Positions 1 through 35,889 of a stretch of 35,889 nt of DNA are shown here, piece by piece. Each line of letters starts with the position of its first letter. The first letter of the stretch is position 1. This DNA is from a virus, in IMG/VR virus record IMGVR_UViG_3300033550_000018, positions 1 through 35,889 of that record, one strand, 5' to 3'. The notes under the pieces were generated by a model, which had not been told where the DNA came from, searched no databases, and was given only the letters and a program-made list of their open reading frames with translations. The position numbers and the translations under genes were made by a program.

Positions 1-16
1 CTTCCCCCCGGGCCGG
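1..16. repeat. 16-bp terminal direct repeat, left copy
   Basis: The first 16 bases (CTTCCCCCCGGGCCGG) are identical to the last 16 bases (35874-35889). Either the sequence is circular and this is an assembly overlap, or it reflects short terminal redundancy around a cohesive end. The HNH gene and the terminase genes flanking the junction make circularity the simpler reading. Confidence 0.85.
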
Positions 17-50
17 CTGGGGGTCACCCCCCTGGGTCGCTCACGGTCAG
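1..50. other. left part of putative cos / packaging region
   Basis: Non-coding stretch between the window edge and the stop of the HNH gene. It contains a GGGGGT-C-ACCCCC dyad at about 19-32 next to the very GC-rich edge sequence. Read around the circle it joins 35766-35889, placing about 175 non-coding bases between the HNH gene and the small terminase gene. That is where the cos site of cos-type siphoviruses lies. The exact nicking positions cannot be read from sequence alone. Confidence 0.5.
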
Positions 51-410
51 TTACGCGTGGCCCCATGTCTCGCGCGCTGTCTTGCGACTGTGGTGGCGCT
101 TGCTCATGGCTTGCCAGTTGGTGGGGTCGAAGCCTCGGGGTCCGAGTGGTCCGAGTCCGTCGATGTGGTCGACCTCGGTTGCTCGGTCACGCTGGAGGGG
201 AGGAAGGAGCGAGCACTCGTCGCACATGCAGTACGGATGGGTGAGCAGGTAGTCGGCACTGGCCTTGCGCCAGGCTGCTCCTCGTCCTGCGTCCTTGTGC
301 CGTGGTCGGTCTGCTCTGGCCTTGGCTTCACAGGCTGGGCATCGTCCGCTCGGGGTGAGCGTGGGGCAGCCTGGTGTCGGGCAGACCTGCATGGCCTTAC
401 GTGTGGGCAT
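51..410 (-). CDS. HNH endonuclease, likely packaging-associated
   Basis: A 119-aa HNH-family nuclease. The N-terminus has zinc-binding cysteine pairs (CPTPGC, CPAC, then CMCDEC around residues 61-66). The HNH core follows: EVDHIDG supplies the first Asp-His, FDPTNW the central Asn and KRHHSRKT the last His. HNH proteins encoded next to cos and the terminase genes of long-tailed phages (such as HK97 gp74) are known partners of the terminase in cos cleavage. Here the gene lies directly upstream of TerS once the circle is closed, so a packaging role is likely. The ATG at 410 has a weak ribosome site; an in-frame ATG at 392 behind AAGG is an alternative start. Confidence 0.85.
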   Translation of the reverse strand: MPTRKAMQVCPTPGCPTLTPSGRCPACEAKARADRPRHKDAGRGAAWRKASADYLLTHPYCMCDECSLLPPLQRDRATEVDHIDGLGPLGPRGFDPTNWQAMSKRHHSRKTARETWGHA

Positions 411-603
411 GAGGCCACGGGTAGGCGGATGCGCCAGGTAGTGCGGACAACGTGTGCGTGCCCTGGTAGTAGTCCTCGTGCGGTGTGCTGAGGACGACGC
501 GGGGCCTGTAGTGGAAGTACTTGAGTTCGGCGCGGTACTGCTCGGCGCCTCGTGCGTCCCTGCGCTCGATCTGCCTGACGGCCCTCTCGGCGTTGAGGCG
601 CAT
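397..603 (-). CDS. small hypothetical protein
   Basis: A 68-aa basic protein with no recognised family. The reading frame has four candidate ATGs (621, 609, 606, 603). AGGGAG lies just before the last three, with the best spacing (6 nt) to the ATG at 603, so I chose 603. Its end overlaps the start of the HNH gene by 14 nt, which suggests translational coupling and membership of the same leftward transcript. No function can be assigned; the short length keeps some doubt that it is a gene. Confidence 0.5.
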   Translation of the reverse strand: MRLNAERAVRQIERRDARGAEQYRAELKYFHYRPRVVLSTPHEDYYQGTHTLSALPGASAYPWPHAHT

Positions 604-672
604 CATCATCTCCCTGAACATGCCGAGACCCGGCCGTGTTGGTGTGCACTGGCCGGGCCTGGGTGGTGTGGG

Positions 673-1089
673 TCAGAAGTCGGGGCAGAGCCTCTTGTGG
701 ACGACGTCCAGGATCTGCTCGGCGATGTCCGTGCCGTGCCCGTTGGGGTGGTCTGGGCTGCTGAACCGGAAGTTCGTGGTCTCGATCAGCTTGGCCCGGT
801 CCTGCCCTTGCTTGATGCTGCTGCACTGGTTGCGCCCGCGGTCGATGGCTTTGTCGGGTTTGCCGTGGACGATGTCCTTGTGGATGGCGTCGAGGTCGGC
901 GATGTAGGCGGCGCGGGCGGCGGGCTTGGGCTCGGGCGGGATTCCGTTGGCGGCGTCGATGCTGGCGTTCTGTTCAGGCGTGAGCTTGCTGGGCTTGTGG
1001 TCGGCCTGGTCGCTGCTGTCGCTACTGCTGCATGCGGTGAGCGTGACGGCGAGCACGGCGAGGATGCCGATGGTGGTGCGGGTGCGCAT
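673..1089 (-). CDS. secreted lipoprotein, DUF732-like
   Basis: A 138-aa predicted lipoprotein. From the ATG at 1089, behind a GGGGGG ribosome site, it begins with a basic n-region (MRTRTT), a hydrophobic core and the lipobox LTAC, so it should be lipidated and anchored outside the membrane. The mature part has two conserved-looking cysteines (NQCSSI and a C-terminal RLCPDF) in an arrangement like DUF732 domains of actinobacterial secreted proteins. The frame stays open to 1125, but those 12 extra residues would spoil the signal peptide. In a temperate element such a protein could alter the infected cell surface, for example to exclude related phages, but nothing in the sequence proves that. 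Confidence 0.75.
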   Translation of the reverse strand: MRTRTTIGILAVLAVTLTACSSSDSSDQADHKPSKLTPEQNASIDAANGIPPEPKPAARAAYIADLDAIHKDIVHGKPDKAIDRGRNQCSSIKQGQDRAKLIETTNFRFSSPDHPNGHGTDIAEQILDVVHKRLCPDF

Positions 1090-1121
1090 GGTCCCCCCTG
1101 GGATTGCTGGTGAGGGGGACA

Positions 1122-1532
1122 TCATGCCGTGCCGCCGCGTGTCTGTCGGGGGAGTCCGTTCAGGTACTCGGTGATGTCTCCCTGCTGGCCTTCCATGCGG
1201 ATCTCCACGCGGCCGCGGCGGCGGGTCTGGCGCTTGGCGCCCTGCGGGTCCTGGAGGGGGATGGCGTCGGCGACGACGGCGGGGGTGTCGAGGTCGAGGA
1301 CGTAGCCCTCACGGTGGCGTGCGCATCGCTCGATGAAGCGTTGCCGCTTGGGGTCGTCGCTGTGTACGCCCTCCGTCCAGCGGAGTACGGCGATGAAGCC
1401 GTTGGGGAAGCGTGCGGGGAACACGTCGGGAGTGGTGGGCACGCCCAGGCGGGCGTTGCTGGTGCGGGCGTTGTTGAGGCCGTCGACGATGGCGGCGATG
1501 ACCCGGAGTTCGCGGGTGGTGAGCGTGGCCAT
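1122..1532 (-). CDS. hypothetical protein
   Basis: A 136-aa soluble protein of unknown family. I chose the ATG at 1532 because AAGGAG lies 7 nt upstream; the frame is open to 1757 but the extra N-terminus is Pro/Arg-rich and looks non-coding. The N-terminal part (TTRELRVIAAIVDGLNNAR) is probably helical, the middle contains RFPNGFIAVLRW, and the C-terminus is very basic (KRQTRRRGRVEIRM), suggesting possible nucleic-acid binding. It sits 32 nt upstream of the lipoprotein gene and probably shares its transcript. No function is assigned. Confidence 0.65.
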   Translation of the reverse strand: MATLTTRELRVIAAIVDGLNNARTSNARLGVPTTPDVFPARFPNGFIAVLRWTEGVHSDDPKRQRFIERCARHREGYVLDLDTPAVVADAIPLQDPQGAKRQTRRRGRVEIRMEGQQGDITEYLNGLPRQTRGGTA

Positions 1533-1576
1533 GCGGGGCTCCTTGGTGGAGGCCGGGAAGTCGGTGGGAAGTGGTC

Positions 1577-1612
1577 GGCCCCTGCCTCGGTGTCGGCTCC
1601 GAGGCAGGGGCC
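1577..1612. terminator. strong hairpin, probable terminator
   Basis: A perfect 14-bp stem (1577-1590 with 1599-1612) with an 8-nt loop, between the MerR-like gene and the 136-aa gene. There is no T-tract, which is common for high-GC actinomycete terminators. It lies in a 291-nt gene-free interval (1533-1823). A second, imperfect GC hairpin at about 1669-1701 and a smaller one at about 1719-1734 fill the rest of that interval. Confidence 0.6.
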
Positions 1613-1823
1613 AGGGTTCACGTGCCGCTCGCGGCTGCTTCCCGGACAGGCGGGGCTCGTGAACGCGGACGGCCCGCGGCGCGGGGGGATGCGCCGGCGG
1701 GCCGCAGATGACGGAACCCCGTTGTCGGCGGGGTGTGAGAACGGGGCTCCGGGCCATTTGGGCAGAGTTGTTCTACCTGCGCGTGATCGTGGCCCTTGGA
1801 TCGTGGCCCCGCAACGATGCAGG

Positions 1824-2018
1824 TCAGGCAGCCTGTTGGGACTGCCGTCGGGGCTTGGGGGCCTGTCGCGCGGCGTGGATGTCCTCGAGGGCGTACAGGG
1901 GGTTCCGTTCGGTGCCGCCGGCGGGGGTGATGAGTCCGCGGCGCCGCCAGTCGCGCAGGGTCGCGGGCTTGACGCCGGCGGCGCGGGCGGCGAGGTCGGC
2001 AGGAAGCAGTCGGGCCAT
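1824..2018 (-). CDS. small MerR/Xis-like helix-turn-helix protein
   Basis: A 64-aa DNA-binding protein. Residues 4-50 form a MerR/excisionase-type winged HTH: ADLAARAAGVKPATLRDWRRRG is the helix-turn-helix, and LITPAGGTERNPLYALEDI is the wing followed by the start of the next helix. Proteins of this size next to a tyrosine recombinase often act as recombination directionality factors, and the recombinase gene ends only 0.4 kb upstream on the same strand. It could equally be a small repressor. The ribosome site before the ATG at 2018 is weak. The upstream DNA carries the conserved GGGAAC element and two copies of GTGATCAAC. Confidence 0.7.
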   Translation of the reverse strand: MARLLPADLAARAAGVKPATLRDWRRRGLITPAGGTERNPLYALEDIHAARQAPKPRRQSQQAA

Positions 2019-2027
2019 ATGTCCAGT

Positions 2028-2077
2028 GTGATCAACATTCGGCCGCGTGTTCCCCCCGCTCCGTTCGGGTGATCAAC
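2028..2077 (-). promoter_or_regulatory. conserved GGGAAC element (copy A) with GTGATCAAC repeats
   Basis: Reading leftward, GAGCG followed by GGGGGGAAC (ending at 2049) lies 31 nt before the MerR-like gene. It resembles the elements before the genes starting at 6628 and 10120. It is the most diverged of the three copies. Direct repeats of GTGATCAAC at 2028-2036 and 2069-2077 bracket it and could be operator half-sites. Promoter or operator function is inferred. Confidence 0.4.
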
Positions 2078-2366
2078 GGGCGGCGGTGGCCCAGCGCTTC
2101 CAGGCTCCGAGGCCGTGGGCGGCAGCCTGTTCGCGGGTCTTCCAGCGGTCACGGGAGCCGGACGGCCCGAGGGCGGCGAGGTGCTGCTTCCAGCCGTTGC
2201 GGCCGGAGGCGCCGGTGCCGCCGTAGGACGGGGAGACGACGACCAGGACGGCGCCGTCGGCGTCGACGACGTGCCAGGTGCTCGACTCGCGCCAGTCGGG
2301 GGCCTTGATGAGTTCGGCGCCGTCGATGACGGCCTGGGCCTGCTTGTCGGTGAGCCGCTTGTGCAT
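2073..2366 (-). CDS. hypothetical protein
   Basis: A 97-aa protein that starts at the ATG at 2366 with GAGAGGA upstream. The N-terminus (KRLTDKQAQAVIDGAEL) is helical. A central strand-rich part (STWHVVDADGAVLVVVSPSYGG) and a C-terminal helix-rich part (DRWKTREQAAAHGLGAWKRW) follow. I do not recognise the family. It is located between the tyrosine recombinase and the MerR-like protein on the same strand, 40 nt from the recombinase stop, so the three probably form one operon. Confidence 0.65.
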   Translation of the reverse strand: MHKRLTDKQAQAVIDGAELIKAPDWRESSTWHVVDADGAVLVVVSPSYGGTGASGRNGWKQHLAALGPSGSRDRWKTREQAAAHGLGAWKRWATAAR

Positions 2367-2406
2367 CGGGGGTTCCTCTCGGGGGCTGATCTTTACGGAA
2401 CTTCGG

Positions 2407-3486
2407 TCACAGGCCGATGCCGTCGGTGGCGGCGTCCTCCCACATCTCGCCCTCTTCGACGTACTCCCAGAAGACGGGAGAGTTGGCGGCGTGGCCGGTC
2501 TGGGCGCGCAGCTTCTCCACGCGCTTCTTCTCCTTGCGGCCGGTGGTGACCAGGCCGCGGCGCATGCTGTGGACGGTCAGGCGGGTGTCGATCCCGGCAC
2601 GTTGGGCGGCGCGGGTGATGGCGATGCGGCAGCCGTCCGGGGACAGGCGGCGCTCCCCGAGGCGGCCGGCCTCGTTGACGGGGACGAACGCCGGGCCGGT
2701 GGTGCGTCCGAGGACTTCCTTCCAGGCAAGCCAGAGGCGCACGGGGCAGGTGGCGGCGTGCTGGCCGAACGCGACGGGCACGTCTCGGGCCGGGCGGTCC
2801 TTCACCGAGGGAACGGAGACGACCAGGCCCTCCCCCTCGAGCTTGATGCCGTCGACGGTGAGCTCGGACACCTCGGAGGCGCGGCCGCCGATCGCGAACG
2901 CCATGGCGGCGAGGGCGCGGTCGCGCAACAGGGCGTTCTCCGGGGGGACGTGCTTCTTGCGGGTGGCGGTCGGCTGGGGCTCCGCGGTGTTCATCTGCCG
3001 GATCTGAGCCGGGTTGGCCGCCTTCGCCTTGCCGCGGCCGCGCGCGATTCGCTGGGGGTCCTTCTTCATCGGCTTCAGCGCTTCGCGGGCGGCCTTGGTG
3101 GCCTCCTTGGGCACGGTGACGCCGTGCTCGCGGCGGGCGGTGACGGTGACTCCCGTGATGCGCCGGTCGATGGAGTTGGGGGCTGCCTTCTTCACCTGGT
3201 CCAGCCAGACGACGAACGACACCATGGTGCCCTTGGTGACGTCGGTGTCGGCGGGCCGTCTGCCGAGGCGGGGCTCCAGCCAGTCGAGGAACTCGAGCCA
3301 GAGCTCCCAGTCGCGTTTGTAGCCGTCCTTGGTCTTCTGAGGGCGGTTGTCGGCGAGGTACTTCGAGGCGGCTTGGTCGAGGGCGGCGAGGACGGCGGCC
3401 GCGGGGTCGACGACGTCCGGAAGGTGATCACCCACCTGCGGGGATGCTGCGGAGAGCAGTTCACCGCTCAACGGTTCGTCGTCCAT
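2407..3486 (-). CDS. int: tyrosine recombinase / integrase
   Basis: A 359-aa phage-integrase family site-specific recombinase. The N-terminal half (about residues 35-150) is a SAM-like core-binding domain. The catalytic domain has the full set of residues: Arg202 in GGRASEVSEL, His306 and Arg309 in HSMRR, His332 in TGH and nucleophile Tyr342 in VFWEYV. I chose the ATG at 3486 because GGAG lies 6 nt upstream. The frame runs on to 3660, but that would overlap the divergent gene at 3580 and lacks a ribosome site. No tRNA-like attP core is visible beside the gene, and the element carries a partition locus. It may therefore integrate at an unrecognised site or resolve plasmid multimers. Confidence 0.9.
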   Translation of the reverse strand: MDDEPLSGELLSAASPQVGDHLPDVVDPAAAVLAALDQAASKYLADNRPQKTKDGYKRDWELWLEFLDWLEPRLGRRPADTDVTKGTMVSFVVWLDQVKKAAPNSIDRRITGVTVTARREHGVTVPKEATKAAREALKPMKKDPQRIARGRGKAKAANPAQIRQMNTAEPQPTATRKKHVPPENALLRDRALAAMAFAIGGRASEVSELTVDGIKLEGEGLVVSVPSVKDRPARDVPVAFGQHAATCPVRLWLAWKEVLGRTTGPAFVPVNEAGRLGERRLSPDGCRIAITRAAQRAGIDTRLTVHSMRRGLVTTGRKEKKRVEKLRAQTGHAANSPVFWEYVEEGEMWEDAATDGIGL

Positions 3487-3505
3487 CTTCCACTCCGTCA
3501 TATGC

Positions 3506-3548
3506 CGGATACAGGGCCCCAACAGGCTCGGATATCGCATCTTATCCG
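3506..3548. promoter_or_regulatory. CGGATA repeats in the int / 3580 divergent region
   Basis: The intergenic region of the divergent recombinase and zinc-finger genes holds CGGATA at about 3506, and an inverted pair CGGATA (3529-3534) / TATCCG (3543-3548) with an 8-nt spacer. Such a dyad in a divergent promoter region is a plausible operator, or an arm-type binding site for the recombinase. This is inference from symmetry and position only. Confidence 0.3.
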
Positions 3549-3579
3549 AGTGCCTTGACGGTCGGGCAGACTGCTCCCC

Positions 3580-3822
3580 ATGGCTGCGCTTCCCCGGACC
3601 GAGTGCCCCGTGTGTTCCCGTGACGTCGCCGTCACCCGGCGGGGTCTGGTGTACCGCCATGATCCGGCGGGCGGCCGGGATCCCGAGTTGCGGTCCTGCC
3701 CGGGTTCGCTGAAGCCGGTTCAGGCGCCGGCGGGCGCGCTGCTGCTGTTCGTCTCCCCCGACGGTGACCCTTCGGTGTCCGCAATTGCGGACACCGCGCC
3801 GGAGCCGGTCGGGCTGTTCTGA
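3580..3822 (+). CDS. small zinc-finger-like protein
   Basis: An 80-aa protein with an N-terminal zinc knuckle: CPVC near residue 9, then YRHDP and SCPGS, giving a likely C-C-H-C metal site. The rest is Ala/Pro-rich. It is transcribed divergently from the recombinase and is the only plus-strand gene in the left third of the window. Small proteins with this CPVC...YRH pattern are, as far as I know, common in Streptomyces phages and plasmids, but their role is unknown. The ribosome site is weak. Confidence 0.6.
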   Translation: MAALPRTECPVCSRDVAVTRRGLVYRHDPAGGRDPELRSCPGSLKPVQAPAGALLLFVSPDGDPSVSAIADTAPEPVGLF

Positions 3823-3835
3823 CGGGCGGTGCGGC

Positions 3836-3970
3836 TCACGCGCCCCTGGCCGTGCGGCGGCGGGTGACGAACCGGTTCACGGCGTCGCAGTAGGCCCTGA
3901 ACACGATCGCCAGCCACGGCAGGGCCAGGAACAGGACGGCGAGGACGGCGAGGGTGACGGCCAGGTTCAC
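3836..3970 (-). CDS. 44-aa single-span membrane protein
   Basis: A short ORF starting with GTG at 3970, with GGAGG 9 nt upstream. The product begins with a hydrophobic helix (VNLAVTLAVLAVLFLALPWL), then FRAYCDAVNRF and a strongly basic tail (RRRTARG), so it should span the membrane once with its C-terminus inside. It is convergent with the zinc-finger gene 13 nt away. Size and topology would suit a small holin-like or membrane-associated accessory protein, but no family is recognised. Confidence 0.5.
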   Translation of the reverse strand: MNLAVTLAVLAVLFLALPWLAIVFRAYCDAVNRFVTRRRTARGA

Positions 3971-4051
3971 GAGGGGGTGCCTCCGGGTCGGCGCGGGATG
4001 CGTACACGGCGAGTGTCCCCCGATGGACGGTCGCGGTTCCCCGGCACGAAA

Positions 4052-4096
4052 CGGCGTCGCCCCCGAGGTTTCGAGAACCATCGGGGGCGGTGCCGT
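4052..4096. terminator. hairpin downstream of the partition operon
   Basis: Perfect 9-bp arms CGCCCCCGA-type (4058-4066 with 4081-4089), extendable outward to about 4052-4096 with two mismatches and inward through GGTT/AACC. It lies downstream of the partition operon and upstream of the 44-aa gene. It could terminate the leftward par transcript. The gene-free interval 3971-4303 consists of this hairpin and iteron array 1. Confidence 0.5.
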
Positions 4097-4197
4097 GGGG
4101 GTGAGGCCGAAGCCGGCCGGGCGCTGCGGTTCCCGGCCGGCCACCCCGCCGCTTTTCGCAGTCGGACCGGGGCAGCCAGGGACGCCGGTGAGACGTC

Positions 4198-4305
4198 CAG
4201 CTAGCCAGCTAGCCAGCACTCATGACCCTACTAGCCAGCGAGCTGACTTTCCAGCTAGCTGACTAGTTGCCTTTGCTGGCTTGCTGACTTGTCAGCTCGC
4301 TGGCT
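4198..4305. repeat. partition iteron array 1 (putative centromere)
   Basis: A run of short related units built on CTAGCCAG / CTGGCTTG, in both orientations, with the longer motif GCTCGCTGGCT near its right end. The 31-nt segment 4275-4305 matches 5405-5435 at 29 of 31 positions. The array overlaps the stop codon of the ribbon-helix-helix gene. Repeats of this kind beside a ParA operon are normally the centromere bound by the small partner protein. Confidence 0.75.
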
Positions 4306-4588
4306 AACCCTCTGGTGAACCGGCCTGCCGCTGCTCCAGCCACAGCCGCAGAGCCGCGTCCAGAGCGTCCCGAATCTCGATGCCGTCGACCGCACACGCC
4401 ACTCGGAGTTCCTTCTGTAGCTCGGGGTCGATGTAGGAGCCGAAGGGCACCCGCTTGGGCTTGTCCGGTTTCGGCGGCGCTGACGGCGGGGCCGGAGCGA
4501 TGTCGCCGACGTGCAGTCGGTCCGCGTTCGGTGTCAGCGCCGGGTTGCTGTTGTCCGACACGGTCTTGCGGGGCCGGCGGGACGTCAC
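4304..4588 (-). CDS. ribbon-helix-helix partition protein (ParB/ParG-like)
   Basis: A 94-aa protein. Residues 1-44 are a flexible, Pro-rich, basic N-terminus. Residues 45-88 form a ribbon-helix-helix fold: KRVPFGSYIDPELQKEL gives the DNA-contacting strand and first helix, and VDGIEIRDALDAALRLWLE the second. Its ATG overlaps the ParA stop by four bases (ATGA), so the two are translationally coupled. A short ParA followed by a small RHH protein is the type Ib partition arrangement (ParF-ParG). There the RHH protein binds the centromere and its mobile N-terminus stimulates the ParA ATPase. The flanking iteron arrays are its likely binding sites. Confidence 0.85.
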   Translation of the reverse strand: MTSRRPRKTVSDNSNPALTPNADRLHVGDIAPAPPSAPPKPDKPKRVPFGSYIDPELQKELRVACAVDGIEIRDALDAALRLWLEQRQAGSPEG

Positions 4589-5385
4589 GGCGCGGGCACC
4601 GCCTTCGCCATCGTCTGGGCCAGCAGTTCATAGACGGCGCGCACCTCGCCGGCCTTCTCGCCCCGGACCTCGGTGAGGGGGATCTCGTCTCCGTCGGCGT
4701 CCACCAGGATCGAGCGGTGGGGTACGACCGGGTCCCACACGAGGGAGCCGAACAGTTCGCGGATGCTGGCGAGCTGGTCGGCGTGGGAGGCGAGGTTCTG
4801 CTTGGCGTTGACGATGACGCCGGCGAGGGCGAGGTCAGGGTTGGCGAGTTCGACGGCGCGGGCGCGGATGAAGTCGCGGACACGGACGGCGGCCTCTACG
4901 GAGTCGTACTCGGGTTCGCTGACGATGACGACGGAGTCGGCGGCCGCGAGGGCGAGCTGGGTGAGGTGGAACAGCGAGGGCGGGCAGTCGATGAGGGTGT
5001 AGGCGAAGTGGTCGTCGGCTCCTTCGAGGGCTTTGGTCAGCCGGCGCCAGGCGCCGACGATGCCGGCCTCGCTCATCCGGTTCTCCAGCTCGAGGCGGGC
5101 GGGGGCGAGAGCGATGCGGGAGGCGTAGTCAACATCCCAGCCGATCGGCTGGACGACTTGGGCGACGGAGCCTTCCCGGTCGGCCTGGATGGCTTCGCTG
5201 ATGGTGAGCTGGGGGGCGTCCGGGTTGTAGGCCCATCCGAGGCGGCGGGAGGCGTTGCCCTGGGGGTCCATGTCGACGACCAGGACGCGGTGCCCGGCTT
5301 TGGCGAGGCCTTCGGCGAGGCGGACGACGGTGGTGGTTTTCCCGACTCCGCCCTTGTTGTTGGCCACGGCTACGCGGTGTGCCAT
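4585..5385 (-). CDS. parA: ParA-family partition ATPase
   Basis: A 266-aa Walker-type ATPase. The deviant Walker A motif KGGVGKTT is at residues 11-18, VVDMDPQGN at 37-44 is the A' motif, and TLIDCPPSL around Asp133 is the Walker B. There is no N-terminal HTH, so it is a short type Ib ParA. The start at 5385 has AGGAG 7 nt upstream. It should bind nucleoid DNA with ATP and move plasmid copies tethered through the RHH partner to daughter compartments. Its presence argues that the element persists outside the chromosome at low copy number. The operon is bracketed by iteron arrays. Confidence 0.93.
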   Translation of the reverse strand: MAHRVAVANNKGGVGKTTTVVRLAEGLAKAGHRVLVVDMDPQGNASRRLGWAYNPDAPQLTISEAIQADREGSVAQVVQPIGWDVDYASRIALAPARLELENRMSEAGIVGAWRRLTKALEGADDHFAYTLIDCPPSLFHLTQLALAAADSVVIVSEPEYDSVEAAVRVRDFIRARAVELANPDLALAGVIVNAKQNLASHADQLASIRELFGSLVWDPVVPHRSILVDADGDEIPLTEVRGEKAGEVRAVYELLAQTMAKAVPAP

Positions 5386-5403
5386 GTGGTTCTCCTGGGG
5401 GTT

Positions 5404-5486
5404 AGCTGGCTTGCTGGCTTGTCCGCTCGCTGGCTGTCGCAGCTTGCTGGCGAGCGGGCTAGTGAGTTTGCCAGCTAGCTGTCTGG
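5404..5486. repeat. partition iteron array 2 (putative centromere/operator)
   Basis: Immediately upstream of parA (18 nt from its start) is a second array of CTGGCTTG / GCTCGCTGGCT units ending in CCAGCTAGCT. Segment 5405-5435 is a near copy (29/31) of 4275-4305 on the far side of the operon. Its position covers the expected parA promoter, so it may serve both as centromere and as autoregulatory operator. Confidence 0.75.
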
Positions 5487-5561
5487 TGACCCAGTGGCGG
5501 GGGCAACGAGGTGGCCGGCCTGCGGGATGATGGACGCATAGCCGGGCGCGGGGGCGCAGAC

Positions 5562-5607
5562 AGGCCCCGCATCCTTCGTCGGGGGCGACGCAGAGGGTGC
5601 GGGGCCT
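5562..5607. terminator. hairpin terminator after the zinc-ribbon gene
   Basis: A 13-bp stem (5562-5574 with 5595-5607) containing one G-T wobble, with a 20-nt loop, begins 15 nt past the stop of the leftward gene 5623-6246. It separates that operon from the par locus. The gene-free interval 5386-5622 holds this hairpin and iteron array 2. Confidence 0.6.
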
Positions 5608-5622
5608 TCGTCATGCCTGGGG

Positions 5623-6246
5623 TCAGGCGGGCTGCCCGAGCTTCACCCACACCTCCAGCCACTCCCCCGGCATCAGCTCGGTGCGGCAGGCGCGGCAGTA
5701 GGCGGTGGACCGGTCCCGGTCGTAGCGCATCCGTCCGGTGCAGCGGCCGGCGTCGTCGGGGAGCTCCGCCGGGCAGGGCACGGCCGGGGAGTCGGTGCCG
5801 CCGGTGACGCCGGTGAGGTCCCGCGCGATGCGGTCCAGCGCGTAGGGCAGTTCGGACAGGTCCACGCCTTGCACCGCCCAGGGCAGGTGTTTGCGGATGC
5901 CGTACAGGGCGAGGCGGACGCGGTGGTCCTCGCCGGGCGGGAGACTCGCGGGCTGTATGCGGCGGGCGAGGGCGAGGGCGGCGTACTGGTGGTACAGGCG
6001 GGTCGGGACACCGAGGGGCCCGTACAGGGCCAGGATGCGGTCGGCGACCGGGGAGGCCGGCGCGGCGGTGCCGGAGACGCGCGGACCGGAGTGCCCGCGG
6101 ATCGGCTCCAGGGCGTCGGCGAGGCGCGGCCACATCTGCTCGATGTCTCCGAGCAGGCTGGTGATGCGGTCCTGGCAGCGCTGGCAGCAGGTCCACAGGG
6201 CGCGGGCGCCGTGGAGGGCGTAGCCGCAGATCGTGCAGGCGTTCAC
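5623..6246 (-). CDS. zinc-ribbon protein, function unknown
   Basis: A 207-aa protein with cysteine clusters at both ends. An N-terminal CTICGYALHG with CCQRC forms one zinc site. A C-terminal CPAELPDDAGRCTGRM followed by YCRACRTEL forms a second zinc-ribbon-like site. The middle (about residues 40-150) is helical. I chose the GTG at 6246, with GGAGC just upstream; the frame is open to 6342 but would run into the neighbouring gene without a ribosome site. The double zinc ribbon suggests binding to nucleic acid or to the replication proteins encoded upstream, but no family is recognised. Confidence 0.7.
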   Translation of the reverse strand: MNACTICGYALHGARALWTCCQRCQDRITSLLGDIEQMWPRLADALEPIRGHSGPRVSGTAAPASPVADRILALYGPLGVPTRLYHQYAALALARRIQPASLPPGEDHRVRLALYGIRKHLPWAVQGVDLSELPYALDRIARDLTGVTGGTDSPAVPCPAELPDDAGRCTGRMRYDRDRSTAYCRACRTELMPGEWLEVWVKLGQPA

Positions 6247-6277
6247 GTGGGTGCTCCGTTCCGGGAAGGCACGGTGG

Positions 6278-6628
6278 TCAGGCTGCGCGGGTGTAGGGGC
6301 TGCGGATGAGCTGGCGGACCAGGGACGGCGCCGGGGCTCCACCTCGTCGGGCGGACCCGCCGCGGCACTGGCAGGGGTGCCCGGAGCGGGCCACGATCTC
6401 GGGGCGGGGTGCGCCGGACATGCGCATCGCCATGTCGAGGTCGAGCAGGGCCGGCTGCTCCAGGCTCATCCATGCGGCGAGCCGCCGGAGGTGGTCCTCG
6501 TCGGCCTGGTGGTCGAGGTGGTCCTGGACCTGTCGGGCGTAGCCGCGGATCGCGGCGTCAGATCGCTGGTGGCCGTCGGCCCAGAAGCGGGCGATGCGCC
6601 GGGCCGTGGCGCTCACTTGAGACTCCAT
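6278..6628 (-). CDS. hypothetical helical protein
   Basis: A 116-aa protein starting with the ATG at 6628 behind AGGGA. The first 70 residues are helical and charged (ATARRIARFWADGHQRSD, HLDHQADEDHLRRLAAWM). A lone CQC sits in the C-terminal part, which is Arg/Gly/Ala-rich. It is the first gene after a promoter-like element and lies 31 nt upstream of the zinc-ribbon gene, probably in the same operon. The function is unknown. Confidence 0.65.
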   Translation of the reverse strand: MESQVSATARRIARFWADGHQRSDAAIRGYARQVQDHLDHQADEDHLRRLAAWMSLEQPALLDLDMAMRMSGAPRPEIVARSGHPCQCRGGSARRGGAPAPSLVRQLIRSPYTRAA

Positions 6629-6658
6629 CAGGAGATCCCTTTCGTGTAAGGCCCCGCG

Positions 6659-6712
6659 CCTTGATTCAAGGTTGGCACAGATCTGCCGAGGTGTTCCCCT
6701 CGCTCATCCCCC
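6659..6712 (-). promoter_or_regulatory. conserved GGGAAC element (copy B) and CCTTGATTCAAGG dyad
   Basis: Read leftward from 6712: GGATGAGCG, then GGGGAAC (ending at 6693), then GATCTGTGCCA. This matches the element before the gene starting at 10120 at 29 of 37 positions. Between it and the ATG at 6628 is the dyad CCTTGA-T-TCAAGG (6659-6671). Position and conservation suggest a shared promoter with an operator. Confidence 0.5.
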
Positions 6713-6738
6713 ACGGGTCGTGAGCAGCGGGAACACGA

Positions 6739-6774
6739 AACGGGCCCGCCCGGGGGTGCCGGTGCGGGCCCGTT
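6739..6774. terminator. hairpin terminator after dnaB
   Basis: A perfect 11-bp stem (6739-6749 with 6764-6774) built on AACGGGCCCGC, with a 14-nt loop. It begins 13 nt past the stop of the leftward helicase gene. It probably ends the replication operon transcript. Confidence 0.7.
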
Positions 6775-6786
6775 GCGCGGCCGGGA

Positions 6787-8178
6787 TCAGGCCTGCGCGT
6801 AGTTGTCCAGCCGCGCGTAGTGCGCACGCTTGATGAGCTTGATCTCGCGGTTACGGATGCCGTTGCGGTTCTTCGCCACGATCATCGTTACCTCGTCCGG
6901 GGCGATGACCTCGCCCTCCTCGTTGCGAGGGGAGTACATCAGCAGGATGGCGCTGGAGTCCTGCTCGATGCTGGAGGACTCCTTGAAGTCCGTCACCTGC
7001 GGCTTGCGGTCCTTGGCCTCGCGGTTGAACTGAGCCAGGGAGATGACCGGCACGTCGAAGTCCATCGCGATCCGCTTCAGCCCGCGCGAGATGTCGGACA
7101 CCTCCTGAGTCCGGTTGCCCTTGTAGCTGCTGCCCTCGGCCTCCATCAACTGGAGGTAGTCCACGACGATCAGCCCGACGGGCATCCCCTGGGAAGCCAT
7201 CCAGCGAGCGCGGGCGCGGATCGTGTTGAGCGTGACCGAGCCGTCGTCCTCGAGGATGAAGTTGTGGGTGTTGGCCATCTGGTCCGACACGCGGGCGATC
7301 TTCTGCCAGTCGTCTTCGGTGAGTTCCCTGCGGATCAGCCGGCCCAGGTCGACCTTGGCCGTGCAGGCCGTAAGGCGAGCCATCAGCACCCTGGCGTTCA
7401 TCTCCATGGAGAACACCAGCGTCGGCTTGCCCAGCTTCATCGCAACGTGGGCAGCCCACTGGAGCGCCACGAGGGACTTACCGCCGGACGTCTCTGCGCC
7501 GATCGTGATGACGTCTCCCGCCTCGATGGGGAGGATCTCGTTGAGGTCCTTGTACGGGCTGTCGATGACGCTGTCGTCGGGGCCGCTCTCCAGGTCGTCC
7601 AGGAAGTCCTGCCACCGGTCGGCCACGGATCGCTTCGGAGCATCCATCGTGGCCGCGGTGAGGTCCTGCATGCCGGCCAGGCCTTTGTCGATGAGCGCGT
7701 CGGTGTCGAGGTCGTCGGAGTAGCCGTGCTGGACGACCTCCGTGGCCACCTCGATGGCGCTGCGCCGTTTCGCGCGCTCCAGCACGATCTCGGCGTAGTA
7801 GCCGGCGTTCGCGGCGGTCGGCACGGTCTGCACGAGGGTGTGCAGGTAGCCGACGCTGCCGATCCGGGCGGCCTGCCCGCGCTGGGTGACCTCGGCGCCC
7901 ACGGTGACGGGATCGGCCGGGTGGCCGTCGGCCCACATCTCGAAGACGACCTGATAGATCAGCTCATGCGCGGGCTTGTAGAAGACCTTGGGGCGCGGCT
8001 TGCCCAGGATGTCGACGACGACGCCGATGGCGTCCTTGGAGAGCAGCATGCCGCCCAGGACGGACTGCTCCGCGTCGAGGTCCTGCGGAGGGATGCGCTC
8101 GAACGTCCGCGTGTTGCGCTGGTCGTCCTCCCACATGTCGGCAGGGGGGACATCGGTGGTCTGTGCGGGGATACTCAT
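6787..8178 (-). CDS. dnaB: replicative DNA helicase, DnaB family
   Basis: A 463-aa hexameric replicative helicase of normal family length. Residues 30-140 are the N-terminal DnaB domain (DLDAEQSVLGGML). From about residue 205 comes the RecA-like core: Walker A GAETSGGKS at 227-235, FSMEM, Walker B LIVVDYLQL with Asp340, and the C-terminal KNRNG motif. The start ATG at 8178 has GAAGGG upstream. It should unwind the fork of the element's own origin and recruit host primase and polymerase. The upstream neighbour is the presumed initiator, so initiator and helicase form one leftward replication operon, separated by an 11-bp hairpin that could adjust helicase expression. Confidence 0.95.
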   Translation of the reverse strand: MSIPAQTTDVPPADMWEDDQRNTRTFERIPPQDLDAEQSVLGGMLLSKDAIGVVVDILGKPRPKVFYKPAHELIYQVVFEMWADGHPADPVTVGAEVTQRGQAARIGSVGYLHTLVQTVPTAANAGYYAEIVLERAKRRSAIEVATEVVQHGYSDDLDTDALIDKGLAGMQDLTAATMDAPKRSVADRWQDFLDDLESGPDDSVIDSPYKDLNEILPIEAGDVITIGAETSGGKSLVALQWAAHVAMKLGKPTLVFSMEMNARVLMARLTACTAKVDLGRLIRRELTEDDWQKIARVSDQMANTHNFILEDDGSVTLNTIRARARWMASQGMPVGLIVVDYLQLMEAEGSSYKGNRTQEVSDISRGLKRIAMDFDVPVISLAQFNREAKDRKPQVTDFKESSSIEQDSSAILLMYSPRNEEGEVIAPDEVTMIVAKNRNGIRNREIKLIKRAHYARLDNYAQA

Positions 8179-8201
8179 GGTGTGAGCCCTTCGGGTTCTG
8201 T

Positions 8202-8240
8202 GCGGCGGCCGGCCCTGGCGAGGGAGTTACCGGCCGCCGC
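8202..8240. terminator. intercistronic hairpin between initiator and dnaB
   Basis: A perfect 11-bp stem, GCGGCGGCCGG (8202-8212) with CCGGCCGCCGC (8230-8240), and a 17-nt loop. It lies between the initiator stop (8254) and the dnaB start (8178). It may act as an attenuator or processing site that lets the two cistrons be expressed at different levels. Confidence 0.5.
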
Positions 8241-8253
8241 GGTGCGTGCGGGG

Positions 8254-9363
8254 TCAGATGGCGGCGGCTTGCCGCTGGGGGAGGCAGTCGCAGGGGGCTA
8301 CGCGGTCGTCGATCTCGATGTAGCCGCGGTCGCATCCCTTGTCACACTCGATCTCGGCAGGCGTGTCAGGGGCCCCACTCGGCTGCGGAACGGTGGTCCG
8401 GGTGACGGCCTCGTAAAGCGGCAGGTTCGGGATGCGTTCCTTCTGGAGCATCCGGAACGGGTTCGTCATCTTGCCGGGGTTCCTGGTGAGCTGAGCGACC
8501 AGCAGCTTGCGGTTGACCTCTCCGATGGGCGGCCACTCCTGTTCGGCCATGACGGCAAGCAGCAGCGGAGCGAGACGTCGGGCGTTCGGCCTTCCCTGTG
8601 TCCAGGGGTCCGGCAGCAGCTGGAGGAGCTTGGCCGCAGCGGTGAGGTCTTCCTGCGCGAAGCGGTCCCCCTCCCCCTCCTCCGTCTGTGACGGGTGCTG
8701 CCGTGCGCCGTCAGTGTGGGGGTAGGGGGAGGAGGTAGTTACCTCCTCCGGGGGGTGTGGGGGGGACGCTTCCGATCCGGACAGGGTGTCCCGATCGGCC
8801 TGACCTGCAACGATTGACAGTTCCCGATCCGGACAGGGTGTCCCGATCGGCTCCGATCCGGACAGGGTGTCCCGATCGGCCTGACCTGCGTATCCGGACA
8901 GGGTGTCCCGATCGGAAGCGCCTTCCGGGCTCCGATCCGGACAGGGTGTCCCGATCGGCCTGACCTGCAACGCTTCCTGGACGCCCCCGCGGACGTATGC
9001 CGCGTTGTTGGCCGGGTTCCGGTACACGCGAAACGTCCATTCCGGACGCTTCGTCTCGGGGTTGTACTCCCGCTTGTGCTCCACGTGGCCAGCCTTCTTC
9101 AGCCGCCGCATGATCTTCCGAAGGTCCCGTTCGCTGAGCGTCCAGCCGCCCGCGCGGAACTCCTCCAGCAGCCCGAGCACGCTGGAGGGCTGGTTCGGGT
9201 TCCGGATCAGTAGGCGGATGAGCACGCCGTAATCGTCGAAGTCCAGGTCGGGTGACGTGGCGAGGGCGTACGGGATGACGACCTCTTCGGGCGGCTCCCA
9301 GGCCCGGACGACCCGAGACGACGTGAACGTCTGGTCGAAAGCGTCCTGCTGGCCGGCGCTCAT
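8254..9363 (-). CDS. winged-helix replication initiator containing origin iterons
   Basis: A 369-aa protein in four parts. Residues 25-115 are a winged helix (EEVVIPYAL, SERDLRKIMRRLKKAGHVEHKR) typical of phage and plasmid replication proteins. Residues 135-197 are a low-complexity linker encoded by five DNA iterons. Residues 225-310 are helical, perhaps the helicase-contact domain. The C-terminus has a zinc motif, CDKGC followed by CDC. The linker reads PIGTPCPDR where an iteron is in one frame and DRDTLSG where it is in another. The DNA, rather than the peptide, is therefore conserved, as in lambda O, where the origin lies inside the initiator gene. The start overlaps the upstream gene's stop by four bases. 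A DnaB-loading role is likely, given the neighbouring dnaB. Confidence 0.8.
   Translation of the reverse strand: MSAGQQDAFDQTFTSSRVVRAWEPPEEVVIPYALATSPDLDFDDYGVLIRLLIRNPNQPSSVLGLLEEFRAGGWTLSERDLRKIMRRLKKAGHVEHKREYNPETKRPEWTFRVYRNPANNAAYVRGGVQEALQVRPIGTPCPDRSPEGASDRDTLSGYAGQADRDTLSGSEPIGTPCPDRELSIVAGQADRDTLSGSEASPPHPPEEVTTSSPYPHTDGARQHPSQTEEGEGDRFAQEDLTAAAKLLQLLPDPWTQGRPNARRLAPLLLAVMAEQEWPPIGEVNRKLLVAQLTRNPGKMTNPFRMLQKERIPNLPLYEAVTRTTVPQPSGAPDTPAEIECDKGCDRGYIEIDDRVAPCDCLPQRQAAAI
8774..8958. repeat. five replication iterons (putative origin)
   Basis: Five copies of a 25-nt unit at 8774-8798, 8826-8850, 8855-8879, 8891-8915 and 8934-8958; only the first base of copy 4 differs. Each holds the dyad GGACA-GGG-TGTCC, flanked by GATC on both sides. 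Copies 1, 3 and 5 are followed by CCTGACCTGC. Start-to-start distances are 52, 29, 36 and 43 nt, so the copies fall in different reading frames. Iterons inside an initiator gene are the standard signature of a theta-type origin. Confidence 0.88.
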
Positions 9364-9686
9364 TCGGCATCACCCGAGGCGGGAGACAGCAGCCCACGAG
9401 CGGCAAGCCGGTCGACAGCGTCCAGCACGGTTTGGAGCTTGATGACCGGGGCGTCGTCGTCTCGCATGCCCTGGTCGGCCATGTGGTGCCAGACGGACTC
9501 TGCGGTGGCCTGCTGCCCTACCGCCTCAAAGGTCCGCCAGTACATGAGGACGGCCGGGTCGACGACGTCAGTGATGGACATGACCTCGTCGGCGGTGATG
9601 GTGACGAAGACGACTTCCTCGGGGTGCCCCGGGGCTCGCAGAGGCATCTTGAGCTCTCTGCCTGGGCTGTTGGCGGCGCTCGCCAT
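9360..9686 (-). CDS. hypothetical protein upstream of the initiator
   Basis: A 108-aa acidic, helical protein starting at 9686, with AGGGAA upstream. Its stop overlaps the initiator start by four bases (ATGA), so it is translationally coupled to it and heads the replication operon. Notable stretches are VVFVTITADEVMSITDVVDP and KLQTVLDAVDRLAARGLLSP; the latter resembles the last helix and wing of a small winged-helix domain. It might be a regulator or partner of the initiator, but no family is recognised. Confidence 0.65.
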   Translation of the reverse strand: MASAANSPGRELKMPLRAPGHPEEVVFVTITADEVMSITDVVDPAVLMYWRTFEAVGQQATAESVWHHMADQGMRDDDAPVIKLQTVLDAVDRLAARGLLSPASGDAE

Positions 9687-9901
9687 TTGGGTACTTCCCT
9701 TGCGGTAAGCGAAGTACTGAGACCCGAGTCATCCCCGGCCTGACTACCGACCCTTCCCGGTGGAAGGTAGTCTCGCCTGTGGGGACCTTCCCGGAACCCA
9801 GACTTCTCTAGTGGTAGAGACAACGCACTGGCCGGTCTTCCCGGCCGACCAGCGCAAACGCAGTTGGAGCCCGGCGTACCCCGCGCCGGGCTTCTGCGCG
9901 T
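9687..9901. other. structured non-coding interval
   Basis: 215 nt without a supported gene. It contains a nested hairpin at 9742-9772 (GACTACC/GGTAGTC outside, CCTTCC/GGAAGG inside). About 9803-9818 is a stem-loop whose loop and flanks (TAGTGGTAGAGA) look like a tRNA D-arm. About 9828-9844 is a GGCCGG/CCGGCC stem, and at 9869-9891 there is a terminator-like hairpin. It does not fold as a complete tRNA. It could be a leader, a small RNA or a recombination site. Confidence 0.4.
9869..9891. terminator. hairpin terminator after the AlpA/Xis-like gene
   Basis: A perfect 8-bp stem, GCCCGGCG (9869-9876) with CGCCGGGC (9884-9891), and a 7-nt loop. It begins 11 nt after the stop of the leftward gene 9902-10120. 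On the plus strand it is followed by TTCT, so it could also end a rightward small transcript from the structured interval. Confidence 0.6.
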
Positions 9902-10120
9902 CTAGGAGACTGCGGCCGGCTGGACGGTGACGCTGTCCATGTACCGGGCCCAGTCCTCACGGTTGACGCGGAGCACCCCGTCGAAGCGGAGCACTCGCAC
10001 GCCGGTGATCGTCCCTGCGGTGATGCGGTTGCGGACCGTGTCCGGGTGGCAGCCGAGGTAAGCGGCGGCCTCCGCAAGCCGCATCCAGTCCGGCGTCAGT
10101 ACCGGCTTGGTGTAGGGCAT
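9902..10120 (-). CDS. AlpA/Xis-type helix-turn-helix protein
   Basis: A 72-aa DNA-binding protein of the excisionase (HTH_17) type: MRLAEAAAYLGCHPDTVRNRI is the helix-turn-helix, followed by a wing (GVRVLRFDGVLRVNREDW). I chose the ATG at 10120 because AGGAG lies 7 nt upstream; the frame is open to 10210 but the extra part covers the conserved promoter element. In AICEs such as pSAM2, a protein of this kind is the excision factor for the tyrosine recombinase. Here it is 6.4 kb from the recombinase, so it might instead be a transcription factor. A second HTH protein of similar size (1824-2018) is the rival Xis candidate. Confidence 0.75.
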   Translation of the reverse strand: MPYTKPVLTPDWMRLAEAAAYLGCHPDTVRNRITAGTITGVRVLRFDGVLRVNREDWARYMDSVTVQPAAVS

Positions 10121-10173
10121 GGCGTGACTCCTAGGTCTGTTGTGTGGCGCAGACGAAACGCCGTACAGCAGAC

Positions 10174-10214
10174 CCTGACACAGATCCGGCGACACGTTCC
10201 CTACGCTCATCCGA
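10174..10214 (-). promoter_or_regulatory. conserved GGGAAC element (copy C)
   Basis: Read leftward: GGATGAGCG, then TAGGGAAC (ending at 10196), then GATCTGTGTCA, about 76 nt before the ATG at 10120. It is 29/37 identical to the element at 6673-6712. Next to it, at 10222-10233, is CCTGACCTGCAA, the same 12-mer that follows two of the origin iterons, within a TGCAA-GG-TTGCA dyad. Confidence 0.5.
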
Positions 10215-10252
10215 TTAACGCCCTGACCTGCAAGGTTGCAAATGTGCGTTGG

Positions 10253-11014
10253 TCACTCGTCGTCGTCCGACAGGGTGTAGTCGTAGGTCGACTCACGACC
10301 GGCTCCGGCGACGCTGACGCCGTACTCCACGACGAATCCGTCGTCGGTCCACAGGAACGTCGTCGACACCTTCACGGCGGCCGGCAGTTCGATGCCGAGC
10401 ATCTGCGCATCTTCCGCGGTCGCGAGCCGAGTTGAGATCTGGTCGCGCCCGCGGGTGGCCTTCTTTCCCGTCTGCTGTTCGACGTAGCCCCAACTGCCCT
10501 CCAGGATCCGCTCGGTCACGAGCAGCTTCGGCGAGCTGTCAGCGAGGGCCGCGTCGTACCAGGACGTAGATGCGCTGACCGGCTGGTCGTCGGGTCCGTA
10601 GGTCACTCGCACGCGACGGATCGCCATCGGGTTCGGGCCGGTGAGACCGAGCGCGTCGGCGACGTGGTCCGGAGCGTTGACGATCTCGGCCGTCTGGATC
10701 TTTGCGTACTCGCCCGGGGTGTAGATGCGGCCGGTCCGTCGTACCGACTTCGCCCTGTCGTGGCCGTTGCGGTTCACGGTCTTGGGGTCCACGACAACGG
10801 TGCGGAGTCCAGGGCCGCCGATCTTCACGTGCCCCTCGTCCTGCAACAGGTTGACTGCCTTCGATGCGGTGACCTGGCTGACGCCCCACTCTTCGGCGAT
10901 CTTCCGGAGGGTCGGAATCGGGTCCCCCGGCGACAGGTCACCCCTCGTGATCAGGCTCTTGTAGTGGTCGCAGATCTGAACGTAGGGGGGCCTGGACTGC
11001 TCCAACTTCGGCAT
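10253..11014 (-). CDS. GntR/HutC-family regulator (KorSA-like)
   Basis: A 253-aa repressor-type protein. Residues 8-75 are the GntR winged helix (PTLRKIAEEWGVSQVTASKA is the recognition region, followed by DEGHVKIG). Residues 90-245 form a UTRA effector domain (MAIRRVRVTYG, SASTSWY, RATAED-type motif ATAEDAQMLG, WTDDGFVVEYG). The start has GAGGAG 5 nt upstream. In pSAM2 and similar elements, KorSA, a protein of this family, represses transfer and replication activators and its own gene. Here the gene is divergent from the transfer module, with repeat operators in between, so it is the best candidate for the switch between silent plasmid and transfer states. Confidence 0.88.
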   Translation of the reverse strand: MPKLEQSRPPYVQICDHYKSLITRGDLSPGDPIPTLRKIAEEWGVSQVTASKAVNLLQDEGHVKIGGPGLRTVVVDPKTVNRNGHDRAKSVRRTGRIYTPGEYAKIQTAEIVNAPDHVADALGLTGPNPMAIRRVRVTYGPDDQPVSASTSWYDAALADSSPKLLVTERILEGSWGYVEQQTGKKATRGRDQISTRLATAEDAQMLGIELPAAVKVSTTFLWTDDGFVVEYGVSVAGAGRESTYDYTLSDDDE

Positions 11015-11063
11015 GACGTCTCCTCAAGTGTTGGTGACGAGAACGAAGTTAGCACGTCTAGGG

Positions 11064-11092
11064 TTGACAGACTATAAGGGGGCTGACAGAGT
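11064..11092. promoter_or_regulatory. divergent promoter/operator of the GntR gene and transfer module
   Basis: TTGACA (11064-11069) is followed after 17 nt by CAGAGT, a plausible rightward sigma-70-type promoter. Superimposed is a direct repeat TGACAGA at 11065-11071 and 11084-11090 (19-nt period), plus an AGACT/AGTCT inverted pair. The likely ligand is the divergently encoded GntR protein, giving joint control of the regulator and the transfer genes. Confidence 0.5.
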
Positions 11093-11223
11093 CTCAGTTG
11101 TCGGAGAACGACGGCGGTCCAGATACGCCGAAAGGCCCAGGCGGTTGGACGCCTGGACCTCTCGGGGGCCCCGTAGGACCCGGCAGACCACAACTGCCTG
11201 ATGAAGCCAGGAGCGCGATCTGC

Positions 11224-11613
11224 ATGGAACAGAGTAGCCAGGACCCCCGCCCCGGTGTCACCCAGCCCTACGGCACGCCGTCCGCAGATCTCGTCGTCTT
11301 CGCCGGCGACCGAGCCGGACGCCGCGCCGCCCGCCTGAACACCCTCACCAACGGCACCCGCGTCATCGCCGCCGGCACCGTCCACGACATCCGCGAGCAC
11401 GGCACCATCGACGCACCGCGCGCCACCTTCCAGCTCATCAACGAGTTCGGGCAGGCCACCTACGCGGCCGCCGACACCGACGTCCTCACCGAGTTCTCGA
11501 TGTGCCTGATGGACGGCACCGAGATCACGGTCCACGGCGTCGCCCGTCAGCCGTTCGCTGAGGACCCCCGCACCACGTACATCTCGGTCACCTCGGTCGA
11601 TCCGCTGATCTGA
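11224..11613 (+). CDS. hypothetical protein, possible OB-fold
   Basis: A 129-aa protein and the first gene of the rightward block. From about residue 40 to the end it alternates strands in a way that resembles an OB-fold (GTRVIAAGTVHDIREH, PRATFQLINEFGQATYAA, GTEITVHGVARQPF), so single-stranded DNA or RNA binding is possible but unproven. I chose the ATG at 11224, with AGGAG 10 nt upstream. A TTG at 11098 in the same frame would add a Pro/Gly-rich N-terminus. The untranslated leader then includes a perfect 7-bp hairpin (11137-11156). Confidence 0.6.
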   Translation: MEQSSQDPRPGVTQPYGTPSADLVVFAGDRAGRRAARLNTLTNGTRVIAAGTVHDIREHGTIDAPRATFQLINEFGQATYAAADTDVLTEFSMCLMDGTEITVHGVARQPFAEDPRTTYISVTSVDPLI

Positions 11614-11622
11614 CCCCGGGTC

Positions 11623-11658
11623 GGCCCGGCAGCGTCACGCACCCCCCTCTGCCGGGCC
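11623..11658. terminator. hairpin terminator
   Basis: A perfect 10-bp stem, GGCCCGGCAG (11623-11632) with CTGCCGGGCC (11649-11658), and a 16-nt loop, 10 nt after the stop of the first rightward gene. It probably terminates or attenuates transcription before the WhiB-fusion gene. Confidence 0.6.
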
Positions 11659-11708
11659 CCAGCGCACTCGCGCACCACACCGCAGTACGCACCGCCCGGG
11701 GGACCGCC

Positions 11709-12632
11709 ATGCCCGCAACACCTGAGCAGTGGATCGCTGCTCTCTCACAGACCTACTGGACCACCGCCGGATCGACCGGCCGCCGGCCCGACCGGCAGAC
11801 CGCCGCCCGCACCACCACACGAATCGAGGGAGGGACGCCCGTGAACACGAAGGTGCTGGACAAGCAGCAGGAAGGCCGGGACGTCGTCGCCCGCGCCGCC
11901 CGCCTCACCCGTGAGGCTTCGCCCCTCGGCCGCATGGAGGCCGTCGCCATCCGCGACGCGTTCGTCATGGAGGCGGAGGAGCTGGCGGAGCAGACCGAGA
12001 CGGTCCGCACCCGCGCCTGCCCGGCCTGCGGATGCTTCACCCTGCTGCCGATCCGGGGCACCGCCCAGTGCGCGAACAGGCACTGCGCGCCCCGCCCGGG
12101 ACTGCGCCGCCGCTGGACCTACCGCGACCTCGGCTACGTGAAGGCCAGCAGCCCGCGCGGCGTGCAGCGCTCCGAGGGCTACCCCGCGGACCTTCGCCCG
12201 CTCACCTTCCTCACCGACTTCTTCAACCAGTCCGGGCACGCCGTGTCGATGTCGACGCTGGCCCGCTGGGTGAAGCTGCACAACCTCCCCCGCTGGCCGG
12301 TCGACTCCAACGCCTACGCCTACTCCCTCAGCGACGTCGCCACCGTGCACGCCGTGCAGCTCGCCGCCCGTGACGGCCGGCTGTGCGGGGACGGTGTCCG
12401 GCCCGCCTGCACCGGCTTGGCGCCGCTGTTCTTCAACGACGACACGGCCGGGGCGATGGACCAGAAGCTGGCCCGCCGCCGCATCGCCGTCGCCAAGGAA
12501 CTGTGCCGGGAGTGCCCGTTCATCGACCCGTGCCGGGCTGCCGCACTGAGGCCGAACGGCAAGCAGCAGCACGGCGTCGCCGGGGGGCTGACCTCCAAGG
12601 AGCGGCGCGTGCTGAAGGGGGAAGCCCGGTGA
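11709..12632 (+). CDS. multi-domain regulator with C-terminal WhiB-like domain
   Basis: A 307-aa putative transcription factor. Residues 104-126 form a zinc knuckle (CPACGC, then C121 and C126). Residues 160-215 look like a helix-turn-helix (SMSTLARWVKLHNLP). Residues 232-300 match a WhiB iron-sulphur domain: C234, C266, C269 and C275 with CRECPFIDPC, followed by GVAGG in place of the usual GVWGG turn, then a basic TSKERR tail. Free WhiB proteins are about 80-130 aa, so this is an unusual fusion. Two starts are possible: ATG 11709 behind GGGGGA, or GTG 11841 behind a stronger GGGAGGG. The latter would drop 44 residues of uncertain coding character. It may be an activator of the transfer genes or a redox-sensing modulator of host sigma factors. 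Confidence 0.75.
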   Translation: MPATPEQWIAALSQTYWTTAGSTGRRPDRQTAARTTTRIEGGTPVNTKVLDKQQEGRDVVARAARLTREASPLGRMEAVAIRDAFVMEAEELAEQTETVRTRACPACGCFTLLPIRGTAQCANRHCAPRPGLRRRWTYRDLGYVKASSPRGVQRSEGYPADLRPLTFLTDFFNQSGHAVSMSTLARWVKLHNLPRWPVDSNAYAYSLSDVATVHAVQLAARDGRLCGDGVRPACTGLAPLFFNDDTAGAMDQKLARRRIAVAKELCRECPFIDPCRAAALRPNGKQQHGVAGGLTSKERRVLKGEAR

Positions 12633-12883
12633 GCGGCAACCAGCGCGCGCACATCGCCGCCCAGGCGCTCCTGCGCTCCACCTACCTGGCCGCCGCCGCC
12701 AGCCCCGAGTTCCCCGCGGTCCGCATGACCCTCCGCCTCGCGAACGGCACGCCGGTCGGCGAGGTGGACGTCGACCTGAAGACCCTCAACGCGCTGTGCC
12801 GCGCCGCCGAAGCTGCCGGGCGCGGCCTCCCCCGACCCTCTCTCCGCCTGATCACCAACACCAACCCGGAGGCACTGCGATGA
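12629..12883 (+). CDS. small hypothetical protein of the transfer operon
   Basis: An 84-aa protein starting with GTG at 12629, overlapping the previous stop (GTGA), and ending in an ATGA overlap with the next gene. It is therefore tightly coupled on both sides. The N-terminus is helical (QRAHIAAQALLRSTYLAAAA). The middle (VRMTLRLANGTPVGEVDVDLKTLNALC) looks like two strands and a helix. No family is recognised; it probably supports transfer or its regulation. Confidence 0.65.
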   Translation: MSGNQRAHIAAQALLRSTYLAAAASPEFPAVRMTLRLANGTPVGEVDVDLKTLNALCRAAEAAGRGLPRPSLRLITNTNPEALR

Positions 12884-13329
12884 AGCCGCAGACCAAGCTC
12901 AACATCCTGGACCGCACCATCCCGCTGGTCACCCTCGCCGCGGGCGGGGCCGTCGCCATCAGCTCCCTGCACGCCATGAACGTCGACCTGGACGCGCAGG
13001 TGACGCCGCTCTCCCTGATCGCCCTGGCGGCCGCCCTGTGCGCGGGCTACCTGGTCGCCGCGTCCGTCGACAGCCTGCTGTTCCGGGCGCTGGGCCCGGT
13101 CCGGGAGCGGCTGCTGTCCGCGACGCTCGGGGCCCCCGAGTACCCGGTCGCCGTCGCCGATGGCATTGAGTCGTACCTGTCCGACCTGAAGGCCGGTCTG
13201 CCGCTGGCGGTGGAGATGGCCGGCCCCGAGGGCGAGATGCCGAGCACCGGTGACGAGTGGATCGCCTACCGCCTCCACCCGTACCGGCTGGACGCCCTCC
13301 ACGACTGGCACACCGAGCGCGCCGCCTGA
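12880..13329 (+). CDS. two-span membrane protein of the transfer operon
   Basis: A 149-aa protein with two predicted membrane helices, at about residues 15-32 (IPLVTLAAGGAVAISSLH) and 43-68 (TPLSLIALAAALCAGYLVAA). A soluble C-terminal region of about 80 residues follows, ending in YRLHPYRLDALHDWH. GGAGG lies 7 nt before the ATG, which overlaps the upstream stop. Small membrane proteins in this position of Streptomyces plasmids are usually Spd (spread) proteins that help plasmids move along mycelial septa. That role is inferred from context; I do not recognise the exact family. Confidence 0.65.
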   Translation: MKPQTKLNILDRTIPLVTLAAGGAVAISSLHAMNVDLDAQVTPLSLIALAAALCAGYLVAASVDSLLFRALGPVRERLLSATLGAPEYPVAVADGIESYLSDLKAGLPLAVEMAGPEGEMPSTGDEWIAYRLHPYRLDALHDWHTERAA

Positions 13330-13338
13330 CGCCTGCCT

Positions 13339-13372
13339 CTCCCGCCCGTACGGCATTCCGGACGGGCGGGAG
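13339..13372. terminator. hairpin, probable terminator or attenuator
   Basis: A perfect 11-bp stem, CTCCCGCCCGT (13339-13349) with ACGGGCGGGAG (13362-13372), and a 12-nt loop, 9 nt past the stop of the 149-aa gene. It divides the rightward block, so the DUF2637-like gene may have its own promoter or be expressed by read-through. Confidence 0.6.
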
Positions 13373-13426
13373 CGCGGGGAGACGTCAGTCCACCTCCACC
13401 CCTTCGACTGCACCAGGAGTCCACGA

Positions 13427-14995
13427 ATGAAGCTCGCCACCCTCCCCCGTGCTTCGGCCCCGGCCGCGCCCGTTTCGGGAGCGCCCACCGCCGTTCCGGA
13501 CGCGGCGGGCCCGGCTTCGGCTCCGCGCCCGCCCGCTTCGGACGCGACGCGATCCGTTCCGGAGACGGCCCCCTCGGCTTCGGACAGGGCCGCCCGCCGT
13601 TCCGGACGCGCCCTCACCGCAGTCGCCATCGTCGGCGGGATCATCCTCGCCGGGATCGGCTTCACCGGCTCCTACAACACCCTCCGGGACCTCGCCTTCG
13701 ACCGCGGCTTCGGGGACTTCTCCTACGCGTTCCCGATCGGCATCGACGCCGGGATCGTCGTCCTGTACGCCCTGGACCTGTTCATGATCCGCCGTCACAC
13801 TCCGTGGCCGCTGGTGCGGACGGTCGCCCACCTGATGACCGTGGCGACGATCGTGTTCAACGCGGCTGCCGCTCCCGGCCCGGTGACCGCGGACCCGATC
13901 GGCACCGCCATGCACGGCGTGATCCCGGTCCTGTTCATCGTCGCCGTGGAAGCCGCCCGCCGGCTGTTCGTCAGGGCCTCTGACGACGAACTCGGGTGTG
14001 ACGTCACCACCGTGCCCCTGGCCCGCTGGGTGCTCTCTCCGGCCCGCACAGCCGCCCTGTGGCGCCGCATGAAGCTGTGGAACACCAGCTCGTACCAGGA
14101 GACCGTGGAGCTTGAGCAGGAGCGCACCGTGTACGCGGCGATGCTCCAGCGCAAGTACGGGCGCGGCTGGCGGCGGAGGGCGAAGGCCGACGAACTGCTG
14201 CCCCTGACGATGGCCAAGTACGGCCTGACAGTCGACGAAGCGCTCGCCCTGCCCCGCCAGGCGGCCGAGGCCGAGCAGCTGCGCGCGGAGCAGGAAGAGG
14301 TCCTCGAGCTGGAGGCACAGGCGCGCGCTGAGCGCCGGGCCGCCGAGCGCCGCATGGCGAGCATTCGCACCGAGCGTGACATTCGGGCCGCTGAGATTGC
14401 CGCGCAGGCAGACGAGACGGCGGCCTCGGCGCAGGCTCAGGCCACCGTCACCGAGGCGCAGGCAGCCGCTGAGGCACAGGCCCGGATCGCTCTGGAGGCC
14501 GCCCGCGCGGTCGAGTCGGCGGACGCTGCCGAAGCCGAGCGGCGTGCTGCCGAAGCCGAGCAGGCCGCGTCCGAAGCGCGAGCCCGTGCCGCCGAAGTGA
14601 ACCGGTGTGCTGCCGAAGCCGAGCAGGCCGCGTCCGAAGCGAAGCGCCGCGCCGCGGACAACGAGCGGCAGGCCGCCGCCCTGGCGGCGGAGAAGGCCCG
14701 CGCCGAAGCGGACGCCGCCGAAGCGAAGCGCCGCGCCGCCGAAGTCCGCGCCGCCGCCGCCGAAGCCGAGCTGCGGGCGGTCGAAGCCGAGGACCAGTTG
14801 AAGCTGTCCCCCCGTGAACGGGCGGTCCGCAAGGTCGCCCGCACCGTCACCGCCCGGCACGCCGGACAGGCCGACCAGCTGCCGCTGGAGGCCATCACCG
14901 AAGCGTTCGGGGTCTCCCTGTCGACCGCATCCGAGTACCGCAAGGAAGCCGCCGCGCTCATCGCCGGCGGATACCGCATCCAGAAGGAGTACTGA
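13427..14995 (+). CDS. DUF2637-like spread protein (SpdB2-like) with coiled coil and HTH
   Basis: A 522-aa membrane protein. Residues 1-58 are an Ala/Pro-rich tail. Four membrane helices lie at about 62-82, 101-121, 130-150 and 160-178, in the DUF2637 pattern. A cytoplasmic part carries a long Ala/Glu/Arg coiled coil at about 275-455 with 21-residue repeats. The C-terminus is HTH-like (ITEAFGVSLSTASEYRKEA). DUF2637/SpdB proteins are the intramycelial spread factors of Streptomyces conjugative plasmids, thought to form septal structures with TraB. The ATG at 13427 follows AGGAG. The gene lies upstream of traB and is followed by it after one intervening gene. The coiled coil may set complex size and the C-terminus may bind plasmid DNA. 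Confidence 0.8.
   Translation: MKLATLPRASAPAAPVSGAPTAVPDAAGPASAPRPPASDATRSVPETAPSASDRAARRSGRALTAVAIVGGIILAGIGFTGSYNTLRDLAFDRGFGDFSYAFPIGIDAGIVVLYALDLFMIRRHTPWPLVRTVAHLMTVATIVFNAAAAPGPVTADPIGTAMHGVIPVLFIVAVEAARRLFVRASDDELGCDVTTVPLARWVLSPARTAALWRRMKLWNTSSYQETVELEQERTVYAAMLQRKYGRGWRRRAKADELLPLTMAKYGLTVDEALALPRQAAEAEQLRAEQEEVLELEAQARAERRAAERRMASIRTERDIRAAEIAAQADETAASAQAQATVTEAQAAAEAQARIALEAARAVESADAAEAERRAAEAEQAASEARARAAEVNRCAAEAEQAASEAKRRAADNERQAAALAAEKARAEADAAEAKRRAAEVRAAAAEAELRAVEAEDQLKLSPRERAVRKVARTVTARHAGQADQLPLEAITEAFGVSLSTASEYRKEAAALIAGGYRIQKEY
14544..14641 (+). repeat. 63-nt coding repeat in the coiled coil
   Basis: A 35-nt sequence is repeated exactly at 14544-14578 and 14607-14641, a 63-nt period (21 residues, three heptads). 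It encodes AAEAEQAASEA in each copy. The nucleotide identity over all codon positions points to recent internal duplication of the coiled-coil rod. Confidence 0.8.
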
Positions 14996-14998
14996 CCC

Positions 14999-15547
14999 AT
15001 GGCCTCCAGCAACGGCGCACGCCGCACCGTCAACCAGCCCCGCAACGGAGCCAACCCGAAGGGCAACAAGTTCGCCAACGCGGGCGCCGCCGCCGGCGGG
15101 TTCCTGGGCGGCCTGGGCAGCACCATGGTTCCGCCGGTCAACGTCACGATCAACAACAACAGGGCCGGCCAGCAGGGCGCGAAGGCGAAGGCCCAGTCGC
15201 TGCTGCCCCCGCCGGAGTTCTGGTCGCCGGCGCAGACCCGGAACTACTGCAACAGCCTGCGGGCCGCCGCGGTGACCCTGTCCATCGAGGTCGCGATGGG
15301 CGCGGAGATCCTGAACGCGACGTTGTCGCAGGTCCCCGACCCGGAGGGCAAGTCGTTCGGGTCGAAGATCAGGGCCGCGAAGGTCGCCCGGAAGATGCGC
15401 AAGGCCGCCAGCGCCCTCCAGTCCGCCGCGAAGAACGCCGCCGCCTGCTACTCGGTCTACACCCACGAGTTCGAGCAGGAGATCAACGCCGTCCGTCACC
15501 GCGCCAAGCGCCCCGAGCGTCCGCGCATGAACTGGGCCGACCAGTAA
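14999..15547 (+). CDS. hypothetical protein between spread protein and TraB
   Basis: A 182-aa protein, AAGGAG 9 nt before the ATG, with the ribosome site inside the end of the upstream gene. The N-terminus is basic and Asn/Gly-rich (RTVNQPRNGANPKGNKFANAG), followed by a Gly/Ala stretch (AAAGGFLGGLGSTM) too short for a sure membrane span. Residues 70-175 are helical and basic (AKVARKMRKAASALQSAAKNAA, HRAKRPERPRMNW). Its place between the DUF2637-like gene and traB suggests an accessory DNA-binding or complex-assembly role in transfer. No family is recognised. Confidence 0.65.
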   Translation: MASSNGARRTVNQPRNGANPKGNKFANAGAAAGGFLGGLGSTMVPPVNVTINNNRAGQQGAKAKAQSLLPPPEFWSPAQTRNYCNSLRAAAVTLSIEVAMGAEILNATLSQVPDPEGKSFGSKIRAAKVARKMRKAASALQSAAKNAAACYSVYTHEFEQEINAVRHRAKRPERPRMNWADQ

Positions 15548-15559
15548 GGAGTCACGACC

Positions 15560-17578
15560 ATGGGACGCAAGGACAACGAGAACGTGCCCGCGCTGGTGAC
15601 CACCCCGGCCACGTCCGGCAGCACCCGGGCCTACCTGGTGCGACGCCTTCAGCCGCACCTCCCGCCGTGGATCGGCGTCGCCGGCGTCGGCATCGCCGGA
15701 GCCCTCGGCAACTGGCGGTGGGAGGGCAACGCCGGTGCCGGTGTCGGTCTCACCCTCGCCTCCGTCGCCCTGACCGGCGCCACCTGGTGGGCGGGTAAGT
15801 CCACCAGCCAGCAGCGCCGTCTGCACTCCGCGATCACTGTGGCGGCCGGGTCGGCGTGGCTGACCGGCGCTTGCCTCGCCGGGCCGATGACCGGAGCCCT
15901 GGACGACCTGTACCTGATCGGCGGCCCGCTCCTGGCCCTGTCGTGGAACGTGCGGCTGACGCTGCGCACCTCGGACCCTGCTGGTGAGAGCGCCGACAAG
16001 GGCCTGCTGGAGCGAGTGGGTCTGGCCCGCGCGCAGATCGGCGCGGCGAAGGTCGAGCCGAACCGGGTCACCGCGCCGCTGCTGCTGGACGCCGGCACGC
16101 AGACCAACGACGACGTCGCCAAGGCGCTGCCGGGGATCGCGTCCGCGCTGGACGTGCCGCGTACCGCGGTGCGCTACCAGCCCAACCCGGACTCCGAGCG
16201 GCGCGGTGATCTGGTCATCGTCCCCCGGGACATGCTCGCCGACACGGTCCGCTGGGAAGAGGAAGGGCCCGCCTTCCCGGGCGGATCCATCACCGATCCG
16301 CTGATCCTCGGCGTGTACGACGACGGGGCGCCGCTGGCCCTGTGGCTGCCCGGCGAGCCCCAGCAGGGCCGCAACGCCACGCACCTGCTGATCGCGGGCA
16401 TGACCGGCTCCGGCAAGGGGGACGGGGCCCTGAACCTGATGACGGAGATCCTGACCAGGAAGGACGTCATCGTGTGGCTGTCCGACCCGAAGGAGTTCCA
16501 GGACTTCCGTCCGTTGCTGCCCGCCTACGACTGGGCCGTCAGCTCCGGCCCGGACACCGAGCTCATGGTGGAGACGGTCAAGGCCGTCATCCCCGCCCGG
16601 ACGAAGTGGCTGGGCTCCCACAAGTACCGGCAGTGGGAGGCTGCGACCGCGCAGAAGCAGACCGACCCGAAGCACTCGTGCCACGACGACGGCACCGCGT
16701 GCGGCTGCCCCGGCCTGCCGTTCCACGTCGTCTGGTTCGAGGAAGCCGGAGTCTCCCTGGGCCTGCTCGGGGACGACGCGTTCAACTCCATCGCGAACCT
16801 GGCCCGGTCGGCGGGCATGGCGCTGATCGTGTCGCTTCAGCGGCCCAGCCACGACCAGATCAGCACCACCACCAGGGACGCCCTGGGCGGCCGGCTGTGC
16901 TTCGGCGTCCCCAACGCCACCGCGGCCGGGTTCATGCTGCCCGACACCGTCCTGGACGCGGGTGCCGCACCGGAGCGGTGGGCGAACCGCCGCCCCGGCT
17001 ACAACTACCTCGTCGCCCCCGGCATCCCCGAGGACAGGTACGCCGACCCGGGCCGCACCCGCTGGTTCACCGAAGAGTCCGTGTCGCTGATGGAGACCAT
17101 CGCCCAGTGGTTCGCCCGTAACGGAGCGCAGGTCGACCCGGTCACCGAGAAGGCCGCTCAGACCGTGGCCGGCCGCGCCTACACCGACCGGCGCCGCGTG
17201 GACGTGGACGCCCCCGACACCGAGGACGACGACATGAACGACGAGACCGAGCCGCTGGTCGATGCCGAAGACGAGAACATCGACCCCGAGCAGGAGCTGC
17301 CCGAGCTGGAGGACGGCGACGACGTGCCGCTGGTCCAGGAGACCGGCTACAAGCCGGACCCGGGCGAGGCCCGCCGGCTGTTCGCGCAGGCCCTCGAGGA
17401 GTTCGAGGCCGCAGGAACCATGGTGATCGGCCCGAAGGACTTCCGGGACTGGTGCGACCGCAACCAGCTCTCCCGCCCGTGGGTGTCCGAGCGGCTGAAG
17501 GAGGCCTACCTCGAGGGCCGCCTGGCGGACGCCGGGCGGGGCCGCTGGCGGATCGTCCCGCAGATGTCCAACGCCTGA
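15560..17578 (+). CDS. TraB/TraSA-type FtsK-like conjugative DNA translocase
   Basis: A 672-aa septal DNA translocase. Hydrophobic segments within residues 36-130 anchor it. An FtsK/SpoIIIE motor domain follows, with Walker A GMTGSGKG at 280-287 and Walker B HVVWFEE at 389-395. Between them is a Cys/His insert (SCHDDGTACGCPG) that could bind zinc. Residues 540-595 are an acidic linker. Residues 620-670 are a winged helix (DFRDWCDRNQLSRPWVSERL), the position of the DNA-recognition domain in TraB of pSVH1 and pIJ101-like plasmids. Those proteins move double-stranded plasmid DNA between mycelia as hexamers without a relaxase. The Walker A ends in Gly rather than Ser/Thr, which is unusual. AAGGAG lies 8 nt before the ATG. 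Confidence 0.88.
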   Translation: MGRKDNENVPALVTTPATSGSTRAYLVRRLQPHLPPWIGVAGVGIAGALGNWRWEGNAGAGVGLTLASVALTGATWWAGKSTSQQRRLHSAITVAAGSAWLTGACLAGPMTGALDDLYLIGGPLLALSWNVRLTLRTSDPAGESADKGLLERVGLARAQIGAAKVEPNRVTAPLLLDAGTQTNDDVAKALPGIASALDVPRTAVRYQPNPDSERRGDLVIVPRDMLADTVRWEEEGPAFPGGSITDPLILGVYDDGAPLALWLPGEPQQGRNATHLLIAGMTGSGKGDGALNLMTEILTRKDVIVWLSDPKEFQDFRPLLPAYDWAVSSGPDTELMVETVKAVIPARTKWLGSHKYRQWEAATAQKQTDPKHSCHDDGTACGCPGLPFHVVWFEEAGVSLGLLGDDAFNSIANLARSAGMALIVSLQRPSHDQISTTTRDALGGRLCFGVPNATAAGFMLPDTVLDAGAAPERWANRRPGYNYLVAPGIPEDRYADPGRTRWFTEESVSLMETIAQWFARNGAQVDPVTEKAAQTVAGRAYTDRRRVDVDAPDTEDDDMNDETEPLVDAEDENIDPEQELPELEDGDDVPLVQETGYKPDPGEARRLFAQALEEFEAAGTMVIGPKDFRDWCDRNQLSRPWVSERLKEAYLEGRLADAGRGRWRIVPQMSNA

Positions 17579-17665
17579 CGTCAGCGCACGTCAACCAGCA
17601 CTGTCAGGGCGCGTGACACCCGCTCCCGCCTATGGGAATGGGTGTCACGCCCCGCCTGACGTCAG
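17573..17665. repeat. inverted and direct repeats after traB (putative clt)
   Basis: The 12-mer GCCTGACGTCAG occurs at 17573-17584 and 17654-17665, each with the palindrome TGACGTCA. Between them is a perfect 11-bp inverted repeat, GCGTGACACCC (17611-17621) with GGGTGTCACGC (17640-17650). In Streptomyces plasmids the cis-acting transfer locus bound by TraB lies at the end of or just after traB, so this is the best clt candidate here. It could also be a terminator or operator. Confidence 0.55.
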
Positions 17666-17693
17666 ACCCGTCATGAACCCGAGAGGAACCGCC

Positions 17694-18191
17694 GTGAACC
17701 CGCTGCCCGACCCGCAGCAGCCCGCCGCCGACGCGGCCGGGCAGCCCGCCCTGGACGACCAGGCCCGCGCCTTCCTCGCCGCCGTCGAGGACGCCATGCG
17801 CACCCCCACCGCCTACCGAGACGAGACGCCCGTGCCCGCCGTCGGCAGTGCGCTGCCCGTCCCCCAGCCCGACTCCCGCAGCGTCCCCCAGTGGGCCGCC
17901 GGAATCGCCGTCGCGTCCATCGGCATCGGCGCCGGCGTCACCGGCATCGGCTGCGGAGCCTGGCTCATCTTCCGCGGGCTGTCCTCCGTGACCCTGCTCG
18001 GAGTCATCGCCATCGCCGCTCCGTTCATCGGCATCGCCGCTGTGACCACCGCCATCGGCGCCGCCATCTCGCAGGCCAAGCGGTCGTCCACCACGAACGT
18101 CTATCAGGGCACCGTCGTTCAGGATCAGCGCCAGGTGAATACGACGACGCGCGGCCTGCTGGCGAACACCCGTAACCAGCTCCCCAGGTAG
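17694..18191 (+). CDS. two-span membrane protein, transfer-associated
   Basis: A 165-aa protein starting with GTG at 17694, with GAGAGGA 6 nt upstream; an in-frame ATG at 17673 lacks a good site. The first 65 residues are soluble and Pro/Ala-rich. Two long hydrophobic segments follow at about 66-88 (AAGIAVASIGIGAGVTGIGC) and 99-123 (VTLLGVIAIAAPFIGIAAV). A polar C-terminus ends in VYQGTVVQDQRQV and TRGLLANTRNQLPR. It is the last gene of the rightward block. Similar small membrane proteins accompany tra/spd genes in Streptomyces elements, so a spread function is plausible. Confidence 0.65.
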   Translation: MNPLPDPQQPAADAAGQPALDDQARAFLAAVEDAMRTPTAYRDETPVPAVGSALPVPQPDSRSVPQWAAGIAVASIGIGAGVTGIGCGAWLIFRGLSSVTLLGVIAIAAPFIGIAAVTTAIGAAISQAKRSSTTNVYQGTVVQDQRQVNTTTRGLLANTRNQLPR

Positions 18192-18199
18192 CCCCGGAA

Positions 18200-18252
18200 A
18201 CGACGAACGCCCCCTCCCCGCCCCGTGAAGGGCAGGAAGGGGGCGTCGTCGT
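18200..18252. terminator. bidirectional terminator between transfer and virion modules
   Basis: A 15-bp stem with a single bulged A: 18200-18205 plus 18207-18215 pairs with 18238-18252, around a 22-nt loop. It lies between the convergent ends of the rightward transfer block and the leftward virion operon and can serve both. Confidence 0.75.
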
Positions 18253-18254
18253 GT

Positions 18255-18575
18255 TCATCGGCCCAGAGCAGTCCACAGAGACAGCCCCAGCCCGCCCAAA
18301 GCCACCACAGCGGCCAGCGACGGCAGCGGCCAGCGGGCCCGCTCCAGCGTCGCCACACGCGTATCGAGCTTGTTCAGCTCCTGCGACGTCCTGGACTCCA
18401 GGGCGGTGATGTCGCCGGTCATGCGCTGCTCCGCCTGCGCGAGGTCCTTCTCGGTCTGCGCGGTGCGTTGCAGTGCGGTGTCCAGGCGGCCGTTCAGGGT
18501 GGCGAAGCCGGTGTCGATCGCCCCACGCATCTGCGCCAGTTCGACCGCCACCGCCGTGTCCTCGGACTGAGGCAT
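18255..18575 (-). CDS. coiled-coil protein with C-terminal membrane anchor
   Basis: A 106-aa protein, the last gene of the virion operon. Residues 5-80 are a heptad-rich coiled coil (MRGAIDTGFATLNGRLDTAL, ALESRTSQELNKLDTRVATL). Residues 84-103 form one membrane span (LPSLAAVVALGGLGLSLWTA). The ATG at 18575 has GGGAG 6 nt upstream. In many actinophages the gene after the tail fibre encodes a small membrane protein of the lysis cassette, so a holin-like or accessory role is possible. A coiled coil this long is not typical of holins, however, and no endolysin lies beside it. Confidence 0.7.
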   Translation of the reverse strand: MPQSEDTAVAVELAQMRGAIDTGFATLNGRLDTALQRTAQTEKDLAQAEQRMTGDITALESRTSQELNKLDTRVATLERARWPLPSLAAVVALGGLGLSLWTALGR

Positions 18576-18592
18576 GAACATCTCCCGCGTGG

Positions 18593-20581
18593 TCAGATCA
18601 GGTTGTGGCCGGGGGACGTGGTGCCGCCGGCGAAGTCGAGTTTCGGAGCGGCCGTCGAGGCGACGATGGCGACCCCCGCCGTCCAGGAGTTCCCGGAGAG
18701 GTCGTTCCCGGCGATCCAGCAGGCGGTGGCGGAAGCGTCGAGGGTGATGCCGTTGACGGTCGCCCCAGAGCCCTTGCGGACCTTGTTGCCCTGGACAGTG
18801 CAGCGCACCGCCCCGGTCGACAGGCGGATCCCGGCGGACGCGGCGGCGGTGACCATGTTCCCGGACACCAGCACGTCCGTGGACGAGACACCGCCCGTCG
18901 CACCGACGAACACCCCGAAGTTGCTGCTGGTGCCGTTCACCGTGTTGCCGGTGACCGAGCCGCCCACAGAGGCCGTGAAGTTGATGGCGTTGCTGCCCGT
19001 GTTGCGCAGCGTGTTCCCGGACACTGCGGCGTCCGTGCATCCCTGCACCAGGATGCCCGTGCTGCTGGTGGCGTCCACCGTGTTGCCGGTGATGGACGGG
19101 CTGGTGCAGTACTCGGCCCGCAGACCGATGCTGCCGGACGACCTCACCGTGTTGCTCTGGAGTGTCACCCCGCGGATCAGGGCGGTGGCGTAGCCGATGA
19201 CGTGGATGCCGCTCTCGGTGGCGTTGGTGTCGATGACGTTGCCGTGGATGTCGGGGGTGTCCGGGAGCAGCGTGTAGCCGGCGGTCGCCGGGTCCGGGCC
19301 GGTCACCTTGATCCCGGCCATGCCGGTGCCGGTGATGATGTTGTCGGCGATGACCGCGCGCCGCCAGCCGTAGGCGTGGATGCCTTCCTGGATGGCGCCG
19401 TTGATGCGGTTGCCGATGACCTGGATGTTCTCGAAGTACGTGCCGGACGCGGTGGTGTGGGAGCCGACCGCCCGGCCGAACGTGCCGAGCCTCGAGGACG
19501 GGCCGAAGTAGCAGCCCTGCACCACGATGTTCCGGCTCGGGGTGTTGTCGAACAGGCCGATCGAGGATGACCCGGACTTGGCGAGGTCGATCTGGACGGC
19601 TTCGGCGAAGCCGCGGGAGGCGTCGCCGCTGTTGTCCTTGAAGCCCTCGAAGCGGCAGTTCAGGACGCGGCCGCCGTCGGTCGAGTTGAACTCGCAGGCG
19701 TGCGCGCTGGAGACGTTGCTGATGGTGGCGTCGCGGACGGTGATGTCCGAGCAGTGCACCCAGCCCATCACGTTGGTCATGCCGGTGACGGTGCCGACGC
19801 CGCCGGAGGCTGCGTTGCCGTCCCAGGTGCCGCCCAGGACCTGGATGCGGGAGTGCCCGGCGTATCCGGCGAACGTCTCCGAGCTGGTGAAGTTCCGCAG
19901 GATGCCGCTGTTGCCGATGGCCTTGATGGTCGCGCCGTAGGCCCAGATCGTCGTGTTGTCGTAGACGACGAGGAAGGTGCCGACGCCGTAGGTCTTCCCA
20001 GCGGGGATGACGACCGTGCCGCCGCCCGCGTCCCGGGCGGCGTCCAGCTGGGCCTGGATCGCCCACCGGTCGTCCGAGGTGCCGTCGCCGGCCGCGCCGG
20101 TCACCCAGAACAGGCCCGCCTCGGTGAACGTGGTGACGTCCGTGGTGACGTCGGCGACGCGACGTCCTGGGGACTCGCTGATCCACATGCAGGTGACGCG
20201 GACGTTGGTGCCGGTGGCGATGCCCGCGGACCCGGAGATGGACCGCAGCTGCACGTCCCCGGAGGTGACGATGGTGGCCTCGCCGTCGGTGGTGCCGTTG
20301 CCCCAGGTGGCGTTCACCGCGCGCGGGGGCGCCCAGTCGGACGGCAGGGTGCACATGACCGGGTCGCCGGTGATGTTGCCGGACCCGGCGGACGACTCGG
20401 TGATGTCGGCGCCGGTCCGGGTCATGAAGATGTCGACCTCGGTGATGCCGTGCACGCGGATGCCGGTGAAGGAGGACACCGTCCAGCCGGCGGGCACGGA
20501 CAGCCCCGTGGTGATGATCTCGTCGGCGGTGTTGTCCATCAGCCGTTCCGGCGTGATCTTGAGCCCGTTGAGCCACTGCAC
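18593..20581 (-). CDS. tail spike / receptor-binding protein, right-handed beta-helix
   Basis: A 662-aa tail protein. Residues 1-150 are the probable virion-attachment part. From about residue 170 comes a pectate-lyase-3-type entry (GDGTSDDRWAIQAQLDAARD, GGGTVVIPAGKTY) and then many beta-helix rungs of the NosD type with recurring GN, I.V.G and ISGNT signatures up to the C-terminus. Such trimeric spikes bind and often cleave surface polysaccharide of the host. The GTG at 20581 has GGAG 8 nt upstream, overlapping the end of the previous gene. No catalytic triad can be named by eye. It determines the likely host range. Confidence 0.85.
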   Translation of the reverse strand: MQWLNGLKITPERLMDNTADEIITTGLSVPAGWTVSSFTGIRVHGITEVDIFMTRTGADITESSAGSGNITGDPVMCTLPSDWAPPRAVNATWGNGTTDGEATIVTSGDVQLRSISGSAGIATGTNVRVTCMWISESPGRRVADVTTDVTTFTEAGLFWVTGAAGDGTSDDRWAIQAQLDAARDAGGGTVVIPAGKTYGVGTFLVVYDNTTIWAYGATIKAIGNSGILRNFTSSETFAGYAGHSRIQVLGGTWDGNAASGGVGTVTGMTNVMGWVHCSDITVRDATISNVSSAHACEFNSTDGGRVLNCRFEGFKDNSGDASRGFAEAVQIDLAKSGSSSIGLFDNTPSRNIVVQGCYFGPSSRLGTFGRAVGSHTTASGTYFENIQVIGNRINGAIQEGIHAYGWRRAVIADNIITGTGMAGIKVTGPDPATAGYTLLPDTPDIHGNVIDTNATESGIHVIGYATALIRGVTLQSNTVRSSGSIGLRAEYCTSPSITGNTVDATSSTGILVQGCTDAAVSGNTLRNTGSNAINFTASVGGSVTGNTVNGTSSNFGVFVGATGGVSSTDVLVSGNMVTAAASAGIRLSTGAVRCTVQGNKVRKGSGATVNGITLDASATACWIAGNDLSGNSWTAGVAIVASTAAPKLDFAGGTTSPGHNLI

Positions 20582-20593
20582 GTGGGCGTCTCC

Positions 20594-23500
20594 TTACTCG
20601 GTGAGGGCCGTGAACGGCTGCTGGAACAGGGACACCCGGGCACCGGCCGGCTGCGCCTTGACGACGCCGTTGACGGAGCGGACGACGGTGAACGTCTGCG
20701 GGCTGATCACCCGCAGATCCCGGTAGCGGATCTCCGGGTTGCTGTTGGTGTTGGTGCTGGCGGAGATCGACCGCACACCGATGTAGGTGGACGTGGTGAT
20801 GTCCGTGTCCGTCACCTCGACGTGCCACCTGCCGGGCTCCAAGTCGGCGGCCGGCCACGCCTTGGCGCGCAGCGTCGACCCGGCCACCTGGAACCGCAGC
20901 CGGTAGTAGGTGCCCGCGCTGTAGTTCATCGGCAGGGTGTACGAGCCGAGCTCCGTCTCGGTGGCGGTGACCCGTTTGCGCAGGGTGAGCGTCATGCTGC
21001 CCGTACTGTTGAAGGCGAGGCGGGCCATGTACATGTTGTCGCTGTTGATGTAGCGGCCGGTCAGTCCTCCGGACAGGTAGCCTCCGGTGGCGGCCGCGGA
21101 CGGGGTGATGCTGACGCAGGCGTCGACGTCGGCGTGCGTGAAGCCGGTGAAGCTGCGGCGGGACAGGTTGGCGGACGCCAGCCGGTGGCCGCCATACCCG
21201 CCAGTGACCTGGTAGTCGGCGCTCGTGCCGCCGCTGGTCTGCCAGGCCTGCCCGGTGTCCGCGCTGCCCCAGCCCGGGGTGACGGTGCGGGCGAAGGCGT
21301 CCTCGAGGGCGCCCGTGACCGCGGTCAAGGTCATCCGCTCGCCGTCGACCACGATGTCCATGGGGAAGTCGCCGGGGAAGACGGACGACCATGCCCACGG
21401 GACGCCCTCGTTGACGACCTGGAGCGTCGTGGCGGTGGCGGTGGCCGGCACGGCGAGCGTGCTGCCCGAGGTGTCGGCGCGGGCCTCCCCGGTGACGGCC
21501 GTCATCCACGGCCCATAGGGCACGCAGTTGAACGTGATCCGCCACTCGAACTGGTTCAGGACCTCGTTGTAGCCCTGGACCAGCAGATACAGGTCGTTGA
21601 AGGAGTACTTCGTCGGCACGTTCCGCAGCAGGATCACGTCGCCGGCGTCGAGCTCGGCGACCCCCGGCAGCTGGGCGAGGACCGCGCGGGCGTCCACGGT
21701 GAGGGTGGGGAAGCGGGCCTCGTCCCACGTGCCGAGGTGGACACGCCACGCCGCCAGGCCCTCGCACTGCGCGTCGCTGAAGAGGTTGAGGGTGACGCTC
21801 TTGGCGTACCGGCCCACCCCGTCCTCGTCGGTCTCGGGCGGGTTGACGTTCAGGGAGCCCTCGGTCTTCACGTACCGGCCCGAGCTGCCGCCCTCCCGCT
21901 GGACCGTGCTGTCGTTCTCCAGGGCGGAGTCGTCGTCGACGGGCTGGAACGTGCCGACGACGTGGCCGGGGGCGATGTAGTCCAGGACCAGCTTCGGCGT
22001 CTGGTTCTGGAGCACCGAGGGGGCGAGGTACAGGAACCCGTTGCGGGCCCGCTGGTCCATGAGGATGCCGCCGTCGGCGTCCGCGCCGCTGCGCAGGGCG
22101 GTCAGGAACGTGTCGACCGGCTGGGAGCCCACGCGCTCCCCCGCGTAGCGCACGCCGCGCACGGCCAGGGGGATGTCGTTCTCCCACGCGAGGCGGGTGA
22201 GGCGGTCGAAGGTGTACTCGCCGGCGTAGGCCTCCAGCAGGTTGCCCGTGCCCGGGCCGGTCCCGGTCGTGTTCGGGTTGGAGTAGGCCTCGGTGCTGGT
22301 GCCGTCCCAGACGGTGATGTGTCCGAGGGCGAGCCCGTCGACGCCCTGGCTCCACCCGGTGGGCGGGGAGCCGACCGAGGTGACCCGGCCGAGGGTCCCG
22401 GTGTGGCTGTCGCCGACCGAGCCGCCGTTGCCGTTGATGTCGCTCCAGGACATCCCCCAGGTGACCGTGCCGCCGGACTGCGATCCCCAGAACCGGCACA
22501 GCACCCACTGGTTGAACAGGTCGGGGCCGGTGTTGATGAGCATGCTGACGACGGCCACGCCCTCGCTGTCGTAGCCCAGGATCCGGGAGTTCGCGCCGGC
22601 GATGCCGGAGAACTGGATCCGCCAGTCCCGCACCCTCCCGCCGGTCTGGATCGACATGTAGGAGGAGTAGGCCGACGGCTGGCTGTTCATCCGGTACAGC
22701 CAGTACACCGACCAGGACGTCGACGAGCCGCCCGCGGGCACCTGCCCGGACAGGCGGGAGGTGACGGCCCCGCTCTGCGTGGCCACGGTGGGCAGCGCCG
22801 CCGACGACGGCAGCGTGGAATCGGACGCGAAGTTCATGTTCAGGGCGGTCGCCGGCTTCACCCCGTCGATGGGGCTGTACGCCTGGCCTGCGTTGGCGCC
22901 TTCCTCCAGCGGCCAGTAGGCGCGCGGCAGGTAGCCGGGCAGCCGTCGGGCCAGGACGCTCTGGAGGGGGTCCCGGCCGGAGTCCAGGCGCCGCTTCAGC
23001 GACTGGGCGGTGACGCGGACGATGCTGTCGGTGTCGGAGTCGTCCGTCTCGGCCGGCCACTCGGACACTTCGCCGTGGAAGCGGTAGTTCCTGGCCGCGA
23101 TCTGCGCGCCGCCGGCCAGGGTCCACACGTTGCCGGTGGCGTCGGTGAAGCCGGCCGCCCCGGCCGGGACGGTACGGAAGTCGACGTCGGCCATGACGGG
23201 GCCCTTGATGCCGCGCCGCACCTGGGCGCGGTAGCAGTAGCCGAGGAACGGGGTCCGCGGCGGGGCGCCGGTGGGGTCGTTGATGCCGATGGCGAGCGGC
23301 CCGGACGTCACCGCCTGCGGGCCGGGCCCGGACGCGGTGAGCGGCAGGGACACCGACGTCCAGGGGGCGCCCCACTCGGCGGCCTGCCAGAACCTGACGG
23401 TCCAGACGCCGCTGCCGTTGTCGGCGTCCAGGGTGACGCGCAGGACGTTGCCGCCGTATCCGGCGATGTGCTGGAAGGCGTTGCGCTCGGTGCCGGTGGT

Positions 23501-23965
23501 GTCGATGAACCGGAACCGGAGGTAGCCGTAGTACACCGACAGCAGCCACTGCCGCTCTTCCGCGACCTGCGACCACTTTCCGATCAGGGTCTGGTTGGAG
23601 AGGGCGCCGGTCAGGGTGGCGTCGACCTCGATCCGCACGTCCAGGTCCCCGGCGATGTTCAGCTGGTCGCTGTGCGGGGTGGTGACGGTGCCGGTGTCGT
23701 CGTAGATCTCCAGGTGGCTGGACGCCCCCGGCACCGAGATACGGAGGGGCGTGTTGCGGGACAGCTGCCGGTAGTACGGCGACAGAGGATTCCGCGGGGA
23801 GTATCTGCCGTCCCGGTTGTCCAGGGCGAACACGTACTTCGACGGGTCCGCCTCGGACGCCCACGAGGATCGGCCGCGGGTGCCGGTCATGTCGGAGGCC
23901 GTGCGGACGTCGTCGCTGATGTCCGTCCAGGTGCCGCCCAGGTTGAGCTCGGTGGTGATGTCCAC
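20594..23965 (-). CDS. large minor tail (tip/baseplate hub) protein with LamG-like domain
   Basis: A 1123-aa protein directly after the tape measure. The first 100 residues (NLGGTWTDISDDV, ALDNRDGRYSPRNPLSPYY) resemble the N-terminus of actinophage distal-tail/minor tail proteins. Residues 90-220 and about 360-560 look like concanavalin/LamG-type beta-sandwiches that could bind cell-wall glycans. The middle resembles a hub domain, and about 900-1080 is another sandwich (FTGFTHADVDACVSI). No separate Dit gene is present, so this one protein probably combines distal-tail and tail-tip functions. The GTG start at 23965 overlaps the ribosome-site region at the tape-measure stop. Its TAA lies within the leader of the spike gene. 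Confidence 0.82.
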   Translation of the reverse strand: MDITTELNLGGTWTDISDDVRTASDMTGTRGRSSWASEADPSKYVFALDNRDGRYSPRNPLSPYYRQLSRNTPLRISVPGASSHLEIYDDTGTVTTPHSDQLNIAGDLDVRIEVDATLTGALSNQTLIGKWSQVAEERQWLLSVYYGYLRFRFIDTTGTERNAFQHIAGYGGNVLRVTLDADNGSGVWTVRFWQAAEWGAPWTSVSLPLTASGPGPQAVTSGPLAIGINDPTGAPPRTPFLGYCYRAQVRRGIKGPVMADVDFRTVPAGAAGFTDATGNVWTLAGGAQIAARNYRFHGEVSEWPAETDDSDTDSIVRVTAQSLKRRLDSGRDPLQSVLARRLPGYLPRAYWPLEEGANAGQAYSPIDGVKPATALNMNFASDSTLPSSAALPTVATQSGAVTSRLSGQVPAGGSSTSWSVYWLYRMNSQPSAYSSYMSIQTGGRVRDWRIQFSGIAGANSRILGYDSEGVAVVSMLINTGPDLFNQWVLCRFWGSQSGGTVTWGMSWSDINGNGGSVGDSHTGTLGRVTSVGSPPTGWSQGVDGLALGHITVWDGTSTEAYSNPNTTGTGPGTGNLLEAYAGEYTFDRLTRLAWENDIPLAVRGVRYAGERVGSQPVDTFLTALRSGADADGGILMDQRARNGFLYLAPSVLQNQTPKLVLDYIAPGHVVGTFQPVDDDSALENDSTVQREGGSSGRYVKTEGSLNVNPPETDEDGVGRYAKSVTLNLFSDAQCEGLAAWRVHLGTWDEARFPTLTVDARAVLAQLPGVAELDAGDVILLRNVPTKYSFNDLYLLVQGYNEVLNQFEWRITFNCVPYGPWMTAVTGEARADTSGSTLAVPATATATTLQVVNEGVPWAWSSVFPGDFPMDIVVDGERMTLTAVTGALEDAFARTVTPGWGSADTGQAWQTSGGTSADYQVTGGYGGHRLASANLSRRSFTGFTHADVDACVSITPSAAATGGYLSGGLTGRYINSDNMYMARLAFNSTGSMTLTLRKRVTATETELGSYTLPMNYSAGTYYRLRFQVAGSTLRAKAWPAADLEPGRWHVEVTDTDITTSTYIGVRSISASTNTNSNPEIRYRDLRVISPQTFTVVRSVNGVVKAQPAGARVSLFQQPFTALTE

Positions 23966-23968
23966 CCG

Positions 23969-25945
23969 CTACCCCCTCCCTTGCCCGTAGGCCCTCTGCA
24001 CGCTGCCGCCGCCGTTGACGACGACCGAGCGGCGCATGAACTGGTTGAAGTCGTCCTCGCTGCCAACGAACTGGATCGTCAGCTTCTTTTCCACGGCCGC
24101 GCGGGCGGCGGCGGAGACGGACGTGTTGAGGTTGCCGGGGATGCTGTCGGTGACACCGTTCAGCTGCCGCTCGAAGGCGGGGAGCTGGTCGTCGACGCCG
24201 TCCATGAGGCCGGACATGAGCGCCTGCCCGGACGGGGCCAGCAGCTTCAGGTCGACCGTCATGGGCCCCTTCCAGTCGGGGATCATGGACGTGATCGAGC
24301 TGAACTTCGACTTCAGGGACCCGATCATCGACGAGACTCCGTTGATCAGGCCGCGGATGATGTCCCGTCCGGCGTTCAGCAGCAGCCGGCCGAGGTTGCC
24401 GACCGCGCTGGTGATCCGGCCCGGCAGGCCGCGCAGCCACGACACCAGGGACATCACCCGGTCGACCGCACCGGAGCGGACCTGGCCGAACCAGCCCGAG
24501 ACGCGGCCCGGCAGCGCGGCGAACCAGCCGAAGATGCCCATCACCTTGTTGACCACCCAGGTCACCCCGGAGGAGATGGCTGATCCGGCGGCGGACAGGG
24601 CGCCGGACACCTTCGCCCACAGCCAGTCCCAGGCGGCGACCACGGCACCCGACATGGCCTTCCAGGTGTCCTGGAACCAGGTCGTCTTGGTGGCGATCAC
24701 CACGATGATGGCGACCAGGGCGACGATCCCCGCGATGATCCACGTGATCGGGTTCGCGAAGAACGCGGAGTTGACCGCCCACAGGCCGATCGCCCAGATT
24801 CCCAGGGCCGCCGCGAGCGCGAAGACTACGGGGATGGCGGCCTTCACCAGCCCGGAGTTCTCTGCCAGGAACTGCGACACCGACGACAGCGTCGGCCCGA
24901 GCGCCTCCCCGAGCGTCGTGGACAGCGTCCGCATGATGCTGTTCCAGGCCTGACCCGGCGAGGCTGCCATGTTGTCGGCGACCGCCTTGGCGGAACCAGC
25001 CGTATCGTCCAGGCCCAGCGAGGCGATCCCGCCGGCCTTGCCGAGACCCTCAAGGACTGCCTGAGCATCCTCGCCCGGGCCGCCCATGAGCGCGGCCGCG
25101 AGCCGCGTCCGGTCGGTCTGGTCCTCCACCCCGGCCAGCGCGGTGGTGATCTGGTCCAGCGCCTCCGTGCCCTTGCCCGTGTTGATTAGGTTCTGAATGT
25201 CCTCGACATTCAGCTTCAGTTCCTTCAGCGGGTCCGCGACCGCGTCTGTGTCCGCGAGCCGCAGCGTGAGCTCCTTGAGGGTGTCCGCTACCTTGTCGAT
25301 CTCGAACACGGGCGACTTGGCGGACTCGGCGAGCAGGCCCATCATCTGCGGACCGGTGAATCCGAGCTGGTCGAAGAACTGGGAGTACTCGCGGGTGACC
25401 GCGGGGATCTCCTCCCGCAGCGCGGGCGGCAGCTTCTTCGCCGCCGCCGTGATGAGGTCGAAAGCTTCCTGACCGTTCTTGGCCATGCCGGTCTTGATGA
25501 GCTCGCCGGCGGCCTGCGTCGACTCGGCGACGTCGAACTTGAAGGTGGCCGCGAGAGCTTCGGCCTGCCGGGTCAGCTCGGTCAGCTCGCCCTTGCTCAT
25601 GCTGGTGAAGCCGCCCATGTTCTGCGACACGGCGGCCAGCGAGTCGGCGACGGTCACGACGGACTCGCCGAAGCCCTGCGCGAAGACGTCACCGGCGATC
25701 TGCCCGGCCTGCTGTGCCTGCCCCTCGGTCAGGCTCAGCTGGTTTTGCAGATTGGTCGTGGCCGTGGTGATGTCCATGGCCGACTGCAGGCCGGCCAGGA
25801 ACAGCCCGCCGACGGCGATACCGGCCGCGCCGGCCGCGATGGTGGACAGGTTGTTCTCCACCTGTCCGGCCGCGTCCTGGCTGCCCTGGTCCAGGCCGGA
25901 CGCGTCGATGCCGAGCCGGACCAGGACCTCATCAAGGACCGTCAC
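23969..25945 (-). CDS. tail tape measure protein
   Basis: A 658-aa protein that sets tail length. The N-terminal part (IDASGLDQGSQDAAGQVENN) and a long helical region with Ala/Gln-rich segments are typical. Residues about 375-430 are strongly hydrophobic (VVFALAAALGIWAIGLWAV, NPITWIIAGIVALVAIIVVI), the segment thought to enter the host membrane. The C-terminal third has amphipathic helices and a repeated Trp/Gly pattern. At about 0.15 nm per residue the tail would be near 100 nm, i.e. a siphovirus. The GTG start overlaps the end of the frameshifted chaperone frame by 14 nt, the usual arrangement for this pair. Confidence 0.92.
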   Translation of the reverse strand: MTVLDEVLVRLGIDASGLDQGSQDAAGQVENNLSTIAAGAAGIAVGGLFLAGLQSAMDITTATTNLQNQLSLTEGQAQQAGQIAGDVFAQGFGESVVTVADSLAAVSQNMGGFTSMSKGELTELTRQAEALAATFKFDVAESTQAAGELIKTGMAKNGQEAFDLITAAAKKLPPALREEIPAVTREYSQFFDQLGFTGPQMMGLLAESAKSPVFEIDKVADTLKELTLRLADTDAVADPLKELKLNVEDIQNLINTGKGTEALDQITTALAGVEDQTDRTRLAAALMGGPGEDAQAVLEGLGKAGGIASLGLDDTAGSAKAVADNMAASPGQAWNSIMRTLSTTLGEALGPTLSSVSQFLAENSGLVKAAIPVVFALAAALGIWAIGLWAVNSAFFANPITWIIAGIVALVAIIVVIATKTTWFQDTWKAMSGAVVAAWDWLWAKVSGALSAAGSAISSGVTWVVNKVMGIFGWFAALPGRVSGWFGQVRSGAVDRVMSLVSWLRGLPGRITSAVGNLGRLLLNAGRDIIRGLINGVSSMIGSLKSKFSSITSMIPDWKGPMTVDLKLLAPSGQALMSGLMDGVDDQLPAFERQLNGVTDSIPGNLNTSVSAAARAAVEKKLTIQFVGSEDDFNQFMRRSVVVNGGGSVQRAYGQGRG

Positions 25946-26291
25946 GGCCGCCTCCCTTGCTGGTGTCGGAGCCGCCCAGGTGCCGGTTGATGCCCTTGAC
26001 GGTGGCGAGCATCTGCCGCCAGTCCTGCTGCGCGCCGCGGTCCCACTTCGGCAGGAAGTCGGCCGGCTTCATCACGCGGGAGCCCTTGCCGCGGTTGGCG
26101 TTGGCGATGACCGAGGCGAGCATCGCCATCTGCACGTCGCCGCGGGCCGCCCCGAGGGGGCCGGTGATCCGCTCGTAGGCGATCCACTCGGTGAGCTCCT
26201 CCGAGGTGTGCGTGCGCAGCAGCTCAGCGACGGACAGGCCCTTGGCGAGGGCTAGTCGGAAGTAGAACTGCCGCTCGGGGCGGCTTCGGAG
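25932..26291 (-). CDS. tail assembly chaperone, frameshift extension (GT part)
   Basis: A 119-residue reading frame with no start or ribosome site of its own, entered by -1 frameshifting from the upstream chaperone frame at 26291-26297. The content (QFYFRLALAKGLSVAELLRTHTSEELTEWIAYERI) matches the DUF4035 / phage T-type chaperone segment found after gpG in long-tailed phages. The fused product would be about 240 aa and would bind the tape measure and major tail protein during tail assembly. It overlaps the tape measure start. Confidence 0.85.
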   Translation of the reverse strand, partial: LRSRPERQFYFRLALAKGLSVAELLRTHTSEELTEWIAYERITGPLGAARGDVQMAMLASVIANANRGKGSRVMKPADFLPKWDRGAQQDWRQMLATVKGINRHLGGSDTSKGGGRDGP

Positions 26292-26653
26292 TTTCCCTCC
26301 GCGGCCTCCACGGCCTTCTTGCCGAGCCCGGACAGCCGCTGCGCGACCTGGTGGAGCTGCTGGAGGACGGCGCCGTTCTTCCGCCCGAGCTCCACCACTT
26401 CCTTGTCGGTGTAGAGCCGCTCGAAGTTCTCGTCGACCAGGCACATGGCGACCAGGCGGGCCGTGGAGTTCTCCAGGTTCACCCGCTGCACGGAGCCGTT
26501 CGGCCCGAGCTGCACGAGGGACTTCTCATACGCGTTGCGGGCCGTGCCGGACAGGCCCAGCAGGCGCACCTCGCCGCCCCACTCGGGGACGGGGACGTCC
26601 TCCCACTTGCGGTCGTCGGCGCCGTCGATCTGGGCGCGGGACAGAAGAGCCAT
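26252..26653 (-). CDS. tail assembly chaperone (G)
   Basis: A 133-aa acidic/helical protein between major tail protein and tape measure, where gpG-type chaperones always sit. Recognisable segments are VPVPEWGGEVRLLGLSGTAR near residue 20 and LVAMCLVDENFERLYTDKEV in the middle, typical of the TAC family. Most ribosomes end at TAG 26252. A minority slip at GGGAAAC (codon 120-121) to make the longer G-T fusion. It coats the tape measure before tail tube polymerisation and is absent from virions. Confidence 0.88.
   Translation of the reverse strand: MALLSRAQIDGADDRKWEDVPVPEWGGEVRLLGLSGTARNAYEKSLVQLGPNGSVQRVNLENSTARLVAMCLVDENFERLYTDKEVVELGRKNGAVLQQLHQVAQRLSGLGKKAVEAAEGNSEAAPSGSSTSD
26291..26297 (-). 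promoter_or_regulatory. programmed -1 ribosomal frameshift site
   Basis: The minus strand reads G GGA AAC in the zero frame, a canonical X XXY YYZ slippery heptamer. Slipping back one base joins codon 121 of the chaperone frame to the downstream frame that begins with LRSRPERQ, giving an uninterrupted fusion to 25932. The zero frame stops only 13 codons later, at 26252. Confidence 0.88.
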
Positions 26654-26670
26654 ACCGGCGTCCTTCCGGG

Positions 26671-27090
26671 TCAGGACAGGGTCGGCTTGCCGGTCACCTT
26701 GAAGGTGAGCGACGCCGACAGCTTGTCGTCGTAGGGGGCGTCCGGCTCGAAGCCGGTCATGATGGCGGCGAACGCCCAGGTGGTCGGCGTGGTCGGGTCG
26801 TCGGGGAAGACGAGCTGGTAGTTGCGCGGCTCGTCGTCGTCGAGGTCGGCGACCAGGAGGTCGTGCACGGCGGGCTGGTAGTTGATGTCGACGGACACCT
26901 CGCCGCCGTCCTTCAGGCCGCCGCGGAACTCCATCCAGGCGTCCGGGGAGCCGTGGCTGGTGACGTCGACGGTTTCCCGGGACAGGCCCGGGCCGGAGAT
27001 CCCGGTGGCGTCGGCGATGGCCGTGAAGACCTCCACCTCCTGGCCGTCGCCCCGCTTGAGCTGCGTTCCGAACGCGTTGATTCCGGACAT
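26671..27090 (-). CDS. major tail protein
   Basis: A 139-aa tail tube subunit of the siphovirus type: N-terminal NAFGTQLKRGDGQ, central SRETVDVTSHGSPDAWMEF and GGLKDGGEVSVDINY, and C-terminal FKVTGKPTLS. These are hallmarks of the phage tail tube family, which polymerises around the tape measure. The length is short but normal for tubes without an added Ig domain. The ATG at 27090 follows GGAGG at 8 nt. A short hairpin (27117-27122 with 27135-27140) upstream may boost its separate expression or stability. Confidence 0.9.
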   Translation of the reverse strand: MSGINAFGTQLKRGDGQEVEVFTAIADATGISGPGLSRETVDVTSHGSPDAWMEFRGGLKDGGEVSVDINYQPAVHDLLVADLDDDEPRNYQLVFPDDPTTPTTWAFAAIMTGFEPDAPYDDKLSASLTFKVTGKPTLS

Positions 27091-27156
27091 GCCGGTGCCT
27101 CCTCAGGCATGAGAAAGCCCCGGCCGTCTGGGCTCGGGGCGAGGGGTGGGAGGTGG

Positions 27157-27582
27157 TCAGGCCGGTTGTTCGGTGACCACCCGGTAGCGCAGCACCACGT
27201 GCCGGATGTCGCCGGGAGGCTCCGGATCGGTGAGGGTCTGCGAGAACTCGAACCGGGTGACGATGTGGTCAAGCCCGGTGATGGTGAGCGGCTGGTGGTC
27301 CAGCAGCGCGGTGATCTGGGCGGCGATGGCCAGGCCCTTGGAATGGCCGCGGTAGCGCGTCCACACGTGCAGCGTCACCACGGTCTGCCGGCCGTACCCG
27401 CCGTGCCGGTTGTCGGGGATCTCGGTCGCCTCACCGATGACGACGAACGGATAGACGTCGTCCTCGGGCACGTAGTCGAAGACGCCCGTGACGGTGCTCA
27501 TCAGCTCGGTGTCCCCGGTCAGCCGGCCGTAGAGGGCCCGCTGAATCGGCAGCATCGCCTCCGGCGCGGTGGGTGTCGTCAT
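27157..27582 (-). CDS. tail terminator (DUF3168-like)
   Basis: A 141-aa protein with the tail-completion pattern: PIQRALYGRLTGD at the N-terminus, VFDYVPEDDVYPFVVIGEA, HVWTRYRGHSKGLAIA and HVVLRYRVV near the end. It caps the tail tube and joins it to the neck. I chose the ATG at 27582, which overlaps the stop of the preceding gene by four bases (ATGA); the frame is open further but runs back inside the neighbouring gene. Confidence 0.88.
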   Translation of the reverse strand: MTTPTAPEAMLPIQRALYGRLTGDTELMSTVTGVFDYVPEDDVYPFVVIGEATEIPDNRHGGYGRQTVVTLHVWTRYRGHSKGLAIAAQITALLDHQPLTITGLDHIVTRFEFSQTLTDPEPPGDIRHVVLRYRVVTEQPA

Positions 27583-28001
27583 CTCGGCAGCACCGCCCCC
27601 ACCTTGGAGTTGATCCGGTCGCCGATCTTCGCCCGCTCCGCCTCTAGGGCGGGGACCAGGGCAGGGTTCGGCGGCCGCCGTCGGGTGCCGAGCTCCTGCC
27701 AGTACGCGTAGAGGTCGTCCAGATCCCACCAGCCGATCTCTGCCAGGAGCTGGTTGTTGTGGAAGCGGGCGTTGACGCTCTCCTGGAGGTTTCCGGTGTC
27801 CTTGGCGACCTTGCCCTTGGTGTCCTCCACGATGGCCCGTGCGGCTTCCCGTAGCGCTTCGAAGGCGGCCAGCCGGATATCGGTGCGCAGGTCGTTCAGC
27901 TGAGACCTCAGCCGGTCCGTGCCGATGACCTCCACCGTGATGGTGGTGCCCCCGCCGCGCCCGCGTCCGCCGCCGCCACGGCCTCTACGTCGTGCTGCCA
28001 C
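27579..28001 (-). CDS. HK97-gp10-like neck / head-tail joining protein
   Basis: A 140-aa protein of the HK97 gp10 type: FEALREAARAIVEDTKGKVAKDTGNLQESV and an aromatic GWWDLDDLYAYWQELGT, which in this family leads to a C-terminal helix. An unusual Gly/Arg-rich N-terminus (ARRRGRGGGGRGRGGG) precedes it and could be a disordered DNA-contacting tail. The GTG start at 28001 has GAGGGGG upstream. It belongs to the neck complex between connector and tail. Confidence 0.85.
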   Translation of the reverse strand: MAARRRGRGGGGRGRGGGTTITVEVIGTDRLRSQLNDLRTDIRLAAFEALREAARAIVEDTKGKVAKDTGNLQESVNARFHNNQLLAEIGWWDLDDLYAYWQELGTRRRPPNPALVPALEAERAKIGDRINSKVGAVLPR

Positions 28002-28017
28002 GGCGCCCCCTCTCAGG

Positions 28018-28173
28018 TCAGCGGCGGCCCTTGGCCAGCAGCTTGCGGATGGCGGCCAGTTCGGCGGCCGTCGCCAGCTGCGCCCACACCAGCCGCTCGT
28101 CCGTGGGCAGCTTCGGATCCTCGGCCCGTTCCTTGCACTCGTGCGCCTCGGCGGCGATGTGCGGCTGTTCCAT
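28018..28173 (-). CDS. small hypothetical protein of the head-tail operon
   Basis: A 51-aa, highly charged helical protein (starts MEQPHIAAEAHECKERAED, ends in KLLAKGRR). The ATG at 28173 has AGGAGA 4 nt upstream and overlaps the preceding stop (ATGA), so it is almost certainly translated. It lies between the head-closure protein and the gp10-like protein, 16 nt from the latter. Function unknown; a small neck component or assembly factor is possible. Confidence 0.65.
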   Translation of the reverse strand: MEQPHIAAEAHECKERAEDPKLPTDERLVWAQLATAAELAAIRKLLAKGRR

Positions 28174-28523
28174 CAGCTCTCCTGCTGGGACTGGGTCAGC
28201 TCCACTTCGGCCTTGGAGTAGACCGGTGTGGACGGCTGCACCACGGACTGCACGCGGAACCGCTGGGCGGTGCCCAGGGCGTCCGTGCCGCGCAGCTCGT
28301 CGCCGCGCCGCACGTCCGCGCGCGCGGACAGGTACACGTTGTGGGAGTGGCGGGACCCGGTCTGCTGGGCGATCAGCCGCTCCGTGGGGGATGGCTGGTC
28401 GACCTTCGCGCGGACCGTGCCGACCTGCGCGGTGGTGACCTCTTCACCGCCCGCGCCGTCGTCCACGGTCGTCGTGCGCCACACCTGAAGGGTGCGGTTG
28501 AAGTGCCGGCCGATGCCCTTCAT
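28173..28523 (-). CDS. head closure / head-tail adaptor protein
   Basis: A 116-aa beta-rich protein of the SPP1 gp16-like adaptor type: GRHFNRTLQVWRTTTVDDGAG, VGTVRAKVDQPSPTERLIAQQ and SHNVYLSARADVRRGDELRG. These proteins close the portal after packaging and receive the tail. The ATG at 28523 overlaps the upstream stop by four bases; the longer frame would lie inside the connector gene. Confidence 0.8.
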   Translation of the reverse strand: MKGIGRHFNRTLQVWRTTTVDDGAGGEEVTTAQVGTVRAKVDQPSPTERLIAQQTGSRHSHNVYLSARADVRRGDELRGTDALGTAQRFRVQSVVQPSTPVYSKAEVELTQSQQES

Positions 28524-29113
28524 CGGGACATCAGCGCCGTGACGCTGTTCCCGAACCGGGCCGCGAGCCGGTCCCGCCAGGCCTGGGTGAGCTCCATCTC
28601 GGTGACCCGGCCGTCGGCCCCGTAGGTGACGGACCAGTCCCCGAGCCGCTCGGAGGTGATCTCCTTGTCGGCGGCCAAACCGGCGCCGCCGTCCTCCGAC
28701 CGGTACGCCAGCAGTGCGGCCGCGACCATCCGGCACACCAGGTCGACGATGTCGTCCGGTACGGCGAGCAGGCCGTGGGTGTAGGTGACCTCCACCTCGG
28801 ACGGGTCGCGGCCCGTCCAGCCGGCGGCGTTCCACAGGCGCCCGGAGACGAGCCTCCAGCCGGTGACGGTGCGGCCGTCCACGGTGACCGCGTCGACGGA
28901 CACGATGGGCGGGCCGGGCAGCGTCAGCCGCTGTCCGGGCACGCCCTCCAGGGTGATGGTGGACGTGGTGCGGGTGATGGCCGTACCGGCCGCCTCCCGC
29001 ACCGCTGCGGACGCCACGCCCAGGTACACGTTCACGACGGCCGTCTCCGAGGCGTCCACGGTCAGGCCGCGGGCCTCGAGGTCGGCCACCGTTGCGAGCG
29101 GGTCCAGCGCCAC
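28520..29113 (-). CDS. head-tail connector protein (gp6/gp15-like)
   Basis: A 197-aa protein with a helical N-terminus (ATVADLEARGLTV, AVVNVYLGVASAAVREAAGT), a central beta region (RLTLPGPPIVSVDAVTVDG, EVEVTYTHGLLAVPDDIVDL) and C-terminal helices. This is the layout of the adaptor ring that binds below the portal. The GTG at 29113 has GGAAGGGG upstream. Gene order (capsid, LEM-like protein, connector, closure, gp10, terminator) supports the call. Confidence 0.82.
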   Translation of the reverse strand: MALDPLATVADLEARGLTVDASETAVVNVYLGVASAAVREAAGTAITRTTSTITLEGVPGQRLTLPGPPIVSVDAVTVDGRTVTGWRLVSGRLWNAAGWTGRDPSEVEVTYTHGLLAVPDDIVDLVCRMVAAALLAYRSEDGGAGLAADKEITSERLGDWSVTYGADGRVTEMELTQAWRDRLAARFGNSVTALMSR

Positions 29114-29129
29114 GGCGTCCCCTTCCCTG

Positions 29130-29591
29130 CTACTTGGCCATGTCGATCAGGTCGGCCTTGGTGTAGTTCGCCGCGTCCTCGCGGGACATGTGCTGCGTGC
29201 GGGCCACGTAGGCGATCCACTCGGACTTCGGCGCGTTCTGGGCGGGCCGGTCCGGGTCCGTGTCGGATTCGGGTCCGGAGACGAGCTCCTGGCGCGGCCT
29301 GGGGCCGTCCTCGCCGTCGCGGTCCTCGGAGTCGGATGCGAACTCGGTCCGCGGCTGCGGGCCTTCGTCTCCGGGCCGGTCACTGGGCTTGGACTTCACC
29401 TCGGTCCGCGGCTCGGGCCCGCCCGCCTGTGCGGCATCGGGCTCGCTGCCCGGCCACGACCACTCGCCGGACTTCAGGCGCCGCTCGATGAGGTCGCGCG
29501 TGAACGGCTGGCCGACGGTCACCCGGAACAGGGCGCCGGCGCTGCCGCGCAGCAGGACCTCATCGCCATCGTTCAGCTCATTGCCGCCCAT
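29130..29591 (-). CDS. capsid-associated protein with C-terminal HeH/LEM-like motif
   Basis: A 153-aa protein between capsid and connector. Residues 1-45 form a compact strand-rich start (DGDEVLLRGSAGALFRVTVG). Residues 50-115 are acidic, Pro-rich and repetitive: three diverged copies of GPEPRTE / GPQPRTE / GPRPRQE at roughly 22-residue spacing. The last 32 residues (SEWIAYVARTQHMSREDAAN, TKADLIDMAK) resemble a helix-extended-loop-helix/LEM-like DNA-binding motif common at this position in actinophages. Its exact role is not known. Confidence 0.65.
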   Translation of the reverse strand: MGGNELNDGDEVLLRGSAGALFRVTVGQPFTRDLIERRLKSGEWSWPGSEPDAAQAGGPEPRTEVKSKPSDRPGDEGPQPRTEFASDSEDRDGEDGPRPRQELVSGPESDTDPDRPAQNAPKSEWIAYVARTQHMSREDAANYTKADLIDMAK

Positions 29592-30442
29592 CAGATGATC
29601 ACATCCGCAGCGGCCAGGCCCGTCGGGCGGACGACCTTCGCGCCGTACAGGTGCAGGCCCTTCACGATGTCCGCGAAGCCCTTCTCCTTACGGGTCGCCT
29701 CGGTCTTGTTGATCTGTTCCGCGTAGGTCACCGCGCCGTTGTACCCGGCGATGACCAGCTTGCCCGCGCCCGCGCCCGGGCCGGCGGGGGCGTTGTTGGA
29801 CTTGCGGATGGTGAAGCCGGCCGCCTCACCGACGAAGCCGTTCGTGCGGGTCGCCGCGGCCTGGGCGTCGCCCGTACCGACGAACCTGTCGTCCTTCTTG
29901 AGCAGGCCGTAGAAGGCGGGCGTGACGACCACCCAGCGGCCGTCGTCGGGGACGTTGTCCTCGTCGAGGATCGTGCCGAGGTCGACCAGCAGGTCGTAGG
30001 CGTCGGCGGCGGCGGACAGGGTCTGCTCCGCGACCAGGTTGCCTGCGTCCACGCCGGCGGCCATGAGGCCGGCAACGTAGGCGTCGGCGACGTCGCGCAG
30101 CTTGTAGGCGGCCTTGCGGGCCTGCTCGGTCAGGACGCGGCCGCCGTTGAACGCCTGGCGCTTCTCCACGTCGTCGACCTCGAACGCGAAGTACTTGCTC
30201 TGGTCGATGAGCAGCGTGGCGTCGGTGTCGTCGACGTCCTCGATGGTGATGTCGACGTGCGGGGTGTAGGTGCCGATGGTCGGCTCCGCCAGGCCCACGA
30301 TGTGGACGGTGTCGCCGTAGTTGGCGATGTCACCCTCGTACTCGCGGTTGACGACGCCGGGCGCCGCGTAGACGTGCGACTTCTCCAGGGTGACCAGGAG
30401 GTTGGCGTTCCAGACTTCCGGCTTGAAGGCACTGATGGCCAT
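29591..30442 (-). CDS. major capsid protein
   Basis: A 283-aa coat protein that starts behind GGAGA at 30442. The N-terminus (FKPEVWNANLLVTLEKSHVYA), NYGDTVHIVGLAEPTIGTYT, the LLIDQSKYFAFEVDDVEKRQ segment and the C-terminal TRKEKGFADIVKGLHLYGAK are typical of the P22-coat-like major capsid group of actinophages with an HK97 fold. A separate scaffold gene lies upstream, consistent with the absence of an N-terminal delta domain. It should be the most abundant virion protein. Confidence 0.9.
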   Translation of the reverse strand: MAISAFKPEVWNANLLVTLEKSHVYAAPGVVNREYEGDIANYGDTVHIVGLAEPTIGTYTPHVDITIEDVDDTDATLLIDQSKYFAFEVDDVEKRQAFNGGRVLTEQARKAAYKLRDVADAYVAGLMAAGVDAGNLVAEQTLSAAADAYDLLVDLGTILDEDNVPDDGRWVVVTPAFYGLLKKDDRFVGTGDAQAAATRTNGFVGEAAGFTIRKSNNAPAGPGAGAGKLVIAGYNGAVTYAEQINKTEATRKEKGFADIVKGLHLYGAKVVRPTGLAAADVII

Positions 30443-30463
30443 GAGACTTCTCCTCGAAGGGGG

Positions 30464-31144
30464 TTACCGGGTGGAGCCGAGGTAGTCGTCCAGGCGGCCC
30501 TCGTTCTGGGCCTTGACGATCTCGGCGTGCTTGCCCGCCGCCGACAGACGCTTGACGTCCGCCTCGGTGAGCTGGGAGGGCCGAGCATTCCCCTTGCGGG
30601 CGCCGGAGTCTGCGGTCCCTTGGAACCGCGGCTTGGGGGTGCCGCCTTGCGCGGCCAGGTAGGGCTTGGACTTGAGCAGGTCGTCGATCGCGTCGGCGAC
30701 CTCGTCGGCGTCGACGTTGCCGTCGTCGTCGACCTCAAAGGCGGACAGGTCCAGGAAGCGGTGCGCGTCGGCCGGGTCGGCGAGCTTGCCCGCGGCGGCG
30801 GCCTTCACCTCCGCCTTCACCAGACGCTCGTTCACGCGGGCCAGGGCCTGCGCTTCGGCCTGCCGCACGAGGGCGTCCGGGTCGGGCTGGTCGCCGTCGG
30901 CCGGCTTGTCGCGTTCGGCCAGCTGGGCCTCGAGGGCCCGGCGCCGCTCGCGTTCCGCCTTCAGCTTGCCCTTCATCGTGTCCAGGGCCTTCTTGCCCGG
31001 GTCACCGAGCTGGTCGGCGCCGTCCGGGTCGGCGTCCGGGTCGTCCACGGCAGCCGGGTCGACGGCGTCCGGCTCGGCGGGTTCGGCTGCCGGGTCCAGG
31101 TCGTCGTCGACGGCGGGCTCAACGGCAGGGGCGGGCGTGGTCAT
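30464..31144 (-). CDS. scaffolding protein
   Basis: A 226-aa, very acidic, helical protein directly before the capsid gene. The N-terminal 60 residues are Asp/Pro/Ala-rich. A coiled coil follows (KLKAERERRRALEAQLAERD, EAQALARVNERLVKAEVK), and the C-terminus ends in AEIVKAQNEGRLDDYL, likely the coat-binding tail. I chose the ATG at 31144, behind GGGAG at 5 nt; an upstream in-frame ATG at 31177 lacks a ribosome site. It should guide procapsid assembly and then leave. Confidence 0.88.
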   Translation of the reverse strand: MTTPAPAVEPAVDDDLDPAAEPAEPDAVDPAAVDDPDADPDGADQLGDPGKKALDTMKGKLKAERERRRALEAQLAERDKPADGDQPDPDALVRQAEAQALARVNERLVKAEVKAAAAGKLADPADAHRFLDLSAFEVDDDGNVDADEVADAIDDLLKSKPYLAAQGGTPKPRFQGTADSGARKGNARPSQLTEADVKRLSAAGKHAEIVKAQNEGRLDDYLGSTR

Positions 31145-31191
31145 GATGTCTCCCATTGCGGGTGCGGGCCCGGGCATTGCGTGCGGGCGGG

Positions 31192-32178
31192 TCAGACGAT
31201 GTAGCCGTGAGTGCGGAGCAGCTGGACGGCGTGCTCGCGGTTGTCGGCCTGGCGGTAGATCTCCTCCGGCATCAGCCGGGCCACGGTCGGGCGGAAACCG
31301 CGCATCGACCGCGACCGCGGGATGGCGCCCTCGGCTTGCAGCCGGCGGAACTCCCGGCGGCGGAACTCGCCGCGCACCGTGCCCTCGGTGGTGGTGATGG
31401 CCCGGCCGCCCAGCACGGACGCCGACTGCATGCCGCGGCGGGCGTTCACCAGCTGGCCCAGGTCGGCGCCCTCCGCGAGGGCCTTCGCGCCGGCCTCACC
31501 GAACGTCTTCCGCCGCTGGGCTTCGGACATCTGCGCCACCAGCTGTTTCGGCGACGCGGGCTTGGGCCGGTGCTCCCGGGTGACCGGCTCCATGCCGCAG
31601 TTGCAGCGCGGATGCCGCAGGAACGCTTTGTCGGTGTGGTACTCGTTCCCGGCCAGGACGATGCAGCGGTCACAGGCGCCGCCCTCCACCACACGGATGT
31701 AGCCGGTCACCGACGGGCGGGCGGTCATGCCCACCGAGTCGGCGGCCCGCCCCGTGTCCGCCACCGCCGTGCGGACGATGGCGTCCAGCAGCGACCGCCC
31801 GGCCACCAGGGACTGCACGATCGGCCGCCCCGCGGTGACCAGACGCAGTGCCGTCCAGATCGGCGCCATCAGCACCCCGGCGAGCGGGCGGCCCGCGCCG
31901 TCGACACCGGCGAACGCCTCCGGAATCGGGCGTCCGGCGTCCGGCCGGTCCTCGTTCTCCACGCCCAGCAGGCTGTTCAGCCACGGGCCGGTCATCTGCG
32001 CGGCGGTCAGCTGCCCGGACATCACGATGGCGAGGACGTCGCCCAGCAGGCCAGCCCACGACTGCACCAGGTTGTCCTGGTCCAGGCGCCGCCACACGCG
32101 ATGTGTGGCCAGGGCCGTAGCGATAGCGAGACGCTGCCGCGCCTCCATGTGCGCGACCGCCTCCGGGGTCGGGCTCAC
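31192..32178 (-). CDS. MuF-like minor capsid protein
   Basis: A 328-aa protein after the portal. The MuF signature is the zinc-like cluster CDRCIVLAGNEYH followed by FLRHPRCNCGMEPV (around residues 180-210). The N-terminal half is helical (AIATALATHRVWRRL, SWAGLLGDVLAIV). The C-terminus is basic. MuF proteins reside inside the head near the portal and may be ejected with DNA. The GTG start overlaps the portal stop by four bases (GTGA). No toxin domain is evident at its C-terminus. Confidence 0.85.
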   Translation of the reverse strand: MSPTPEAVAHMEARQRLAIATALATHRVWRRLDQDNLVQSWAGLLGDVLAIVMSGQLTAAQMTGPWLNSLLGVENEDRPDAGRPIPEAFAGVDGAGRPLAGVLMAPIWTALRLVTAGRPIVQSLVAGRSLLDAIVRTAVADTGRAADSVGMTARPSVTGYIRVVEGGACDRCIVLAGNEYHTDKAFLRHPRCNCGMEPVTREHRPKPASPKQLVAQMSEAQRRKTFGEAGAKALAEGADLGQLVNARRGMQSASVLGGRAITTTEGTVRGEFRRREFRRLQAEGAIPRSRSMRGFRPTVARLMPEEIYRQADNREHAVQLLRTHGYIV

Positions 32179-33662
32179 GCCGCCGGCTCCTCACCCTCGT
32201 CGGACTCGTCGTCCTCGGGCGGCGGGCCGCCACCCTGGCCGGGGACTCCACCGAGCTGTCGGGTGAGCTCGGTGACCGGGTCGGCCTCCAGCTCCTCCAT
32301 CCGCATGACCATGATGTCGGCGACCTCGGTGGGGGTGAGTCCGTATTTCAGGGCCAGCCACTTGAACGGAAAGCCGAGTTGCTTCAGCTTCAGCAGCGCG
32401 TCCGCCAGCTGCGCGTGGCTGCGGGACTCTGCGTCCTTCCACAGGACGCGTCCAGAGCGCAGTGCCTGCGCCTTGTCGTCCTCGCCGCGGGCCAGGGCGA
32501 TCAGGCGGGCCATCTCCCGCAGGCCCTGCCCGGACCAGGTCTGCTTCTCCTCCACCCGCTTCACCAGCCCGGTCTCAGCGGCCAGCAGCGCCCCCTCGGC
32601 GAGGTTGGCCATCTTCCCGATGAGGTAGTGCTGCGGGGTGCGGGTCTGCGCGGCGAGGTGCCCCACGGCAACCTCGATCATGCCGGTGTACATGGTGAGG
32701 TTGGCGGCCTGCCACTCGCCGATGCGGACGTCCTTGCCGTTGAACATCATCACGCGGTCCACGGCGAACTTCTCGATGTCGACCGGCTGCGTGCCGATGA
32801 CCTCGCCCTGGCTGTTCAGCTTCGGGATGACCGGCCGTTCGGCGCCCATGATGACCCGCTGCGGGAAGCTGGCGTAGTCGGACGCGGTGAACAGCTGCGC
32901 CCACAGCAGGTTGATGGCGTTCTGCATGGCGATGACGCCACCGACGTCGCTGATCGGGTCGGCCGCCAGGGCGGGCTTGTTCGGCAGCTCCACCATCGGC
33001 ACCACGCCCATGGGGTTGGGCTGCGGGTTGGGCTCGTCACCCATCTCGCGCGGCGTCCACCGCTTCAGCGCCTCATCGACGTCCTGCATCTGCGGCGACT
33101 TGTCGCCGTCCGTGTTCAGGTGGGGCCTCGAGAACTTCCACACCTCATCGGCGAGGTACAGGGTGGCGAAGTCCTCACCGCCGTCCTGCCACCGCTTCAG
33201 CGCGGCCCGTCGGCGGCGACGCGAGCCGGGATCGTAGGCGATGACGCACTGCGAGGGGTCCTCGAACGTGACGACCGGCATGTCCGGGTCGTCTGGGTCA
33301 CCCCACACCAGCACGAAGCAGCGGGCGTTGGTGACCGAGCCGAGGAACCCCAGCTGCGAGTCGGCGTCCAGGCCGTTGACCTGCCACACCTTCCACAGCT
33401 CCGCGTCGGCGTCCGTCTCCCCGGACGCCTGGAAGCCGGTCACGGTCATCCGCTCCACCGGAGAGTCGGCCACCACCTGCGTCCAGTTGTCGGAGAAGTC
33501 GCGGTAGCGGTCCCCGTGGAACTTCGCGAACTCATCCGACGCGAACTTCAGCGGATGGTCCCCCCGGTAGAACGCGTTGTGGATCCGGATGTCCCGCTCG
33601 CGCTGCATCAGCTCCGCCTCGAGCAGCTGCACCAGCTGGAGGGCCTGTTCATACGTCGCCAT
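32175..33662 (-). CDS. portal protein
   Basis: A 495-aa SPP1/HK97-type portal. The N-terminus (RERDIRIHNAFYRGDHPLKF), FSDNWTQVVADSPVERMTVTGF, the DPSQCVIAYDPGSRRR loop and the long C-terminal helices (GLREMARLIALARGE, SHAQLADALLKLKQLGFP) are characteristic. The tail is acidic (DDESDEGEE). The ATG at 33662 has GAGGGGG upstream; the frame remains open further upstream but overlaps the terminase gene in a different frame. The dodecamer forms the DNA channel and docks the terminase. Confidence 0.92.
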   Translation of the reverse strand: MATYEQALQLVQLLEAELMQRERDIRIHNAFYRGDHPLKFASDEFAKFHGDRYRDFSDNWTQVVADSPVERMTVTGFQASGETDADAELWKVWQVNGLDADSQLGFLGSVTNARCFVLVWGDPDDPDMPVVTFEDPSQCVIAYDPGSRRRRRAALKRWQDGGEDFATLYLADEVWKFSRPHLNTDGDKSPQMQDVDEALKRWTPREMGDEPNPQPNPMGVVPMVELPNKPALAADPISDVGGVIAMQNAINLLWAQLFTASDYASFPQRVIMGAERPVIPKLNSQGEVIGTQPVDIEKFAVDRVMMFNGKDVRIGEWQAANLTMYTGMIEVAVGHLAAQTRTPQHYLIGKMANLAEGALLAAETGLVKRVEEKQTWSGQGLREMARLIALARGEDDKAQALRSGRVLWKDAESRSHAQLADALLKLKQLGFPFKWLALKYGLTPTEVADIMVMRMEELEADPVTELTRQLGGVPGQGGGPPPEDDESDEGEEPAA

Positions 33663-33673
33663 CGGGCCCCCTC

Positions 33674-35299
33674 TCAGCTGCCGTAGTAAAAGGACTGCTG
33701 CTTCTCTGCCAGGCCGGCCGCGATGACGTCCCCGAGGGCCTCGTGCGCGAGGACGCTCGGGATGGTGGCGTCGATCTTCTGCACAGGACTCGCCTTGCGG
33801 AGCACGTACCGGTCCATCGGGCGCGCGGCCGCACGCGTGTTGGCGATGTGGTCCGCCGTGGTCGGGCAGCCGTCGTGCGTGAACGTCCCGTCTTTCTTGA
33901 CCACGTCGGTCTTCAGCCGCTCGCACGCCGAGTGCATCGCCACGATGCGCCGGGTGTGCCAGCGGATGACGCGTTCCTCGCCGTACAGGTCGACCCAGTC
34001 GTCGATCTCGGTCTCCCAGTACGGGGGGTCCGCGTACAGCCGGACCACGTCGTAGCGGAACATCAGCTGCTGCATCGCCGCCCGCACCTCGGCGCGCGGC
34101 ACCTGCCCCCCGTAGTCGGCCGGGTTCCAGATGGTCGGCTCGTCGTTCTCCCCGTACACCGGGGTGAACTGGTAGCCGTCCATCGTCTCCGCGCGGATCG
34201 CCGTCCAGTCGTCGACGTCGCTGCCGTCGAAGCCGAGGACGATCCGCGTCATCGGGCGCACGCGCCGCGGGCTGGCCTTGGCCGCCCACTTCGCCGTGTC
34301 CAGCCAGGCCGCCGACCCCGACACGCACCGGTTACCGAAGAACCGTTCGGCCTGCGCCGGGTCCTTCTCCATGATCTCGGCGGCTTCTGCCTCGATCGCG
34401 TCCAGGTCGACGTGGTCGGACCCGGCGTAGACGATCGTATGGATCTTCCGGCGGTCCCGCTTGTTGCCGTAGGACAGCGTCTTTGGCGCCTGCGGGTGGT
34501 ACTTGAAGATGTCCCGGGACTTCGACTCGGACGTCGTCTGCGCCACCGAGTTCTCGGACGGGTCCCAGCCGTTCGTCGTCTCCATCGACCGGCCACCCAT
34601 ACCGGCCAGACCACGCCGCTGCGTCTCAGCGACCCGGCGCAGCTTGTTCGCCGTCGTCCACAGCCCGGTCTCGTCCTGGTTGGCGAACGTGATCGGGTTA
34701 CCCAGCCGGGACATCGCCGACGACGTCACCGTGTCGATGCGGCCCGAGTCGCCGACCCGGGTGAACTCCTCGCCCACCCGCATGAACTCGCTGAGCGGGC
34801 CCAGCTTCACCATGCTCCGCAGCGGCCGGTAGACGTTGTCGACCTGGTCCTCCGCCGTGGCCACCAGCTGAATCAGCGGAGTAGGCCACGGCGTGCCCAT
34901 CGGCTCGCCCGGCTCGTACTGATACCACCAGCCGCAAGCGCAGCCGTGGTCCGAGCACCGGTACACCTCGCCGCCGCGCGCCCACCCCGCGAAGACGACC
35001 GGGCCCGCGGCTTCCGCCAGCGTGATGGACGCCGACCACGGGCCCTTGCCGGTCTTCTGCGGCGCGACGATCTGGCTACGGCGGTAGTGGAACGCCGGCG
35101 CCAACTGCCCCTCGGTCGCCTCCGGGCGGACCCGGTAGTGGTTGACCGTGCACCACAACTGCCACGGGTACAGCTCGAGGTCCTCGCCCTGCCGGAACCC
35201 GTCCGGGATCGGGCAGTGGGCCTCGATCCAGTCCGGGACGATCCAGAGCGTGGGGAAGTCGACGACGAACTCGGGCCCGGCGTCAGGACCCTTCGCCAC
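33674..35299 (-). CDS. terL: terminase large subunit
   Basis: A 541-aa packaging motor. The ATPase has a Walker A-like APQKTGKGPW at 79-88 and a Walker B-like ITFANQDETG at 203-211. The nuclease domain has acidic clusters: FDGSDVDDW with Asp358, and YADPPYWETEIDDW with Asp424. A Cys-rich insertion (CSDHGCACGW, residues 115-124) after Walker A could bind zinc and is not in the minimal fold. The GTG at 35299 overlaps the TerS gene by 17 nt. It cuts concatemers at cos with TerS and the HNH protein and pumps DNA into the head. Confidence 0.92.
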   Translation of the reverse strand: MAKGPDAGPEFVVDFPTLWIVPDWIEAHCPIPDGFRQGEDLELYPWQLWCTVNHYRVRPEATEGQLAPAFHYRRSQIVAPQKTGKGPWSASITLAEAAGPVVFAGWARGGEVYRCSDHGCACGWWYQYEPGEPMGTPWPTPLIQLVATAEDQVDNVYRPLRSMVKLGPLSEFMRVGEEFTRVGDSGRIDTVTSSAMSRLGNPITFANQDETGLWTTANKLRRVAETQRRGLAGMGGRSMETTNGWDPSENSVAQTTSESKSRDIFKYHPQAPKTLSYGNKRDRRKIHTIVYAGSDHVDLDAIEAEAAEIMEKDPAQAERFFGNRCVSGSAAWLDTAKWAAKASPRRVRPMTRIVLGFDGSDVDDWTAIRAETMDGYQFTPVYGENDEPTIWNPADYGGQVPRAEVRAAMQQLMFRYDVVRLYADPPYWETEIDDWVDLYGEERVIRWHTRRIVAMHSACERLKTDVVKKDGTFTHDGCPTTADHIANTRAAARPMDRYVLRKASPVQKIDATIPSVLAHEALGDVIAAGLAEKQQSFYYGS

Positions 35300-35765
35300 T
35301 GGGCACGACCTTCATGCGGTCACGGGCCGAACGGCGCCGCGGCGCCTCCGCAGCACCCGCCGGGAGGTCCAGCACCACCGCGTCCATGGCCGGGGCGATC
35401 TTCCACCGGTTGCGCAGCATGCCGGAGACGCTCAGTCCGAGGCTGTCCAGGTAGCCACGCACCATCTTCTTGATGTCCGCGCGGGCGTCCGGCCGCTCCG
35501 CCTCCGCCAGCGTCCGGCAGAACAGCGCCACCTCGAGGGCCTGGCCCAGCTCCGCCCACATAACCGCCTGCGGCTTCGCCCACAGGTCTGCCCAGATGGC
35601 TTCCTCGCGCGGCGTCGCCTCGGTCAGCGGCCACTCGGGCACCTCACCGGTGTAGCCGTCCGCCGGCAGCGTCTTCCAGCCGCCGCTCTCCGCCGCCTTC
35701 ATCTGCCGCAGCGAGTTCGGGTCCGGCGGCGGCCCGGATACGGTGCGCGCTCCTCCACGGGGCAT
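35283..35765 (-). CDS. terS: terminase small subunit
   Basis: A 160-aa protein with the layout of actinophage small terminases: an N-terminal basic part, WPLTEATPREEAIWADLWAK, a central oligomerisation helix (WAELGQALEVALFCRTLAEA), SLGLSVSGMLRNRWKI and a basic C-terminal tail (PRRRSARDRMKV). I chose the ATG at 35765, with GGAGG about 10 nt upstream. A GTG at 35774 in frame is too close to that site. It should bind cos DNA just upstream and recruit the large subunit. Confidence 0.85.
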   Translation of the reverse strand: MPRGGARTVSGPPPDPNSLRQMKAAESGGWKTLPADGYTGEVPEWPLTEATPREEAIWADLWAKPQAVMWAELGQALEVALFCRTLAEAERPDARADIKKMVRGYLDSLGLSVSGMLRNRWKIAPAMDAVVLDLPAGAAEAPRRRSARDRMKVVPSGEGS

Positions 35766-35889
35766 GTCGATCACTCCTCCACGCTGCGTTGCGCAGCACG
35801 AACGGCGTCACCTTGCGTGACGGCTGGTGGACCTCTGAACCCGACGGACCGGACAGCGCCCTCCCCCGCGTCGCTTCCCCCCGGGCCGG
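35766..35889. other. right part of putative cos / packaging region
   Basis: Non-coding DNA before the small terminase gene. It contains dyads typical of terminase binding sites: GCTGCG-TTG-CGCAGC at about 35783-35797 and CGTCAC-CTTGC-GTGACG at about 35806-35822. It runs into the GC-rich edge shared with position 1-16. With 1-50 it forms the only sizeable gap between the HNH and terminase genes. Confidence 0.5.
35874..35889. repeat. 16-bp terminal direct repeat, right copy
   Basis: Identical to bases 1-16. The pair marks the joint at which the circular sequence was opened, or the ends of a cohesive-ended linear molecule. Confidence 0.85.

Follow-up and report, generated by a model that had tools for sequence, protein, structure and literature searches.

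A segment lying inside the initiator gene of a temperate actinophage, possibly a phage-plasmid, is in all likelihood the replication origin of this element; judging from the sequence, we give this reading a probability of roughly 87%. The element is the whole IMG/VR record IMGVR_UViG_3300033550_000018 (positions 1 to 35,889; 35,889 bp), referred to here as the window. It is a siphophage genome of Streptomyces type and encodes large terminase, portal, maturation protease, scaffold, major head, connectors, major tail, tape measure and tail spike, together with integrase, ParA, a GntR/UTRA regulator and a DnaB helicase. Since an integrase is also encoded, plasmid-like maintenance of the phage is only a possibility. 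An FtsK/SpoIIIE-like translocase (15560-17578) and a WhiB-domain protein (11709-12632) form, with ParA, a plasmid-like cargo in this siphophage genome. No Rfam match was found in the window. The genes and protein domains relevant to the origin are as follows.

8254-9363, minus strand: initiator gene (rep1-like), 369 aa, with a winged-helix N-domain, a disordered linker and a five-helix C-domain
8989-9246, minus strand: winged-helix domain, residues about 40-125, from the AlphaFold2 model and structural matches
8389-8661, minus strand: predicted five-helix C-domain, residues about 235-325, without a clear structural match
6787-8178, minus strand: DnaB-family replicative helicase gene (rep2-like), next gene downstream of the initiator gene and co-oriented with it
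10253-11014, minus strand: GntR/UTRA regulator gene, upstream of the initiator gene and present beside some relatives only
4585-5385, minus strand: ParA-like partition ATPase gene, on the same element as the initiator

The initiator is a three-part protein according to AlphaFold2 (18 homologs), which predicts a winged helix at residues 40-125, disorder at 128-200, the part coded by the repeats, and a helical C-domain at about 235-325 that also gives five helices when modelled alone. The initial annotation had described a winged-helix protein, which agrees with the prediction. Replication proteins head the structural matches of the N-domain: first the primosomal DnaB N-domain 5wtn (Z 9.3, 3.7 A, 103 residues), then the DNA-binding-protein N-domain 4pql (Z 8.3, 4.1 A, 85 residues), a staphylococcal plasmid RepA. 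Below these two come numerous winged helices of ordinary kind with Z around 7, and 5kbj matches with Z 7.3 over 80 residues. These model-based matches support a winged-helix fold for the N-domain and make no family assignment. Neither Foldseek nor VIA-align gave a convincing match for the C-domain, the initiator has no match in Pfam, NCBIfam or PHROG, and the RepA_N profile (PF06970) matched none of the 18 initiator homologs at E 0.1.

Within the linker-coding part of this gene, five copies of GATCCGGACAGGGTGTCCCGATCGG start at 8774, 8826, 8855, 8891 (one mismatch) and 8934, all in the open reading frame 8254-9363 (minus strand), whereas 100 dinucleotide shuffles of the window gave an expectation of 0 copies. 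The five near-identical units that had been noticed inside the winged-helix gene at 8774-8958 are thus real, as are their start-to-start spacings of 52, 29, 36 and 43 nt by position (43, 36, 29 and 52 in coding order). Each had also been recognized as a dyad with a GGACA-TGTCC core. When the units are aligned on their symmetry, the natural repeat is a 27-bp imperfect dyad of the form CCGATC-s-GGACA-sss-TGTCC-s-GATCGG. The tail noted on alternate copies is CCTGACCTGC on the plus strand, where it follows copies 1, 3 and 5 (8799, 8880 and 8959); on the coding strand the same sequence is a GCAGGTCAGG box preceding three of the dyads. Further CCTGACCTGC matches lie at 10222 and at 1819 (minus strand), the former (10222-10231) just upstream of an excisionase-like gene (9902-10210, minus strand). 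The elements of the putative origin, in coding order, are listed below.

8959-8968, minus strand: GCAGGTCAGG box 1, preceding the 1st dyad
8932-8958, no strand assigned: iteron dyad 1, read as PIGTPCPDR
8889-8915, no strand assigned: iteron dyad 2, one mismatch, read as DRDTLSG
8880-8889, minus strand: GCAGGTCAGG box 2
8853-8879, no strand assigned: iteron dyad 3, read as DRDTLSG
8824-8850, no strand assigned: iteron dyad 4, read as PIGTPCPDR
8799-8808, minus strand: GCAGGTCAGG box 3
8772-8798, no strand assigned: iteron dyad 5, read as DRDTLSG
8718-8765, minus strand: conserved GC-rich block with a 10-bp hairpin (8728-8749) and C-runs on either side on the coding strand

As had been claimed, the copies lie in different reading frames, PIGTPCPDR in some and DRDTLSG in others, with two of the three frames used rather than all three. 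By their spacings, the dyads in the window are not all in helical phase, a point against the origin reading. The regular 7-nt step between the spacings 29, 36 and 43 also drew early attention; it is true of the window, L006 and L009, but it is not conserved in other classes of relatives, where the spacings are 42/37/29/52-53 or 33/37/29, and it was dropped as a coincidence after this comparison.

The comparison set comprised about 40 related plasmids and phages. Initiator homologs were found on 50 Streptomyces or Kitasatospora plasmids, both linear and circular, and at 19 loci in the genome collection (Streptomyces, Kitasatospora), with matches in 25 of 393 Streptomyces genomes; the phage collection yielded no relative of the initiator. 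In nearly every relative locus with room to show it, dnaB lies directly downstream, and each relative examined has repeats of its own in the same linker. L006, a close phage relative, shares the five dyads and their spacing with the window. A noncoding leader in the window (9704-9901) has about 70% identity with the stretch immediately preceding rep in L006 and is not found in the other loci; in the window it is separated from rep by a 108-aa ORF (9360-9686). Three more distant initiators (L061, L062 and L064) come from large contigs that are probably chromosomal; their linkers contain repeats of the ERSPxRE type, and dnaB is the next gene. A DnaB search of viral contigs gave only L085 (IMGVR_UViG_2675903061_000001) as a further case, in which the gene before dnaB (3009-3908) carries four dyads CGTAGAGGGTCAGAACTTGACCCTCTA within the initiator at 33/45/54 nt, in one frame and without the hairpin block.

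Among genes with the same type of N-domain, the dyads fall into five classes.

Class A: GGACA-TGTCC, the class of the window phage
Class B: GGCGG-CCGGCGG
Class C: CGTTGGAwTCCAACG
Class D: GCGGGAAACCCGC
Class E: TCGGGGAAAACCCGA

By hand-written patterns, 29 of 31 genes could be assigned to a class, and class tracks N-domain clade with no mixing; the homologs are related, so that these counts are not independent, and some nodes of the tree are weakly supported. What the classes share is geometry. Averaged over 24 relatives, with the window left out, dyad symmetry peaks at 153, 87 and 35 nt before the hairpin (0.556, 0.538 and 0.479) and is lower at 116 nt (0.42), all four peaks exceeding the best of 50 shuffles (0.368). 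Dyad positions are fixed to about 1 nt across classes, and in many class D genes a 9-nt deletion shifts the first dyad. In the 393 Streptomyces genomes, class A dyads occur as isolated single matches only, and therefore no host array was found.

Do the repeats persist as DNA or as protein? Between the window and L006, differences occur at 4 of 135 dyad positions and 0 of 21 box positions, compared with 22 of 62 in the spacers (dyads versus spacers, Fisher p 2e-9), and 34 of 100 third codon positions differ in the N-domain. The near-invariance of the dyads against diverged spacers, and a dyad class that tracks the DNA-binding domain, together with the predicted winged helix and the adjacent dnaB, bear out the initial annotation in its claim of initiator-embedded iterons selected as DNA, and such selection is strongly supported by the sequence comparison.

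Two further elements are common to the different dyad classes. One is the CAGGTCA box: GGTCA occurs 137 and 56 nt before the hairpin in 20/25 and 24/25 genes, respectively, and at the same two places in 6/14 genes with unrelated N-domains, with its glycine codon being GGT, which is used only 15% elsewhere. The other is the GC-rich DNA hairpin, which is conserved at synonymous sites. Its stem reaches at least 8 bp in 39/39 genes with the block (median 10), compared with a mean of 4.7 under a synonymous-codon null; these genes were found partly by the purine/pyrimidine ends of the block, which biases the stem-length count in favour of the hairpin, and the synonymous null and the codon data are independent of that selection. 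Proline codons in the block are fixed, including the uncommon CCA, and the middle of the hairpin varies with pairing kept (TAACTA, AGGATT, TGGAAA and TGGATA, plus longer and shorter forms). A pattern with a free middle occurs nine times in the 393 Streptomyces genomes, and 9/9 of these lie inside rep genes of the initiator family. A four-tract G-quadruplex in this block was considered and rejected; because several relatives miss one pair of C-runs, the hairpin is the more constant feature.

Tracking identities along the gene points to exchange of its parts. Compared with L006, the window is 86% identical in the N-domain and 38% in the C-domain, while in the C-domain it shares 65% identity with L052, for which the N-domain comparison yields no real match. 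At the DNA level, identity to L006 is 86.6% over N-domain, dyads and hairpin and falls beyond. Recombination at the shared hairpin block, swapping N-domain plus dyads against the C-domain, explains these mosaic identities to L006 and L052.

These results also bear on what the repeats are for. The dyads could instead be operators for the initiator or for the upstream GntR/UTRA protein, controlling the rep-dnaB operon from which the origin would be separate. Repressor sites are usually dyads, and a GntR/UTRA gene does lie upstream in the window and beside several relatives. However, the dyads are situated about 400 bp inside the gene, their class follows the Rep N-domain, and near most dyad-bearing relatives there is no match to the GntR protein of the window, which together make this explanation unlikely; autoregulation by the initiator on top of origin function is possible. 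The covariation of dyads and N-domain, which move as one cassette, likewise tells against a parS-like centromere serving the element's ParA partition system, as does the fact that the dyads always lie within the rep linker. The ParA gene at 4585-5385 and mycobacteriophage prophages that have parS repeats beside repA (PMC7157519) are in its favour, and we regard it as quite improbable.

Selection for repeated peptides in the protein linker is hardly credible, even though the linker has a conserved length and no repeat interrupts the protein frame. Read in two frames, one DNA sequence yields unrelated peptides; the linker is predicted to be disordered, and between classes the linker peptides are wholly different while the DNA geometry is kept. 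Moreover, the shared elements have fixed and unusual proline and glycine codons.

If the segment is a replication origin, initiator dimers would attach to the five 27-bp dyads by way of their N-terminal winged helix, assembling a nucleoprotein complex of fixed geometry, after which the strands would open. Aided perhaps by the GC-rich hairpin and the CAGGTCA boxes, the C-domain may then pass the DNA to the phage's own DnaB for helicase loading. As the sites lie between the DNA-binding domain and the C-domain, recombination at the hairpin would move the domain with its own sites and give the replicon a new, presumably compatible specificity. Around the dyads the GC content is 64-71% and there is no A+T-rich unwinding element, a point against the origin reading; the hairpin is a candidate strand-opening site. 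GC skew in the window follows gene orientation only.

More speculatively, the family may be a modular origin, in which a constant chassis (the hairpin replacing an A+T-rich element, the CAGGTCA boxes, the C-domain and DnaB) accepts exchangeable winged-helix/dyad cassettes at fixed geometry. The hairpin would be the opening or helicase-loading site, and the forces behind dyad diversification would be incompatibility and competing nucleases that cut origins and carry the same N-domain (the T5orf172 fusions of L012 and L053). We hold this extended scheme to be doubtful as a whole. In L012 (CP107743, S. tubercidicus plasmid; 2965-3621) and L053 (210-923), a Rep N-domain and a T5orf172/MUG113 (GIY-YIG) nuclease domain are joined in one fusion; the rep gene immediately downstream has a different N-domain and different dyads, and the N-domain of the L012 fusion groups with the A/B/C type (weak support). 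The Odn nuclease of phage ICP1 cuts rival origins (PMC8263062), and by analogy with its architecture these fusions are candidate origin-directed nucleases.

The principle of an origin inside its initiator gene is already known; for dyad classes at fixed geometry, CAGGTCA boxes, the hairpin and cassette swapping we found no earlier description. In this family, nature provides a series of DNA-binding domains that diverge in step with their sites at fixed spacing, which makes the recognition code, the part played by geometry and the basis of compatibility among Streptomyces plasmids and phages directly testable. It also raises the question of how strands open in a GC-rich origin without a nearby A+T-rich element, and it supplies probably compatible replicons for use in Streptomyces.

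Among known systems, a central locus made up of rep1 (iteron) and rep2 (helicase) commonly serves for the replication of Streptomyces linear plasmids (PMC13152386). The window resembles these plasmids (pSLA2, pSCL) in that the gene for a DNA-binding initiator contains the iterons and a DnaB-like helicase gene lies next to it, and in the host group, and relatives of its initiator sit on Streptomyces linear and some circular plasmids. Chang and Cohen reportedly described the rep1/rep2 origin of Streptomyces linear plasmids (pSLA2, pSCL) in 1994, and Chang, Kim and Cohen are said to have placed the pSLA2 iterons inside rep1 in 1996 and to have called the origin phage-like. Here, by contrast, the element is a siphophage, and the likeness described is one of layout. 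In the pSK41 Rep, a winged-helix N-domain binds sites in the rep gene, an ori-encoded linker follows and the C-domain is separate, and pPR9 is a natural chimera in which the N-domain plus ori were exchanged (PMC5703833). This RepA_N case shares with the window the three-part plan, sites inside rep and N-domain-plus-ori exchange, with the predicted winged helix shared as a fold only; it differs in that the window family has no Pfam RepA_N match, adjoins its own dnaB, is GC-rich and has several dyad classes at fixed geometry with a shared hairpin. Where RepA_N initiators have a compact five-helix C-domain resembling DnaD, the protein of the window has five predicted helices and no significant structural match. 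In Vibrio PLE satellites, a RepA_N DNA-binding domain covaries with its iterons while the C-domain is conserved, and swapping has been inferred (PMC8263062), a close likeness except that PLE iterons are intergenic, outside repA. The initial annotation had pointed to the lambda O gene, whose 19-bp dyad iterons are bound by O dimers beside a 40-bp A+T-rich element (PMC5043065). The gene layout fits, with an origin of dyad iterons inside the initiator gene and the helicase step encoded by the next gene; the analogy fails at the A+T-rich element, which the window lacks, and at the next gene, since lambda encodes the loader P for host DnaB whereas the window encodes DnaB itself. The segment is best read as an iteron origin carried within the gene of its own initiator, as in lambda O, pSK41 and the rep1/rep2 plasmids of Streptomyces.
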